Assembly (NCBI RefSeq): GCF_003944835.1
Contig: NZ_RWIV01000001.1
Span: 1,961,501 to 2,025,500 of the forward strand
Source of the DNA: Bacillus sp. HMF5848
Lineage (GTDB): Bacteria > Bacillota > Bacilli > Bacillales > HMF5848
Direction: 5' to 3'
DNA length: 64,000 bases
The stretch's first letter is position 1. Every line of letters starts with the position of its first letter. The notes under the pieces are model-generated. The model did no database searches. It was given only the letters and a program-made list of their open reading frames with translations, and was not told where the DNA came from. Positions 1 through 64,000 of the stretch are shown here, in pieces. Position numbers and translations under genes: made by a program.

Positions 1-395
1 TGGTTCGGGGCTCTGCTGCAATTAGAGCAAGAATTGAAGAAATAAATGAAAAAGGTCTGGATGCAGCTCCAAAGGAGAAGAGTTTATTAACAGTATTAGA
101 GCTTGCTCTAGAAATGTGTGAAAGAGGCTTCTCATTTGCTAAAATTGACTTGTATCGTTCGAGCGCTTCAGAATTTATTATTGATGGAGATAAACTCATC
201 CCACCATTTAATTCTATTCCAGGTTTAGGTACAAACGTTGCAGTTAATATTGTAAAAGCAAGACAAGAGGGAGAGTTTTTATCTAAAGAAGATTTACAAC
301 AGCGTGGTAAAGTTTCAAAAACAATTATAGAGTATTTAGAGCGCCAGGGGTGTCTTGATTCATTACCTGATCAAAATCAATTATCACTTTTCTAA
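1..395 (+). CDS. polC: DNA polymerase III PolC-type alpha subunit, C-terminal end (partial)
   Basis: This is the 3' end of polC, the Gram-positive replicative DNA polymerase with built-in 3'-5' exonuclease. The reading frame is open from base 3, so the gene begins before the window and only about 130 residues are seen. The end matches the PolC tail well: a helix-hairpin-helix-like IPGLGTN segment, then [15 protein letters not shown] and the terminal DQNQLSLF. No catalytic residue lies in this part. It is the first gene of the window and is followed by a hairpin terminator, so it is probably not cotranscribed with rimP. The identity is secure; the start is outside the window. Confidence 0.96.
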
Positions 396-520
396 TTAAG
401 CTCGGTTTCCCTGCTTACAAAACATGCAGCTAAACCGTATAATTCTATGCATATTTGCATATTTGTGGAGAATATGATATATTTTTATTGGAAATGCTAT
501 CAATACTAACTAAGAGAAGG

Positions 521-550
521 AGAGTGGGGAAACCCGCTCTTTTGTTTTGT
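521..550 (+). terminator. Terminator after polC
   Basis: An 8-bp stem (521-528 with 533-540, one G-T pair) closes a GAAA loop and is followed by a T-rich run. It probably ends the polC transcript and separates it from the rimP operon. Confidence 0.8.
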
Positions 551-810
551 TATATTAGTCAATTGCTTTCACGCTAGATGTGTCAGTTCGTATCACTACA
601 TATCGTGGGATATTGGCGACCATTTGCCTTAATAGGAGACTCGAATATTATCAAAGCTTCGGTAGTACGGAAAACCAAACGTGCTTTTCTCGCTACAGCG
701 CTTGTCGCCTGTCACTGATTTGTGAAGGTTAAAAGGATAGGTGTGTATATCTGTCTTTACATACATGCGGCGCCTTGCGCCTTTCTTATTAGTTAAAAGG
801 AGGAGCAATA
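551..810 (+). other. Gap upstream of rimP; probable leader of the nusA-infB operon
   Basis: No gene is seen here. The operon promoter should lie in this gap, but no good -35/-10 pair was found. A 5-bp GC hairpin (769-773 with 777-781, loop CTT) followed by TTTCTT sits just before the rimP ribosome binding site (AAAGGAGGA) and could be an attenuator or simply a leader hairpin. The part around 680-715 contains GCGCTTGTCGCC, which recalls the degenerate repeats seen in other long gaps of this window. Confidence 0.4.
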
Positions 811-1281
811 ATGAGCAAGGTCATTGAAATAATTGAAGAACTTGTTGCACCAATTGTAGATGAACTAAATTTAGAACTAGTTGACATTGAATATGTGAAA
901 GAAGGAAAAAGCTGGTTTCTTCGCGTTTTTATTGATAAAGAAGATGGCATTGATATTGAGGAGTGCGGCATTGTAAGTGAAAAGCTTAGTGAAAAGCTAG
1001 ATGAATTAGACCCAATACCGCATAATTATTATCTTGAAGTGTCTTCACCTGGTGCTGAAAGACCTTTGAAAAAAGAGAGTGATTTTACGAAATCAATTGG
1101 AAAGCGTGTGTTCATAAAAACATACGAACCAATTCAAAATGAAAAAGAGTTTGAAGGTGAGTTAACTAGTTTTGATGGAGAAACAGTTGTTGTAACGGTG
1201 ATGATTAAGACTCGTAAAAAAGTAATAGAAATCCCTTACAATAAAATAGCCTTAGCAAGATTAGCGATTAGTTTCTCTTAA
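811..1281 (+). CDS. rimP: Ribosome maturation factor RimP
   Basis: RimP (YlxS) acts in the cytoplasm in maturation of the 30S ribosomal subunit. The 156-residue product has the usual length and family features: an N-terminal alpha/beta domain with [19 protein letters not shown], then [15 protein letters not shown], then a small C-terminal barrel. The ATG follows a strong AAAGGAGGA site. It is the first gene of the rimP-nusA-rnpM-ylxQ-infB-ylxP-rbfA series and lies 45 bases before nusA. The minus-strand frame overlapping its start is a shadow. The identity is confident, since both sequence and position fit. Confidence 0.95.
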
Positions 1282-1326
1282 GCAACAATATATATGAAAA
1301 TGGTAAACGGAAAAGGGGGATCCCAA

Positions 1327-2457
1327 ATGAGTAGTGAGTTGTTAGATGCCTTAATTATTTTAGAAAAGGAAAAAGGTATCAGCAAAGATATTATAATTGA
1401 GGCGATTGAAGCTGCGCTCATATCAGCTTATAAGCGTAATTTTAACCAGGCTCAAAATGTACGTGTTGATTTTAATCAAACAACAGGTAGCATAAGAGTG
1501 TTTGCGCGTAAAGAAGTTGTAGATGAGGTATTTGATCCAAGGTTAGAGATATCATTGCAAGAGGCAAGAATTATTGACCCTAACTATGATATTGGTGATG
1601 TGATTGAGTTAGAAGTAACTCCAAAGAACTTTGGACGAATTGCAGCTCAAACAGCTAAGCAAGTTGTCACACAAAGAGTTCGCGAGGCTGAACGTGGTGT
1701 CATATATTCTGAATTCATTGATCGTGAAGAGGATATAATGACGGGTATCGTGCAACGTGTAGATTCCAAAAATATTTACGTTGGACTAGGTAAAATTGAA
1801 GCTATATTAACTCCGAGCGAGCAAATGCCTAATGAGAGCTACAAACCTCACGATCGTATAAAAGTGTTTTTGACAAAAGTTGAGAAGACAACAAAAGGGC
1901 CACAAATATTTGTATCACGCACACATCCAGGCTTATTAAAACGACTTTTTGAGCTGGAAGTGCCTGAAATTTACGATGGTACTGTTGAAATTAAGTCAGT
2001 TGCTCGTGAAGCTGGAGATCGTTCTAAAATATCAGTTCATTCCGATAATACAGAAGTAGATCCAGTAGGTTCCTGTGTTGGCCCAAAAGGACAAAGAGTG
2101 CAGGCTGTAGTTAATGAGCTAAAAGGTGAAAAGATTGACATTGTTCGTTGGTCTGATGATCCAGTTGTTTTTGTGGCAAATGCTCTTAGTCCTTCTAAAG
2201 TTCTTGATGTAATAGTCCATGAAGAAGAAAAAGCGACAACTGTTGTTGTTCCTGACTACCAACTTTCATTAGCAATTGGAAAACGAGGGCAAAATGCAAG
2301 ATTAGCGGCCAAATTAACGGGCTGGAAAATTGATATTAAGAGTGAATCTGAAGCTACAGAACAGGGGATCTTTCCGCGTGATGAAGACTTACCTTTATTT
2401 ACGAGTAGAGATCAAGACGATGATGACGATTTATATGACTCACAGGATGAATTCTAA
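1327..2457 (+). CDS. nusA: Transcription termination/antitermination factor NusA
   Basis: NusA binds RNA polymerase and nascent RNA and tunes pausing, termination and antitermination. The 376 residues show an N-terminal polymerase-binding domain, an S1 domain (around DIMTGIVQRVDSKN) and two KH domains with GPKGQRVQ and AIGKRGQNARLAAKLTGW. It ends in an acidic tail with a run of aspartates and lacks the extra C-terminal repeats of proteobacterial NusA, as is normal in Bacillus. The start was put at the ATG giving MSSELLDAL, which follows AAAAGGGGGA at good spacing; an in-frame ATG at 1294 would add 11 residues of no family likeness. It is cotranscribed with rnpM. Confidence 0.97.
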   Translation: MSSELLDALIILEKEKGISKDIIIEAIEAALISAYKRNFNQAQNVRVDFNQTTGSIRVFARKEVVDEVFDPRLEISLQEARIIDPNYDIGDVIELEVTPKNFGRIAAQTAKQVVTQRVREAERGVIYSEFIDREEDIMTGIVQRVDSKNIYVGLGKIEAILTPSEQMPNESYKPHDRIKVFLTKVEKTTKGPQIFVSRTHPGLLKRLFELEVPEIYDGTVEIKSVAREAGDRSKISVHSDNTEVDPVGSCVGPKGQRVQAVVNELKGEKIDIVRWSDDPVVFVANALSPSKVLDVIVHEEEKATTVVVPDYQLSLAIGKRGQNARLAAKLTGWKIDIKSESEATEQGIFPRDEDLPLFTSRDQDDDDDLYDSQDEF

Positions 2458-2476
2458 ACCGTGAGGTGGTTGGAAA

Positions 2477-2746
2477 ATGGCCATAAAGAAAGTTCCATTG
2501 CGTAAATGTGTTGCAAGCGGTGAAATGAAAGTAAAAAAAGATCTTTTGCGAATTGTTCGTTCAAAAGAAGGGGAAGTCTCTATAGATCCTACTGGTAAAA
2601 AAAATGGCCGAGGTGCTTATTTATCAAAGGACCCCGACATCGTACTTCAAGCAAAAAAGAAAAATATTTTGTCTCAGCATCTAAACACTCATGTAGACGC
2701 ATCTTTATACGATGAAATATTAGAGTACTTGTCAAAGGAGAAGTAA
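2477..2746 (+). CDS. rnpM: RNase P modulator RnpM (YlxR, DUF448)
   Basis: This 89-residue basic protein belongs to the YlxR/DUF448 family, whose B. subtilis member binds the RNase P RNA and has been named RnpM. The family core is visible as PLRKCVASGEMKVKKDLLRIV and then GRGAYLSKD. The ATG is preceded by GTGAGGTGG. It lies 19 bases after nusA and 7 before ylxQ, the conserved nusA-ylxR-ylxQ-infB order, so it is translated from the same message. The family is certain; the RNase P role comes from B. subtilis and is inferred here. Confidence 0.9.
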   Translation: MAIKKVPLRKCVASGEMKVKKDLLRIVRSKEGEVSIDPTGKKNGRGAYLSKDPDIVLQAKKKNILSQHLNTHVDASLYDEILEYLSKEK

Positions 2747-2753
2747 GTAATTA

Positions 2754-3059
2754 GTGAATAATGATAAATGGAAGTTTTTATTAGGGTTAGCGAATCGAGC
2801 AGGTAAAGTTCTGTCGGGTGAAGAGCTTGTTTTAAAGGAAGTTCGATCAGGGCGTGCTAAGATTGTGTTATTATCAGAAGATGCATCTCAAAACACAACA
2901 AAAAAAATTACTGACAAATGTAACTACTACAGCATACCTGTGAAAAAGGTAAAGGACCGTTACACTCTTGGGCAAGCAATTGGTAAAGAGGCTAGAGTAG
3001 TGGTTGCTGTTTCGGATAATGGCTTCGCTACGAAGCTAACTGTTCTGCTCGATGAATAA
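2754..3059 (+). CDS. ylxQ: L7Ae-family ribosomal/RNA-binding protein YlxQ
   Basis: A 101-residue member of the L7Ae/L30e/S12e family of kink-turn RNA-binding proteins. Visible marks are [17 protein letters not shown] near the start, the basic strand [11 protein letters not shown] and the loop around SIPVKKV. It starts with GTG, with AAAGGAG about a dozen bases upstream. Its stop overlaps an in-frame ATG of the infB frame, but the real infB start lies a little further on. Its exact role in Bacillus is not settled; RNA binding is inferred from the family. Confidence 0.88.
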
Positions 3060-3075
3060 ATCTGGGGGTGAACGT

Positions 3076-5265
3076 ATGAGTAAAATGCGTGTGTACGAAT
3101 ATGCAAAAAAACATAACATTTCTAGTAAAGAGGTAATCTCTAAGCTTAAGGAGATGGAAATAGAGGTATCAAATCATATGGCAACATTAGAAGATCAAAC
3201 AGTTGAGCAATTAGACAAACAAATGAATTCGAAGAAAGATAATCAATCTATAAAGCCCAATCAACAAACGACTGTTAAAAAGAAGACATCAGAGGTTCTT
3301 GAAGAGGATGAAGATGTTGTAACAACAAAAGTTGAAAAGATCAAGACAGTCGCAAAAGCGAAAGAAACAAAGAAACATGATGTTCAAACACAGCATATTG
3401 AAAAGAAAGTGTTTAATAATAACAACTCAAATAAAAAGAAGAAAAAAGGTAAGCAAAAAGGTCATTCTCACCAATACCAAGCTCCTCAAGCTCAGGCGAA
3501 AAAGAAGGAGCTGCCTTCTGAAATTACCTTCATTGGTTCCTTAACTGTTGCAGAATTGGCTTCTAAATTGAACAAAGAACCTGCAGAGATTATCAAAAAA
3601 CTATTCTTACTTGGTATTATGGCAACAATTAATCAAGATTTAGATAAAGACACAATTGAATTAATTGCAAGTGAATATGGTGTCGAAGTTAAAGAAGAGT
3701 TTATCGTAGATGAAACAGATCTAGACACTTATATTGATGAAGAAAATGATGAAAATCTCCAAATTCGTCCAGCAGTTGTTACAATAATGGGTCACGTTGA
3801 CCACGGTAAAACGACGTTACTTGATTCTATTCGTCATACAAAAGTAACAGAAGGAGAAGCTGGCGGTATTACACAACATATCGGAGCTTACCAAGTAGAG
3901 GTTAACAATAAAAAAATTACTTTCTTAGATACACCTGGGCATGCTGCTTTTACGACAATGCGTGCACGTGGTGCGAAGGTTACTGATATTACGATCTTAG
4001 TAGTAGCTGCAGACGATGGTGTTATGCCACAGACGAAAGAAGCTATATCACATGCTAAAGCAGCTGGCGTTCCTATCATCGTAGCTGTAAATAAAATGGA
4101 TAAGCCAACTGCTAATCCAGACCGTGTTATGCAGGAGTTAGTGGAATTCAACCTAGTTCCAGAATCATGGGGTGGCGACACAATTTTTGTCATGTTATCA
4201 GCATTAACTGGCGAAGGAATTGACGAATTACTTGAAATGATTCTACTCGTAAGTGAAGTAGAAGAGTTTAAAGCTAATCCAAATCGTAATGCGATTGGAA
4301 CAGTAATTGAAGCTGAACTGGACAAAGGTCGTGGATCAGTTGCTACACTGCTCGTGCAAAATGGGACGTTGCGAGTTGGAGACCCAATCGTAGTCGGTAA
4401 CACGTTTGGTCGTGTTCGGGCAATGGTAAATGATGTAGGACGCCGTGTGAAAGAAGTTGGTCCTTCTACACCAGTTGAAATTACAGGTTTGAATGATGTA
4501 CCTCAAGCAGGTGATCGCTTTGTTGTGTTTGATGATGAGAAGCGTGCTCGTCAAATTGGGGAAGCGAGAGCTCAAAAGCAGCTAGAAGAACAACGTGGAG
4601 AAAAATCAAGAATTAGCTTAGATGAGTTATTTGAGCAAATTAAACAAGGTGATATTAAAGAAATAAATCTTATCGTTAAAGCAGACGTTCAAGGATCAGT
4701 TGAAGCACTTGCAGCTGCCTTAATGAAAATTGATGTTGAAGGTGCAAAAGTAAAAATTATTCACACTGGTGTTGGCGCTATTACTGAGTCAGATATTATT
4801 TTAGCGTCTGCATCCAATGCAATTGTCATTGGATTTAACGTTCGCCCTGATGGTGGTGCTAAACGTACAGCTGAAGTGGAAAAGGTTGATATTCGTTTAC
4901 ACCGCATTATATATAAAGTAATTGAAGAAATTGAAGCAGCTATGAAAGGAATGCTTGATCCTGAATTCCAAGAAAAAATAATTGGGCAAGCAGAGGTTCG
5001 TCAAACATTTAAAGTGTCTAAAGTTGGTACAATTGCGGGAAGCTATGTAATAGACGGGAAAATTTCCCGTGATAGTGGTATTCGCTTAATTCGAGATGGC
5101 GTAGTCATTTTTGAAGGTGAAATTGATGCTCTAAAACGCTTTAAAGACGATGCTAAAGAAGTAGCGCAAGGTTATGAGTGTGGAATTACAATAAGAAACT
5201 TTAATGATCTTAAAGAAGGCGACATTGTTGAAGCCTATATCATGGAGGAAATCGAGCGTAAATGA
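3076..5265 (+). CDS. infB: Translation initiation factor IF-2
   Basis: IF-2 is the GTPase that brings initiator fMet-tRNA to the 30S subunit and promotes subunit joining. The product has about 729 residues: an N-terminal [20 protein letters not shown] module, a lysine-rich linker (about residues 50-150), a second IF2-N domain, the G domain with GHVDHGKTT near residue 239, DTPGHAAF and NKMD, then barrel and C-terminal tRNA-binding domains. The start was taken as the ATG after TCTGGGGGTGAACGT; the upstream in-frame ATG at 3052 overlaps ylxQ and has no site of its own. Its stop overlaps the ylxP start by 4 bases. Confidence 0.97.
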
Positions 5266-5540
5266 TCGGTTATGTCGAGTGTGAGTGTGTCATATATAAC
5301 GCACACTCCTTAAAAGAGAAACGTGCTGTGTTGCAGCGAATTATTACTCGCTTAAAGCAACGTTACAATGTAGCTGTGTCAGAGCTAAATCACCAGGACG
5401 TGTGGCAACGTACAACAATTGCAATTGTTACGACAGCTTCATCGAAAGTGGCTTGTGAAAAGGAACTGCAGCGTGCTCTTTCTTTAATTGACTCTTTTCC
5501 GGAAATTGAGCGCACCGTAACCACATCAGAATGGTTTTAA
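5262..5540 (+). CDS. ylxP: DUF503 family protein YlxP
   Basis: A 92-residue DUF503 protein, always found in Bacillus between infB and rbfA. Typical family pieces are [19 protein letters not shown] and [15 protein letters not shown]. Its ATG lies inside the infB stop (ATGA overlap), so translation is coupled. The position between two ribosome-assembly genes suggests a role in translation or rRNA handling, but no function is established and none is seen in the sequence. Confidence 0.88.
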
Positions 5541-5556
5541 TTGAGGTGATAGTAAA

Positions 5557-5916
5557 ATGAGTCTTCGTGCTAATAGAGTAGCAGAGCAGATGAAAAAGGA
5601 AATTGGAGATATCATTGGCAAAAAAATTAAAGATCCAAGAATTGGGTTTATGACTGTAACAGATGTACGTGTATCAGGCGACTTGCAAATCGCAAAGGTT
5701 TATATTTCAGTCCTTGGTGATGAAGAACAACGTCAAAATACACTAAAAGGACTAGCGAAAGCAAAAGGCTTCATTCGATCTGAAGTTGGTTCGCGCATTC
5801 GCCTTAGAAAAACGCCTGAAATTTTGTTTGAGATAGATGAGTCTATTGATTATGGTAATCGTATAGAAACGTTGTTACACGAAATAAATGATCAGTCTTC
5901 TGAAAAGCAAGACTGA
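5557..5916 (+). CDS. rbfA: Ribosome-binding factor A
   Basis: RbfA binds the 30S subunit during late maturation of 16S rRNA and is important in the cold. The 119 residues form one KH-like domain; [19 protein letters not shown], the strand [23 protein letters not shown] and [20 protein letters not shown] are typical. It starts at ATG after TTGAGGTGAT, 16 bases after ylxP. A strong inverted repeat begins 14 bases after its stop, so part of the operon's transcription may end here before truB. Confidence 0.95.
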
Positions 5917-5929
5917 TTGAATTACTAGT

Positions 5930-5962
5930 AAAAGGGATAGGCATTTGTCTATCCCTTTTATA
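5930..5962 (+). terminator. Strong hairpin between rbfA and truB
   Basis: A perfect 11-bp inverted repeat (5930-5940 with 5949-5959; loop of 8) with A residues before and T residues inside and after the 3' arm. It looks like a terminator, possibly bidirectional, and would partly separate truB-ribF from the upstream operon. Confidence 0.7.
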
Positions 5963-6013
5963 TAAATATTAATATTGCATTTACATAAGTAAGAAGCATT
6001 AGGAGTGTTAAGC

Positions 6014-6937
6014 ATGGAAGGCGTATTAATTTTGAACAAGCCTGCAGGGATGACGTCACATGATTGTGTGTACAGGATGCGTAAGTATGCTAGAACAAAG
6101 AAGGTAGGACACACTGGAACTTTAGATCCAGAAGTAACAGGTGTGTTGCCTATTTGTATTGGACGAGCTACGAAGATAGTTGATTTACTAACCGCTGACA
6201 ATAAGGTATATGAGGGTAAGGTTACCCTTGGGATTTCAACAACCACGGAAGACCAGACAGGTGAAATCGTAGACAAGAAAGCAATTGATAAGAGTATATC
6301 TTATGATGATATTGCACAAGTTTTCAATGAGCTAACTGGTACAATAGAACAAATACCCCCTATGTATTCTGCTGTTAAAGTAAATGGTAAAAAGTTATAT
6401 GAATATGCAAGGAAGGGCATTGAGGTTGAAAGACCATCACGTCAGGTGACTATTCACTCGTTTGAAATTTTAGATAATTTTGATGAGCTACCGTTAGGTG
6501 AAACGGTCACGTTCTCGTTTCGTGTTCATGCTAGTAAAGGAACATACGTAAGAACTTTGGCGGTTATGGTTGGAGAAAAGTTAGGTTATCCAGCCCACAT
6601 GTCTCAATTAACAAGGATAAAATCTGGAGAATTTTCCATTGAGCAAAGTATCACACTTCAAGAAGCAGAGCAGCTTTCTGAAAATGGTATGTTGCAAGAG
6701 AAATTAATCTCTATTGAAGATGCTCTTTTTTATTTGCCGAAATGGCATTTGCATGGTACATTACAATCGAAAGTAAAAAATGGTGCAGTTCTATCAGTAC
6801 CTGCCCAATTTGAGCACATAGAAGAAGATCAACCATTACAAATGTTAGATGAAGCAGGTAACTTATTAGCATTATATATTAAGCACCCTACAAAACCAGG
6901 TTTACTGAAACCTCTTAAAGTACTTCGCAATAACTGA
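6014..6937 (+). CDS. truB: tRNA pseudouridine-55 synthase TruB
   Basis: TruB isomerises U55 to pseudouridine in the T-loop of tRNAs. The catalytic motif GTLDPEVTGVLPI is present with its aspartate at about residue 38, together with the N-terminal GVLILNKPAGMTSHDCV and the later KGTYVRTLA. About 307 residues, of normal length. The start chosen is the ATG 8 bases after AGGAG; the GTG at 6005 overlaps that ribosome binding site. It is followed closely by ribF, as in most Bacillus, and preceded by a hairpin that may make it depend on readthrough or on its own promoter. Confidence 0.96.
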   Translation: MEGVLILNKPAGMTSHDCVYRMRKYARTKKVGHTGTLDPEVTGVLPICIGRATKIVDLLTADNKVYEGKVTLGISTTTEDQTGEIVDKKAIDKSISYDDIAQVFNELTGTIEQIPPMYSAVKVNGKKLYEYARKGIEVERPSRQVTIHSFEILDNFDELPLGETVTFSFRVHASKGTYVRTLAVMVGEKLGYPAHMSQLTRIKSGEFSIEQSITLQEAEQLSENGMLQEKLISIEDALFYLPKWHLHGTLQSKVKNGAVLSVPAQFEHIEEDQPLQMLDEAGNLLALYIKHPTKPGLLKPLKVLRNN

Positions 6938-6964
6938 TTGTGTGAGTGGAAATTAGGTGATTGT

Positions 6965-7903
6965 ATGAAAATAATTAATATTACTCATCCACATTCTTAT
7001 AAAATTGAAGATTTCCCTGAACTTGTGATGGCACTTGGTTATTTTGATGGTGTACATCTTGGGCATCAAAAGGTTATTAATGAAGCAGTTGCATATGCTC
7101 GTGAAAATCATTTGCAGAGTGCTGTTATGACGTTTGATCCCCATCCGTTAGTTGTTTTAAAAAAACAAATTGCTCCGCAAGCTCATATTACCCCATTAGA
7201 AGAGAAACTATCACTATTTAAAACTCTAGGGGTAGATATTGCTTTTGTTATTCACTTTACAGAACAATTTGCCGACCTAGAGCCACAGCAATTTGTAGAC
7301 TTATATATAATTAATTTAAATGTTAAGCATGTTGTGGCTGGATTTGATTTTACATATGGACGCCTTGGTAAGGGAACGATGGAAACATTATATTTTCATG
7401 CTAGAAACTCTTTTTCTTACGCAGTTATTCCTAAATTGGCACTCGCGGATGACAAGATAAGCTCTACATATATACGCGCAGTAATTGCTCGTGGTGCTAT
7501 GAATGAATTACCTCCATTGTTAGGTCGCCATTATACTATTAAAGGAAATGTTATTGATGGCGACAAGCGGGGACGTACCATAGGGTTTCCAACTGCTAAT
7601 ATTGCATATGGTGAATACTTACTACCTCCAAACGGAGTATATGCAGTTCGCTGCTATGTACTTGATTCATGGTATATTGGCGTTTGTAATGTTGGTGTGA
7701 AACCTACTTTTCAATCTGATACACCGGTACCATCAGTAGAGGTACATATATTTAATTTTGAAATGGATATTTATGGGGAAGAAGTTATTGTAGAGTGGCA
7801 TGATCGAATTAGGGCAGAGCAAAAATTTTCTTCTATTGACGAGCTTAAGCAACAAATTAATGCGGATTGTATTAAAGCACAAGAGCTTTTAAACATGTGT
7901 TAA
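6965..7903 (+). CDS. ribF: Bifunctional riboflavin kinase/FAD synthetase
   Basis: RibF phosphorylates riboflavin to FMN and adenylates FMN to FAD. The 312 residues hold an N-terminal nucleotidyltransferase domain (MALGYFDGVHLGHQKV with the HxGH motif, then SSTYIRAVIARG) and a C-terminal riboflavin kinase barrel beginning GDKRGRTIGFPTANI. The ATG giving MKIINITHPHSYKIED follows TTAGGTGA; an earlier TTG at 6938 would add nine residues and abuts truB. No FMN riboswitch is seen before it. A separate promoter for rpsO follows. Confidence 0.96.
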   Translation: MKIINITHPHSYKIEDFPELVMALGYFDGVHLGHQKVINEAVAYARENHLQSAVMTFDPHPLVVLKKQIAPQAHITPLEEKLSLFKTLGVDIAFVIHFTEQFADLEPQQFVDLYIINLNVKHVVAGFDFTYGRLGKGTMETLYFHARNSFSYAVIPKLALADDKISSTYIRAVIARGAMNELPPLLGRHYTIKGNVIDGDKRGRTIGFPTANIAYGEYLLPPNGVYAVRCYVLDSWYIGVCNVGVKPTFQSDTPVPSVEVHIFNFEMDIYGEEVIVEWHDRIRAEQKFSSIDELKQQINADCIKAQELLNMC

Positions 7904-7980
7904 CTCTGTATTAGGAGTGGCTTAAACTAGAATATATTATTACAATTGATATGATTTTTATTCTTTTTTAATAAATAACC

Positions 7981-8009
7981 TTGATTTTTATTTATAAAAG
8001 CTGTATATT
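7981..8009 (+). promoter_or_regulatory. Sigma-A-type promoter for rpsO
   Basis: TTGATT at 7981-7986 and TATATT at 8004-8009 with a 17-base spacer. Transcription would begin near 8016, just before the folded S15 leader. Confidence 0.7.
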
Positions 8010-8030
8010 TGTACTTGTATGATTTTAACC

Positions 8031-8095
8031 TATGCTTGGCTATGCGATTCACCAACGCTTTGCTCGGCATAAGGGGATAAAATAATAGGAGGTGA
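8031..8095 (+). promoter_or_regulatory. S15 mRNA leader (candidate autoregulatory element)
   Basis: The leader between promoter and start codon can pair TATGC (8031-8035) with GCATA near 8067-8071, and TTGG (8037-8040) with CCAA near 8052-8055, and holds GATTCACCAACGCTTTGC. As I recall, Bacillus and Geobacillus S15 leaders carry a similar segment; binding of S15 there represses its own translation. The ribosome binding site AGGAGGTG follows directly. The match is by eye only. Confidence 0.55.
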
Positions 8096-8101
8096 AATAG
8101 G

Positions 8102-8371
8102 ATGGCTTTAAGTCAAGCGCGCAAAAATGAACTAATTGCTGAGTTCCGTACACATGATACAGATACTGGATCTCCAGAGGTTCAAATTGCTGTCCTAACA
8201 GAGCAAATTAACACGCTTAACGAACATTTACGTTTCCACAAGAAAGATCATCACTCAAGAAGAGGTCTTCTTAAAATGGTAGGTAAGCGTCGTAACTTAT
8301 TGAACTACTTGCGTAACAAGGATGTATCTCGTTACCGTGAGTTAATTAATAAGCTAGGCTTACGTCGATAA
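8102..8371 (+). CDS. rpsO: 30S ribosomal protein S15
   Basis: S15 is a primary binder of the central domain of 16S rRNA. The 89-residue product is full length and highly typical: [38 protein letters not shown] and the end LGLRR. It has a very strong AGGAGGTG site, its own sigma-A promoter, a folded leader and a terminator right after the stop, so it forms a single-gene unit between ribF and pnp. Confidence 0.98.
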
Positions 8372-8383
8372 GTTCATACTAAC

Positions 8384-8410
8384 AAAAGCGGGAATTATTC
8401 CCGCTTTTTT
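8384..8410 (+). terminator. Terminator after rpsO
   Basis: Perfect 11-bp stem (8384-8394 with 8398-8408), TTA loop, AAAA on the 5' side and TTTTTT on the 3' side: a classic intrinsic terminator, 12 bases after the stop codon. Confidence 0.92.
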
Positions 8411-8518
8411 CATATGTATATATATTTCCATCAAATGGATATGTATCATAATTTTACTTATTGTAAAAGTTACGCTGGTGTAGGTAACCACGTGCTTTTC
8501 TATGATATGTTTGTATTA

Positions 8519-8534
8519 ATTAGTTCATACTAAT
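8519..8534. repeat. Small inverted repeat in the pnp leader
   Basis: ATTAGT and ACTAAT flank TCAT. The 12 bases AGTTCATACTAA inside it also occur right after the rpsO stop codon (8371-8382). Possibly an operator or a leader hairpin; no known site is recognised. No good pnp promoter was found in 8411-8579. Confidence 0.3.
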
Positions 8535-8579
8535 AACAACATACTACTATATAAGGCAATATAAGAGAGGGGCTCATAT

Positions 8580-10703
8580 ATGGACCAAGATAAACATACA
8601 TATACCATGGATTGGGCTGGTCGTAAGCTAACTGTTGAAGTTGGACAACTAGCAAAACAGGCAAACGGCGCAGTTCTCATTCGATATGGTGAAACAGTTG
8701 TATTAAGTACTGCTACGGCTTCAAAAGAACCGAAAGCAGTTGATTTCTTCCCGTTAACATGTAACTACGAAGAGCGATTGTATGCAGTAGGGAAAATTCC
8801 TGGTGGATTTATTAAGCGTGAAGGTCGACCTAGTGAAAAAGCAATTCTTGCAAGTCGATTAATTGACCGCCCAATTCGTCCGTTATTTGCAGATGGTTTC
8901 CGTAATGATGTTCAGGTTATAAGCATTGTTATGAGTGTAGACCAAAACTGCTCTTCAGAAATGGCAGCTATGTTTGGCTCGTCACTTGCATTATCTGTAT
9001 CAGATATACCTTTTGAAGGACCAATAGCTGGAGTTATTGTCGGTCGCATTAATAATGAATTTGTCATAAATCCTTCTGTTGAGCAATTAGAACAAAGTGA
9101 CATACACCTTGTTGTAGCAGGTACAAAGGATGCTATTAACATGGTTGAGGCCGGTGCTGATGAAGTGCCTGAAGATGTAATGCTTCAAGCCATCATGTTT
9201 GGCCACAACGAAATAAAGCGTTTAATTGAATTCCAAGAAACGATTGTCCGTGAAATTGGAAAAGAAAAAATGGAAGTTAAACTTTACGAGTTAGATGCAA
9301 CTCTTGAACAAGAAGTTCGCGCCTTAGCTGAGGAACAAATTAAAGCAGCTATTCAAGTACATGAGAAACATGCTCGTGAAAAAGCAATCAGTACTGTTAA
9401 AGCTACCGTAGAAAGTCAATATATTGAAAAAGAAGCGGATGAGCAAACTTTAAAACAAGTTAAGGAAATTTTAAGCAAAATTGTTAAAGAAGAAGTTCGT
9501 CGTCTTATTACGATTGAAAAGATTCGTCCTGACGGAAGGAAAGCTGATGAAATTCGTCCTTTATCTTCAGAAACTGCCATTTTACCTCGTACACACGGTT
9601 CTGGCCTGTTTACACGTGGACAAACTCAAGTGTTAAGCTCGTGTACGCTGGGGGCTTTAGGTGATGTGCAAATTTTAGATGGTCTTGGTATTGAAGAATC
9701 TAAGCGATTCATGCACCATTATAATTTCCCTTCATTTAGTGTTGGTGAAACAGGACCATTACGTGGACCAGGTCGCCGTGAAATCGGTCATGGGGCATTA
9801 GGAGAAAGAGCACTTGAACCTGTTATTCCGTCTGAGACAGACTTCCCATATACTGTTCGTTTAGTATCAGAGGTCCTTGAATCTAATGGATCTACTTCAC
9901 AAGCTAGTATTTGTGCTAGTACATTAGCAATGATGGACGCAGGGGTACCAATTAAAGCACCTGTTGCAGGAATAGCAATGGGACTTGTTAAATCTGGGGA
10001 GCACTACACAGTGTTAACAGATATTCAAGGTATGGAAGATCATTTAGGAGATATGGATTTCAAAGTTGCTGGGACCTCTAAGGGTGTTACGGCTCTTCAA
10101 ATGGATATTAAGATTGCAGGTTTAAGTCGCGATATTCTTGAAGAAGCTTTACTACAAGCTCAAAAAGGCCGCATTGAAATTCTAGAGCATATGATGACTA
10201 CAATTGATAAGCCTCGTGCTTCTCTATCACAATATGCGCCTAAGATTCTTACTATGAAAATTAACCCAGACAAGATCCGTGATGTTATTGGACCAAGCGG
10301 AAAACAGATAAATAAAATCATCGAAGAAACTGGTGTTAAGATTGATATCGAGCAAGATGGGACAGTCTTTATTGCAAGTATTAACGATGAAATGAATAAA
10401 AAGGCAAAGCAAATCATTGAAGATATTGTTCGAGAAGTTGAAGTTGGTCAAATGTATATGGGTAAAGTCAAGCGTATTGAAAAGTTTGGTGCTTTTCTAG
10501 AGATATTTGCTGGCAAAGATGGACTTGTTCATATTTCAGAGTTGGCTGAAGAACGTGTTAACAAAGTAGAAGATGTCATCAAGATTGGTGATGAATTACT
10601 TGTAAAAGTAATTAAAATTGATGATCAAGGTCGTGTGAACCTGTCTCGTAAAGTTGTGATTAAAGAGCAACGTGAGGCACAGGAGCGCCAAGAACAATCA
10701 TAA
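8580..10703 (+). CDS. pnp: Polyribonucleotide nucleotidyltransferase (PNPase)
   Basis: PNPase degrades RNA from the 3' end by phosphorolysis and works with RNase Y and other nucleases in mRNA turnover. The 707 residues show two RNase PH-like domains with a helical linker (the active second one includes [14 protein letters not shown] and [18 protein letters not shown]), a KH domain from about residue 558 ([17 protein letters not shown]) and an S1 domain ([13 protein letters not shown]). The start ATG follows GAGAGGGG at 7 bases. It stands as a single-gene unit with a terminator behind it. Genes for RNase Y, RNase J2 and Hfq lie in the same window. Confidence 0.98.
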
Positions 10704-10743
10704 CAGTAGAATCAATATCATATTAATGTGATTTGAAATTTGG

Positions 10744-10769
10744 AAGCCTGGAGAGATCCTGGCTTTTTT
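10744..10769 (+). terminator. Terminator after pnp
   Basis: AAGCCTGG can pair with CCTGGCTT (one T-T mismatch) across a six-base loop, followed by TTTTTT. Confidence 0.8.
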
Positions 10770-10789
10770 ACTTGAAGTATAAGAAAGCT

Positions 10790-10815
10790 TGAAAATAGAT
10801 CGCTATCTATTTTCA
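10790..10815. repeat. Perfect 11-bp inverted repeat after pnp
   Basis: TGAAAATAGAT and ATCTATTTTCA flank CGCT, 20 bases after the pnp terminator. There is no T run after it, so it is not an obvious terminator. It could be a repeat remnant or a protein-binding site. Confidence 0.55.
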
Positions 10816-11174
10816 GCATCTTACGACTGATTAATAGAGTGTACCGTCCTTCTGAGGGTGAATCAGCTTTAAACGCTAATGCCCGCTTTTTCTTTCTTTT
10901 ATATTACGCCCTTGGAAAAACTGAACTGTGTATTTCTAGCGGGGATTAGGAGCCACAGCTTAATTTATAAGCTCATTTATCTAGGTAAACTTGTTGGGTA
11001 GCTCGACAGGCGCTCGTGTTTGATGTTAGCAAGCTTATCAACCTTATGTTTTGAATTGTTATGATAGTCGACAATTAGATGGTCGCGGATTGCTATGAAT
11101 ACGAGTTTACAATTTCTTTTTTGTTCTACCTTGTCCCCCTTTTACATAAGTCTAAAAGAAAGGGGGAATAATAA
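10816..11174. other. Gene-free gap with a degenerate repeat copy upstream of ylxY
   Basis: No gene is seen. It holds a 6-bp hairpin (10957-10973) and, near 11000-11036, a stretch (AGGCGCTCG, GATG, AAGCTT) that aligns with 19552-19579 in the large gap. The ylxY promoter is presumably in the last 150 bases, but no clear -35/-10 pair was found. The ribosome binding site is AAAGGGGGA. Confidence 0.4.
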
Positions 11175-12134
11175 ATGAAAAGAGTATGGTTGCAAATCAT
11201 AGCATTTGTCAGTATTGTACTAGTAACGTTTACAATAGTTGAAAATCCATATACAACAGACTACGTGTATTCTCTTAAGCAAGAGAGTATTGCTGTTAAT
11301 AAGCAAAAAGATTCCCTATTTATGGAGATAACTGCGAATGCTAGTAAATATGAAAAAAAAGCAGAAGATGCCAAAATAGATTCAGTTTGGAAAGCCATGC
11401 CGGGAATTAATGGTCTAAAAGTCGACATTGAGCAATCTTATGAGAATATGCAAAAGGATGGTAAATTTAGTCCTGACAAACTTGTATATGAACAAGTGTC
11501 TCCTAATATTCATCTTGATGATTTAGAGCCTGCCCCAATATATCGTGGACATCCAGAGAAACTGGCAGTAGCTTTTATGATTAATGTAGCTTGGGGAAAT
11601 GAATACATACCTTCTATGGTTGATACTTTAAAGAAAAACAATGTAAAAGCAACTTTCTTTTTAGAAGGACAATGGGTGAAGAATAATCCTGACCTTGCTA
11701 AAATGATTGTCGATGCAGGTTTTGAAGTAGGCAATCATGCATATACGCATCCGGATATGAAAACATTAACAAATGCTAGAATCCGTGATGAAATAGAAAA
11801 AACGAATGCTGTAATCGAGGTGACTACCGGAAAGGTGCCTTCTTTATTTGCTCCACCGAGTGGCAGCTATCGGGATGATGTTGTAAGTATTGCTCACGAA
11901 CAAAACTTAAAAACGATATTATGGACTGTAGATACGATTGATTGGCAAAAACCCACACCTGATGTTTTAATCAATAGGGTCATGTCAAAGTTACAACCTG
12001 GTGCTTTAGTTCTTATGCATCCAACTGAATCCACGGCTAAGTCACTAGAACCGCTCATAAGGTTGATTCAGTCGAAAAAACTATTGATTACAGATGTATC
12101 TACCACTCTAAGTGAAAAACGAATTATTAAATAA
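11175..12134 (+). CDS. ylxY: Polysaccharide deacetylase-like sporulation protein YlxY
   Basis: A 319-residue secreted or membrane-anchored protein: one hydrophobic N-terminal segment (residues 5-22), a 100-residue spacer, then a NodB-type deacetylase fold from about residue 128. The metal-binding histidines of NHxxxTH are present at residues 188 and 192. The first catalytic motif, normally TFDDG, reads FMINVAWGNE (134-143), so the metal-binding and catalytic aspartates are missing; the B. subtilis YlxY I recall reads likewise. It is therefore probably not a standard metal-dependent deacetylase. It heads a run with mlpA and ymxH. The link to sporulation rests on the family name. Confidence 0.88.
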   Translation: MKRVWLQIIAFVSIVLVTFTIVENPYTTDYVYSLKQESIAVNKQKDSLFMEITANASKYEKKAEDAKIDSVWKAMPGINGLKVDIEQSYENMQKDGKFSPDKLVYEQVSPNIHLDDLEPAPIYRGHPEKLAVAFMINVAWGNEYIPSMVDTLKKNNVKATFFLEGQWVKNNPDLAKMIVDAGFEVGNHAYTHPDMKTLTNARIRDEIEKTNAVIEVTTGKVPSLFAPPSGSYRDDVVSIAHEQNLKTILWTVDTIDWQKPTPDVLINRVMSKLQPGALVLMHPTESTAKSLEPLIRLIQSKKLLITDVSTTLSEKRIIK

Positions 12135-12178
12135 GCATTTAATTTTTCTTAGTAAATAATAATAAGGGGGTCCCAACC

Positions 12179-13417
12179 TTGATTGAAAAATATACATGTA
12201 AAAATGGTGTAAGAATAGTATTAGAAAAAATCCCAACAGTACGGTCTGTAGCTATAGGAGTTTGGATTGGGACGGGGTCAAGAAATGAAACTCTTGAAAA
12301 TAACGGGGTATCTCATTTTTTAGAACATATGTTTTTCAAAGGTACGAAAAATCGATCCGCACGGGAAATAGCAGAGTCATTCGATAGCATTGGTGGGCAA
12401 GTAAATGCGTTTACGTCAAAAGAATATACGTGTTATTACGCTAAGGTATTGGATGAACATGCTGCAACAGCATTAAATATTCTTCAAGATATGTTTTTTA
12501 ATTCTTTATTTGACAATGAGGAACTCAATAAAGAGAAAAATGTTGTTCTTGAAGAAATTAAAATGTACGAGGATACACCTGATGATATAGTTCACGATTT
12601 ACTGAGTAAAGCTACATATAAAGACCATCCATTGGGGTATCCAATTTTAGGCACAGAAGAAACACTGAAAAGCTTCGGCCCAGATAGCTTACGCCAATAT
12701 ATGAATGAGACATACACACCTGAAAATGTTGTTGTTTCGATTGCGGGCAACGTTGATAGTTCATTTATTAAAGAGGTAGAGAGCTACTTCGGAAGTTATG
12801 AAACAACGAAAGAAGCTAAAGGCTATTCTGTACCTGTTTTTTATACTGACAAGCTAGCGCGTAAAAAGGAAACAGAACAAGTACATTTATGTATTGGATA
12901 TAAGGGACTGCCTGTTGGGCATGATGATATGTATAACTTAATTGTTTTAAATAACATACTTGGCGGTAGTATGAGCAGTCGTTTGTTTCAAGAAGTTCGT
13001 GAACAACGCGGTCTTGCTTATTCCATTTTTTCATATCACTCTTCGTATGCTGATAATGGTATGCTTACAGTATATGGAGGAACAGCAAATCAACAGTTAG
13101 ACTTATTGTTTGATACCATTCAAAATACATTACATACACTTATTGAAAATGGTATTGATGATAAAGAGTTATACAATAGTAAGGAACAAATGAAAGGTAA
13201 TTTAGTATTAAGTCTAGAAAGCACAAATAGTAGAATGAGCCGAAATGGTAAAAATGAACTTTTATTAAAAAGACATCGTAGCATAGATGAAATTATAGAA
13301 AGCATCAATGCTGTAAATGTAAATAAGGTTAATAAGTTAGCAAAGGATATATTTTCGTCTGAGTATTCTGTAGCGTTAATAAGTCCTACTGGTGAATTAC
13401 CTAAAACTTTAAAATAA
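12179..13417 (+). CDS. mlpA: M16 family zinc peptidase MlpA (YmxG)
   Basis: A 412-residue processing-peptidase-like protein. The inverted zinc motif HFLEH is at residues 46-50, with the downstream glutamate region NVVLEEIKMYED, so it should be catalytically competent. The C-terminal M16 half carries GLAYSIFSYHSSY. It starts with TTG, 8 bases after AAGGGGG. The neighbours are ylxY and ymxH, as in B. subtilis, where this gene has been linked to control of extracellular protease levels; that role is known from the family and not shown here. Confidence 0.93.
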   Translation: MIEKYTCKNGVRIVLEKIPTVRSVAIGVWIGTGSRNETLENNGVSHFLEHMFFKGTKNRSAREIAESFDSIGGQVNAFTSKEYTCYYAKVLDEHAATALNILQDMFFNSLFDNEELNKEKNVVLEEIKMYEDTPDDIVHDLLSKATYKDHPLGYPILGTEETLKSFGPDSLRQYMNETYTPENVVVSIAGNVDSSFIKEVESYFGSYETTKEAKGYSVPVFYTDKLARKKETEQVHLCIGYKGLPVGHDDMYNLIVLNNILGGSMSSRLFQEVREQRGLAYSIFSYHSSYADNGMLTVYGGTANQQLDLLFDTIQNTLHTLIENGIDDKELYNSKEQMKGNLVLSLESTNSRMSRNGKNELLLKRHRSIDEIIESINAVNVNKVNKLAKDIFSSEYSVALISPTGELPKTLK

Positions 13418-13485
13418 AAAAACTTTTTAAATTACTCATTTTTACTGTTCCTTCCTGTTATACATAGTAATAGGGGGGGCGAAAC

Positions 13486-13734
13486 ATGAGGTTAAGTGAA
13501 TTAAGTGGGAAAGAAATTGTTGATGTGAAAAGGGCTGAGCGTTTAGGTATATTAGGGCAAACGGATTTAGAGATTAATGAACAAACCGGTCAAATAAATG
13601 CACTTATTATTCCGACACAGAAATGGTTCGGATTGAGAAAGCAGGGAAGCGAAGTTCGCGTAGCTTGGCAACATATTAAGAAAATAGGTGCAGATATGGT
13701 TATTATAGATATACCTGGTGAAGAAGAAGACTGA
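13486..13734 (+). CDS. ymxH: YlmC/YmxH family PRC-barrel sporulation protein
   Basis: An 82-residue PRC-barrel protein of the YlmC/YmxH family. MRLSELSGKEIVDVKRAERLG and the WFGLRKQGSEVRV strand are typical. The ribosome binding site is an unusually G-rich AGGGGGGGCG. The terminator stem begins inside its last codons, so the gene ends the ylxY-mlpA-ymxH unit. Members are found in spore formers; the molecular role is unknown. Confidence 0.88.
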   Translation: MRLSELSGKEIVDVKRAERLGILGQTDLEINEQTGQINALIIPTQKWFGLRKQGSEVRVAWQHIKKIGADMVIIDIPGEEED

Positions 13735-13759
13735 CAGAGCAATCTGTCGGTTTTTTTTT
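13731..13759 (+). terminator. Terminator overlapping the ymxH stop codon
   Basis: Eight-base stem (13731-13738 with 13743-13750, one G-T pair), GCAA loop, nine T residues. The 5' arm contains the TGA stop codon. Confidence 0.9.
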
Positions 13760-13829
13760 ACTTTCAATTAAATTAACTATAACAATATTATGTTAATAAG
13801 AAATTTACAGTGAATAGTCATTTTTGATT

Positions 13830-13858
13830 CACCTATTTATGGGTGATTACATAATATG
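13830..13858 (+). promoter_or_regulatory. Sigma-K-like promoter for dpaAB (candidate)
   Basis: CACC at 13830-13833, 16 bases, then CATAATATG at 13850-13858. This fits the late mother-cell sigma-K consensus (mACm, N16, CATAnnnTA) with one mismatch in the last base. B. subtilis dpaAB (spoVF) is sigma-K dependent, so such a site is expected here. It lies about 92 bases before the start codon. Confidence 0.4.
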
Positions 13859-13950
13859 TTGTGGGAATAAGGAATTGGGCATTTGTCATACAACAAGTCA
13901 GTTGTCACGTATTGCATATTATTAAAATATGTATAAAAGAAGGTGAATAT

Positions 13951-14847
13951 ATGCTTACCGATATGCATGTTGCTGTCATAGGTGGGGATGCACGACAGCT
14001 AGAAGTGATAAGAAAGTTAACGGAACTCGATGCAAAGCTGACTTTGATTGGTTTTGATCAGTTAGACCACGGGTTCACAGGTGCTTCAAAAGCACAAATA
14101 ACTGAGGTCGATTTTTCAAATATAGATGCGATTATCTTACCAGTACCCGGCACTTCTCTTGAAGGGAAGATTGAAACGATATTCTCAAATGAAACAGTTG
14201 TCTTAACCGAAGAAATACTTGCTAATACCCCTGAACATTGTACGATATATTCGGGCATAAGCAATGCGTATCTAGACAAAATTATCAATTCAACTGATAG
14301 AAAGCTAGTAAAGTTATTTGAACGTGATGATGTTGCTATTTATAACTCTATTCCAACAGTTGAAGGCACTATTATGATGGTGATTCAACACACAGATATA
14401 ACAATCCACGGTTCGCGAGTTGCGGTCCTTGGTTTAGGACGTGTAGGAATGAGTGTTGCGAGAAGTTTTCATGCACTCGGTGCTAAAGTAAAAGTAGGTG
14501 CTCGAAAAACAGAGCATGTTGCTCGTATATCAGAAATGGGGCTTGAGCCTTTCTATTTATCTGATCTCGAAAAAGAAGTACAGGATATAGATGTTTGTAT
14601 CAATACGGTGCCAGATTTAATTGTAACAGCAAGAGTTATCTCAAAAATGCCTGCCCACACGTTAATTATAGATCTGGCCTCCAAGCCAGGAGGAACAGAT
14701 TTCCGCTATGCAGAAAAACGAGGTGTAAAAGCATTATTGGCACCAGGCTTACCTGGTATTGTAGCACCTAAAACAGCTGGTCAGATTGTCGCAAACGTAT
14801 TGGCTAATTTACTTTCGGAAGATTTAATAGATCGAAAGGAGATATGA
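13951..14847 (+). CDS. dpaA: Dipicolinate synthase subunit A (SpoVFA)
   Basis: DpaA with DpaB makes dipicolinic acid from the dihydrodipicolinate pathway intermediate in the mother cell; the product loads the spore core with calcium. The 298 residues show an N-terminal domain (VAVIGGDARQLEVIRKL) and a Rossmann NAD(P)-binding domain with VLGLGRVGMSVAR. The ATG giving MLTDMHVAVIGG follows AGAAGGTGA; the GTG at 13861 would add 30 residues of no family likeness. It overlaps the dpaB upstream region and shares the operon. Confidence 0.95.
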   Translation: MLTDMHVAVIGGDARQLEVIRKLTELDAKLTLIGFDQLDHGFTGASKAQITEVDFSNIDAIILPVPGTSLEGKIETIFSNETVVLTEEILANTPEHCTIYSGISNAYLDKIINSTDRKLVKLFERDDVAIYNSIPTVEGTIMMVIQHTDITIHGSRVAVLGLGRVGMSVARSFHALGAKVKVGARKTEHVARISEMGLEPFYLSDLEKEVQDIDVCINTVPDLIVTARVISKMPAHTLIIDLASKPGGTDFRYAEKRGVKALLAPGLPGIVAPKTAGQIVANVLANLLSEDLIDRKEI

Positions 14848-14852
14848 TATAC

Positions 14853-15446
14853 ATGATTTTAAAGGGGAAACGTATTGGTTTTGGTTTGACGGGATCACAT
14901 TGTACGTATGATGCGGTACTACCTGAAATTCAAAAGCTAGTAGATGCTGGTGCAGATGTCTGGCCAGTTGCGACTTTCAATGTAAAAAGTACAACAACAC
15001 GCTTTGCGGAAGGTGAAGAGCTTGTAAAGAAAATTGAAGACATTACGGGTAATTCTATTATAGATTCTATTGTAAAAGCAGAACCCCTTGGGCCTAAGAC
15101 ACCGTTAGATTGTATGGTTGTGGCTCCTCTTACTGGAAACTCTATGAGTAAATTTGCAAATGCAATGACAGATTCTCCTGTTTTAATGGCTGCAAAGGCT
15201 ACACTAAGAAATCAAAATCCTGTTGTTCTAGGTATCTCAACTAATGATGCCCTTGGATTAAATGGTGTGAACTTAATGAGATTAATGGCAACAAAAAATA
15301 TATACTTTATTCCATTTGGTCAAGATGATCCTATTAAAAAACCGAACTCAATGGTAGCGAAAATGGAGCTATTATCTGATACGGTAGAAGCAGCTTTAGA
15401 AGGAAAACAATTTCAGCCTGTTGTTATCGAAAAGTTTCGTGATTAA
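14853..15446 (+). CDS. dpaB: Dipicolinate synthase subunit B (SpoVFB)
   Basis: A 197-residue flavoprotein-like subunit of dipicolinate synthase. RIGFGLTGSHCTYDAVLPE, VKAEPLGPKTPLDCMVVAPLTGNSMSKFANAMTDSPV and GISTNDALG match the family closely. An in-frame ATG at 14844 is only two bases from AAGGAG; the ATG at 14853 has the normal spacing and was chosen. It ends at a strong terminator, after which asd has its own region, so dpaAB form a two-gene unit although all the precursor genes follow directly. Confidence 0.95.
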   Translation: MILKGKRIGFGLTGSHCTYDAVLPEIQKLVDAGADVWPVATFNVKSTTTRFAEGEELVKKIEDITGNSIIDSIVKAEPLGPKTPLDCMVVAPLTGNSMSKFANAMTDSPVLMAAKATLRNQNPVVLGISTNDALGLNGVNLMRLMATKNIYFIPFGQDDPIKKPNSMVAKMELLSDTVEAALEGKQFQPVVIEKFRD

Positions 15447-15466
15447 CATTTGCTTTTTATAAATAA

Positions 15467-15500
15467 AGAGGAGATTTTTTAAGAAAATCTTCTCTTATTT
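15467..15500 (+). terminator. Terminator after dpaB
   Basis: 12-bp stem (15467-15478 with 15484-15495, one G-T pair) closing TTAAG, followed by TTATTT. Confidence 0.85.
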
Positions 15501-15594
15501 CTATGTGATATGTGTTAAAATTACTGCTATATATGAAATTATCGTTATAATATTAGAGGCTAACCTTTGATTAGCATGGAAGGGGTTATTATAA

Positions 15595-16638
15595 ATGAGC
15601 AATAAACAATATCACGTTGCTGTTGTAGGTGCAACAGGTGCAGTAGGTACACAAATGATGCAAATGTTAATTGATAGAGACTTTCCTATTTCTAAACTGA
15701 CTCTTTTATCGAGTCCTCGTTCTGCTGGGAAAGTTGTAAAGTTTAAAGACGAAGAAATTACAATTCAAGTAGCAACTCCTGATAGCTTCGAAGGTGTCGA
15801 AATTGCACTATTTAGTGCAGGTGGAAGTGTCTCTAAAGAATTAGCACCAGAAGCAGCAAAGCGGGGTGCCATCGTTATCGATAATACGAGTGCATTTAGA
15901 ATGGACCCTAATGTGCCACTAGTTGTTCCAGAAGTGAATGAGAATGATTTGCATCGACATAATGGTATCATCGCGAATCCTAACTGTTCAACAATTCAAA
16001 TGGTTGTTGCCTTAGAACCCATTCGCAAAGCATATGGTCTAAATAAAATTATTGTATCAACATATCAAGCCGTATCAGGGGCGGGTGCTTCTGCTGTAGC
16101 AGAGTTGGAAGAACAATCTGCTGCTATACTACGTGGAGATGCAGTGAAAGCTGAAATATTACCAGTGAAAAGTGACGAAAAGCACTATCAAATTGCATTT
16201 AATGCTATTCCTCAAATAGATAAATTCCAAGACAATGGATTTACGTATGAGGAGATGAAGATGATTAATGAGACAAAGAAGATCATGCACCTTCCTGATG
16301 TTCAAGTAGCTGCAACTTGTGTACGTATACCGATTATGACAGGGCACTCTGAATCAGTATATATTGAAACAGATAGCACAAATGTAACAGCTCATGATGT
16401 AAAAATATTATTGCAAGATGCACCTGGAGTTGTCCTTCAGGATGATCCAAGCAAGCAATTGTACCCATTGCCTGCCGATTGTGTAGGTAAACCAGACGTA
16501 TTTGTCGGTCGTATTCGAAAAGATTTAGACCGTGATAATGGCTTTCATTTATGGATTGTATCTGATAATCTTTTAAAAGGTGCTGCTTGGAACTCAGTGC
16601 AAATAGCAGAAAGTCTAATAAAATTAGGGCTAGTTTAA
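15595..16638 (+). CDS. asd: Aspartate-semialdehyde dehydrogenase
   Basis: Asd reduces aspartyl phosphate to aspartate semialdehyde with NADPH, the branch point toward diaminopimelate, lysine, threonine and methionine. The 347 residues include the nucleotide loop [10 protein letters not shown] at the start, the catalytic cysteine in ANPNCSTIQ (residue 131) and [10 protein letters not shown]. It starts at ATG after GAAGGGG. A TATAAT at 15546-15551 could be its -10, but no matching -35 is seen. It is followed by dapG and dapA, giving three consecutive steps. Confidence 0.96.
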
Positions 16639-16672
16639 TTTTGATGTATTAAATAATATTTGAGGTGTTTTC

Positions 16673-17920
16673 ATGAAAATCATCGTGCAAAAGTTCGGTG
16701 GTACATCAGTTCGTGATGAAAAAGGTCGAGAACGAGCTCGTTATCATATCGAAAATGCTATAAGAGAAGGATATAAAGTAGTTGTAGTCGTGTCAGCAAT
16801 GGGGAGAAAAGGCGAGCCATATGCAACTGATACGCTGTTAAGTTTAATTAACTATCCAAATTCTTATGTGTCAAAAAGAGAACAAGACATGCTCGTTTCT
16901 GTAGGTGAAACAATATCATCCGTTGTTTTCTCAAATATGCTTAATAGCCATTCTATAAAGAGTGTTGCACTATCTGGTGCTTTAGCAGGTTTTCTTACGA
17001 ACGATGATTTTTCAAATGCTAAAATTATCGACATGAATTGTGAGAGAGTAGTAAACGAATTAAAATCAGTTGATGTAGTTGTAGTTACAGGCTTCCAAGG
17101 GGCTACACAATCAGGTGAGATTACGACAATAGGGCGTGGAGGCAGTGATACATCTGCTGCAGCACTAGGTGTAGCATTAAACGCTAATTGGATAGACATT
17201 TTTACTGACGTGGATGGTGTTATGACAGCTGATCCTCGTCTTGTTGATAATGCTCGTCCGTTAACAACTGTGACTTATAATGAGATTAGCAATATGGCAT
17301 ACCAAGGTGCTAAAGTCATTCATCCTAGAGCTGTAGAGATCGCTATGCATGCTAAAATTCCTATTAGAATTAGATCTACTTATACCGATCAATTAGGGAC
17401 ACTTGTAACTTCGTATGACAAGGCTAAAAAGGAAATAGATATCCACGACCGCTTAGTAACAGGGATTGCGCATGTATCAGGTGTCACACAAATAAAAGTA
17501 ATTGCTAAAAAAGGTGATTATGACTTACAAGCTGATGTATTTAAAGCAATGGCTAATGAAGGAATTAGTGTTGATTTTATTAATATATCACCACATGATA
17601 TTATATATACCGTCTCTGATGATGTGGCAGATAAAGCAGTATCTGTACTCCAAAGAATAGGTCACGAACCGATGATTACAAAGCACTGCTGCAAAGTATC
17701 CACAGTCGGAGCTGGAATAGCAGGTGTTCCTGGTGTAACCGCAAAAATTGTGACAGCATTATCAGAGGAAGGCATTCAAATTCTACAATCAGCTGATAGT
17801 CATACTACAATTTGGGTACTTGTTAAGGAAACAGATCTTGTTAAAGCTGTAAATGCTTTGCATAATGCCTTTGATTTAGGGATGGAATCCAAGCAAGTAC
17901 CATCAGTAAATGAGGAGTGA
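16673..17920 (+). CDS. dapG: Aspartokinase I (diaminopimelate-type)
   Basis: Aspartokinase phosphorylates aspartate at the entry of the aspartate pathway. The 415-residue product has VQKFGGTSV at the start, GRGGSDTSAAALG, the TDVDGV loop and two C-terminal ACT domains (from about residue 270). In B. subtilis this isozyme responds to diaminopimelate and serves cell wall and spore dipicolinate. The position next to asd and dapA supports DapG rather than LysC or ThrD. No lysine riboswitch precedes it. The stop codon lies next to the dapA ribosome binding site, so translation is probably coupled. Confidence 0.95.
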   Translation: MKIIVQKFGGTSVRDEKGRERARYHIENAIREGYKVVVVVSAMGRKGEPYATDTLLSLINYPNSYVSKREQDMLVSVGETISSVVFSNMLNSHSIKSVALSGALAGFLTNDDFSNAKIIDMNCERVVNELKSVDVVVVTGFQGATQSGEITTIGRGGSDTSAAALGVALNANWIDIFTDVDGVMTADPRLVDNARPLTTVTYNEISNMAYQGAKVIHPRAVEIAMHAKIPIRIRSTYTDQLGTLVTSYDKAKKEIDIHDRLVTGIAHVSGVTQIKVIAKKGDYDLQADVFKAMANEGISVDFINISPHDIIYTVSDDVADKAVSVLQRIGHEPMITKHCCKVSTVGAGIAGVPGVTAKIVTALSEEGIQILQSADSHTTIWVLVKETDLVKAVNALHNAFDLGMESKQVPSVNEE

Positions 17921-17924
17921 AATG

Positions 17925-18797
17925 ATGGTTAACTTTGGACGCATAGTTACCGCAATGGTAACACCGCTAGATATTAAGGGGAATGTTGATTTTCAAAAGA
18001 CAACAACATTGGTAAATTATTTAATCAACAATGGCACGGATTCACTTGTAGTGGCAGGAACTACTGGAGAGTCGCCTACCCTATCAACTGAAGAAAAAGT
18101 AGCATTATTTAAACATGTAGTAAAAGTGGTAGATCATCGTGTTCCCGTTATTGCTGGAACAGGGAGCAATAACACGTATGCCTCGATTGAATTAACAAAC
18201 AAAGCAGCCGAAGCAGGTGTGGACGCAACAATGCTTGTCGCACCATATTACAACAAGCCAAGTCAAGAGGGTATGTATCAACATTTTAAAGCAATTGCGA
18301 ATAGTACAACGTTACCTGTTATGCTATACAATGTTCCAGGTCGAACAGCCTCTTCACTTGCGCCTGAAACAATTATTCGTTTGGCAGAAATTGAAAATGT
18401 TGTATGTGTAAAAGAAGCAAGTGGTAATTTAAATGCTATGACAGAGATTATAGCTAACACAAGTGATGATTTTGAACTATACAGTGGTGATGATGGACTG
18501 ACTTTGCCTGTTCTTTCTATTGGGGGAAAAGGGATTGTTTCAGTGGCATCACATATTATTGGAAACGATATGCAAGAAATGATTGCGTCTTTTACTAATG
18601 GTGATATTCTATCAGCGGCGAAGGCACATCAGCGTTTATTACCAGTAATGGAGGCATTATTTGCGGCCCCAAGCCCAGCTCCTGTTAAAACGGCATTACA
18701 ATTAAAAGGATTCGATGTCGGTTCAGTACGTTTACCAATTTTACCATTAACAGAAAAAGAACGAATAACGTTACAAACTGTTTTGAATACGCTATAA
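17925..18797 (+). CDS. dapA: 4-hydroxy-tetrahydrodipicolinate synthase
   Basis: DapA condenses pyruvate with aspartate semialdehyde, supplying lysine, peptidoglycan diaminopimelate and spore dipicolinate. The 290 residues match the family: GTTGESPTLS, YNKPSQEGMYQHF, VPGRTA, and the Schiff-base lysine in VKEASG at residue 163. GAGGAG precedes two adjacent ATGs; the second (17925) has the better spacing and gives the usual length. The gene ends at a terminator, after which a gene-free kilobase follows. Confidence 0.96.
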   Translation: MVNFGRIVTAMVTPLDIKGNVDFQKTTTLVNYLINNGTDSLVVAGTTGESPTLSTEEKVALFKHVVKVVDHRVPVIAGTGSNNTYASIELTNKAAEAGVDATMLVAPYYNKPSQEGMYQHFKAIANSTTLPVMLYNVPGRTASSLAPETIIRLAEIENVVCVKEASGNLNAMTEIIANTSDDFELYSGDDGLTLPVLSIGGKGIVSVASHIIGNDMQEMIASFTNGDILSAAKAHQRLLPVMEALFAAPSPAPVKTALQLKGFDVGSVRLPILPLTEKERITLQTVLNTL

Positions 18798-18824
18798 AAA
18801 TCAGCCACTGGCTGATTTTTTTTA
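18796..18824 (+). terminator. Terminator after dapA
   Basis: Perfect 11-bp stem AAAAATCAGCC / GGCTGATTTTT with an ACT loop and more T residues. The 5' arm overlaps the stop codon. Confidence 0.93.
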
Positions 18825-19232
18825 TAACAATTATTTTAAAGCTACTAGGTCCAACATGAAATACTTACAAAATCCCTCCAATTTATTGATTTATAAACCC
18901 CATGGATTAGAGATTCTTGGATCTCTGAGTGAGACATGAGTTTTGACACCTAAATTGTTATTACTCAGATCACACCCTTCCGAATTTCCGAGCGAGGAAA
19001 GCTCAACTCCTTTATGTGTGAGTGTATCAGTATGAGATACGGTAAAGGTTTAGTATCGTTGGTTAATGCATAAGGTCCCAATAGACTAGAATGTATTAAG
19101 CTCTTTTTTTTATAGACCTAAAAAATTCTGAGATGTGATGATTTTCAAGAATTTATGGAAAACAGGGGGGACATTTTTAAAACGGCTACTTTATACTTTG
19201 CTTAATAATAAATTATCAAAAAAGTCTCGGTC

Positions 19233-19262
19233 TTGTACGTAAATTCTTCCATCATGTATAAT
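19233..19262 (+). promoter_or_regulatory. Sigma-A-like promoter inside the gene-free gap
   Basis: TTGTAC (19233-19238), 18-base spacer, TATAAT (19257-19262). A transcript would begin near 19269, some 700 bases before rnjB, and run through the hairpins below. Confidence 0.45.
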
Positions 19263-19367
19263 AGTTATAGTGACGTAGAGCGGGTTACTTATTACCATAA
19301 TGAAAAGCGAGTGAAAGGGTCGTATTCGTTTTTCTAAACGTTAAAGAAAATATAAGGTTTTTAACCT

Positions 19368-19600
19368 AGATGAGTGTCTAGCTCCAGCACATAGCTAGTT
19401 TTTCATCTATGAATAACCTTCCTTGAATATCTTGTGAAAAGCATGATATAAAATATGATGCTTTTCACAGCTCGAGATCTTAAGCCGTTCCCCCACGGGA
19501 GGGAAGGCCCTTCCTGAGGAGGTACGTCTTAAGCTAGTTGGGGCTGAGCAAGGTGCTCGCGCAGATGAGGTCTAAGCTTCGCGCGCACAACGGCTAGTGG
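19368..19600. repeat. Folded, partly GC-rich repeat-like block
   Basis: Nested hairpin AGATGA..CTAGCT..AGCTAG..TCATCT (19368-19408); 12-bp hairpin TGTGAAAAGCAT / ATGCTTTTCACA (19433-19469); then a block much richer in GC than its surroundings, with paired CTTAAG sites, GGAAG-GCC-CTTCC, CTAGTTG with CAA..CTAG, and GTGCTCGCGC with GCGCGCAC. It opens with GTGTCTAGCTCCAGCAC, resembling a repeat I recall from many Bacillaceae intergenic regions. It is either a degenerate repeat copy or a structured RNA. Confidence 0.55.
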
Positions 19601-19966
19601 TGCTTCACGTTTATGGGGTTTTTATTCGAAATGTATGATAATTTTTCGTCAAATCGGAATGTAATACTCCTTGATATGGTGGGGTTATTTAGCTTTTACT
19701 TGTAAAAATGGTAACTGAACATTTCATTGGTACAAAAAATATTCATGCAAAAACATGGAATTAAATTTAGGCTCGAATACAGTAACATACGTCTTTCTAG
19801 AGCTTTCCAATTATACATAGAAACATAATACAATAACGTCCTTAACTTTGTGTATACACTTAAGTGTGATTACTTGTGATGTTTGGCAACAATGACCCAT
19901 GACATTGAAATTAATCGTTAAAGAATACTTACTAAATAATATATATTGGCTATAGGAGGAAATTGT

Positions 19967-21637
19967 TTGAACACAATACAGACAGATAAAATCAGATTGA
20001 TTGCTCTAGGCGGGGTAGGGGAGATAGGGAAAAATATGTATGTTGTCGAGGTGAGCGATGACATATTTGTTGTAGATGCCGGTCTTATGTTTCCTGAAGA
20101 TGAAATGTATGGTGTTGACAATGTTTTACCCGATATTACATATTTAATAGAAAATAAAGAACGTGTTAAGGCGGTATTTCTAACTCATGGACATGAGGAC
20201 CATATTGGTGCATTATGGTATATTTTAAAAAATATCTCAACAAAAGTGTATGGAACAAAATTAACTCTTGCACTCGTTCGAGAAAAGTTAAAAGAGCATG
20301 GTAAAGCTTACACCGCAGATGTTTATGAAGTAAAAGAAAAAACTAAGCTAACATTTTCAAATGTTGATGTTACGTTCTTTCGTACAAATCACAGTATCCC
20401 AGATTCAGTAGGGATCTGCTTTCATACATCACAAGGAATCATTGTTCATACGGGTGATTTTAAATTCGATCAAACCCCAACAGGTGTGTATAATGCTGAT
20501 ATCGGCAAAATGGCCCAAATAGGTAATAAGAAGGTTCTTTGCTTATTGTCTGACAGTACTAATGCAGAAAAACCAGGTTTAACACCATCCGAAGAAGTAG
20601 TTCGCCAAGAAATTTCAAATGTTATTTATAACGCAGAGGGACGTGTTATAGTAGCAACCTTTGCCTCTAATGTAAATCGCATTCAACAAGTATTTGATGC
20701 TGCTAAAGACAATAATCGGAAAGTTGTGGTTGTTGGAAGTAGTCTAAAAACAGTGACGGAAACAGCCTTAAAGCTAGGCTATTTAAAGATACATGAAGAA
20801 ATACTAATTTCTGCTACTAATTTAAATAAATATAATGATGAACAGCTTGTGTTTCTAGCTACTGGTAATCATGGTGAACCAATAGCTGCTCTTGAGAAAA
20901 TGGCTAGACAAGCTCATAGTCAAGTTAATATAAAGCCAGGAGACACTGTAATGCTAGCCGCAACACCTATGCCAGGTAACGAATTAACAGTTTCAAAAAC
21001 TATTGATTTACTATATAGAGCAGGTGCGGATGTGATTTATAGACGACGACCAATTCATGTGTCTGGACATGGCTCACAAGAAGAGTTGAAATTGATGCTA
21101 AATCTTATGAAGCCAAAATACTTTATCCCTGTTCATGGGGAGTATAAAATGCAGTTTGCTCATGCTAAGCTGGCAAAGGCTGTAGGCGTAAAATCTGATA
21201 ATATTTTTATTGTCGAAAAAGGCGATATTATTGAATTTGAAAATGGAGAAGGTAAAAAGCTATCGAAAAAAGTACCCGTTGGTAATGTAATGATAGATGG
21301 TTTAGGGATTGGTGATGTGGGCAATATTGTGCTAAGAGACCGCCGGCTTTTATCGCAAGACGGCATATTAATTGTTGTCGTTACTCTGAATAAAGAAACG
21401 AAACAAGTAAGGTCAGGTCCTGAAATTATTACAAGAGGATTTGTGTATGTTCGGGAGTCTGAAGATTTAATCGATGAAGCATCTGCTATAGTAAAAAAGA
21501 CATTAGAAAATGCTACAAAGGATTTTGTTGTTGAGTGGTCGTCTCTTAAACTGAACATACGCGATGAATTAAATCAATATTTATATGAAAAAACAAAAAG
21601 ACGTCCCATGATTCTACCGATAATAATGGAAGCTTAA
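19967..21637 (+). CDS. rnjB: Ribonuclease J2 (RNase J family)
   Basis: A metallo-beta-lactamase/beta-CASP ribonuclease; RNase J1 and J2 form a complex that acts in mRNA decay and RNA maturation. About 556 residues. Position after dapA and before tepA identifies it as the rnjB (ymfA) ortholog. The zinc motif reads HGHEDHIGA, with FFRTNHSIPDS, VHTGDFKFD and HVSGHGSQEE also intact; the B. subtilis RNase J2 I recall has a degenerate first motif, so this copy may be more active. It starts at TTG, 6 bases after ATAGGAGGA; an upstream TTG at 19946 precedes that site. A terminator follows. Confidence 0.92.
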   Translation: MNTIQTDKIRLIALGGVGEIGKNMYVVEVSDDIFVVDAGLMFPEDEMYGVDNVLPDITYLIENKERVKAVFLTHGHEDHIGALWYILKNISTKVYGTKLTLALVREKLKEHGKAYTADVYEVKEKTKLTFSNVDVTFFRTNHSIPDSVGICFHTSQGIIVHTGDFKFDQTPTGVYNADIGKMAQIGNKKVLCLLSDSTNAEKPGLTPSEEVVRQEISNVIYNAEGRVIVATFASNVNRIQQVFDAAKDNNRKVVVVGSSLKTVTETALKLGYLKIHEEILISATNLNKYNDEQLVFLATGNHGEPIAALEKMARQAHSQVNIKPGDTVMLAATPMPGNELTVSKTIDLLYRAGADVIYRRRPIHVSGHGSQEELKLMLNLMKPKYFIPVHGEYKMQFAHAKLAKAVGVKSDNIFIVEKGDIIEFENGEGKKLSKKVPVGNVMIDGLGIGDVGNIVLRDRRLLSQDGILIVVVTLNKETKQVRSGPEIITRGFVYVRESEDLIDEASAIVKKTLENATKDFVVEWSSLKLNIRDELNQYLYEKTKRRPMILPIIMEA

Positions 21638-21642
21638 TTATT

Positions 21643-21670
21643 AAACCTCACTTTGCAAGTGAGGTTTTTT
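21643..21670 (+). terminator. Terminator after rnjB
   Basis: Perfect 11-bp stem (21643-21653 with 21657-21667), TGC loop, T run. Confidence 0.92.
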
Positions 21671-21891
21671 GAATAGGAAGAAAAATATTTTTAACCTAGC
21701 TAACTTTAACCTTCAGTGAAACTTTTTAGATATCTGTATTAGATAACCTAAGATCGTCGTAGTTTTAATTAATCAACATACTCAGCTGAATTTTTTTTAC
21801 GAGTATCAACAGCTGTACATACTAATGTGAAATGTAGTCACCAAAAAAACCCGTCTGCTTATTTTTGAAAATTGTAACTGGTCTCTAAACA

Positions 21892-21920
21892 GAATGAAAA
21901 TAAAAATATGTTCCATACTA
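21892..21920 (+). promoter_or_regulatory. Sigma-G-type forespore promoter for tepA
   Basis: GAATG (21892-21896), 17 bases, CATACTA (21914-21920): a full match to the sigma-G consensus gHATR / CATnHTA, 37 bases before the tepA ATG. The -10 also lies in a palindrome ATACTA-AATA-TAGTAT (21915-21930). Confidence 0.6.
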
Positions 21921-21957
21921 AATATAGTATCTATTGCTATTTGAAGGGAGTAATACC

Positions 21958-22701
21958 ATGTTTTCTAATGATAAACAACCACAACCAAACCAGGAACCAA
22001 ATAAGAGTCAATCAGAATCTATCATTGATAAAATATCACAGCTTGGTCAAACGAATGTACCTCAGATGTCACAAGAAACCAATATACATAGCTTAACAAT
22101 AGTGGGGCAAATAGAAGGTCATATTCAATTACCACCACAAAACAAAACAACAAAGTATGAGCATCTTATTCCACAAATAGTTGCTATTGAACAAAATCCA
22201 AAGATTGAAGGGCTATTGATTATTTTAAATACTGTTGGAGGAGATGTAGAAGCTGGACTTGCAATAGCTGAAATGCTAGCATCATTGTCTAAACCTACAG
22301 TATCGATCGTGCTAGGTGGAGGTCATTCAATAGGTGTGCCTATTGCAGTGTCGTGTGATTATTCTTTTATAGCGGAAACAGCCACTATGACAATTCATCC
22401 TGTTCGTTTAACAGGTCTTGTTATTGGTGTACCGCAAACATTTGAATATTTAGATAAAATGCAGGATCGAGTCACTAAATTTGTTACAAGCCATTCAACA
22501 GTAACTGAAGAAAAATTTAAGGAGTTAATGTTTTCACAAGGAAATTTGACTAGAGATATAGGTACTAATGTTGTAGGGCATGACGCTGTTAGTTATGGGC
22601 TAATTAATGAGGTTGGAGGAGTCGGCAGTGCCATAAAAAAATTGAATGAGTTAATAGAGCATTATAAAGCACAGAAGCCTGAGGGAGGCTACATTCAATG
22701 A
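21958..22701 (+). CDS. tepA: ClpP-like serine protease TepA (YmfB)
   Basis: A 247-residue ClpP-fold protease. An acidic/polar N-terminal stretch (about 45 residues) precedes the fold; the nucleophile serine is in [11 protein letters not shown] and the histidine in MTIHPVR. In B. subtilis the ortholog has been tied both to protein secretion and, better, to breakdown of small acid-soluble spore proteins during outgrowth. The start ATG follows GAAGGGAG. A good forespore promoter sits just upstream, which fits the spore role. Its stop overlaps the ylzJ start by four bases, so the two are coupled. Confidence 0.92.
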
Positions 22702-22919
22702 TACATTATTCTATTTTACCAATTGAACAGGTTTTTCCTACAGATGACGCTGCGTATGCTAAGCAGCAAACTATAACAGTTAATGGCGTAAATATGATAG
22801 TCAGCTCAACGGAAACTTTTGGTGAGTATGAAATTGTTAGAATAATAAGTAGCAATCCGCAAGACTATTTAAATGTTAACTATGCACCAGGAACTAAATT
22901 ATCCACTCTTCCAAGGTAA
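22698..22919 (+). CDS. ylzJ: YlzJ-like protein
   Basis: A 73-residue protein of the YlzJ-like family, which begins [13 protein letters not shown]. It starts inside the tepA stop codon (ATGA overlap) and precedes spoIIIE, the same order as in B. subtilis. Function unknown. Cotranscription with tepA suggests forespore expression, which is inference. Confidence 0.8.
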
Positions 22920-22978
22920 TTTCAAAATGTATGAGGATACTCATTATGCTATAATGTAGTTGATATCATTGCTAGCTA

Positions 22979-23006
22979 AGCAGCCGATAACATGGCTGCT
23001 TTCTTC
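22979..23006 (+). terminator. Terminator-like hairpin before spoIIIE
   Basis: AGCAGCC / GGCTGCT, 8-base loop, followed by TTCTTC. A TATAAT at 22950-22955 just upstream could be a spoIIIE -10, but no -35 fits. Confidence 0.6.
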
Positions 23007-23040
23007 TATTAGTGAGTTTGAAATGTAGGAGGGGGAAACT

Positions 23041-25398
23041 TTGGCAGCTAAGAAGAAAAGAAAAAAAACACGCCAATGGAAGCATACATTGCAATACGAA
23101 ATAAGCGGCTTGCTTTTAATGTCTATTACAATCATTGGGATATTAAAGCTAGGAATAGTAGGAAATTCAATTGTACATGTACTACGTTTTTTTAGCGGAG
23201 AATGGTACATGCTTTTCCTAATAGGCTTCATTTGTTTAGCAATTTATTTTATTTGGAAAAGGTCATGGCCGCGACTTCTAAGTAGACAAATGATTGGTAT
23301 TTACATAATTGTGATATCCATTCTACTGCTCAGTCATGTAACAGTGTTCTCGTTGCTCACCTATAGCGGGACAATAGAAAAACCAAGTGTTATTGCAAAT
23401 ACATGGGACATTTTTTGGATGGAAATTAACGGAGAAGCAAGTACGATAGACCTTGGTGGGGGAATGCTAGGGGCGATCTTCTTCGCTATTTTTTATTTAT
23501 TGTTTGATGAAAAAGGGACAAAATTAATTGCGTCCTTGTTAATTGTGATTGGTTTTGTTTTAATAACAGGGAAATCATTACAAGAGACAGTAAGTAAAAT
23601 CTCACGACCAATATTTATGTTTATCAAGCATCAATGGCTATCTTTTGTTAGCGATTTGCAAACATGGATAGTTAATATGAAAGAAAAACGCTCTGCTAAG
23701 AAGCAAGAGAAACAGGTAGCTAATCAAGCGGAGAGTAGTGCTAACAGTTCTGATATTAAAATTGTGGACGAGAATACTATTGAGATGAATGATGTAAATG
23801 TTGCTGAAGCACAACCGATTATTTCTAATTTCACAGAAAACATCAATCAAGTAACAAGTAACGATGTTAATAAGGTATCCGTACAAAAAGATAAACAACA
23901 AAAACATGAAGAGGAAACTCAAGAACCTGCAGCGTTAATTTCATTTGTAGAACAGGAAAATGAAAAGTATGAACTACCAAACATTAATATTTTAAAGCTT
24001 CCTAAAGAAAATACACAATCTCAAGAACATGATGCTATTTATGCTAATGCTAGAAAGCTAGAGCGTACCTTCCAAAGCTTTGGGGTAAAAGCTAAAGTGA
24101 CAAAAGTTCATGTAGGACCGGCTGTTACAAAATATGAAGTTTACCCAGATGTAGGTGTTAAAGTAAGCAAGATAGTTAGTCTTAGTGATGACCTTGCATT
24201 AGCTCTTGCGGCAAAAGATATTCGTATTGAGGCACCTATTCCAGGTAAATCAGCTGTAGGTATAGAAGTGCCAAACTCAGAAATAGCTGTTGTTTCACTG
24301 CGAGAAGTATTGCAAGCAAAAGAGAACAATCGTCCTGACGCTAAGCTATTACTTGGTTTTGGTCGTGATATTACAGGAGAAGCTGTACTAGCAGAGTTAA
24401 ATAAAATGCCTCATCTACTCGTAGCAGGTGCTACGGGCAGTGGGAAAAGTGTGTGTATTAATGGCATTATTGTAAGTATTTTAATGCGTGCCAAACCGCA
24501 TGAAGTGAAAATGATGATGATTGACCCAAAGATGGTTGAATTAAATGTGTATAATGGAATCCCTCATTTATTAGCGCCAGTTGTTACAGACCCGAAAAAG
24601 GCATCTCAAGCATTAAAACGAGTTGTCTCGGAAATGGAACGTCGTTATGAACTATTTTCTCATACAGGAACACGTAATATTGAAAGTTATAATGAGTATT
24701 TAAAGCGTATAAACGAAGAAGAAGAGGATAAACAACCTACATTACCGTATATTGTGGTTATTGTGGATGAGTTAGCAGACTTAATGATGGTCGCATCGTC
24801 CGATGTAGAGGATTCTATTACGAGATTAGCTCAAATGGCTCGTGCAGCTGGTATTCATTTAATTATTGCAACGCAAAGACCTTCGGTTGATGTTATAACG
24901 GGGGTAATTAAAGCAAATATTCCTTCACGAATAGCGTTTAGTGTATCATCTCAAACAGATTCAAGAACTATTTTAGATATGGGTGGGGCAGAAAAACTGT
25001 TAGGTAGAGGAGATATGCTGTTTTTACCTGTTGGTGCTTCCAAGCCAGTCCGAGTGCAAGGTGCCTTTCTGTCGGATGATGAAGTTGAAGATATTGTCGA
25101 TTTTGTTATTTCGCAGCAAAAAGCACAATACCAAGAAGAAATGATTATTGATGAGTCGAATGATATCGCTCAGGAAACGGAAGTAGATGATGTATTATTT
25201 GATGATGCTGTTCAGCTTGTGGTGGATATGCAAACGGCATCCGTTTCCATGCTACAAAGGCGTTTTCGTATAGGGTATACGCGGGCAGCAAGACTTATCG
25301 ATACTATGGAGGCTAAAGGGATAGTTGGTCCTTATGAGGGAAGTAAACCGCGTGTAGTTTTAATACAAAAAAATGTATCTCAAGAAGAAGCAAATTAA
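23041..25398 (+). CDS. spoIIIE: DNA translocase SpoIIIE (FtsK family)
   Basis: SpoIIIE pumps the chromosome into the forespore through the division septum. The 785 residues show a basic N-terminus, four membrane segments (about residues 20-175), a variable acidic linker, and the motor with Walker A GATGSGKS (near residue 463), Walker [13 protein letters not shown] and a C-terminal winged-helix gamma domain ([18 protein letters not shown]) that reads DNA polarity. It starts with TTG after AGGAGGGGG. The position after tepA-ylzJ distinguishes it from the paralog SftA. Confidence 0.95.
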
Positions 25399-25477
25399 CA
25401 TATTTTGAAAAAGTCATTTTATTTTCGACAAAATCTTATAAACACTATTTATTTATTAATAAAAAAGTGATATAGTA

Positions 25478-25507
25478 TTGACGATTAGTGATGCGCAGAA
25501 ATAGTAA
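25478..25507 (+). promoter_or_regulatory. Possible promoter of the BMP transporter gene
   Basis: TTGACG (25478-25483) with TAGTAA (25502-25507) 18 bases on. The -35 is good, the -10 poor. No purine riboswitch was seen in the 170-base leader. Confidence 0.35.
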
Positions 25508-25645
25508 AAGTGTATATGATAACATTTATACATAAATAAAGTATTATTTTTATCAAAAACACAAATAACTAAACTGTGCTGGCTACTTACATAGATGCCA
25601 TTATCACTATTCAAAATGAAAAAATATATAGGGGGTTTCAAGGAA

Positions 25646-26782
25646 ATGAAGAAACGTAAATTTGGCTTTATGCTATCACTAGCGTTAGCGACTGGAACAC
25701 TTCTTGCTGCTTGTGGTGGTGGCGGTGCAGATGAGCAAACAACTGACGAAAATGCACAAAATAACACTGACAACAACACACAAGTAGAAGAAACTGTTGA
25801 CTTCAAAGTCGGAATGGTTACAGATGTTGGTGGTATTGATGACAAATCATTCAACCAATCAGCATGGGAAGGTTTAACTAAATTTGGTCAAGAGAATGGG
25901 TTAACTGAAGGTGAAGGATATAGATACCTTCAATCAACTTCTGATGTTGATTACGAGCCAAACTTAACAAAATTCGCTGACGCAGGTTATGGTTTGACTT
26001 ACGGTGTTGGTTTCTTACTTGAGAATCCTGTACAAAATATTGCTGCTCAATTCCCAGAGTCTAACTTTGCGTTAATTGATAGCTTATTAACAGATGAAAA
26101 TTGGAATGTAGTGTGGATGGACAATGTAGCAAACATTACATTTAAAGAGCACCAAGGATCGTTCTTAGTTGGTGTTGTAGCAGCTAAGCACACAAAAACT
26201 AACAAAGTTGGTTTCATTGGTGGGGTTGAATCAGGCTTAATTAAAAAGTTTGAGGTAGGCTTTATCGCTGGTCTAAAATCAGTAAATCCTGACATTGAAG
26301 TTATCAGTCAATATGCTGGTGACTTTAACAACGCACAAAAAGGTACAGATATAGCTAACACTATGTACCAACAAGGCGCAGACATCATTTATCATGCTGC
26401 TGGTGGTACAGGTAATGGTGTGTTCACAGAAGCTAAGAGCCGTAAGAAAAATGGTGAGGATGTTTGGGTTATCGGTGTTGACCGTGACCAACACGAAGAA
26501 GGTCTTCCTGAAAACGTAACACTTACTTCTATGATTAAGCGTGTAGACGTAGCAGTTTACGAAGTATCAAAGGAGACTATGGAAGGTAACTTCCCTGGTG
26601 GTCAAGAAGTTGTATTTGGTTTAGAAGAAGAAGGTGTTGGTATTGCTCCAACAACTGAAAACGTAAGTGAAGAAGCATTAGCATTAGTTAAAGACTATGA
26701 GCAAAAAATCTTAAGTGGTGAAATTGAAGTACCATTAGATGATGCTCAATTAGAAACATATCTTTCTGGTCTAGGCCAATAA
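25646..26782 (+). CDS. BMP-family substrate-binding lipoprotein
   Basis: The extracellular solute-binding protein of an ABC transporter for nucleosides, similar to NupN (YufN) and BmpA. A signal peptide (residues 1-22) ends in the lipobox LAAC with the lipid-modified cysteine at 23, then a Gly- and Asn-rich linker, then the BMP domain (VGMVTDVGGIDDKSFNQSAWEG, GVGFLLENP, DRDQHEEGLPENVTLTSM). Length is 378 residues. The ATG follows AAGGA; earlier in-frame ATGs give no signal peptide at the start. Next come the ATPase and two permeases. Nucleoside import, perhaps guanosine, is inferred from the family. Confidence 0.93.
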   Translation: MKKRKFGFMLSLALATGTLLAACGGGGADEQTTDENAQNNTDNNTQVEETVDFKVGMVTDVGGIDDKSFNQSAWEGLTKFGQENGLTEGEGYRYLQSTSDVDYEPNLTKFADAGYGLTYGVGFLLENPVQNIAAQFPESNFALIDSLLTDENWNVVWMDNVANITFKEHQGSFLVGVVAAKHTKTNKVGFIGGVESGLIKKFEVGFIAGLKSVNPDIEVISQYAGDFNNAQKGTDIANTMYQQGADIIYHAAGGTGNGVFTEAKSRKKNGEDVWVIGVDRDQHEEGLPENVTLTSMIKRVDVAVYEVSKETMEGNFPGGQEVVFGLEEEGVGIAPTTENVSEEALALVKDYEQKILSGEIEVPLDDAQLETYLSGLGQ

Positions 26783-26805
26783 GAGATTAATTTTCAAAGG
26801 CAATG

Positions 26806-26844
26806 ATGGCATTTGCTTATTTCTTAGGGCAAATGCCATTTTTT
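26806..26844 (+). terminator. Attenuating terminator between lipoprotein and ATPase genes
   Basis: Perfect 11-bp stem ATGGCATTTGC / GCAAATGCCAT, 12-base loop, T run. It probably ends most transcripts after the lipoprotein gene. Confidence 0.85.
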
Positions 26845-26878
26845 CCTCATAATGTATATCAATGGATGTTTTTAAGTC

Positions 26879-26932
26879 GAAAAAGCTTGTTGAACATAAC
26901 TTGTTCATAAGGCTTTTTCCGCTTGAAAGCGG
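26879..26932 (+). repeat. Second and third hairpins before the ATPase gene
   Basis: GAAAAAGC (26879-26886) pairs with GCTTTTTC (26912-26919), with further imperfect pairing inside, followed at once by CCGCT-TGAA-AGCGG. These may slow polymerase or protect the 3' end of the upstream message. Confidence 0.5.
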
Positions 26933-26994
26933 TTAATTATGTTTTTAACTTACATAGCTTAACATTTTTCTAGTTAAGATAGGAGTGAAGGGTA

Positions 26995-28530
26995 ATGACA
27001 GCGGATTATGTAATTGAGATGCTGAACATCAGGAAAGAATTCCCTGGAATTGTTGCTAATGACAACATAACGTTGCAGTTGCAAAAAGGTGAGATTCATG
27101 CTTTGTTGGGTGAAAACGGAGCAGGGAAATCAACGTTAATGAATGTGCTGTTTGGTTTGTATCAACCGGAAAAAGGTGAAATTAAGGTAAAAGGAAAACC
27201 TGTAAAGATTTCAGATCCAAACATTGCAAACAGCTTAGGAATTGGAATGGTTCATCAGCACTTTATGCTAGTGCAAAATTTTACTGTAACGGAAAATATA
27301 ATTCTTGGCTCAGAACCAACAAAATCAGGTCAAATTAATATTCAAGATGCTGCTAAGCAAATAGAAGAAATTTCAAAGCAATACGGACTTGCTGTAGATC
27401 CATATGCAAAAATTGAAGATATATCTGTAGGTATGCAACAGCGTGTAGAGATTTTAAAAACCCTTTATCGTGGAGCTGACATTTTAATATTTGACGAACC
27501 GACTGCGGTGTTAACACCACAGGAAATAAAAGAACTTATTCAAATTATGAAGCGTTTAATAGCAGAAGATAAGTCTATTATTTTGATTACACATAAACTA
27601 AAAGAGATTATGGAAGTTTGTGACCGTTGTACGGTCATTCGCAAAGGTAAAGGAATTGGTACTGTGAACGTTCCTGATACAAACGAGGATGAGTTAGCAT
27701 CTCTTATGGTTGGGCGTGAAGTACACTTCTCTGTTGATAAAACTGAAGCGAACCCAACTAAAAATGTACTTTCTATTAAGGATTTAGTTGTTGATGATTC
27801 AAGAGGACTTTCAGCAGTAAATGGGCTTACATTAGATGTTCGAGCTGGTGAAATTGTAGGTATCGCTGGTGTTGATGGAAATGGACAATCGGAACTTATT
27901 GAAGCAATTACTGGACTGCGAAAAGTAAAATCAGGTACTGTAGCTTTGAACGAAAAAGATTTAACAAATCAAGCTCCTCGGAAAATTACATCATCCGGTG
28001 TTGGTCACATACCACAGGATAGACATAAACATGGTTTAGTTTTGGATTTTTCAATCGGTGAGAATATGGCACTCCAAACGTATTATGAAAAGCCATACAC
28101 TAAAAGCGGTATTTTAAATTACAAAGCTATATACGAAAAAGCAAAATCTTTAATCTCCGAATTTGATGTAAGAACACCTAGTGAGTTTACATTAGCTCGA
28201 GCTTTATCAGGCGGTAATCAGCAGAAAGCAATTATTGCTCGTGAAGTCGATCGCAGTCCTGATTTATTAATTGCTGCACAGCCAACTCGTGGTTTAGATG
28301 TTGGTGCTATTGAGTTTATTCATAAGCGCTTAGTAGAACAGCGCGATCAAGGGAAAGCTGTATTACTTGTTTCTTTTGAGTTAGATGAGATTATGAACTT
28401 AAGCGATCGTATAGCTGTTATTTATGAAGGAGAAATTGTTGGTGTTGTTGATCCTAAGACTACAACTGAACAAGAGCTTGGTCTTATGATGGCTGGTAGC
28501 AACAAGGAAAGTGCAGGTGTATCTTCATGA
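26995..28530 (+). CDS. nupO: Nucleoside ABC transporter ATP-binding protein
   Basis: A 511-residue double ATPase of the sugar/nucleoside type. The first half has Walker A GENGAGKST (residues 39-47), signature ISVGMQQRVEI and Walker B ILIFDEPTAVLTP. The second half has the usual weak Walker A (GVDGNGQSE), signature LSGGNQQK and a Walker B lacking the usual charged pattern (LLIAAQPTRGLDVG). It starts after AGGAGTGAAGGG and ends in a 4-base overlap with the first permease. It powers uptake of the substrate delivered by the upstream lipoprotein. Orthology to NupO (YufO) is likely but not proven. Confidence 0.92.
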   Translation: MTADYVIEMLNIRKEFPGIVANDNITLQLQKGEIHALLGENGAGKSTLMNVLFGLYQPEKGEIKVKGKPVKISDPNIANSLGIGMVHQHFMLVQNFTVTENIILGSEPTKSGQINIQDAAKQIEEISKQYGLAVDPYAKIEDISVGMQQRVEILKTLYRGADILIFDEPTAVLTPQEIKELIQIMKRLIAEDKSIILITHKLKEIMEVCDRCTVIRKGKGIGTVNVPDTNEDELASLMVGREVHFSVDKTEANPTKNVLSIKDLVVDDSRGLSAVNGLTLDVRAGEIVGIAGVDGNGQSELIEAITGLRKVKSGTVALNEKDLTNQAPRKITSSGVGHIPQDRHKHGLVLDFSIGENMALQTYYEKPYTKSGILNYKAIYEKAKSLISEFDVRTPSEFTLARALSGGNQQKAIIAREVDRSPDLLIAAQPTRGLDVGAIEFIHKRLVEQRDQGKAVLLVSFELDEIMNLSDRIAVIYEGEIVGVVDPKTTTEQELGLMMAGSNKESAGVSS

Positions 28531-29585
28531 GAGCAATATTAAGAAATGAAAAGGTTGTAAATATATTAATTCCAGTTTTAGCAGCAATCCTTGGATTGCT
28601 AGCAGGGGCAATAATAATGTTGTTAGGTGGTTATGATCCTATTAAAGGCTTTTCTGCTCTAATTGAAGGTATGATAGGTAGACCGAGAGCTATCGGTGAA
28701 ACTATTAGATCTATGGCTCCTCTTATTTTAGCGGGTCTCGCTGTTGCCTTTGCATTTAAAACAGGCCTGTTTAATATTGGTGTAGAAGGTCAATTACTTG
28801 TTGGCTGGTTAGCCTCAGTATGGGTAGGGTATGCTTTCGATTTACCTAAACTTATACACGTTCCATTAGCTGTTCTTGCTGCTGCATTAGCTGGTGGAAT
28901 TTGGGGAGTTATTCCTGGATATTTAAAAGCTAGGTTTAAGGTACACGAAGTTATTGTGACGATTATGATGAACTACGTAGCACTTTATACAACAGCTTAT
29001 TTAATTAGGACGTATTTATTTGCAGGAAACGAAAAGTCATATAAGATTCAGGAGAGTGCTTCTTTAGCTTCACCTTTCTTACGTTCACTTACTGAAAACT
29101 CTCGTCTTCACTGGGGGATTGTAATTGCAATAGCTATGGCATTCATTATGTGGTTAATTATCGAGAAAACCTCTCTAGGTTATGAATTGCGTTCTGTTGG
29201 ATTCAACCAATACGCTTCACAATACGCAGGTATGAATGTTTCAAGAAGTATCGTCTTATCGATGGCTATATCGGGAGTATTTGCTGGGATAGCTGGAGCT
29301 ATGGAGGGCTTAGGAACGTTCCAAAATATGGGTGTTTTGTCGGCTTTTACCGGGACAGGCTTTGACGGAATCGCTGTAGCCCTATTAGGATCAAATTCGC
29401 CACTCGGTATTATATTTGCAGCAGCTCTATTTGGAGGACTTAAAACGGCAGGGCCTCAAATGAACTTCGATGCAAATGTACCTTCCGAGCTTATTGAAAT
29501 TATTATTGCACTAATTATCTTCTTTGTCGCATCTAGTTATTTAATTAGATGGGTGTTAAACCGCTTAAGCAAGGAGGGCAAATAA
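28527..29585 (+). CDS. nupP: Nucleoside ABC transporter permease (first)
   Basis: A 352-residue inner-membrane permease of the branched-chain/ribose type, with a long run of hydrophobic segments. The conserved cytoplasmic helix is visible in ELRSVGFNQYASQYAGMNV and the following GVFAGIAGAMEGLG. The start overlaps the ATPase stop (ATGA) and the stop abuts the second permease, so the three are translationally coupled. It pairs with the next gene to form the pore. Confidence 0.92.
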   Translation: MRAILRNEKVVNILIPVLAAILGLLAGAIIMLLGGYDPIKGFSALIEGMIGRPRAIGETIRSMAPLILAGLAVAFAFKTGLFNIGVEGQLLVGWLASVWVGYAFDLPKLIHVPLAVLAAALAGGIWGVIPGYLKARFKVHEVIVTIMMNYVALYTTAYLIRTYLFAGNEKSYKIQESASLASPFLRSLTENSRLHWGIVIAIAMAFIMWLIIEKTSLGYELRSVGFNQYASQYAGMNVSRSIVLSMAISGVFAGIAGAMEGLGTFQNMGVLSAFTGTGFDGIAVALLGSNSPLGIIFAAALFGGLKTAGPQMNFDANVPSELIEIIIALIIFFVASSYLIRWVLNRLSKEGK

Positions 29586-30545
29586 ATGAGTTTTTTAGAA
29601 ATTTTATACTTAATTATACCGGCAGCCTTATACTCAGCAGCCCCTCTAGTGTTTACAGCTTTAGGTGGTGTTTTTAGTGAAAGATCAGGTGTTGTTAACA
29701 TTGCATTAGAAGGTCTTATGTTATTTGGTGCTTTTGTTGGAATTACAACAACATTATTGTTAGAAGGTAGTATGGGATCTGTTGCTCCATGGTTTGCTTT
29801 GGTACTTGCAGGAATTGTTTGTGGTATTTTTGCGCTATTGCATGCTTTTGCTTCTATCACATTAAAAGCTGACCAAGTTGTAAGTGGGGTAGCTATTAAC
29901 TTTTTAGCTGCAGGATTATCTCTGTTTCTAACAAAGAAAATCTTTGACAAAGGTCAAACAGACTTTATTGACTTCCGTATTGACAAAATTAACGTACCAT
30001 TATTATCTGATATTCCTGTTATAGGTGATATGTTCTTTTCACGTATCCCAGTAACATCTTATATTGCTCTTTTCTTAGCATTTGTTGTTTGGTTTGTTAT
30101 TTTCAAAACTCCATTTGGATTGCGTTTGCGTGCTGTGGGAGAGCATCCGATGGCAGCCGATACAATGGGAATTAAAGTGCTTCGTATGCGTTATATAGGT
30201 GTTATGCTATCAGGTGTTTTTGCTGGTATTGGCGGAGCAGTATATGCTATTAGTATTTCGGGTAACTTCGCGCCAGGTACCATTTCAGGTCAAGGATTCT
30301 TAGCTTTAGCCGCCATGATCTTTGGTAAGTGGCATCCAATTGGTGCTATGGGTGCAGCATTATTCTTTGGACTCGCTCAATCTTTAAGTATTACAGGGTC
30401 ACAAATTCCATTTTTACAGGATATTCCTACTGTATACTTATATATAGCACCATATGTATTAACTATACTTGCGTTGACAGGATTTGTTGGCCGTGCAGAA
30501 GCACCAAAAGCGCTCGGTACTCCATACGAAAAAGGTAAACGTTAA
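29586..30545 (+). CDS. nupQ: Nucleoside ABC transporter permease (second)
   Basis: A 319-residue permease, partner of the preceding one. Typical pieces are GGVFSERSGVVNIALEGLML near the start and LRLRAVGEHPMAADTMGIKV in the coupling loop, followed by GVFAGIGGAVYAI. It starts directly after the upstream stop codon, and a strong terminator follows, closing the transporter operon. No separate regulator gene is present beside it. Confidence 0.92.
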   Translation: MSFLEILYLIIPAALYSAAPLVFTALGGVFSERSGVVNIALEGLMLFGAFVGITTTLLLEGSMGSVAPWFALVLAGIVCGIFALLHAFASITLKADQVVSGVAINFLAAGLSLFLTKKIFDKGQTDFIDFRIDKINVPLLSDIPVIGDMFFSRIPVTSYIALFLAFVVWFVIFKTPFGLRLRAVGEHPMAADTMGIKVLRMRYIGVMLSGVFAGIGGAVYAISISGNFAPGTISGQGFLALAAMIFGKWHPIGAMGAALFFGLAQSLSITGSQIPFLQDIPTVYLYIAPYVLTILALTGFVGRAEAPKALGTPYEKGKR

Positions 30546-30563
30546 GCAATAAGCATTATTCCG

Positions 30564-30598
30564 GGCTTAGTACATTGTGTACTAAGCCTTTTTATTTT
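30564..30598 (+). terminator. Terminator after nupQ
   Basis: Perfect 11-bp stem GGCTTAGTACA / TGTACTAAGCC, TTG loop, T run. Confidence 0.93.
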
Positions 30599-30769
30599 TG
30601 TTTTTATAAACTGTAATATTATTATGTAAACTATAATTTCATCTTTACACAACATATATTTAATGTAAGATAATAGTAAAGTTCGGTTACAATACATAAG
30701 TATAGTAAGAAATATATTTTTTCTATAAAGATCGCTAAAACTAAGCCTTACTAAAAGGAGGTAACAAGA

Positions 30770-32047
30770 ATGCTTATTGAACATAAAAAGCAACAAATAC
30801 AGGGGCTTCAAGTACACGTAGTGCCTACAAAAAAGTTCAAAACGACCACAATAATTCTTAAGTTAAACGCACCGCTCCAGCAAGACACAGTTACGTTACG
30901 CGCACTTTTGCCTCATGTTCTTCAAAATGCAACAAGTCGTTTTACTTCAACATCTAAATTACGAAGCTATTTAGATGATTTATATGGTGCGCATTTATTT
31001 GTGGATTTAGCTAAAAAAGGTGAGAATCATGTCATTACCTTTACACTCGAGGTCGCTAACGAGAAATACTTACAAGATTCAACCCCTTTATTTGAGAAGG
31101 CGGCTGAATTCTTTTCGGAGCTAATTCATCATCCTTTACTTGAGAATAACAAGTTTAATCAGGATGTATTGAGAAAAGAAAAGCGTGCTATGGAACAAAG
31201 AATTCAAGCAGTCTATGACGATAAAATGCGTTACGCTAATTTACGCCTTGTTCAAGAAATGTGTAAAAATGAACCTTATAAACTACATGTAAATGGTGAA
31301 ATAGACGATGTAAACAATATAACAAGTGAAAGCTTATTTAATTACTACCAAAAGAGCACCGATAACGACAAGGCGGACCTATATGTAGTAGGTGATATAG
31401 AGGAAAAAGTTGTAGTAGATACTGTTTCGAAGTATTTTTCGTTTTCACAAAGGGATAACACTCGTACTACTATGTCACATTGTGTTGAAGTGGTTGACCA
31501 GAAAGAGATAAAAGAAGAACAAGATGTTAAACAAGGAAAACTAAATATGGGGTATCGCACAAACATCACGTATGCAGATGATTTATATTATAGTTTACAA
31601 GTATTCAATGGAGTATTCGGTGGCTTCTCACATTCTAAACTGTTTCGTAATGTGCGTGAAAAAGAGAGCTTAGCATATTATGCAGCGTCACGTGTAGAAA
31701 GCCATAAAGGGTTACTTATGGTCATGTCAGGAATAGATTCATCTAATTATAACAAAGCAGTAACTATTATTAACGAACAATTAGATGCAATAAAAAATGG
31801 TAGCTTCACGGATGAGGAAATTTTACAAACAAAGGCAGTGTTAAGGAATCAAATTCTAGAGACAGTAGACACAGCACGAGGCATTGTTGAGGTTCTCTAT
31901 CATAATGAATTATCATTGGTTGATCGCCCACTTAATAATTGGTTAAAAGGTGTTGAGGCTGTATCAAAAGATGACATCATTAATGCTGCAAATTTAGTTC
32001 AATTAGATACCATCTATTTCCTTACGGGAAAGGAGGGAGGACAATAA
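30770..32047 (+). CDS. ymfF: M16-like protein YmfF, probably inactive subunit
   Basis: A 425-residue protein with the M16 peptidase fold. In place of HxxEH it has ALLPHVLQ, so the zinc-binding motif is missing, while the C-terminal half is well kept (LFRNVREKESLAYYAASRVES). By analogy with heteromeric M16 enzymes it should be the non-catalytic partner of ymfH, whose start overlaps its stop by one base. It starts at ATG after AAAGGAGGT. Substrate unknown. Confidence 0.9.
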   Translation: MLIEHKKQQIQGLQVHVVPTKKFKTTTIILKLNAPLQQDTVTLRALLPHVLQNATSRFTSTSKLRSYLDDLYGAHLFVDLAKKGENHVITFTLEVANEKYLQDSTPLFEKAAEFFSELIHHPLLENNKFNQDVLRKEKRAMEQRIQAVYDDKMRYANLRLVQEMCKNEPYKLHVNGEIDDVNNITSESLFNYYQKSTDNDKADLYVVGDIEEKVVVDTVSKYFSFSQRDNTRTTMSHCVEVVDQKEIKEEQDVKQGKLNMGYRTNITYADDLYYSLQVFNGVFGGFSHSKLFRNVREKESLAYYAASRVESHKGLLMVMSGIDSSNYNKAVTIINEQLDAIKNGSFTDEEILQTKAVLRNQILETVDTARGIVEVLYHNELSLVDRPLNNWLKGVEAVSKDDIINAANLVQLDTIYFLTGKEGGQ

Positions 32048-33336
32048 TGGAGAAAATCACATTTCAGCAGTTAAACGAATCGCTTTATTTTGAGCAACTA
32101 AGCAATGGATTACAAGTATATGTGTTACCGAAGAAATGCTTTAATAAAACATATGTAACATTCACAACAAAATATGGTTCGATTGATAACCAATTTACTC
32201 CTATAAATCAAACGGAGATGATCAAGGTACCTGATGGAATTGCTCACTTTCTTGAGCATAAATTGTTTGAAAAGGAACATGGGGATGTGTTTCACGATTT
32301 TAGTAAGCAAGGTGCTTCAGCGAATGCATTCACTTCTTTTACAAGAACAGCATATTTATTTAGCAGCACGTCCAATGTGGAGACAAATCTAATTACATTA
32401 CTTGATTTTGTTCAAGAGCCTTACTTTACTGAACAAACAGTTGAAAAGGAAAAGGGAATTATTGGTCAAGAAATTACAATGTACGACGACAACCCTGATT
32501 GGCGGTTATATTTTGGCGTCATCAAAAATATGTATCACAATCATCCCGTGGCCATTGATATTGCAGGGACTATTGAATCCATTTCTAACATAACAAAAGA
32601 TATGTTATATGACTGTTACCATACTTTTTATCATCCGAGCAATATGATTTTGTTTATCGTAGGCCCTCTTGATGCAACAGAAATACTTAAAATTGTGACA
32701 GATAATCAAAATGAAAAGCAGTTTGAGCCACCTCAAGAAATACAGAGATTTCATTATATAGAACCTCCTGGAGTAGCAGAGGAAAAGTCAGTTCTACAAA
32801 TGAATGTGCATACACCGAAATGCTTAGTGGGCTTAAAGGCCAAGCAAACCGATATACAAGGAGCGGAATTATTAACACGAGAACTAGCTATGAACGTTAT
32901 GTTAGAGTACTTATTTGGAAAAAGCTCCAAACACTACGAAAGGCTGTTTGATGCCGGATTAATAGACGACTCGTTTTCTTTTGACTTTACACTTGAGCAA
33001 GGATTTGGTTTCGCTATAGTGGGAGGGGACACTCAAAAACCAGATGAGTTAGTTAAAGAAATAAAGGGGATTTATCACTCTTTTGCCAGTCAAAATATTG
33101 AAACTGACGCATTGAATAGGATTATAAAGAAAAAAATAGGTAATTTCTTAAGAGCAATTAATTCACCTGAGTATATTGCAAACCAATTTACTCGATACTC
33201 GTTTAACAATACAAATTTATTTGAAGTAGTACCAAAGCTCGAGGAGCTGTCCGTATCGTATATTCAAGCTTTAGCTAAAGAAGCAATCGATGATGATTAT
33301 TTTACAGTATGTCAAGTTATTCCAAAGGAAGCGTAA
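32047..33336 (+). CDS. ymfH: M16 family zinc peptidase YmfH
   Basis: The catalytic partner of ymfF: 429 residues with HFLEH at residues 67-71 and the downstream KGIIGQEITMYDDNPDWRLYFG containing the third zinc ligand. GASANAFTSFTRTAYLFSST is typical of M16. One-base overlap with ymfF points to equal amounts of both proteins. It ends just before the SDR gene ymfI, in the same unit. What it cleaves in this organism is not known. Confidence 0.93.
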   Translation: MEKITFQQLNESLYFEQLSNGLQVYVLPKKCFNKTYVTFTTKYGSIDNQFTPINQTEMIKVPDGIAHFLEHKLFEKEHGDVFHDFSKQGASANAFTSFTRTAYLFSSTSNVETNLITLLDFVQEPYFTEQTVEKEKGIIGQEITMYDDNPDWRLYFGVIKNMYHNHPVAIDIAGTIESISNITKDMLYDCYHTFYHPSNMILFIVGPLDATEILKIVTDNQNEKQFEPPQEIQRFHYIEPPGVAEEKSVLQMNVHTPKCLVGLKAKQTDIQGAELLTRELAMNVMLEYLFGKSSKHYERLFDAGLIDDSFSFDFTLEQGFGFAIVGGDTQKPDELVKEIKGIYHSFASQNIETDALNRIIKKKIGNFLRAINSPEYIANQFTRYSFNNTNLFEVVPKLEELSVSYIQALAKEAIDDDYFTVCQVIPKEA

Positions 33337-33342
33337 AACAAA

Positions 33343-34055
33343 ATGAAAGTATTAATAACGGGGGCAAGCGGAGGAATTGGCCTTTCTGTAGCAAAAAAGT
33401 TAGCTGCAGAAGGCCACTCTCTCGTTTTGCATTATAATAAAGGTATAAAAGCAATTAGTGAAGTGACTGAAACGTTTAAAACAAATAAAATAAATATATT
33501 GCAAGCAGATTTATCGTCAATGGAAGGAGTCAGACAACTGTGTGCTTTTCTTCCGAGTGACATCGACGCTGTTGTACATACGGCGGGAAATAGCCCATAT
33601 GGTTTATTGACTGATATATCTGATGATGACTTGCAAACAACAATACAATTACATTTAACTAGCCCTTATATCATTACACAAGCTGTTTCAAAGCAAATGG
33701 TAACAAATAAAAGTGGACTTATTATTTTTATATCATCTATTTGGGGGATTACGGGTGCGGCTTGTGAGTCTGCCTACTCTATGGTTAAGGGGGGCAAATA
33801 TCATTAACAAAAGCGCTGGCAAAAGAATTAGCTCCAAGTAATATTCGCGTTAATGCAATTGCACCTGGTGCTATAGCGACAAATATGTTAAGTACGCTCA
33901 CAGATGAGGATATTAATCAATTACATGAAGAAATCCCATTAGGACGTTTAGGTACTCCAGAAGAAGTGGCGAGTGTTATTAATTTTCTTTTATCGGAGCA
34001 ATCTTCATACATAACAGGTCAGGTTATATCAGTGAATGGAGGCTGGCATTGTTGA
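33343..34055 (+). pseudogene. ymfI: SDR-family oxidoreductase YmfI, frameshifted
   Basis: A FabG-like short-chain dehydrogenase split by a frameshift. The first part (33343 on) has the cofactor loop TGASGGIGLSVAKKL, AGNSPYG, the serine region FISSIWGITGA and the start of the active site, YSMVKGG. In the run of six Gs at 33789-33794 the frame is lost and stops after NYH-like nonsense at 33807. One more G would restore the frame and give QISLTKALAKELAPSNIRVN and the normal end INGG-like VNGGWHC, stop at 34053-34055, for 237 residues. It is either a real mutation, slippage, or a sequence error. Next gene in the ymfFHIJ unit. Confidence 0.85.
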
Positions 34056-34136
34056 GATTTTGTCACATGTCCCATTGAATAATTCAGACAAGAGAAGCCA
34101 AACTAGTAACGATTATAATTTAAGGAGGCTACTTAT

Positions 34137-34385
34137 ATGTCTGTTCTTGAAAATTGGGATCAATGGAAAGACTTTTTACAACACAGATTAGAGCATGCTC
34201 AAAACGAAGGTATGGATCAAAATACAATTTCAGAGCTAGCATACCAAATTGGAGGCTATCTAGCTTCACAGGTTGATGCTAAAACAGCCGAGGAAAAAGT
34301 GTTGGCAGATCTATGGCAAGTTGCGGATGAAAAAGAACAGCATGCAATTGCTAATATGATGGTGAAACTTGTTCAAAAAGGGTAA
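34137..34385 (+). CDS. ymfJ: DUF3243 family protein YmfJ
   Basis: An 82-residue, mostly helical, acidic protein of the DUF3243 family, at the place of B. subtilis ymfJ. It starts at ATG after AAGGAGG and opens with VLENWDQWKDFLQHRLEHAQ. It is followed by a terminator. Function unknown; nothing in the sequence points to one. Confidence 0.82.
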   Translation: MSVLENWDQWKDFLQHRLEHAQNEGMDQNTISELAYQIGGYLASQVDAKTAEEKVLADLWQVADEKEQHAIANMMVKLVQKG

Positions 34386-34399
34386 ACATGAACTTTTGT

Positions 34400-34426
34400 A
34401 AGAGAGGATCCGTCCTCTCTTTTCTA
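34400..34426 (+). terminator. Terminator after ymfJ
   Basis: AGAGAGGA / TCCTCTCT stem around TCCG, with A before and TTTTC after. Confidence 0.9.
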
Positions 34427-34573
34427 TTTATGCACTCAATACTATAGTACATACTGAAAAAATATACAACTCCCCGGTAAAATCCCTTTTCTAATATTGG
34501 TAAATCATTTATTATTAAAATAAGGGTAAAATGAAGATGTTTGTCAAAATTTGTATTAATTAGGGGGAGTTAT

Positions 34574-35365
34574 ATGGAAAAAAAAGAGTGGTACTTGGAG
34601 TATGAAATAAAAAAGAACCGTCCAGGCCTACTCGGGGATATCTCCTCTCTTCTTGGAATGCTTTCCATAAATATTGTCACTATTAACGGGGTTGACGATA
34701 AGCGAAGAGGCTTGTTGCTTTTGAGTGATACGAAAGAACAAATTGATCGACTTAAATCTATACTTCAAACAGTTGATAATATTACAATTACAAAGCTAAG
34801 AGAACCTAAATTGCGTGACCGTCTCGCTGTTCGTCATGGTAGATATATACAACGTGATGCGGATGACAAAAAAACATTCCGTTTTGTCAGAGAAGACCTT
34901 GGGGTGCTAGTTGATTTTATGGCTGAGTTATTCAAACAAGAAGGTCATAAGTTGATTGGTATTAGAGGAATGCCACGTGTTGGCAAAACTGAATCTATTG
35001 TTGCTGCAAGTGTTTGTGCTAACAAACGTTGGTTGTTTGTTTCATCAACACTTTTAAAGCAAACGGTTCGTAGTCAGCTTTTTGAGGAAGAATACAATCA
35101 TGACAATCTATTTATCCTTGATGGTATTGTTTCTACAAAGCGCGCAAACGAAAAGCATTGGCAGCTAGTAAGAGAAATTTTGCGCTTACCTGCTGTAAAA
35201 GTCGTTGAGCACCCAGATATTTTTGTTCAAAATTCGGAATATACTCTTGATGATTTTGATTACATAATTGAGTTACGTAATACTCATGAAGAAGAGATTA
35301 CGTACCATATTGATGATGACCAGCAGCTGTTCTCTGATAATAGTTTTTCTATGTTTGATTTTTAA
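34574..35365 (+). CDS. ymfK: DUF3388 protein YmfK with ACT-like domain and P-loop
   Basis: A 263-residue protein of the YmfK/DUF3388 family. The first 75 residues look like an ACT regulatory domain (YEIKKNRPGLLGDISSLLGM). After a basic stretch comes a P-loop-like GMPRVGKTES at about residue 140, and an acidic tail. The start ATG follows AGGGGGAG; the ORF could be opened at 34541 but that start has no site. It lies upstream of rodZ, as in B. subtilis. Nucleotide binding is inference; the function is unknown. Confidence 0.85.
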   Translation: MEKKEWYLEYEIKKNRPGLLGDISSLLGMLSINIVTINGVDDKRRGLLLLSDTKEQIDRLKSILQTVDNITITKLREPKLRDRLAVRHGRYIQRDADDKKTFRFVREDLGVLVDFMAELFKQEGHKLIGIRGMPRVGKTESIVAASVCANKRWLFVSSTLLKQTVRSQLFEEEYNHDNLFILDGIVSTKRANEKHWQLVREILRLPAVKVVEHPDIFVQNSEYTLDDFDYIIELRNTHEEEITYHIDDDQQLFSDNSFSMFDF

Positions 35366-35385
35366 TGGTATTGGTAGGTGTTAGC

Positions 35386-36288
35386 ATGACAGACCTTGGA
35401 GCAAAGCTGAAAGAAGCAAGAATGGAGAAGAATTTAAGTCTTGAACAGATTCAAGATGTAACTAAAATTCAAAAACGTTATCTTATTGGAATTGAAGAGG
35501 GTAATTATAGTATAATGCCCGGAAGTTTTTATGTGAGAGCTTTCATCAAACAATATGCTGAGGCTGTAGGATTAGACCCCGATATGTTGTTTAATGATTT
35601 TCAACATGACATCCCTAAGACGTTTCAAGACGATGTTTCACAGAAGTTGTCAAGAGTTCAAACTAGGAGACAAATTTCTCCACAATCATCAAAACTTTTA
35701 GAGTTTCTCCCAACAATATTAGTAGTCCTTTTTGTTGTTGGTGTCGTTGTACTCTTCTGGGTATATTGGCAAAACAGTGATTTTGGTAAAGAAAACAATA
35801 CAAACATAGAACAGCCGCCTACATCATTTGAGGAATCTGAGACGTCACCACTTAAAAAAGAAGACATGACAAATTCGGATAATCAAGATAAATCTGAGCC
35901 AGAACCAGCGCCTGAGCCGGAACCAGAACCAGAACCTGCTCCACCTCAACAGAAGTTGACCTTTGTTGAGACAACCGGAAACTTATCTACATTTAAGTTA
36001 GAACAGGCTGAGAATATGCTCATCACAATAGAGGCAAATGGCGGTGATACATGGATTGAGGTGAAAAATAGCAAAGGTGCTATTTTATTTGGGGGTCAAA
36101 TTATTAAAGTCGGTGAATCCACGGTTGTTGATGCTTCGAAGGAAGCCGATGTCATAATAAAAGCAGGTGCAGACATATTTACTGTTGTGAAAGTAAATGA
36201 AGAAGTATTACCATTTCCTATTCCAACAGAGCCTAATAAACCAAAAATTCAACGTTTGCAGATAATAAATAATCAAGTTGCCCCATAA
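35386..36288 (+). CDS. rodZ: Cell-shape protein RodZ (YmfM)
   Basis: RodZ links the MreB cytoskeleton to the elongation machinery. The 300 residues show an N-terminal Cro-like helix-turn-helix (residues 1-70), a basic stretch, one transmembrane helix (107-128), an extracellular linker with a Pro-Glu-Pro repeat (PEPAPEPEPEPEPAP) and a C-terminal DUF4115 domain. The start was taken at the ATG giving MTDLGAKLKEARMEKNLS, close after TAGGTG; the earlier ATG at 35365 overlaps the ymfK stop. It is followed by a hairpin and pgsA. Confidence 0.92.
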   Translation: MTDLGAKLKEARMEKNLSLEQIQDVTKIQKRYLIGIEEGNYSIMPGSFYVRAFIKQYAEAVGLDPDMLFNDFQHDIPKTFQDDVSQKLSRVQTRRQISPQSSKLLEFLPTILVVLFVVGVVVLFWVYWQNSDFGKENNTNIEQPPTSFEESETSPLKKEDMTNSDNQDKSEPEPAPEPEPEPEPAPPQQKLTFVETTGNLSTFKLEQAENMLITIEANGGDTWIEVKNSKGAILFGGQIIKVGESTVVDASKEADVIIKAGADIFTVVKVNEEVLPFPIPTEPNKPKIQRLQIINNQVAP

Positions 36289-36320
36289 AGAAAGGTCATC
36301 TATTATAGATGGCTTTTCTT
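36288..36320 (+). terminator. Terminator-like hairpin after rodZ
   Basis: A 15-bp stem with two G-T pairs (36288-36302 with 36306-36320), TTA loop. T residues lie in the 3' arm and not much beyond, so readthrough into pgsA is possible. Confidence 0.65.
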
Positions 36321-36373
36321 CGCTTTATACAGTATTGTACTAGTATACATACATTGTCTTAGGAGGAAATATG

Positions 36374-36952
36374 ATGAATATACCTAATAAAATTACAATA
36401 GCGAGAATATGCTTAATACCATTTTTTTTAGTTTTGTTGTTAGCACCCATCTCATGGGGAGATATGATTATTGCCAGTGAAACGATTCCTGTAACCCACT
36501 TTATTGCTGCAATAATATTTATTATTGCTTCTACAACTGACTGGATTGACGGACATTACGCACGAAAGTATAACTTAGTAACGGACCTAGGCAAATTCCT
36601 TGACCCTCTTGCTGATAAATTGTTAGTGTCAGCTGCATTAATTGCTTTAGTAGAGCTGATGCTTGCTCCAGCTTGGATTGTAATTATAATAATTAGTCGT
36701 GAATTTGCTGTAACTGGACTACGTTTAGTTCTTGCTGGTGGAGGAGAGGTAGTTGCTGCAAACATGTTAGGGAAAGTGAAAACTTGGGCTCAAATTGTAG
36801 CAATCTCCGCTTTATTGCTGCATAATATACCGTTTAGTGCATTGTCCATTCCATTTGCTACCATATCACTTTGGGTTGCTTTAATCTTTACAGTGTGGTC
36901 AGGCTTGGACTACTTCGTAAAAAATAAGCAAGTGTTTTTAAATTCAAAATAG
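36374..36952 (+). CDS. pgsA: CDP-diacylglycerol-glycerol-3-phosphate 3-phosphatidyltransferase
   Basis: PgsA makes phosphatidylglycerol phosphate, the first step to phosphatidylglycerol and cardiolipin, in the membrane. The CDP-alcohol phosphatidyltransferase motif DG(x)2AR(x)8G(x)3D(x)3D is complete in DGHYARKYNLVTDLGKFLD. 192 residues with several membrane helices. Two ATGs follow AGGAGG; the second, at 7 bases, was preferred. It is followed closely by cinA. Confidence 0.95.
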   Translation: MNIPNKITIARICLIPFFLVLLLAPISWGDMIIASETIPVTHFIAAIIFIIASTTDWIDGHYARKYNLVTDLGKFLDPLADKLLVSAALIALVELMLAPAWIVIIIISREFAVTGLRLVLAGGGEVVAANMLGKVKTWAQIVAISALLLHNIPFSALSIPFATISLWVALIFTVWSGLDYFVKNKQVFLNSK

Positions 36953-36970
36953 AATTGTGAGGGAATTGCA

Positions 36971-38209
36971 GTGAATGCTGAGATCATTGCCGTTGGCTCA
37001 GAACTTTTGTTAGGTCAAATAGTAAATAGTAATGCACAGTTTTTGTCAACAGAGCTTGCTCAATTGGGGATTAATGTATATTTCCATACGGTAGTAGGCG
37101 ATAATTCATCGCGACTAGAGCAAGCGATAGGAATTGCTAAACAACGTTCAAATTTACTTATATTTACGGGTGGGTTAGGTCCTACTAAAGACGATATAAC
37201 AAAAGAAATTGTTGCTAAAAATATTCATAAGCAACTGCAAATCAATGACAAAGCTCTTTCAACAATAGAAGAGTACTATGAACGTGTTAATCGTATTATG
37301 TCTCCAAACAATCGAAAACAGGCTCTTGTTATTGAGGGGGCAACTGTGTTTCACAATCATAATGGTATGGCTCCTGGTATGGCCATATATGATGATGGAA
37401 TTACGTATATGCTTTTACCAGGACCTCCAAAAGAAATGAAACCAATGTTTGTTAAGTATGGGCGAGATTACTTACAACAATGTTTAGGACGATCAGAGAA
37501 GCTATATACACGAGTTCTTAGGTTCTATGGAATTGGCGAATCACAGCTTGAGACTGAAATTGAAGATTTGATTGATAATCAAACGAATCCTACGATTGCT
37601 CCTCTTGCAGCAGATTATGAAGTGACTCTTCGTTTAACTGCAAAACATGAAGATGAACAAGCAGCAATTATGCTTCTTGATCAGACAGAGAAAAAAATAG
37701 CCGCCCGTTGTGGTCAATTTTTATATGGTTATGACGACTCCACGCTAGCGAATGAAACATTTTTATATTTGCAGAAAAATAACTTAACCATTGCAAGTGC
37801 TGAGAGTTTGACTGGTGGAGCTTTCTTAGAGGGACTTATAAAGCTTCCAGGTGCTTCAAGTGTTGTAAAAGGTGGATTCATAACATATACGAGAGAAATG
37901 AAGCAGCAGTTATTAGGGATATCAACTGAAGTGATAACTAATGAAGGCGTTGTTAGTGAAGCGTGTGCATTTGAAATGGCCACGCAAGCGAAGAAGCTTT
38001 GCAAAACAGATGTAGGTATAAGCTTCACGGGCGTTGCTGGACCAGATAGTTTAGAGGGAAAACCTGCAGGACTAGTATATATTGGACTAGCCACTGAAGA
38101 ACAAACTACCGTCTATAAGCTTCAACTGGCAGGAAGCCGTAATGCTATAAGGGAACGAGCTAGCAAGTTTGGCTACTATTATTTGTTGAAAAATAATTTT
38201 AACGCTTAA
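36971..38209 (+). CDS. cinA: CinA family protein (competence-damage inducible)
   Basis: A 412-residue two-domain protein: an N-terminal MoaB/MogA-like fold ([30 protein letters not shown]) and a C-terminal CinA domain ([40 protein letters not shown]), which in relatives deamidates nicotinamide mononucleotide. It starts at GTG after GTGAGGG. In B. subtilis cinA and recA are adjacent and partly cotranscribed during competence; here recA also has its own promoter. The exact activity is inferred. Confidence 0.93.
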
Positions 38210-38303
38210 TAAAATTGAATTTTTGCTATCATTTTTAAGCAAAAATTCTGTTTTGGCTTAGGTGAAAATTCTAAAATGGTAACTTATAATTGTTAAAAAT
38301 ATC

Positions 38304-38317
38304 CGAATAGGTGTTCG
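38304..38317 (+). promoter_or_regulatory. LexA (DinR) SOS box upstream of recA
   Basis: CGAATAGGTGTTCG matches the Bacillus SOS operator CGAAC-N4-GTTCG with a single change (T for C at position 5). It sits 9 bases upstream of the -35 of the recA promoter. Confidence 0.8.
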
Positions 38318-38326
38318 ATATTTTAC

Positions 38327-38355
38327 TTGGCAAACTACTATAAAAAAGGTATAGT
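38327..38355 (+). promoter_or_regulatory. Sigma-A promoter of recA with overlapping palindrome
   Basis: TTGGCA (38327-38332), 17 bases, TATAGT (38350-38355). An 8-bp inverted repeat CTACTATA / TATAGTAG (38335-38342, 38350-38357) covers spacer and -10. A TATAAT at 38285-38290 may be a second, weaker promoter. Confidence 0.65.
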
Positions 38356-38392
38356 AGTTATAGTAGATTGCAAGTTAAAAGGAGGATTTTGT

Positions 38393-39433
38393 GTGAGTGA
38401 TCGTCAAGCTGCATTAGATATGGCGTTAAAACAAATAGAAAAACAGTTTGGTAAGGGTTCTATTATGAAGTTGGGAGAACAGACTGAACGTAAAATATCA
38501 ACTATTTCAAGTGGCTCTTTAACATTGGATATTGCTCTTGGAGTGGGTGGATACCCTAGAGGTCGTATTATTGAAATATATGGACCAGAATCATCTGGTA
38601 AAACAACAGTAGCTCTTCATGCAATTGCTGAGGTTCAACGTCAAGGTGGACAAGCAGCGTTTATAGATGCAGAGCATGCGTTAGATCCTATATATGCTGA
38701 AAAATTAGGTGTAAACATTGATGAATTATTATTGTCACAGCCGGACACTGGTGAGCAGGCACTTGAAATTGCTGAAGCTCTTGTTCGCAGTGGCGCTATT
38801 GATATTATAGTAGTTGACTCAGTGGCAGCTCTAGTGCCAAAAGCGGAGATTGAAGGAGAAATGGGTGACTCGCATGTTGGTTTACAGGCTCGCTTAATGT
38901 CTCAGGCCCTTCGTAAACTATCAGGTGCTATTAACAAATCAAAAACGATTGCTATCTTTATCAACCAAATTCGTGAAAAAGTTGGTGTTATGTTTGGAAA
39001 TCCTGAAACGACACCAGGTGGACGAGCTCTTAAGTTCTACTCATCGGTTCGTTTAGAGGTTCGTCGTGCAGAAACATTAAAGCAAGGCAACGATATGGTA
39101 GGTAGCAAAACGAAAATTAAAGTTGTGAAAAACAAAATGGCTCCTCCATTTAAAACTGCTGAAGTTGATATTATGTTTGGAGAAGGGATATCTAAAGAAG
39201 GCGAAATTGTCGACATTGGTTCGAATCTTGATATCGTCCAAAAGAGCGGTGCCTGGTATTCCTATAATGATGATCGATTAGGACAAGGTCGAGAAAACGC
39301 GAAACAATTCTTAAAAGAAAATGAAACAATAAAACGCGAAATTGAGCAAAGAATTCGTGATCATCATAACTTAGATGATGTAAAAGTGGCTCCTGTTGAA
39401 GAGGAACCACAAGAATTACTAGATATCGAATAG
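38393..39433 (+). CDS. recA: Recombinase RecA
   Basis: RecA forms filaments on single-stranded DNA for recombination and triggers LexA self-cleavage. The 346 residues are full length: Walker A GPESSGKT at 64-71, the DNA-binding loops ([13 protein letters not shown]) and an acidic C-terminal tail. The start was set at GTG ([20 protein letters not shown]) after AAAGGAGG; the ORF extends upstream to 38327 through the promoter, which cannot be coding. The SOS box and promoter upstream show damage-inducible control. A terminator follows. Confidence 0.98.
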
Positions 39434-39440
39434 TAATAAG

Positions 39441-39474
39441 CGGAGCGAATTTATGTATTCGCTCCGTTTCTTGT
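39441..39474 (+). terminator. Terminator after recA
   Basis: Perfect 10-bp stem CGGAGCGAAT / ATTCGCTCCG, 6-base loop, TTTCTT tail. Confidence 0.88.
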
Positions 39475-39835
39475 AATTGTAAGCAGCAATACATCTTAAT
39501 AGGAATAACTATACATAATTTGTTAATATCATTAAGTTACTAATGTTCTAAAAACAATATACGTCTTGTATGAAGATGACTTTGGATTGTTTCTTGTTTA
39601 ATTTACCCTAGTAATTTCTCAGCTTTTAGCTGAGCTAGCAAATATTTATCCACTTTCTTTCCCATTAGCTTGACAATAAATTTTGCCACCATTAAAATTA
39701 ATATGTATATTTTGCTTTTTTCCTCAAATGTAAAATGGTTGAAAGCCTTTCCGCTGTATATTGAACCATTATTAACAATGTACATGCCGACAAGACAGAA
39801 ATAACGAAAAGTTCATAGCAAGAGGAGGTGAAACG
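39475..39835. other. Gap between recA and rny
   Basis: No gene can be supported. In B. subtilis pbpX lies here; no trace of it is seen. A 60-codon minus-strand frame (39603-39785) lacks a ribosome binding site. A small palindrome CTCAGCT-TTT-AGCTGAG lies near 39618. The rny ribosome binding site AGAGGAGGTG ends the gap; no clear rny promoter was found. Confidence 0.45.
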
Positions 39836-41398
39836 ATGGACCCAATTATACTAATCATCTCCATTTTGCTTGCCACTTTCGTCGGTATAGTTGTTGGCTT
39901 TTTTGTTCGCAAATCCATTGCTGAAACGAGAATAGCTGGGGCGAAAAGTGCCGCTGAGCAAATTCTTGAAGATGCAAAACGTGAAGCAGACTCCTTGAAG
40001 AAGGAAGCACTTTTAGAAGCGAAAGATGAAATTCACAAACTTCGTACAGAAGCAGAGCGAGAAGTACGTGAACGCCGAAATGAGCTTCAAAAACAAGAAA
40101 GTCGTTTATTGCAAAAAGAAGAGAATCTTGATCGTAAAGATGAAACGTTAGATAAACGTGAAGCTTTACTGGAAAAGAAAGAGGATTCTCTAAACGAGAG
40201 ACAACAGCATATTGAAGAGTTGGAAAGCAAAGTGGAAGAATTAGTCGCAAAACAACAGAGTGAGCTCGAACGAATTTCTAGCCTCTCTCGTGACGAAGCG
40301 AGACAAATTATTTTAGAACGTGTTGAAAACGAGCTTTCCCACGATGTTGCAGTTATGGTGAAAGAAGCTGAAAATCGTGCGAAGGAAGAAGGAGATAAGA
40401 AAGCAAAAGAAGTCTTATCTTTAGCTATCCAACGTTGCGCAGCTGACCATGTTGCTGAGACTACAGTATCTGTTGTGAATCTACCAAACGATGAAATGAA
40501 AGGTCGTATTATTGGCCGTGAAGGTCGTAACATTCGTACGTTAGAAACACTAACAGGTATTGACTTAATAATTGATGACACACCAGAAGCAGTCATATTG
40601 TCTGGTTTTGATCCGATTCGTAGAGAAACGGCCAGGATTGCATTAGACAAGCTTGTTCAAGACGGACGTATCCATCCTGCTCGAATTGAAGAGATGGTTG
40701 AAAAGTCAAGAAGAGAAGTGGATGAATACATTCGAGAAGTTGGTGAACAAACCACATTCGAAGTAGGTGTTCATGGGCTCCATCCGGATCTAATTAAGAT
40801 ATTAGGTCGATTAAAATATCGCACAAGTTATGGCCAGAATGTATTAAAGCATTCAATGGAAGTTGCTTACCTATCCGGATTATTAGCTGCTGAGCTTGGC
40901 GAGGACGAAACTTTAGCACGCCGTGCAGGTTTACTACATGATATCGGAAAAGCAATTGATCATGAAGTTGAAGGCAGTCACGTTGAAATTGGTGTAGAGT
41001 TAGCGACGAAATATAAAGAGCATCCAGTTGTTATTAACAGTATCGCATCACACCATGGTGACGCAGCACCTACATCAACTATTGCCGTATTAGTGGCAGC
41101 AGCAGACGCATTATCAGCTGCTAGACCAGGTGCTCGGAGTGAGACTCTTGAAAATTATATTCGACGACTTGAGAAGTTAGAAGATATTTCTGAATCGTAT
41201 GACGGTGTAGAAAAATCTTTTGCAATACAAGCAGGTCGTGAAATTCGAATAATTGTTAAACCAGATGAGATTGATGATTTGCATGCGCATCGCCTAGCTC
41301 GTGATATACGCAAAAGAATTGAAGAGGAACTGGATTACCCTGGACATATAAAGGTCACTGTAATCCGTGAAACAAGAGCAGTTGAATATGCTAAATAA
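39836..41398 (+). CDS. rny: Ribonuclease Y
   Basis: RNase Y is the membrane-tethered endoribonuclease that starts much of mRNA decay in Bacillus. The 520 residues show an N-terminal membrane helix (about 3-23), a long charged coiled coil (about 30-200), a KH domain ([21 protein letters not shown]) and an HD domain ([18 protein letters not shown]) near residue 365. It starts after a very strong AGAGGAGGTG. Its partner PNPase and the Ric complex subunit RicA, which modulates RNase Y in B. subtilis, are in the same window. Confidence 0.97.
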
Positions 41399-41426
41399 AA
41401 GTGGCCGAATATGGCCACTTTTTTTA
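41397..41426 (+). terminator. Terminator after rny
   Basis: Perfect 10-bp stem AAAAGTGGCC / GGCCACTTTT, 6-base loop, T run; the 5' arm begins in the stop codon. Confidence 0.92.
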
Positions 41427-41573
41427 ACGTGAAAATCATACACTTGTTTTTTACTTATTATTACGGTTTAAGACAATATCCTCAATCCTTATTGTAGGAT
41501 GGGGTATGATAGAATGGTACAGAGAATAATAATCATAGGAAAAAGAAAAAAGACAAATGGAAAGGAAATATAT

Positions 41574-42368
41574 ATGAAAATTTTATTTATTGGTGATGTC
41601 GTGGGGTCACCAGGCCGTGATATGGTAAAGGAGTATTTACCTAAACTGAAGTCTAAATATAAACCAACGTTCACAATCGTAAATGGAGAAAATGCTGCTG
41701 GTGGAAAAGGGATAACTGGGAAAATCTATAATGCATTACTCCAAGCGGGTGCTCAAGTAGTAACATTAGGTAATCATACGTGGGATAATAAAGATATATT
41801 TGATTGTATAGACAAAAGCGAATATTTAATTCGTCCAGCTAATTTTCCTGAAGGAACACCAGGTCGTGGTATTACATATGTTACATATCAAGGTATACAT
41901 ATGGCGGTTATTAACCTGCAAGGACGAACTTTTTTACCTGCAATTGACTGTCCGTTTCGAGCAGCAGACCACTTAATTGAACATGCTAAGAAAAAAGCAT
42001 CGGTAATTTTTGTGGATTTTCATGCTGAGGCTACTAGTGAGAAGCAAGCAATGGGCTGGTATTTAGACGGGAGAGTTACTGCTGTGGTTGGTACACATAC
42101 ACATGTTCAAACAGCAGACAATCGCATACTACCGAACGGAACTGCATACATAACGGACGTTGGAATGACTGGTCCATATGATGGCATTCTTGGCGTAGAG
42201 AGAGAAGCAGTAATAAAAAGATTTATGACTTCCTTACCAGTTAGATTTGAAGTGACAAGTGGCCGGACACAGCTAAATGGTGTTGTGATCGATGTCGACG
42301 TTTCCTCTGGAAGAGCAAAAAAAATCCAACCTATTATGATCAATGATGATAAACCATATTTCGAATAA
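41574..42368 (+). CDS. ymdB: Metallophosphoesterase YmdB
   Basis: A 264-residue YmdB-family phosphodiesterase. Metal-binding pieces are FIGDVVGSPGRD, NGENAAGGKG, GNHTWD, DFHAEATSEK and GTHTHVQTAD. The B. subtilis member hydrolyses cyclic nucleotides, binds RNase Y and influences biofilm and motility choice. The start ATG follows GGAAAGGAAA; the longer frame from 41499 adds 25 residues of no family likeness. The place next to rny is conserved. A palindromic repeat begins 22 bases after its stop. Confidence 0.93.
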   Translation: MKILFIGDVVGSPGRDMVKEYLPKLKSKYKPTFTIVNGENAAGGKGITGKIYNALLQAGAQVVTLGNHTWDNKDIFDCIDKSEYLIRPANFPEGTPGRGITYVTYQGIHMAVINLQGRTFLPAIDCPFRAADHLIEHAKKKASVIFVDFHAEATSEKQAMGWYLDGRVTAVVGTHTHVQTADNRILPNGTAYITDVGMTGPYDGILGVEREAVIKRFMTSLPVRFEVTSGRTQLNGVVIDVDVSSGRAKKIQPIMINDDKPYFE

Positions 42369-42390
42369 TAAATAAACCAATTGAAGATGA

Positions 42391-42510
42391 GAGGCTGGGA
42401 CAAAACAAAGAGCCGGGCACCTAACGACGCAATATATTGTGCGCCAAATAAATAAGCCGCGTACTACATATAGTGTGTTCAGTGAGGTGCTAGGCTTTTG
42501 TCCCAGCCTC
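42391..42510. repeat. 120-bp palindromic element after ymdB
   Basis: Perfect 15-bp terminal inverted repeats (GAGGCTGGGACAAAA at 42391-42405, its complement at 42496-42510), with pairing going on inward (AGCC..GCACCT with AGGTGC..GGCT) and two inner near-palindromes. T5 follows the right end. Similar GGCTGGGACAAAA palindromes are, as I recall, spread through several Firmicute genomes; it could be a mobile miniature repeat that also acts as terminator. Confidence 0.8.
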
Positions 42511-42742
42511 TTTTTGTTTTTGAAAGAAGCTGGATTTTGAAAAGTTTTCGAATATTAGGTAAGATATGCAACAGCATGAGGTTTTCATGGATGATTAACT
42601 TAACTAGACAGTAACTATTTAATGTTTATAGTAAGCAGCTAGAAAAGTTTTGACAGATATTTTTTAACTAATATATGTAATCGTGAGACGTTATTTAACT
42701 TTTGTATTATTTTTGAATTTTTTGAAAAAAATTAAAAAGTTT
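42511..42742. other. AT-rich gap upstream of spoVS
   Basis: No gene. The right end holds an AT-rich near-palindrome, AATTTTTTGAAAAAAATT (42716-42733), just before the sigma-H promoter. Confidence 0.4.
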
Positions 42743-42770
42743 GCAGGAATATAGATCATCACTAGTGAAT
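42743..42770 (+). promoter_or_regulatory. Sigma-H promoter of spoVS
   Basis: GCAGGAATA (42743-42751), 12 bases, AGTGAAT (42764-42770): an exact match to RnAGGAwWW / RnnGAAT at allowed spacing. spoVS is sigma-H dependent in B. subtilis. Confidence 0.8.
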
Positions 42771-42856
42771 ATAGTATCATTGGAATCCTTTTTAAGCATT
42801 TGTTCTACTACTAGAACAAGCCTTTATACACTGTAAAATACAAGGAGGAACTGGGG

Positions 42857-43117
42857 ATGGAAATATTAAAGGTTTCGGCAAAATCGAATCCAAATTCGGT
42901 GGCTGGTGCACTTGCCGGTGTCTTACGAGAGAGAGGGGCAGCAGAGATACAAGCAATTGGGGCAGGGGCATTAAATCAAGCTGTGAAGGCTGTAGCGATT
43001 GCACGAGGGTTTGTAGCTCCTAGTGGTGTGGATTTAATTTGTATCCCAGCATTTACGGATATTCAAATTGATGGTGAGGAACGTACTGCTATCAAATTGA
43101 TTGTGGAACCACGATAA
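42857..43117 (+). CDS. spoVS: Stage V sporulation protein S
   Basis: An 86-residue Alba-like protein needed at several stages of sporulation in B. subtilis. The sequence is almost invariant in Bacillus: MEILKVSAKSNPNSVAGAL, EIQAIGAGALNQAVKA and the end IKLIVEPR. It starts after AAGGAGG and stands alone between a sigma-H promoter and a terminator. The mode of action is not settled; nucleic-acid binding is inferred from the fold. Confidence 0.97.
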   Translation: MEILKVSAKSNPNSVAGALAGVLRERGAAEIQAIGAGALNQAVKAVAIARGFVAPSGVDLICIPAFTDIQIDGEERTAIKLIVEPR

Positions 43118-43144
43118 TAGATAGAAAATATGTAAACTACTAAA

Positions 43145-43180
43145 AACCTGTTTGCTTTATACAAACAGGTTATTTTATTT
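43145..43180 (+). terminator. Terminator after spoVS
   Basis: Perfect 10-bp stem AACCTGTTTG / CAAACAGGTT, 7-base loop, tail ATTTTATTTT. Confidence 0.88.
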
Positions 43181-43215
43181 TGAGAGTTTATGATTTTTAT
43201 GTATGGAGGGAGACT

Positions 43216-44142
43216 ATGCGGATTTTTGATGCGCACTGTGATGTGTTAATGAAGCTATGGGAGAATAAGGGAGTGTCATTTAAACACGAATGCACTGAAT
43301 TACACATAACAATGGATCAATTACAGCGGACACACGCAAAGGTACAATGCTTTGCAATATTCATTCCAGAATATGTGAAAAAAGATAACAGCTTTCAAGT
43401 AGCTCTTGAAATGGTCGATATATTTTTTAAAAAAGTTCTAGCTGAAAATCGTAACATGAGATTAATTCGGTCGAAGGAAGATATACATCGTTTGAAAGAT
43501 GATGAAATCGGAGCTGTTCTTACGTTAGAAGGAGGAGAAGCAATCCAGTCCGATCCAGTTAAGCTACGCACTTTACTACGTTTGGGAGTCAGGAGTGTAG
43601 GCTTAACATGGAATTATGCGAACACACTCGCTGACGGCGTATTAGAGCCAAGAGGGGCCGGACTAACATCTTTTGGGCGTAAAGTAATAGATGAGATAAA
43701 TACATATAAGCTTTGGACTGATGTATCGCATTTATCAGAAGCAGGCTTTTGGGATGTTATGAATTGTGCTCGCTACCCAATAGCAACTCATTCAAATGTT
43801 AAAGCAATATGTGATAATCCAAGGAATCTTAATGACGAACAGATTTTGGAGCTTATTAGAAGAGATGGTATGATTGGTGTCACATTTGTCCCCCAATTTC
43901 TAACTACCAAAAGGAAAGCAGAAATCGTAGATGTACTTGAACACCTCGATTATATTTGTGGATTAGGTGGCGAAAATCAACTTGGGTTTGGCTCTGATTT
44001 TGATGGCATTACAGAAACAGTAAAAGGGTTATCCTCGTATAAGGAGTATGTGAATTTAATTAATGAGCTTCAAAAACATTATTCGGAAGAACAGGTTGAG
44101 AAGTTTTTATATTTAAATTGGTTTCATCATTTTCCAGCATAA
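43216..44142 (+). CDS. Membrane dipeptidase-family (M19) peptidase
   Basis: A 308-residue zinc dipeptidase of the renal dipeptidase family. Metal and active-site pieces are DAHCD near the start, LTLEGGEAI, LTWNYANTLADG, WTDVSHLSEAGFWD, ATHSN and GFGSDFDG. No signal peptide is visible, so it is probably cytoplasmic despite the family name. The start was placed at the ATG after GGAGGGAG; the upstream TTG at 43180 overlaps the spoVS terminator. In many non-subtilis Bacillus this gene lies beside the 2-oxoacid oxidoreductase genes. Substrate not known. Confidence 0.92.
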   Translation: MRIFDAHCDVLMKLWENKGVSFKHECTELHITMDQLQRTHAKVQCFAIFIPEYVKKDNSFQVALEMVDIFFKKVLAENRNMRLIRSKEDIHRLKDDEIGAVLTLEGGEAIQSDPVKLRTLLRLGVRSVGLTWNYANTLADGVLEPRGAGLTSFGRKVIDEINTYKLWTDVSHLSEAGFWDVMNCARYPIATHSNVKAICDNPRNLNDEQILELIRRDGMIGVTFVPQFLTTKRKAEIVDVLEHLDYICGLGGENQLGFGSDFDGITETVKGLSSYKEYVNLINELQKHYSEEQVEKFLYLNWFHHFPA

Positions 44143-44394
44143 ACGGTGTAAGTAAGCTAGAAAAATGTTAATTTTGTATTATCCTAAATAAATATTCATA
44201 TTTTTGTCAATATTTTGAGCGAAAGGGTTGCTTTTTTTTATAGCTAGGTCTAGAATGAAAGCGTTTAGTACATATTCTTTTGCAGTTCTAAGAGTACGAA
44301 ATAGAATACTAAATTCTCGTGAATTGTTGTTGGATATGCTACACTATTTATGTAAGTTATCTTACTATTGAACGCATTCAAAGGGGTGTAAGAG

Positions 44395-46131
44395 ATGATC
44401 AATCAACTTTCATGGAAAGTTGGCGGACAACAGGGAGAGGGTATCGAAAGTACTGGGGAAATTTTCTCGATTGCTCTTAACAGATTAGGATATTATCTGT
44501 ATGGATACCGCCATTTTTCGTCACGTATAAAAGGTGGTCACACAAATAATAAAATCCGCGTTAGTACAACACAAGTCCGTTCAATTTCAGACGATTTAGA
44601 CATTTTAGTAGCGTTTGACCAAGAAACTATTGATTTTAATTATCATGAGTTGAGACAAGGTGGCATTGTAATTGCTGACGCGAAGTTTAATCCTAATGTA
44701 CCAATAGATGGAAAAGCAACATTGTATGCGGTTCCATTTACAGAAATTGCTACTGAATTAGGAACTTCATTAATGAAAAATATGGTTGCTGTTGGTGCTT
44801 CAGTTGCAGTCTTAGGGCTAGAACTAGATGCATTCCACGAGGTAATAAATGAAATCTTTGGTCGAAAAGGTCAACAGGTTGTTGAAAAGAATATGGATGC
44901 AATCCGAGCGGGCGTTCAGGTTATGCAAGAGAATCTCGGTGACGATGTAAATATAATGCAGCTAGAAAAGGCTGATGGTAAGAAACGTTTATTTATGATT
45001 GGAAATGATGCTATTGCTCTAGGGGCTTTAGCTGGGGGCTGTCGTTTTATGCCAGCTTATCCAATTACACCAGCTTCAGAAATTATGGAATATTTAATTA
45101 AAAAATTACCTGCTTTTGGAGGTACAGTTATCCAAACAGAGGATGAAATCGCAGCTTGTACGATGGCTATAGGTGCAAATTACGGTGGTGTTCGCTCTTT
45201 AACAGCATCGGCTGGTCCTGGATTGTCTCTAATGATGGAAGCAATTGGACTTTCAGGCATTACAGAGACGCCTCTAGTTATTGTTGATACACAACGTGGA
45301 GGTCCTAGTACAGGGTTACCAACAAAGCAGGAGCAATCCGATTTAATGGCTATGATTTATGGAACGCATGGCGAAATTCCAAAAGTGGTAATGGCGCCTA
45401 GTACTGTTCAGGAAGCGTTTTACGATACAATTGAGGCTTTCAACATTGCAGAAGAATATCAGTGTCCAGTTATTATCCTTTCTGATTTACAACTGTCTCT
45501 TGGTAAACAAACAGTAGAGCCACTAGACTATGAAAAGATTGAAATTCGTCGAGGTAAATTAATTACTGATGAAAGTATCGAGCGTGAAACTAAGGAATAT
45601 TTCAAGAGGTTTGAAGTTACTGAAGATGGAGTATCTCCTCGTGTTATGCCTGGAACAAAGAATGGTATTCACCATGTAACAGGTGTTGAGCATGATGAGA
45701 CTGGAAAACCATCAGAAGTAGCTGGCAATCGTATTGCGCAAATGGATAAACGACTTCGTAAATTAAATACTATTAACTTTAAAGAACCGATATATACAAA
45801 TTGCAAGCATGATGAAGCTGATATACTTTTAGTAGGATTTAACTCTACTAGAGGTGTAATAGAAGAGGCAATGGGTCGACTAGAAAAAGATGGAGTTAAA
45901 GTAAATCATGTACATGTTCGACTTATCCATCCATTTCCTACAAATGAAGTGTTACCACACATCAAAAATGCGAAAAATGTACTTGTTATAGAAAACAACG
46001 CAACAGGGCAATTGGCAAATATTATGAAAATGAATGTTGGTAATGCTGAAAAGATTCATAATTTGTTAAAGTACGATGGCAACCCATTCTTGCCAAAAGA
46101 AGTATATGCTAAGTGCAAGGAGTTGTTATAA
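44395..46131 (+). CDS. korA: 2-oxoacid:ferredoxin oxidoreductase, fused gamma-alpha subunit
   Basis: The larger subunit of an enzyme that decarboxylates 2-oxoacids, often 2-oxoglutarate, with CoA and ferredoxin. The 578 residues hold a gamma domain first (VGGQQGEGIESTGEI, about 1-190) and then the alpha domain with GALAGGCRFMPAYPITPASEIMEYL and TASAGPGLSLMMEAIGL. The start is ATG after AAAGGGGTG. korB follows without a gap. No ferredoxin-domain subunit is present, so it should use a separate ferredoxin. KorA is the likeliest name; pyruvate specificity cannot be ruled out. Confidence 0.93.
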   Translation: MINQLSWKVGGQQGEGIESTGEIFSIALNRLGYYLYGYRHFSSRIKGGHTNNKIRVSTTQVRSISDDLDILVAFDQETIDFNYHELRQGGIVIADAKFNPNVPIDGKATLYAVPFTEIATELGTSLMKNMVAVGASVAVLGLELDAFHEVINEIFGRKGQQVVEKNMDAIRAGVQVMQENLGDDVNIMQLEKADGKKRLFMIGNDAIALGALAGGCRFMPAYPITPASEIMEYLIKKLPAFGGTVIQTEDEIAACTMAIGANYGGVRSLTASAGPGLSLMMEAIGLSGITETPLVIVDTQRGGPSTGLPTKQEQSDLMAMIYGTHGEIPKVVMAPSTVQEAFYDTIEAFNIAEEYQCPVIILSDLQLSLGKQTVEPLDYEKIEIRRGKLITDESIERETKEYFKRFEVTEDGVSPRVMPGTKNGIHHVTGVEHDETGKPSEVAGNRIAQMDKRLRKLNTINFKEPIYTNCKHDEADILLVGFNSTRGVIEEAMGRLEKDGVKVNHVHVRLIHPFPTNEVLPHIKNAKNVLVIENNATGQLANIMKMNVGNAEKIHNLLKYDGNPFLPKEVYAKCKELL

Positions 46132-46998
46132 TTGGCGACATTTAAAGATTTCCGTAATAATGTAAAACCAAACTGGTGTCCAGGTTGTGGGGATTTCTCA
46201 GTACAAGCAGCTATTCAGCGTGCTGCTGCAAACGTTGGTTTAGAGCCAGATAGCTTAGCAGTTGTTTCAGGAATCGGTTGTTCGGGACGTATTTCAGGCT
46301 ATATCAATGCATACGGCTTTCATGGTATTCATGGACGTTCCTTACCTATAGCTCAAGGTGTAAAAATGGCAAATCGAGACTTAACTGTTATTGCATCAGG
46401 TGGAGACGGTGACGGATTTGCGATTGGTCTAGGTCACACAATCCATGCTATTCGTCGAAATATAGATATTACGTATATCGTAATGGATAATCAAATTTAT
46501 GGGTTAACAAAAGGACAAACATCCCCTCGAAGTGATGTAGGATTTAAAACAAAATCAACACCACAAGGTTCTATTGAATCTTCCTTATCAGTCATGGAGA
46601 TGGCGTTAACTGCTGGAGCAACATTTGTAGCGCAAAGCTTCTCTACAGACTTAAAGGACTTAACTTCACTAATTGAGCAAGGTATCCAACATAAGGGCTT
46701 CTCTTTAATTAATGTTTTCAGTCCTTGTGTAACATACAATAAAGTCAATACGTATGATTGGTTTAAAGAGAATTTAACTAAATTAAATACGATTGAAGAC
46801 TACAATCCTAATGATCGTATGCAAGCTATGCAAACACTGATGAATTATAATGGTCTAGTAACTGGGCTTATTTATCAAAATAAAGAACAGAAATCATATC
46901 AAGAACTTATTCACGGGTATAGTGAATCGCCATTAACGAAAGCAGACTTAGATCTTGAACAAGATCAGTTCGAAAAGCTTGTGTCTGAGTTTATGTAA
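46132..46998 (+). CDS. korB: 2-oxoacid:ferredoxin oxidoreductase, beta subunit
   Basis: The thiamine-diphosphate subunit, 288 residues. The cofactor site is SGGDGDGFAIG with MDNQIYGLTKGQTSP; cysteines in WCPGCGDF and IGCSGRI are likely cluster ligands together with the later CVTYN. It starts at TTG directly after the korA stop, with AAGGAG 8 or so bases before, so the two subunits are coupled. A terminator follows. Confidence 0.94.
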   Translation: MATFKDFRNNVKPNWCPGCGDFSVQAAIQRAAANVGLEPDSLAVVSGIGCSGRISGYINAYGFHGIHGRSLPIAQGVKMANRDLTVIASGGDGDGFAIGLGHTIHAIRRNIDITYIVMDNQIYGLTKGQTSPRSDVGFKTKSTPQGSIESSLSVMEMALTAGATFVAQSFSTDLKDLTSLIEQGIQHKGFSLINVFSPCVTYNKVNTYDWFKENLTKLNTIEDYNPNDRMQAMQTLMNYNGLVTGLIYQNKEQKSYQELIHGYSESPLTKADLDLEQDQFEKLVSEFM

Positions 46999-47013
46999 CT
47001 TGTTAACAATATC

Positions 47014-47040
47014 AGCAGCCCAAAACAGGGCTGCTTTTAT
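47014..47040 (+). terminator. Terminator after korB
   Basis: Perfect 8-bp stem AGCAGCCC / GGGCTGCT, loop AAAACA, TTTTAT tail. Confidence 0.88.
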
Positions 47041-47402
47041 TATGCTGTGAACTTTTCGGGTAAACTGTATAATTTTGTGGAAAGTTAGTCATTGGTTTTA
47101 AAAAAAAACATTAAAGAACGTTCCATACGAAAAAGCTATCTCTTTTAGTGTGAGAGTGTCAGCCTATAGAGGGTTACATTATTTCCTGTTGTTTTGAGAT
47201 ACATAACCAAAGTGTGTTGCATTATTTAATAAATCGTGTTTAGTTTATTACTTTCTCAATAGAAAAAAATTTTTGAATTTTTCATCTAGAGAGAGCATTT
47301 GTCTTTCTCAGGTGGACACGTATCTTTACGTGGTACTGGTTAGATGATAACATATCGTTATATATGGTTTTTTTACTACGAAGGAATTAGGGAGTGTTCA
47401 TC
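47041..47402 (+). other. Gap and probable leader upstream of tdh
   Basis: No gene is seen. Near 47310-47330 a 6-bp hairpin CACGTA-TCTT-TACGTG follows a second possible stem (GAGAGA with TTTCTC). No T-box, glycine riboswitch or clear promoter was recognised. Confidence 0.4.
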
Positions 47403-48443
47403 TTGAGTGGAACGATGAAAGCGATTATAAAGCATACTCGTGGATATGGTGCAAAAATTGAAACAGTACCAATACCGACTATACGTGATAATGAGGTTTT
47501 AATTAAGGTTCATGCAACCTCTATTTGTGGAACAGATGTTCATATTTATACATGGGATGAATGGTCACAAAGTCGAGTGAATCCACCATATGTATTCGGG
47601 CATGAATTTGCGGGTGAAATAGTGAAAGTAGGAAATAAGGTGACCAATCTTCAAGTAGGAGACCGTGTTTCAGCTGAAACCCATTTAGTGTGTTATTCAT
47701 GTTCGCAATGTTTAAATGGAAATTACCATATTTGTAAAAATACAAAGATAATTGGTGTAGACACAAATGGGTGTTTTGCAGAGTATGTAGCTCTACCAGC
47801 TGTTAACATATGGAAAAACCCGGAGGAAATGCCCTATGATATCGCAAGTATTCAAGAGCCAATGGGAAATGCGGTACATACCGTATTGTCTGGGGATGTT
47901 GCAGGAAAAACTGTTGCGGTTATTGGCTGTGGTCCTATTGGGATTATGGCTGTAAGTGTTGCTAAAGCATGTGGTGCATCTCAGGTTATTGCTTTAGATA
48001 TTAATGAATATCGTCTTGATTTAGCAAAGAAAATGGGGGCTACGACGATTATAAATTCTTCTGAAGCTGATCCTGTTCAAACGGTGCTGTCGCTAACAAA
48101 TGGTGATGGAGTAGATGTTGTATGTGAGATGTCTGGTCACCCAGTTGCTATGAACCAAGGCTTCAAAATGATTACAAATGGTGGAAGATTTTCCATCTTA
48201 AGTTTGCCAACTCGTCCAGTAGAACTTGATATTACGAATGATATAGTTTTTAAAGGTATTCAGGTTCAAGGGATAACAGGACGACGTATGTTTACAACTT
48301 GGCAGCAGGTATCAAGCTTGCTTAATTCTAAGCAAGTAGATGTAAAACCTTTAATAACGCATCATTTTCCACTTGATGAGTTTGAAAAAGGCTTTGATTT
48401 AATGATTGCAGGAAAATGTGGCAAAGTTGTACTACACCCTTAA
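47403..48443 (+). CDS. tdh: L-threonine 3-dehydrogenase
   Basis: Tdh oxidises threonine to 2-amino-3-oxobutyrate with NAD. The 346-residue zinc alcohol dehydrogenase-type protein shows ICGTDVHIYTWDEW, GHEFAGEI, the four structural-zinc cysteines in CYSCSQCLNGNYHIC, and the Rossmann loop VIGCGPIGIMAV. TTG at 47403, 8 bases after GGGAG, was chosen; GTG at 47394 overlaps that site. The next gene, kbl, does the second step, giving glycine and acetyl-CoA. Confidence 0.95.
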   Translation: MSGTMKAIIKHTRGYGAKIETVPIPTIRDNEVLIKVHATSICGTDVHIYTWDEWSQSRVNPPYVFGHEFAGEIVKVGNKVTNLQVGDRVSAETHLVCYSCSQCLNGNYHICKNTKIIGVDTNGCFAEYVALPAVNIWKNPEEMPYDIASIQEPMGNAVHTVLSGDVAGKTVAVIGCGPIGIMAVSVAKACGASQVIALDINEYRLDLAKKMGATTIINSSEADPVQTVLSLTNGDGVDVVCEMSGHPVAMNQGFKMITNGGRFSILSLPTRPVELDITNDIVFKGIQVQGITGRRMFTTWQQVSSLLNSKQVDVKPLITHHFPLDEFEKGFDLMIAGKCGKVVLHP

Positions 48444-48484
48444 TTGAATACTAGGATAATAGATAATTAGAAGGAGTGATCTTT

Positions 48485-49660
48485 TTGAAAGGATTTGAAC
48501 ATATACAAGCTGAATTAAATGAAATGAAAAAACAAGGTACATTTCGTACGCTTATCCCGTTAGAATCTGATCAAGGTTCGCGAGTAACAATAAATGGAAA
48601 TAACGTTATCCAGTTGTCTTCTAATAACTATCTTGGGTTGACATCTCATCCACGATTAAAGAATGCAGCTATTCGTGCGGTTGAGGCATATGGAGCAGGA
48701 ACAGGCTCGGTACGTACGATTGCTGGTACTTTCAATATGCATAAACAATTAGAGGAAAAACTGGCAAACTTTAAGCATACTGAGGCTGCTTTAGTATTTC
48801 AGTCTGGTTTTACGACTAATCAAGGTGTTTTGTCAGCACTTTTGAATGAACAGGACGTTGTTATTTCGGATGAATTAAATCATGCGTCTATTATTGACGG
48901 TATTCGTTTGACAAAAGCTGCTCGTAAGGTATATAAGCATGTTGATATGAAGAGTTTAGAGGATGCTTTGAAACAATCCGGTACTTATAGAAAACGACTT
49001 ATTGTAACCGACGGTGTGTTCTCAATGGACGGTAACATTGCACCATTACCTGAAATCGTTGAGTTAGCAGAAAAATATGATGCTCTTGTTATGGTTGACG
49101 ATGCCCATGCGTCAGGAGTGTTAGGGGCGAACGGACGTGGAACTGTAAATCATTTTGGTTTAGATGGAAGGGTTCATATTCAGGTTGGCACGTTGAGTAA
49201 AGCAATTGGTGTACTTGGAGGATATGTAGCAAGCTCGCAAACTTTAATAGATTATTTGATTCATAAGGGGCGACCGTTTTTATTCAGTACGTCACACCCG
49301 CCTGCTGTAACGGCAGCATGCATTGAGGCGATAGATGTTTTAATTGAGGAACCACAGTTAATTGAGACGTTGTGGGAGAATACAGCGTTTTTCAAGAAAG
49401 GTTTACAACAACTTGGTTTTAAAACGGGAAGTAGTGAGACGCCAATTACACCTGTCATGGTTGGGGATGAAGCATTGGCTCACCATTTTTCTGATAAAAT
49501 ACTTGAATACGGAGTGTTTGCTCAAGGTATAGCTTTTCCTACAGTCGCAAAAGGTTTAGCACGTGTACGTACAATTGTGACTGCTGAACATACGAAAGGT
49601 GAGCTAACAGAGGCGCTACAAGTATTTGAAAAAGCAGGAAAAGAACTGGGTATTATTTAA
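48485..49660 (+). CDS. kbl: Glycine C-acetyltransferase (2-amino-3-ketobutyrate CoA ligase)
   Basis: Kbl splits 2-amino-3-oxobutyrate with CoA into glycine and acetyl-CoA. The 391 residues belong to the PLP-dependent alpha-oxoamine synthases: [37 protein letters not shown] and the lysine in [11 protein letters not shown] at 48485, 8 bases after AAGGAG, gives the usual start; the GTG at 48476 is inside that site. Paired with tdh as in B. subtilis. BioF-like activity is an unlikely alternative. Confidence 0.95.
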
Positions 49661-49710
49661 GAAGTCTATTGCTAGTAAAACATTTTTATCATTTTAATTT
49701 GATTCTTCTT

Positions 49711-49748
49711 AGCATGAATCCATATACTTTCTGGATTCATGCTTTTTA
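49711..49748 (+). terminator. Terminator after kbl
   Basis: Perfect 12-bp stem AGCATGAATCCA / TGGATTCATGCT, 9-base loop, TTTTT. Confidence 0.93.
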
Positions 49749-49828
49749 ATTGCGATATATTGTTTAAAATGAGTTGTGTATTTTATAAAGGTAACTGATG
49801 CCAGTGGCATTTCTAGAGAAAAAAATAT

Positions 49829-49844
49829 ACACTATCTATAGTGT
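49829..49844. repeat. Inverted repeat upstream of the miaB promoter
   Basis: ACACTA-TCTA-TAGTGT, 11 bases before the -35. Another small palindrome, ATGCC-AGT-GGCAT, lies just upstream near 49797. Operator-like, regulator unknown. Confidence 0.35.
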
Positions 49845-49855
49845 GGGAAATATTA

Positions 49856-49884
49856 TTGTTTATCAATGCTGAAACCTTTATACT
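49856..49884 (+). promoter_or_regulatory. Sigma-A promoter of miaB-ricA
   Basis: TTGTTT (49856-49861), 17 bases, TATACT (49879-49884), about 45 bases before the miaB start. Confidence 0.65.
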
Positions 49885-49929
49885 ATAAAGATGTGTAAAT
49901 ATATGATCAAGAAAGGAGTTTTTCGCAAC

Positions 49930-51468
49930 ATGAATGAAAAACAACGTGTAGAATCACAAAAAGTACAAGCTAACAATTCTTCGGACAAAAAATCCGACAA
50001 GGATTATAGTAAGTATTTCGAAACTGTCTATGTCGCACCAAATCTAAAGGATGCGAAAAAACGAGGTAAGGAATCTGTTCAATATCACAAAGACTTTAAT
50101 ATACCAGAAGAATTTTACGGTTTGGGAAATGGTCGGAAATTCTATATTCGTACTTACGGCTGTCAAATGAATGAGCATGATACAGAAGTAATGGCTGGTA
50201 TTTTTGAAGCACTTGGTTACGAAGCGACAGAAACTGTTGAGGATGCAAATGTTATTCTACTAAACACATGTGCTATTCGTGAAAATGCAGAAAATAAGGT
50301 GTTTGGTGAAATCGGCCACTTAAAAGCTCTTAAAAAGAACAATCCTGATGTATTATTAGGAGTATGTGGTTGTATGTCTCAGGAAGAATCAGTTGTCAAT
50401 AGAATTTTAAACAAACATCACCATATTGATATGATCTTTGGTACTCATAACATCCACAGATTACCTCATTTATTAAAAGAAGCTTACATGTCAAAAGAAA
50501 TGGTAATCGAAGTTTGGTCAAAAGAAGGAGATGTTATTGAGAACCTACCGAAAGTACGTAAAGGTAATATTAAAGGTTGGGTTAACATTATGTACGGATG
50601 TGATAAATTCTGTACGTACTGTATTGTTCCTTACACTCGTGGGAAAGAACGTAGCCGTCGTCCGGATGATATTATTCAAGAGGTACGCCAATTAGCGGCT
50701 TTAGGTTATAAGGAAATAACTCTTCTTGGTCAAAACGTAAATGCATATGGTAAGGATTTTGAAGATATAGAATACGGGTTAGGTCATCTAATGGATGAAA
50801 TTCGCAAAATTGATATTGCTAGAATTCGATTTACAACGAGTCATCCTCGTGATTTTGATGATCATTTGATAGACGTATTAGCAAAAGGTGGAAACTTAGT
50901 TGACCACATTCATCTTCCTGTACAGTCTGGTAGCACGGATGTCTTGAAAATCATGGCGCGTAAGTATTCACGTGAACGATATTTAGAACTTGTTCGAAAA
51001 ATAAAAGAAGCAATGCCAAACGTCTCGTTAACTACGGATATAATAGTAGGCTTTCCGAATGAAACTGACGAGCAGTTTGAAGAAACATTGTCACTATATC
51101 GAGAGGTTGAATTCGACTCTGCGTATACATTTATTTACTCTCCACGTGAAGGAACACCAGCTGCAAAGATGGAAGATAATATTCCAATGGAAGTTAAAAA
51201 GGAACGTTTACAACGACTTAATGCATTAGTAAATGAAGTATCAGCTAAAAAGCTCAAGGAATATGAAGGTCAAGTTGTAGAAGTACTTGTGGAGGGTGAA
51301 AGTAAAAATAACCCAGATGTACTAGCTGGTTACACTAGCAAGAATAAACTAGTTAACTTCAAAGGCCCTAAGTCAGCAATTGGCCAGCTTGTCAAAGTAA
51401 AAGTACTAGAAGCTAAAACATGGACACTTAATGGAGAGATGATTACAGAAACTGTAGAGGTGAACTAA
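49930..51468 (+). CDS. miaB: tRNA-2-methylthio-N6-dimethylallyladenosine synthase MiaB
   Basis: MiaB adds the methylthio group to i6A37 in tRNA, using SAM and two iron-sulfur clusters. The 512 residues have an N-terminal extension of about 65 residues common in Bacillus, the UPF0004 domain with three cysteines ([33 protein letters not shown]), the radical-SAM motif CDKFCTYC and a C-terminal TRAM domain. The start was placed at ATG after AAAGGAG (11 bases); the 49891 ATG precedes the site. miaA, which makes the substrate, lies 6.5 kb away. ricA follows by one base. Confidence 0.96.
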
Positions 51469-51469
51469 G

Positions 51470-51898
51470 TTGGCTCAATATACAAAAGAAGAAATTATTC
51501 AAAAAGCTCGCGATCTTGCTAAAATGATTGCTGAAACAGAGGAAGTTGAAACGTTCAAGCAAGCAGAAGCCAAAATACACGAAAATGAAAAGGTAAGTGG
51601 CATTATCGCACAAATTAAAAACTTCCAAAAGCAGGCTGTAAACTTACAGCATTATGGTAAAGGGGAAGCTTTACGTAAAACAGAGGAAAGAATTAATAAG
51701 TTACAAGATGAATTAGATGGAATCCCAGTCGTTCAGCAGTTCCAAGATACACAAGTTGAAGTGAATGATTTACTACAGTTGGTTGCCTCGACAATTACAA
51801 AAACCGTTACAGAGCAAATTATAATGTCAACTGGTGGCGATGTGTTAAGAGGCGAAACAGGTGCTCAGGTTAACAAAAAAGATTGTGGCTGCCATTAA
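51470..51898 (+). CDS. ricA: RicA family regulator (YmcA)
   Basis: A 142-residue helical protein of the YmcA/YlbF family. With RicF and RicT it forms a complex that carries iron-sulfur clusters, affects RNase Y cleavage and favours competence, biofilm and sporulation in B. subtilis. Visible here are LAKMIAETEEVETFKQAEA, VNLQHYGKGEAL and a C-terminal DCGCH with two cysteines that may bind the cluster. It starts at TTG one base after the miaB stop, with GAGGTGAA as site. The function is taken from the family. Confidence 0.9.
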   Translation: MAQYTKEEIIQKARDLAKMIAETEEVETFKQAEAKIHENEKVSGIIAQIKNFQKQAVNLQHYGKGEALRKTEERINKLQDELDGIPVVQQFQDTQVEVNDLLQLVASTITKTVTEQIIMSTGGDVLRGETGAQVNKKDCGCH

Positions 51899-51925
51899 TC
51901 AGTCATAGGACGATTATAATCATGC

Positions 51926-51957
51926 AAAGACGTTGGTAAAATACCGACGTCTTTTTA
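51926..51957 (+). terminator. Terminator after ricA
   Basis: 13-bp stem with one G-T pair (51926-51938 with 51942-51954), AAA loop, T tail. Confidence 0.9.
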
Positions 51958-52346
51958 GCGTGGGAAAGTACATATTTCTTATTTACTGAGCGCTTCAAGC
52001 TCTAGTAGGTCTTCCATGAGTATGCTTGTTGGTGATTAGCGAAAATGCTGACTTAACAGTGATGTTTCCACAGTTATTGATGCTTCACTCTCTTCTTATA
52101 ATATTCAACATAACAACGTGACGCATTTCGTGGTGCCCTTAACTTAACGACTAATAAAATGTGAGAGACTATTAAGCAACGTCAAGACTATTCTTGAATA
52201 TATGGCGATGCCTATTACAAAGTAGTCCAACCATATAATCTGGAGAAAAACTGGAATATTAATCGACTCTGATTGTGTAGGCACCTTTTTTAAAATCAAT
52301 ATGCACGCTTTTCAAATTCACAGTTTGTACTTTTTAAAAATTCGGT
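51958..52346. other. Gene-free gap upstream of cotE
   Basis: No gene on either strand. Near 51989 GAGCGCTTCAAGCTCTAG resembles the complement of the TCTAGCTCCAGCGC repeat start, so this may be another worn repeat copy. The candidate cotE promoters follow. Confidence 0.4.
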
Positions 52347-52373
52347 ACATATCTGGGCGAGTGCGCATACAAT
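52347..52373 (+). promoter_or_regulatory. Sigma-E-like promoter of cotE (candidate P1)
   Basis: A perfect sigma-E -10, CATACAAT (52366-52373), with a partial -35, ACATATC (52347-52353), at 12 bases, slightly short. B. subtilis cotE has a sigma-E and a sigma-K promoter. Confidence 0.45.
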
Positions 52374-52434
52374 GAACTATAAAGAGGTCTAAAAGCTTAA
52401 TAATGATAATACGAGAAATAATTTTTTAGGTATT

Positions 52435-52463
52435 CACACTAGTCATTCGCCCTGCATAGGATG
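52435..52463 (+). promoter_or_regulatory. Sigma-K-like promoter of cotE (candidate P2)
   Basis: CACA (52435-52438), 16 bases, CATAGGATG (52455-52463): mACm-N16-CATAnnnTA with one mismatch at the last base, the same deviation as the site before dpaA. Confidence 0.4.
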
Positions 52464-52495
52464 AAATGAAGATTGATTGAGGAGGGTTTGCCCGT

Positions 52496-53044
52496 ATGTC
52501 AGAATACAGAGAGATTATTACAAAGGCCGTCGTTGGCAAAGGACGCAAATTCACACAGTCTACACATACGATTTCTCCAGCTCATAAACCGTGTAGCATT
52601 CTAGGTTGCTGGATTATCAACCATCAGTATGAGGCCAAGAAGGTTGGTCACACGGTTGAAGTACATGGTCGATATGATATCAACGTTTGGTATGCGTACA
52701 ACGATAACACCAAAACGGAAGTCGTAACGGAAACAGTTTCATACTGCGACGTTATTAAACTAAAATATAGAGATGATGACTTCCTAGATGATTGTCATGA
52801 TGTTATCGCACGTGTTGTTCAACAACCTAATTGCTTAGAAGCTACAATCTCACCAAACGGCAACAAAATCGTAGTTGAAGTGGAACGTGAATTTTTAGCG
52901 GAAATTATCGGAGAAACAAAAGTATGTGTTGCAGTAGCGCCGCATGGTTGTGATGATGATTGGGACTGCGATGATGACGAGTTTGATGATTCAGAATTTG
53001 AAGACTTAAATCCAGACTTTTTAGTAGGCGATGTAGAAGAATAA
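52496..53044 (+). CDS. cotE: Outer spore coat morphogenetic protein CotE
   Basis: CotE forms a ring around the forespore and organises assembly of the outer coat. The 182-residue protein matches the family from [20 protein letters not shown] to the end [11 protein letters not shown], with [18 protein letters not shown] in between and an acidic tail. It carries eight cysteines (33, 38, 84, 100, 113, 144, 152, 158), more than the B. subtilis protein as I recall it. The start ATG follows GAGGAGGG. It is a single-gene unit with two candidate sporulation promoters and a terminator. Confidence 0.96.
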
Positions 53045-53049
53045 TAACT

Positions 53050-53079
53050 AACTAGGGAGGTATACTCTCTAGTTTTTTC
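53050..53079 (+). terminator. Terminator after cotE
   Basis: 10-bp stem AACTAGGGAG / CTCTCTAGTT (one G-T pair), GTATA loop, TTTT. Confidence 0.88.
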
Positions 53080-53121
53080 TTTTTATGAAAAGAAATGTTT
53101 GCAAAGAAATTTGTAGAATTA

Positions 53122-53130
53122 TGTTATAAT
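53122..53130 (+). promoter_or_regulatory. Extended -10 promoter of mutSL
   Basis: TGTTATAAT, a full extended -10. TTGCAA at 53099-53104 is 20 bases upstream, too far for a normal -35. Transcription from about 53137 would give a 150-base leader. Confidence 0.55.
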
Positions 53131-53223
53131 ATATAGAGTTATGGACATTATCTTTTGTATAGAATTTTAAAACAGTCATAAATACAACAATGGTCGTGTC
53201 TATATGTACGAAATGGTGACCCC

Positions 53224-53256
53224 AAGACCTCATGAGTGGAAATTCAATGAGGTCTT
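53224..53256 (+). promoter_or_regulatory. Leader hairpin upstream of mutS
   Basis: Perfect 10-bp stem AAGACCTCAT / ATGAGGTCTT with a 13-base loop, about 20 bases before the ribosome binding site. No T run follows, so it is more likely a stability or translation element than a terminator. Confidence 0.55.
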
Positions 53257-53287
53257 ACGTATTTCTTATTATAGATGGAGGATTTTT

Positions 53288-55897
53288 ATGGCAAGCTATA
53301 CGCCTATGATTCAACAATATTTAAAAATTAAGGCTCACTACAAAGATGCCTTTTTATTTTTTCGTCTAGGTGATTTTTACGAAATGTTTTTCGACGATGC
53401 AGTCAAAGCTTCTAAAGAGCTTGAAATAACATTAACGAGCCGTGATGGTGGGGGGGCAGATAGAATTCCTATGTGCGGTGTTCCACATCATTCTGCTAAA
53501 GGATACATTGAACAGCTTGTGCAAAAAGGATACAGAGTGGCTATTTGTGAACAAACCGAGGATCCGAAGCAAGCAAAAGGTGTTGTTAAGCGTGAAGTCG
53601 TTCAGTTAATTACACCTGGAACAATAATGGAAACAAAAGTAGTTGAAGATAATAAAAACAACTTTTTAACTAGTATAAGTTCGTTTGATAACAATAGCGC
53701 ATTTGGCTTAGCGATTTCTGACTTGTCAACAGGCGAAACACGAGTAACACTAATTCATGGGCGAATTGACGATGTCTTACAAGAAATTTATGCTTTAGAA
53801 GCGAAAGAGATTGTTGTAGACAGCGATTTAAAAGAATTGATTGACAAGCATATGTGGGATGGAGTGTCTATTACACTATCAAAAGAGAATGATACGGATA
53901 TTCCGGAACAATTCCAATCGTTAGTATCATCAATCAAACAGCAACCACTTGTAATTGCGTGTGGCAGACTTTTACAATATTTGCACAAAACGCAAAAACG
54001 TTCACTTGATCACTTGCAGCCGTTTGTTTTGTTCGAAACAGATCAATTTATGAAAATTGACTACTATTCCAAACGAAACTTAGAGTTAACAGAGACTGTG
54101 CGTAGTAAGGGTAGAAAAGGCTCTCTCCTGTGGTTATTAGATGAAACTGTAACTGCTATGGGGGGACGAAAGCTTAAACAGTGGTTAGATCAACCATTAA
54201 TTCATAGAGGTGCCATTGAAAAAAGGTTCTCTATTGTTGAGACTTTACTCAATGAATATTTTGTAAGACAAGAGCTTAGAGACCTACTCAAGGATGTGTA
54301 TGATTTAGAAAGATTAGTTGGAAAAGTAGCGTTTGGTAATGCAAATGCGCGTGAGTTATTACAATTAAAAAAGTCACTTGCCCAAGTACCATCTATTGTT
54401 AAAGGTCTTGAATCTTTGAATAACCCTTATATTCGTGAATTGATGAATACTCTGGATCCGTGTGAAGATCTTAAACTTATATTAGAGCAAGCGCTACAAG
54501 AGAATCCGCCAATTTCTGTGACAGAAGGGGATTTACTCAAGGACGGCTATAATGAGTTGCTGGACAAATATAGAGATGCTAGTCGTAACGGTAAATCTTG
54601 GATAGCACAGCTTGAAAAACAAGAGAAGGAAGCAACAGGAATTAAGTCATTAAAGGTAGGGTATAACAGAATTTTTGGGTATTATATTGAAGTTACCCGT
54701 GCGAATTTACACTTGCTTTCTGAAGGGCGTTACGAAAGAAAGCAAACACTCGCCAATGCGGAGCGCTTTATAACGCCTGAATTAAAGGAGAAAGAAGCTT
54801 TAATTTTGGAAGCAGAAGAGAAAAGCATTCAGCTCGAATACGAGCTATTTCAACAGATTCGTGAACAAGTAAAGACATACATTTCACGACTTCAACAGCT
54901 GGCTAAGCTCATTAGTGAAATAGATGTGTATCAGAGCTTTGCGACTTTAAGTGAGCAACGTCATTATACACGCCCATGTTTTTCAGAGGGGCGCGAACTT
55001 CGAATTATCAATGGCCGACATCCAGTAGTTGAAAAAGTAATGGGTTCACAGGAATACGTACCTAATGATTGTATGATGTCTGAAGGACGAGAACTATTAT
55101 TAATTACTGGTCCTAATATGTCCGGGAAAAGTACGTATATGCGACAAGTTGCTTTGACCGCTATTTTAGCGCAAATTGGCTGTTTTGTTCCAGCAGATGA
55201 AGCTGTTTTACCTATATTCAATCAAGTGTTTACTAGAATAGGAGCTGCTGATGATTTAATTTCCGGTCAAAGTACCTTTATGGTTGAAATGCTCGAAGCA
55301 AAGCACGCTATTATGAAGGCTACCCAAAACAGTTTGATCTTATTTGATGAGATTGGTAGAGGTACATCAACCTATGATGGAATGGCATTAGCGCAGGCAA
55401 TCATTGAGTATATTCATAATAACATAGGAGCTAAAACTCTGTTTTCCACACATTATCATGAGCTTACAGCACTAGAAATGGATTTACCTCAATTGAAAAA
55501 TATACACGTTAGTGCTGTCGAAGAAAATGGACAAGTTGTGTTTTTGCATAAGCTTCAAGAAGGTAGTGCTGATAAAAGTTATGGTATTCATGTAGCGCAA
55601 CTCGCTGGATTACCTGAACAATTGATTAAGAGAGCGGAAGTGATACTGACACAATTGGAGGCTGAAAAGTCTACAGAGTCAGTACAACAGGTGAATGAGT
55701 TAGAAGAACGAGAAGTATCTGTAAAAGAACAGCCGGCTCAATTGTCTTTGTTTGCAGATAGTAATGTTACAAATAATGATAAATTTACTACTAAACAAAA
55801 AAAAGTGATTGATTTACTTTTATTGCAAGATATTATGGCGATGACACCACTTGATGCGATGACAAAGTTATATGAATTACAGAAGATGTTGAAATAA
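53288..55897 (+). CDS. mutS: DNA mismatch repair protein MutS
   Basis: MutS recognises mismatched bases and recruits MutL. The 869 residues show the mismatch-binding FYEMFFDDA near the start (domain I), connector, lever and clamp domains, then the ATPase with [13 protein letters not shown] (about 608-620), Walker [17 protein letters not shown] and STHYHEL. A C-terminal region carries a beta-clamp-binding-like QLSLF. The start is the ATG after GGAGGAT giving [15 protein letters not shown]; the longer frame from 53204 runs through the leader hairpin. mutL follows 18 bases later. Confidence 0.97.
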
Positions 55898-55915
55898 GTA
55901 AAATGAGGGGTTTTT

Positions 55916-57787
55916 ATGGGGAAAATCATCCAACTTGATGATCAGCTTTCCAATAAAATAGCAGCAGGAGAAGTAGTTGAACGCCCTGCTTCAGTTATCA
56001 AAGAACTGGTTGAAAACTCAATTGATGCTAATAGCACTATAATAGAAGTAGAGGTTGAGGAAGCGGGACTGCAAAGGATTCGAATCCTTGATAATGGCAA
56101 TGGTATAGAATCAGATGATTGTGAAATAGCTTTTTCACGCCATGCCACTAGTAAAATAAAAGCTGAAAGTGATTTGTTTCGAATTCGCACATTAGGGTTT
56201 CGGGGTGAGGCGCTGCCTAGTATAGCTTCTGTTTCTAAAGTTGCCTTACGAACGTCAACAGGATCAGAAGCAGGGACATTTATTGAACTAGAAGGTGGCG
56301 TGATTAAAAAACATGAGCGGACAAATAGCCGTAAAGGCACGGACTTAACTGTAGAACAGTTGTTTTTTAATACCCCTGCGCGACTTAAATATATGAAAAC
56401 TATTCATACAGAACTAGGGCATATCTCTGATGTGATGAACAGGTTAGCATTGGCTCATCCTCATGTATCATTTAAGTTGATGCACAATGGCAAGCGTATG
56501 CTGTTTACTCCAGGTAATGGGGATGTCCGTCAAGTGCTCGCCTCTATTTACGGAGTTGCAACCGCAAAGAAAATGCTACCTATTCATCACGAATCGTTAG
56601 ATTTTAAGATTAGTGGGCATATAGCTTTGCCCGAAATTACGAGGGCTTCTAGAAATTATATATCAACAGTTATTAATGGAAGATTTGTTCGCCATTATGG
56701 TATTATGAAAGCTATTGAACAAGGATATCATACGCTTCTACCAATAGGGCGACATCCAATAGTTATGCTTAAGATAGAAATGGACCCTATACTAGTCGAT
56801 GTTAATGTGCATCCTGCTAAACTAGAAGTTCGCTTAAGTAAAGAACAAGAACTACTTGAAATAATTGAATCGAGCATAAAACAAGTATTTAAGAAGCAAA
56901 CACTTATCCCAGAAGTTGAAACAAAAGCACACAATAAACGTGAGCAAATTAAAACGGAACAAGAGTTTTTCCGTTTTGAACACGTGGTTAAGTCCGAACC
57001 TGAAAAAAGCGAAGCTAGCGATATATATATTGACTCAAATTCTGGCAGATCTGACAGTGAAATCAATGAACGTGGTGGTATGGATAGTACTCAGGATGAA
57101 ACAACAATACGTAATGAAGTATCATCAAGCGAAATTAAAAAAATAATACAAAATGATAGTTCTGTAGAAGAGGAGTCTATTGCTACTAGCAACACAATAA
57201 ACGATAGATTACCGCCTTTGTATCCGATAGGTCAAATGCACGGTACGTATATTTTGGCGCAAAACGAGAATGGACTTTATATCATTGATCAACATGCAGC
57301 GCAGGAGAGGCTTAAATACGAGTTTTACCGTGGAAAAGTAGCTGAAGTTGACTCTGCCTTGCAGCAGTTATTAGTACCACTAACATTTGATTTTGCTAGT
57401 AATGAAGCAATTAAGCTAATAGAGCACAAAGACAAGTTAGAAGCTTGTGGTATTTTTCTTGAATCATTTGGTACACACTCTTTTATCGTGAGAGAGCATC
57501 CGAGTTGGTTTCCTGCGGGACATGAACAGAGTGTTATCGAAGATTTAATTCAGCAAGTCTTGACGACAAAAACAGCGGATATAGGTAAGCTTCGTGAGGA
57601 AGCTGCTATATTAATGAGTTGTAAAGCATCGATTAAAGCTAATCATTATTTACGTCAGGATGAAATGTTTGCATTACTAGAAGATTTACGAAAAAGTGAG
57701 GATCCATTTACATGTCCTCATGGACGGCCTATTCTCCTCCATTTCTCAACCTATGAAATGGAAAAAATGTTTAAACGAGTTATGTAA
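55916..57787 (+). CDS. mutL: DNA mismatch repair protein MutL
   Basis: MutL couples mismatch recognition to strand cutting. The 623 residues hold an N-terminal GHKL ATPase ([36 protein letters not shown]), a variable acidic linker (about 340-425) and a C-terminal endonuclease domain with [12 protein letters not shown] and CPHGRPILL. The metal-binding endonuclease motif fits an organism without MutH. The ATG follows TGAGGGG. It ends the mutSL operon. Confidence 0.97.
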
Positions 57788-57807
57788 TGAATTAGTTAAT
57801 AAGTATC

Positions 57808-57836
57808 CGGGCTACTGAATTTTAGTAGTAGCCCGT
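57808..57836 (+). terminator. Hairpin after mutL
   Basis: 9-bp stem CGGGCTACT / AGTAGCCCG. Only two T residues follow, so it may be a weak terminator. Confidence 0.55.
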
Positions 57837-57968
57837 TACTGAAAATTTTTTAATTTTTCATGATAAGTTTATTCCAAATGTGGATATAATATGTTGATGT
57901 TGTGCTGTTACCAGAAAAGAAGGGATTTTTCTTTCATTTCTTAAAACAGTATGAAGGAGGATCATCCT

Positions 57969-58922
57969 TTGGAAGAAAATAAACAAAAGGTTATAGTCAT
58001 TATTGGCCCTACGGCAGTTGGGAAAACAAAGCTTAGTATTGAAGCTGCTAAAAGGTTTAATGGCGAAATTATAAGTGGCGATTCTATGCAAGTGTATCGT
58101 GGTATGGATATAGGTACAGCAAAAATCAAATCAAATGAAATGGATGGCATTCCGCACCATTTACTCGATATAAAGGATCCAACTGATGCTTTTTCTGTAC
58201 AAGAATTTCAAGAATTAGTTGTTCAAAAGATAGACGACATAACGAAGCGCTCGAAAACTCCTGTTATTGTCGGGGGAACTGGATTGTATATTCAATCTGT
58301 GTTATATGATTATCAATTCTCAGACGTGTCGTCTGACGACATGCTTCGAGAGGAGTTAACGGCTTTAGCTAGTCAGTACTCACCTGAATTTTTACATAAC
58401 AAGCTAAAAGACGTTGATAAGGAGAGCGCTGACAGAATTCATCCAAATAACACTCGTCGCGTCATTCGAGCACTTGAAATATATCATACAACAGGGCGTA
58501 CAATGACAGAATATCTAAGAGAAAATAAACAACAGCCCCGTTATTTAACAGCTCTGATTGGATTAACAATGGAGCGTGAGATGTTATACGAACGAATTAA
58601 TCAACGTGTAGATATTATGCTCGATGAAGGATTGCTGGAAGAGGTGACAGCTCTATTTAATAATCGTATTGATGATTGTCAATCTATTCAAGCTATTGGT
58701 TATAAAGAACTATATGACTACTTAAGAGGAAACATATCGTATGAAAGAGCCGTTGATTTAATTAAACAGAATTCAAGACGTTATGCCAAACGGCAATTAA
58801 CATGGTTCCGTAATAAAATGGATGTAAGATGGTTCGATATGACTAATGCTTTAGAGTTTGATGAGAAAATGGAGGAAATTTTTCATTATATTGCAGGAAA
58901 GCTACTATTAAAAGCGAAATAA
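57969..58922 (+). CDS. miaA: tRNA dimethylallyltransferase MiaA
   Basis: MiaA transfers the dimethylallyl group to A37 of tRNAs reading UNN codons; MiaB then thiomethylates it. The 317 residues have GPTAVGKT at 13-20, GDSMQVYRGMDIGTAK, VGGTGLYIQSVLYDY and the end RRYAKRQLTWFRNK. The start is the TTG 8 bases after AAGGAGG; the ATG at 57951 overlaps that site. hfq follows 30 bases later, the widely conserved miaA-hfq pair. Confidence 0.96.
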   Translation: MEENKQKVIVIIGPTAVGKTKLSIEAAKRFNGEIISGDSMQVYRGMDIGTAKIKSNEMDGIPHHLLDIKDPTDAFSVQEFQELVVQKIDDITKRSKTPVIVGGTGLYIQSVLYDYQFSDVSSDDMLREELTALASQYSPEFLHNKLKDVDKESADRIHPNNTRRVIRALEIYHTTGRTMTEYLRENKQQPRYLTALIGLTMEREMLYERINQRVDIMLDEGLLEEVTALFNNRIDDCQSIQAIGYKELYDYLRGNISYERAVDLIKQNSRRYAKRQLTWFRNKMDVRWFDMTNALEFDEKMEEIFHYIAGKLLLKAK

Positions 58923-58952
58923 TATGTATAGAGAAAAGAGGAGGACATAAGC

Positions 58953-59177
58953 ATGAAACAAGCAGTGAACATTCAAGACCAAATATTAAATCAACTTCGT
59001 AAAGATGGAACATTCGTAACTGTGTTTTTATTAAATGGATTTCAACTTCGTGGCCAAGTTAAAGGTTTTGATAATTTTACAGTATTACTTGAAACAGAGG
59101 GTAAACAACAACTTATTTATAAACATGCCATCTCTACATTCGCACCACAAAAAAATGTTCAAATTGATTTTGAATAA
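58953..59177 (+). CDS. hfq: RNA chaperone Hfq
   Basis: A 74-residue Sm-like protein that forms hexamers and binds small RNAs and mRNAs. Sm1 is seen in [27 protein letters not shown], Sm2 in [11 protein letters not shown]. There is no long C-terminal tail, as usual in Bacillus. It starts after GAGGAGGA, and a terminator follows directly. Confidence 0.97.
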
Positions 59178-59186
59178 ATGTTTTTG

Positions 59187-59216
59187 CTCACCACTAAATA
59201 GCTGGTGAGTTTTTTT
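59187..59216 (+). terminator. Terminator after hfq
   Basis: 7-bp stem CTCACCA / TGGTGAG, 9-base loop, seven T residues. Confidence 0.88.
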
Positions 59217-59451
59217 GTGAATAAGGCAATCCTCAGCGTTTAGTGGATTTGGGTTGTGTTTTTAACTATCTTTATTTCTCGGGAAAGCGCAGATTGCGAC
59301 ATTTGTGTAAAAATGCTTACTATTTAAGCGAATTTTGTTTTATGGTGTTATATTCTTTTCAAAGGCGTTGAAAAAATTATAAAAAAACTGGGCGTTTGTC
59401 ACAATTCTCCTATCTTGCACGTATACTAGTAGGGAATGTGAGGTGAAGGTG

Positions 59452-60399
59452 TTGGATCAACCGATGAAGATGAAAAATAATGGACAGATTAACATCGTTC
59501 TCAATGGGCAAAAACATAAACTAAAACTTACTCATAAACAGGACCCACTTCTAACAGAGAAAAACGCCAATAAACATGTTATTTTAAATGATATTGAAAA
59601 TGAAATGAGCAAACTCGTCGGTATGGATGAGATGAAGAGAATTATTAAAGAAATATACGCTTGGATTTATGTGAATAAAAAACGAGAAGAACAAGGGCTA
59701 AAGGCTGGTAAGCAAGCGTTACACATGATGTTTAAGGGTAATCCTGGCACAGGAAAAACAACTGTAGCACGTCTAATCGGTAAACTATTTGTACAGATGA
59801 ATGTTTTATCAAAAGGACATTTAATTGAAGCGGAACGTGCTGACTTAGTAGGAGAGTATATCGGACATACTGCTCAGAAAACTCGCGATTTAATAAAGAA
59901 GGCTATAGGTGGAATATTATTTGTTGACGAAGCGTATTCTCTCGCGCGAGGAGGAGAGAAGGATTTTGGGAAAGAAGCTATTGATACACTAGTAAAGCAT
60001 ATGGAAGATCGACAGCACGAATTTATCTTAATTTTAGCAGGCTATTCAAAAGAAATGGATCATTTTTTATCACTAAATCCAGGATTACAATCTAGATTTC
60101 CTCTTGTTATTGATTTTCCAGATTATTCGGTAGATCAACTGATGGAGATTGCTAGGCGTATGCTATTTGAAAAACAATATGAATTAAGCACTGATGCAGA
60201 GTGGAAGCTTAAGGATCATTTAGTTGCGTATAAAGCAGGTACGAACCCAAAAAGCTTTAGTAATGGACGCTATATACGTAATGTGATTGAAAAGTCAATA
60301 CGTGCTCAAGCAATGCGACTATTGTTACATGATGAATTTGATCGAAAAGATTTGCTTACATTGCGTAGTCAGGACCTTATCTTTTCTGATGAAAAATAA
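59452..60399 (+). CDS. spoVK: Stage V sporulation protein K (AAA ATPase)
   Basis: A CbbX-type AAA ATPase of 315 residues needed for late spore maturation in B. subtilis. After a 50-residue N-terminal part (MKNNGQINIVLNGQKHKLK) come LVGMDEMKRIIKEIYAWI, Walker A GNPGTGKTT from residue 96, Walker B ILFVDEAYSL and the arginine region NPGLQSRFP. TTG at 59452 was preferred (GAGGTG 6 bases before); GTG at 59443 lies next to that site, and an ATG at 59464 is also possible. A weak sigma-E-like pair (TCACAAT at 59399, TATACTA at 59422) may be its promoter. Confidence 0.93.
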   Translation: MDQPMKMKNNGQINIVLNGQKHKLKLTHKQDPLLTEKNANKHVILNDIENEMSKLVGMDEMKRIIKEIYAWIYVNKKREEQGLKAGKQALHMMFKGNPGTGKTTVARLIGKLFVQMNVLSKGHLIEAERADLVGEYIGHTAQKTRDLIKKAIGGILFVDEAYSLARGGEKDFGKEAIDTLVKHMEDRQHEFILILAGYSKEMDHFLSLNPGLQSRFPLVIDFPDYSVDQLMEIARRMLFEKQYELSTDAEWKLKDHLVAYKAGTNPKSFSNGRYIRNVIEKSIRAQAMRLLLHDEFDRKDLLTLRSQDLIFSDEK

Positions 60400-60491
60400 C
60401 ATAAGTTTGACTTGAATCTTCTTGATCGGACCGCTTATATTTTTGCTTATGTAAAAAATAGAAATAGAACTATACGATAAAATCTTCAAAT

Positions 60492-60514
60492 AAACCGGCT
60501 AAGCCCGGTTTTTT
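60492..60514 (+). terminator. Terminator after spoVK
   Basis: AAACCGG / CCGGTTT stem, CTAAGC loop, TTT tail. A second hairpin, AGCAGT with ACTGCT (60607-60628), lies between spoVK and the convergent DUF1360 gene. Confidence 0.75.
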
Positions 60515-60639
60515 CATATTATTCTTAAATCTGGTCATGTGCGCCTTCATTACCTTCTTGCTTTTTCTTGGTAATATTTTAAGTAGCCTTTCTTATGTTT
60601 TGTTAGAGCAGTAAGTAAGATGACTGCTTTTCAAAAGCT

Positions 60640-61005
60640 TCATTTTTGCTTGTTGTAATAATCGACTTTTTTTATGTTTACCCCTACAAACGTCTCGATT
60701 ACTGCTTGGGCTCCTGCAATAGATAAAATAAAGATGATTAGTTTAAATACATCATGAAATAAAATAAATCCACCACCTAAAAAAATAGCACTCCAAACCC
60801 CTGTACACCAATAACAATTCAATAAATAACCGAATAAATTTTTGGGGATTTTTTTACGTTTATCTCCTTCAGGTGTATGGAAAGTGGTTAATTTCATAAA
60901 TGGATCACGTATTTTTTCAGTTATTTTATCAAATACAATCAAATGAGTGAGACGATAACTTGCTAAGATAACCATTAAATATTGTAACCATGTAATCTGG
61001 GTCAT
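60640..61005 (-). CDS. DUF1360 membrane protein (YjcA/YngL-like)
   Basis: The only gene on the minus strand. The 121 residues have two or three hydrophobic segments and the family marks ASYRLTHLIVFDKITEKIRDPF and NCYWCTGVWSAIF; the CxxC pair between the membrane helices is typical of DUF1360. Spore-linked relatives are known by name (YjcA). The ATG has AGGAG at a good distance on the minus strand. It stands between spoVK (convergent) and hflX (divergent). Function unknown. Confidence 0.85.
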   Translation of the reverse strand: MTQITWLQYLMVILASYRLTHLIVFDKITEKIRDPFMKLTTFHTPEGDKRKKIPKNLFGYLLNCYWCTGVWSAIFLGGGFILFHDVFKLIIFILSIAGAQAVIETFVGVNIKKVDYYNKQK

Positions 61006-61160
61006 GATTTATGCGCTCCTAAAATTTGTCGTTTCTCCTTCATGATGTCTCAAGGCAAAGTATTTTATTCTGTGTATGTTAAAGAAATAAGCATAGCTGG
61101 AAATGTTAAATTGATTCTTGTAATATATAAGAGAATATAAAAAGGAAGAAGGCTAATTAA

Positions 61161-62426
61161 TTGGATATAAGAACTACTAGAAAGGAACAAGCTATAATAG
61201 TTGGGTGCCAATTGCCTAATCGAGACGATGAACAATTTGAGAACTCTATGCAAGAGTTAGGTTCATTGATTCGTACTGCTCAAGGTGAGGTTGTCGTGGC
61301 TGTAACACAAAAACGTGTTTCTATACATACTGCTACATATATAGGAAAAGGGAAGTTAGAAGAGCTTTCGTTAATAGTGCAAGAAAAAGAAGCTGATATT
61401 GTTATCTTTAATGATGAATTAACTCCAAGTCAATTACGAAATATATCTAGAATACTGAATGATGTGAAAGTTGTTGATAGAACGCAGTTGATCTTAGATA
61501 TATTTGCGATGAGAGCAAATTCAAAAGAAGGTAAGCTTCAAGTGGAATTGGCTCAATTGCAGTATATGTTACCACGTTTAGGTGGACAAGGTTTAGCGTT
61601 ATCTAGGCTAGGTGCTGGAATAGGGACAAGAGGGCCTGGTGAAACAAAGCTTGAAACAGACCGTCGTCATATTCATAGGCGGATAACTGAAATAAAAAGC
61701 CAATTATCAATTGTTGTTAAGCATAGGAAACGTTATCGTTCTAGACGCAAGCGCAACGGTGTATATCAAATTTCGCTTGTTGGTTATACGAATGCAGGGA
61801 AATCAACTTTGTTTAATAAATTGACTGATTCGCAAGCGTTTGAAGAGAATTTGTTGTTTGCTACGTTAGACCCGATGACAAGAAAGTTATTTTTACCTTG
61901 CGGGATGACTACTTTATTAACAGATACAGTTGGTTTTATTCAAGATTTACCAACGACTTTAATCGCTGCTTTTCGTTCTACACTTGAAGAGGTCCAGGAG
62001 GCGGATTTAATATTACATGTTGTGGACAGTTCGAATCCTGATTATTTTCGTCATGAACAAACTGTTTATGAGTTATTAGAAGAATTAGAGGTTTCAAATA
62101 CACCAGTACTTACTATATATAATAAACGCGATCAAGTACATGAAGAGTTTGTGCCAAATGGTAAAAGTCCATTTCTACACTTATCAGCTTTTATGAAAGA
62201 GGACTTACATAATCTTTTGCATAAGATAGAGGAGCAAATGAAATTAGAGATGGTACCGTATGATGTTGCTATTCCTGCTGTGGAAGGCAAGTTATTAGCG
62301 GCATTAAAGGCTACGACAATTTTAAATGACTTGCATTACAATGAGATGAGCAATACGTATGATTGTAGAGGGTTTATTTTTAATGATGACGTACTTTTTC
62401 AACAATTAAATCACTTTTTAGACTAG
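61161..62426 (+). CDS. hflX: Ribosome-associated GTPase HflX (YnbA)
   Basis: HflX binds and splits stalled 70S ribosomes using GTP. The 421 residues contain the HflX N-terminal domain (TYIGKGKLEELS, FNDELTPSQLRNI, VVDRTQLILDIFAMRA), a coiled linker with GPGETKLETDRR, the G domain GYTNAGKST (208-216), DTVGFIQDLP and YNKRD, and a short C-terminal domain. It starts at TTG with GGAAGAAGG upstream. Its promoter shares the 155-base gap with the divergent DUF1360 gene. Confidence 0.94.
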   Translation: MDIRTTRKEQAIIVGCQLPNRDDEQFENSMQELGSLIRTAQGEVVVAVTQKRVSIHTATYIGKGKLEELSLIVQEKEADIVIFNDELTPSQLRNISRILNDVKVVDRTQLILDIFAMRANSKEGKLQVELAQLQYMLPRLGGQGLALSRLGAGIGTRGPGETKLETDRRHIHRRITEIKSQLSIVVKHRKRYRSRRKRNGVYQISLVGYTNAGKSTLFNKLTDSQAFEENLLFATLDPMTRKLFLPCGMTTLLTDTVGFIQDLPTTLIAAFRSTLEEVQEADLILHVVDSSNPDYFRHEQTVYELLEELEVSNTPVLTIYNKRDQVHEEFVPNGKSPFLHLSAFMKEDLHNLLHKIEEQMKLEMVPYDVAIPAVEGKLLAALKATTILNDLHYNEMSNTYDCRGFIFNDDVLFQQLNHFLD

Positions 62427-62438
62427 AGGAGCTTCAAG

Positions 62439-63695
62439 ATGCAATACGAAAACCAAAATAAGTTACAACCATTAATCGAGCGGGTTGAACAAAAGATTCA
62501 ACCTGCTCTTCAAGCTATTGATAAAAACATTGAGTACCATCAATATAGAGTTCTACAGGCATTCAGAAACAATAAAATAAGTGAAGGGCATTTCATTCCA
62601 TCCACTGGATATGGATATGACGACGTAGGTCGAGATACTCTTGAAAAATTATATGCTGATGTGTTAGGTGGGGAAGCGGGGTTAGTTAGACCACAAATCA
62701 TTTCTGGAACTCATGCAATAACGGTAGCATTATTTGGAGTGTTAAGACCAGGTGATGAACTGCTTTATATAACTGGTAAACCTTATGATACACTTGATGA
62801 GATAGTTGGACTGAGAGGACAGGATAATGGTTCGTTAAAAGACTTTAATATTTCGTTTAATTATGTAGCTTTACAAGAAGATGGAATGATAAATTATGAA
62901 GCTGTAAAGCAAGCTATTAAGCGAGATACAAAGATGATTGGAATTCAGCGATCGAAAGGATATGCCAACAGACCTTCTTTTAACATCCAAGAAATAGAGA
63001 ATATGATAAAGTTTGTTAAAAGTTTAAAAGAAGACGTAATTGTATTTGTAGATAACTGTTATGGGGAGTTTGTGGAAGATAAAGAGCCGTGCCATGTGGG
63101 AGCAGATTTGATGGCCGGGTCATTAATTAAAAATCCAGGAGGCGGTATTGCGAAAACCGGAGGCTATATTGTGGGGACACAAAGGTTAGTTGAATTATGT
63201 GCATATAGAATGACTTCACCTGGCATTGGAGCAGAAGCGGGTCCTTCTTTATATAGTTTGCAAGAAATGTACCAAGGATTTTTCTTAGCACCTCATGTTG
63301 TTGGACAAGCTTTGAAAGGTGCATTATTTACATCGTGTTTATTAGGAGAGCTAGGTTTAACGACATCACCTTCGTGGAACCAACCACGGACGGACTTAGT
63401 ACAAGCAGTGCAATTTGATGACAAAGACCGCATGATAGCTTTTTGTCAGGCTGTTCAGTATGCATCACCCATTAATGCCCACTTTAGACCGGAGCCAAAT
63501 TATATGCCTGGGTATGAAGATGATGTCATTATGGCAGCGGGTACCTTTATTCAAGGATCTAGTATGGAGCTAAGTGCGGATGGACCTATAAGACCACCAT
63601 ACATAGCGTATGTGCAAGGTGGACTGACGTATGCCCATGTTAAAATTGCGGTATCATTAGCTGTTGATAAATTAATATCTGCAAGCTTAATATAA
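62439..63695 (+). CDS. ynbB: PLP-dependent methionine gamma-lyase-like protein YnbB
   Basis: A 418-residue PLP-dependent protein of the Met_gamma_lyase / 'aluminium resistance' family. IEYHQYRVLQAFRNNKIS, RPQIISGTHAI, VDNCYGEFVEDKEP and SLIKNPGGGIAKTGGYIVG, which carries the likely PLP lysine, are visible. It starts after GAGGAG, 12 bases after hflX, and ends at a terminator; glnR normally follows. The true substrate is unknown and the lyase activity is inferred from fold only. Confidence 0.9.
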   Translation: MQYENQNKLQPLIERVEQKIQPALQAIDKNIEYHQYRVLQAFRNNKISEGHFIPSTGYGYDDVGRDTLEKLYADVLGGEAGLVRPQIISGTHAITVALFGVLRPGDELLYITGKPYDTLDEIVGLRGQDNGSLKDFNISFNYVALQEDGMINYEAVKQAIKRDTKMIGIQRSKGYANRPSFNIQEIENMIKFVKSLKEDVIVFVDNCYGEFVEDKEPCHVGADLMAGSLIKNPGGGIAKTGGYIVGTQRLVELCAYRMTSPGIGAEAGPSLYSLQEMYQGFFLAPHVVGQALKGALFTSCLLGELGLTTSPSWNQPRTDLVQAVQFDDKDRMIAFCQAVQYASPINAHFRPEPNYMPGYEDDVIMAAGTFIQGSSMELSADGPIRPPYIAYVQGGLTYAHVKIAVSLAVDKLISASLI

Positions 63696-63700
63696 AAACC

Positions 63701-63735
63701 AAACGCATATCATTAAAAGTGATGTGCGTTTTTTG
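63701..63735 (+). terminator. Terminator after ynbB
   Basis: 13-bp stem with two G-T pairs (63701-63713 with 63719-63731), TAAAA loop, TTTT. Confidence 0.9.
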
Positions 63736-64000
63736 ACGTTTAGGAATGAAAATCGTGACTTTAATGTGGGGATATAATTCTGAATTGATGAGTGTCCAGT
63801 TCTAGGGTTTTTGACTCAAGAGGAAAAATCAGTTTTCTGTGATTACACACCAATCATCTTTGAAAGTCAGAATTTTCGCTGGCTAGGACGACCCAGAATT
63901 GAAAAAGTGACAGGACGTCGCGTTTTCTTAGGGTGGTCTCCGCTACCTTGTTATAAGGTAGTTGTATTTTTTGAAAATTTTTTATGCTTAATAGTTGCAA
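63736..64000. other. Gap at window end with a degenerate repeat start
   Basis: No gene is seen. GATGAGTGTCCAGTTCT (63787-63803) differs from GATGAGTGTCTAGCTCC (19369-19385) only by three transitions. Near 63943-63961 a 7-bp hairpin CTACCTT / AAGGTAG is followed by TTGTATTTTTTG. By synteny, glnR should begin soon after the window. Confidence 0.45.

Follow-up and report, generated by a model that had tools for sequence, protein, structure and literature searches.

The dapA–rnjB intergenic region

The region analyzed here lies in a window of 64 kb (the whole stretch of DNA under analysis, 64,000 nt) of Bacillus sp. HMF5848, between two genes assigned by their Pfam domains, DHDPS for dapA and RNase J for rnjB. 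The dapA gene stops at 18797, and rnjB starts at 19967 with a TTG codon immediately preceded by the Shine-Dalgarno sequence AGGAGG. A preliminary description of this DNA had noted a gene-free gap with hairpins and a GC-rich block, and the open reading frame listing indeed holds no frame of at least 50 amino acids wholly within the gap. Two more RNase J paralogues, with 52% and 48% identity, are found in the same genome (G000:C1:1749869 and 2663362), making three in all. Read 5' to 3', the gap opens with the dapA terminator and ~400 nt of unique sequence. A promoter and a terminator-like hairpin come next, then the GC-rich folded block, and finally another ~400 nt of unique sequence. The features are as follows:

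19233..19262, + strand: conserved rnjB promoter, with TTGTAC (19233-19238), an 18-nt spacer, and TATAAT (19257-19262)
19268..19284, + strand: initial-transcribed motif and presumed transcription start; AAGTGAcTTtgAgCGGg in relatives, TAGTGACGTAGAGCGGG here
19302..19334, + strand: 12-bp terminator-like hairpin whose 3' arm is U-rich; adjoins the repeat on its 5' side, inside the presumed rnjB leader
19338..19562, + strand: repeat copy as a whole, a worn copy of a dispersed family with its 3' end missing
19338..19374, + strand: 5' prefix of the repeat; family consensus ACGTTAAAGAAAGTATAAGTTTTTTAACCTAGATTAG, from an alignment of 33 copies
19375..19396, + strand: left arm of the palindromic core, TGTCTAGCTCCAGCACATAGCT
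19397..19470, + strand: 74-nt secondary insert, palindrome GTGAAAAGCATGATATAAAATATGATGCTTTTCAC, corresponding to the second hairpin noted previously
19471..19562, + strand: right arm of the core and apical arm (the GC-rich block), 88% identical to the family consensus; the terminal CGCTTTTCTTA is missing
19563..19966, + strand: remaining part of the presumed leader of rnjB, without a second copy in the genome
19967..21637, + strand: rnjB (RNase J2), with Pfam RNase_J_b_CASP and RNase_J_C and a TTG start

The GC content is 53 to 59% across 19450-19600 versus ~30% around it, and both hairpins pointed out previously are present in the predicted fold, at about 19368-19410 and at 19433-19469. Folding with randomized controls, which had been proposed as a check, places 19355-19615 far beyond its shuffles (−95.8 kcal/mol versus −73.2 ± 4.7 kcal/mol; z = −4.85), and 19338-19575 folded as DNA gives a z of −4.94. 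For the part of the gap 5' of the block (18830-19335), the fold does not surpass that of shuffles (z = −1.0). Neither 18825-19335 nor 19560-19960 has a second copy elsewhere in the genome.

Conserved promoter of rnjB

The sequence TTGTAC-18-TATAAT lies exactly at 19233-19262, where a sigma-A-like site had been reported, although a generic sigma-70 scan scores the site too weakly to list it because the −35 box is poor. In the upstream regions of rnjB in relatives, 19 of 22 loci carry TTGNNN (nearly always TTGTNN), an 18-nt spacer, and TATAAT or TATACT, followed in nearly all cases, at a fixed distance, by AAGTGA..CGG or a close variant of it, with the CGG 17 to 20 nt past the −10 box in most relatives. 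A weight matrix built from these 19 loci, which belong to other families, gives 30.4 at window position 19233 (training sequences, 22 to 50, with one outlier at 7.0); on both strands of the 64-kb window the runner-up reaches 7.2, and 200 shuffles of the region give at most 9.6. Judged by sequence, 19233-19262 is a genuine, conserved, and ancient promoter of rnjB. The sequence transcribed first, AAGTGAcTTtgAgCGGg, which follows the −10 box directly, is conserved over many families of the order (loci L249 to L270) and is possibly a determinant of the 5' end of the rnjB mRNA.

In 14 of the 19 relatives, the −10 box stands 46 to 85 nt from the start of the protein match; other relatives have distances of 132, 163, 183, and 419 nt, and the low-scoring outlier of the matrix (L270) has its −10 box 46 nt from the gene. 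The locus with 419 nt between promoter and gene (L265) is without a repeat unit. In the window, this distance is 705 nt. Since the conserved promoter stands upstream of the repeat and this far from the gene, a long leader carrying the repeat is to be expected, and the rnjB mRNA should begin near 19269 with a leader of ~700 nt.

A palindromic repeat family of the order

Comparison of 19360-19620 with the whole genome revealed 16 other long copies with 75 to 87% identity and many partial ones, and 19338-19395 gives a BLAST match at 91%. The aligned copies have in common a prefix of ~37 nt and the core, and 16 copies, including that of the window, contain the 74-nt insert. A covariance model trained on 18 units drawn from several families, whose E values are rough, finds 54 copies in this genome; its match to the window copy (C1:1980960-1981056, 36.8 bits) is among the weaker ones. 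The degraded repeat offered as one option in the preliminary description thus fits the window copy, which has many relatives in its genome and lacks its 3' end. The same description held that many near-identical copies and no transcript would reduce the block to a simple dispersed repeat: the copies are many, but the long ones are not near-identical, and transcription is expected from the conserved promoter.

A covariance search, suggested earlier for related Bacillaceae, was extended to the order and the phylum. Within the order, the model matches 187 of 249 sampled genomes, which represent 81 of the 106 genera, and in a phylum sample it matches 3 of the 4 members of the order and none of the 295 genomes outside it. 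Many genomes have 20 to 70 copies, often in head-to-tail arrays with a period of ~125 nt. Arrays often start with a half unit at TATGCTTGTCG, close to the inward end of the conserved 3' arm (left flanks of L180 to L191, and L237), and these leading half units sometimes stand directly after a terminator. No match to the repeat was found in plasmid and phage collections; an Rfam search at a relaxed threshold, with the window and units of other genera, returned nothing relevant; and the literature searched gave no hit for the motif TCTAGCTCCAGCGCCTAG and no paper recognized as describing the family.

Insertion sites and mobility

The mobility of the family was assessed in genomes other than that of the window, by comparing the flanks of eight loci of one genome with six congeners. 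Locus B is filled in G396 and G451 and empty, with intact flanks, in G365, G026, G503, and G477. Its junction reads TTATAA, the element, and then GTTATCAA, and TTATAA/TTATCAA is a possible target-site duplication at this one locus only. Locus A carries 3.5, 1, or 0.5 units, all close behind one terminator. Filled and empty sites among congeners show, at the level of compared sequences, that the repeat family is mobile. The repeat is short, noncoding, multicopy, and intergenic, with presence/absence polymorphism at orthologous sites (locus B), all of which are traits by which MITEs are recognized.

Among prefix-bearing copies of the window genome, 24 of 46 lie just 3' of a canonical terminator, 23 of them at 4 to 10 nt from the stem, against 1.3% in shuffles. 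By a simple open reading frame caller, the 54 copies are almost all intergenic; 49 adjoin the 3' end of a gene and 5 lie in divergent gaps. Group IIC introns also insert just 3' of intrinsic-terminator hairpins; they are ribozymes of several hundred nucleotides or more, usually with a reverse transcriptase, whereas the present repeat is a single interrupted hairpin without a protein.

Copies are also strongly oriented in this genome: 49 of 53 run with the replication fork (24 on the + strand before and 25 on the − strand after the skew switch), with 4 against the fork and 1 ambiguous. Genes run with the fork in ~70% of cases; this figure is approximate, since the terminus was assumed at 2.35 Mb for it, whereas the skew switch points to 2.03 to 2.2 Mb. 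The bias is weaker in G537 (23 of 29 among the copies listed) and about absent in G008.

Search for a mobilizing enzyme

How does such a repeat, without a protein of its own, reach new sites? One candidate mechanism is that of REP/REPIN-type elements, for whose movement a Y1 (RAYT) transposase acts on single-stranded DNA at the replication fork, in the manner of IS200/IS605. The palindromic core with its asymmetric conserved ends, the clustering of copies head-to-tail, the excess of copies that run with the fork over that of genes, and the presence of three Y1/RAYT genes in this genome (L063, L064, and L065, at G000:C1:3989690, 1181362, and 4087119) all speak for it. However, RAYT genes occur in 36 of 40 genomes irrespective of the repeat, and none of 33 RAYT loci has a repeat unit within 1.5 kb. 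The fork bias was also considered as proof of single-strand transposition and set aside; being weaker or absent in other genomes, it is a hint and not a general property. Other short palindromes (GGGGACGGTTCTC.. / GAGAACCGTCCCC; GTGCCTGGCACC / GTGCCAGGCACC) flank the RAYT genes of this genome and appear to be the REP partners of these genes. A RAYT-driven origin is therefore doubtful, as the transposase is unlinked and its presence does not track that of the repeat; among the Y1/RAYT transposases examined, no mobilizing enzyme was found.

Pairing within the core

The core is a long interrupted palindrome of ~121 nt with the ends TGTCTAGC..GCGCTTTTC. Units of different families, folded independently, share a common plan: P1 (AGC/GCT) and P2 (AGCGCCT/AGGCGCT) are followed inward by a 5-nt one-sided bulge, P3 (AGCCCC/GGGGCT), CATAAG/CTTATG, and a variable apical arm. 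The arms pair along their length, while TGTCTAG and GCTTTTC, at the very ends, are conserved without being inverted copies of each other.

Among 109 distinct units, 93.4% of cells are paired and double-sided change occurs in 28 of 29 pairs. Double-changed cells number 754; shuffles give 190, and sliding the partners gives no more than 207. Such order-wide conservation and massive covariation, together with a conserved, terminator-like CGCTTTTCTT tail at the 3' end and the preference for gene 3' ends, would fit a structured noncoding RNA, either a small RNA or an RNA 3'-end element, kept in many copies for its fold. The composition of the pairs argues otherwise: 2,802 are Watson-Crick, 63 G-U, and 68 A-C (binomial P = 7e-23 against an expected 85% G-U), the G-U to A-C counts being 30 to 37 in the outer helices and 33 to 31 in the inner ones, whereas a small tRNA control has 7 G-U and no A-C. 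Since G-U does not exceed A-C, and double changes occur with one-side-changed intermediates rare among the core pairs, pairing appears to be kept on DNA and not as folded RNA, perhaps through recognition of two strands or arm-to-arm correction. Copies in this genome also lie behind terminators, where transcription should be low, and no Rfam family matches. With this DNA-level signature, an autonomous noncoding RNA, one of the options raised at the outset, is improbable.

The 74-nt insert

The insert occurs in about half of the copies, at an identical position of the repeat in all 16 copies that have it, and was not found in the examined loci of other genomes. Mean pairwise identity over these 16 copies is 92.8% for the insert, 77% for the core, and 63% for the prefix, and the insert is more identical than the core in 120 of 120 pairs. 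Core identity is 0.776 within insert-bearing copies, 0.748 within insert-free copies, and 0.761 between them; because these values are so close, the insert-bearing copies form no separate lineage, and a subfamily explanation was rejected. Insert and core divergence are not significantly correlated (Spearman −0.34, P = 0.20). Either the insert entered copies that had already diverged, always at one position, or selection maintains it; given how strongly it is conserved, selection may act on at least some of these copies.

The repeat in the rnjB leader

The repeat starts 69 nt past the presumed rnjB start (~19269), directly behind the weak terminator-like hairpin, a place that agrees with the sites of its sister copies. 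None of the rnjB leaders of 22 other loci examined contains a unit. One of these loci (L249) has a unit nearby, at 1211-1324, which lies 5' of the rnjB promoter, behind the dapA terminator. The preliminary description had envisaged a long regulatory leader, with RNase J under the control of its own RNA structure. The position holds, with a promoter 5' of the repeat and far from the gene, but the regulation is not supported, because the family adjoins many unrelated genes, was not found in the other leaders examined, and shows no excess of G-U over A-C. It is highly improbable that the block is a cis-regulatory RNA in which the hairpin at 19302-19334 or the repeat attenuates transcription or binds RNase J for autoregulation: the conserved promoter 5' of the block, the hairpin ~35 nt past the start, and the strong leader fold agree with it, but the same sequence stands beside dozens of unrelated genes, most promoter-bearing relatives have the short distance to the gene given above, the pairing is not RNA-like, and the hairpin is no better than shuffles (19269-19340, which covers it, −15.5 kcal/mol; z = −1.05, not significant). 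The repeat is most likely a passenger in the rnjB leader rather than a conserved regulator.

Origin of the folded block and relation to known systems

Taken together, the folded block is very probably a decayed copy of an order-wide, nonautonomous mobile DNA repeat family that landed in the rnjB leader. Its core is the ~121-nt interrupted palindrome; in this genome the ~37-nt prefix precedes it, and about half of the copies also contain the 74-nt insert. As the filled and empty sites show, copies appear at new places, which in this genome mostly lie a short distance (a few nucleotides) 3' of a terminator hairpin, and head-to-tail arrays grow and shrink. On the DNA, the paired arms could act as hairpins or as a cruciform recognized by a trans-acting enzyme, or they could be kept complementary through arm-to-arm correction. 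In the window, one copy lies 3' of the conserved promoter and 5' of rnjB, and the mRNA from ~19269 would carry it in a leader of ~700 nt.

Several described repeats resemble this family in part. bcr1 of the Bacillus cereus group is described as a short, noncoding, interspersed repeat, MITE-like with traits of mobile elements (cited in PMC3733652, PMC3446304, PMC2267715). Both it and the present repeat are short, foldable, and intergenic in Bacillus relatives; however, in a comparison by description, bcr1 is reportedly confined to the B. cereus group (by a title cited in PMC2267715), whereas the present family spans the order and has a 121-nt core and tandem arrays. REP, BIME, and REPIN elements with their RAYTs are likewise palindromic, extragenic, clustered, nonautonomous, and near gene ends, but REPs are 20 to 40 nt and BIMEs alternate in orientation (PMC2817692, PMC3116915), while the present units are ~121 nt and head-to-tail, with no RAYT linkage found. 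The Bhal-1 (74 nt, 36 copies) and Bhal-2 (76 nt, 50 copies) families of Bacillus halodurans (PMC2267715) are also intergenic stem-loop families of a Bacillus; in a comparison by description, they are shorter than the present repeat.

A bolder reading, which we regard as tentative and would not favor at present, is that the family represents an undescribed, ancient, order-wide class of mobile hairpins that target the 3' side of terminators, maintain complementarity at the DNA level, and have themselves been colonized by the insert, as a parasite of a parasite or a spread protein-binding site. In this reading, the 74-nt insert would be younger than the repeat and confined to one fixed position, in this genome.

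Implications

For rnjB, the ~700-nt leader offers a natural lineage to compare with relatives whose promoter lies 46 to 85 nt from the gene. If the repeat targets terminator hairpins, this would be a safe-site strategy. The covariation of its core is strong enough for the usual noncoding RNA screens, but the G-U bias of RNA is missing, and the family is thus a useful test case for telling RNA-level from DNA-level pairing. The repeat occurs in three quarters of the sampled genomes of the order without an Rfam entry or a description in the literature searched. Because it is so widespread and without such an entry or description, many intergenic "structured RNA" calls in these bacteria could be this DNA element.
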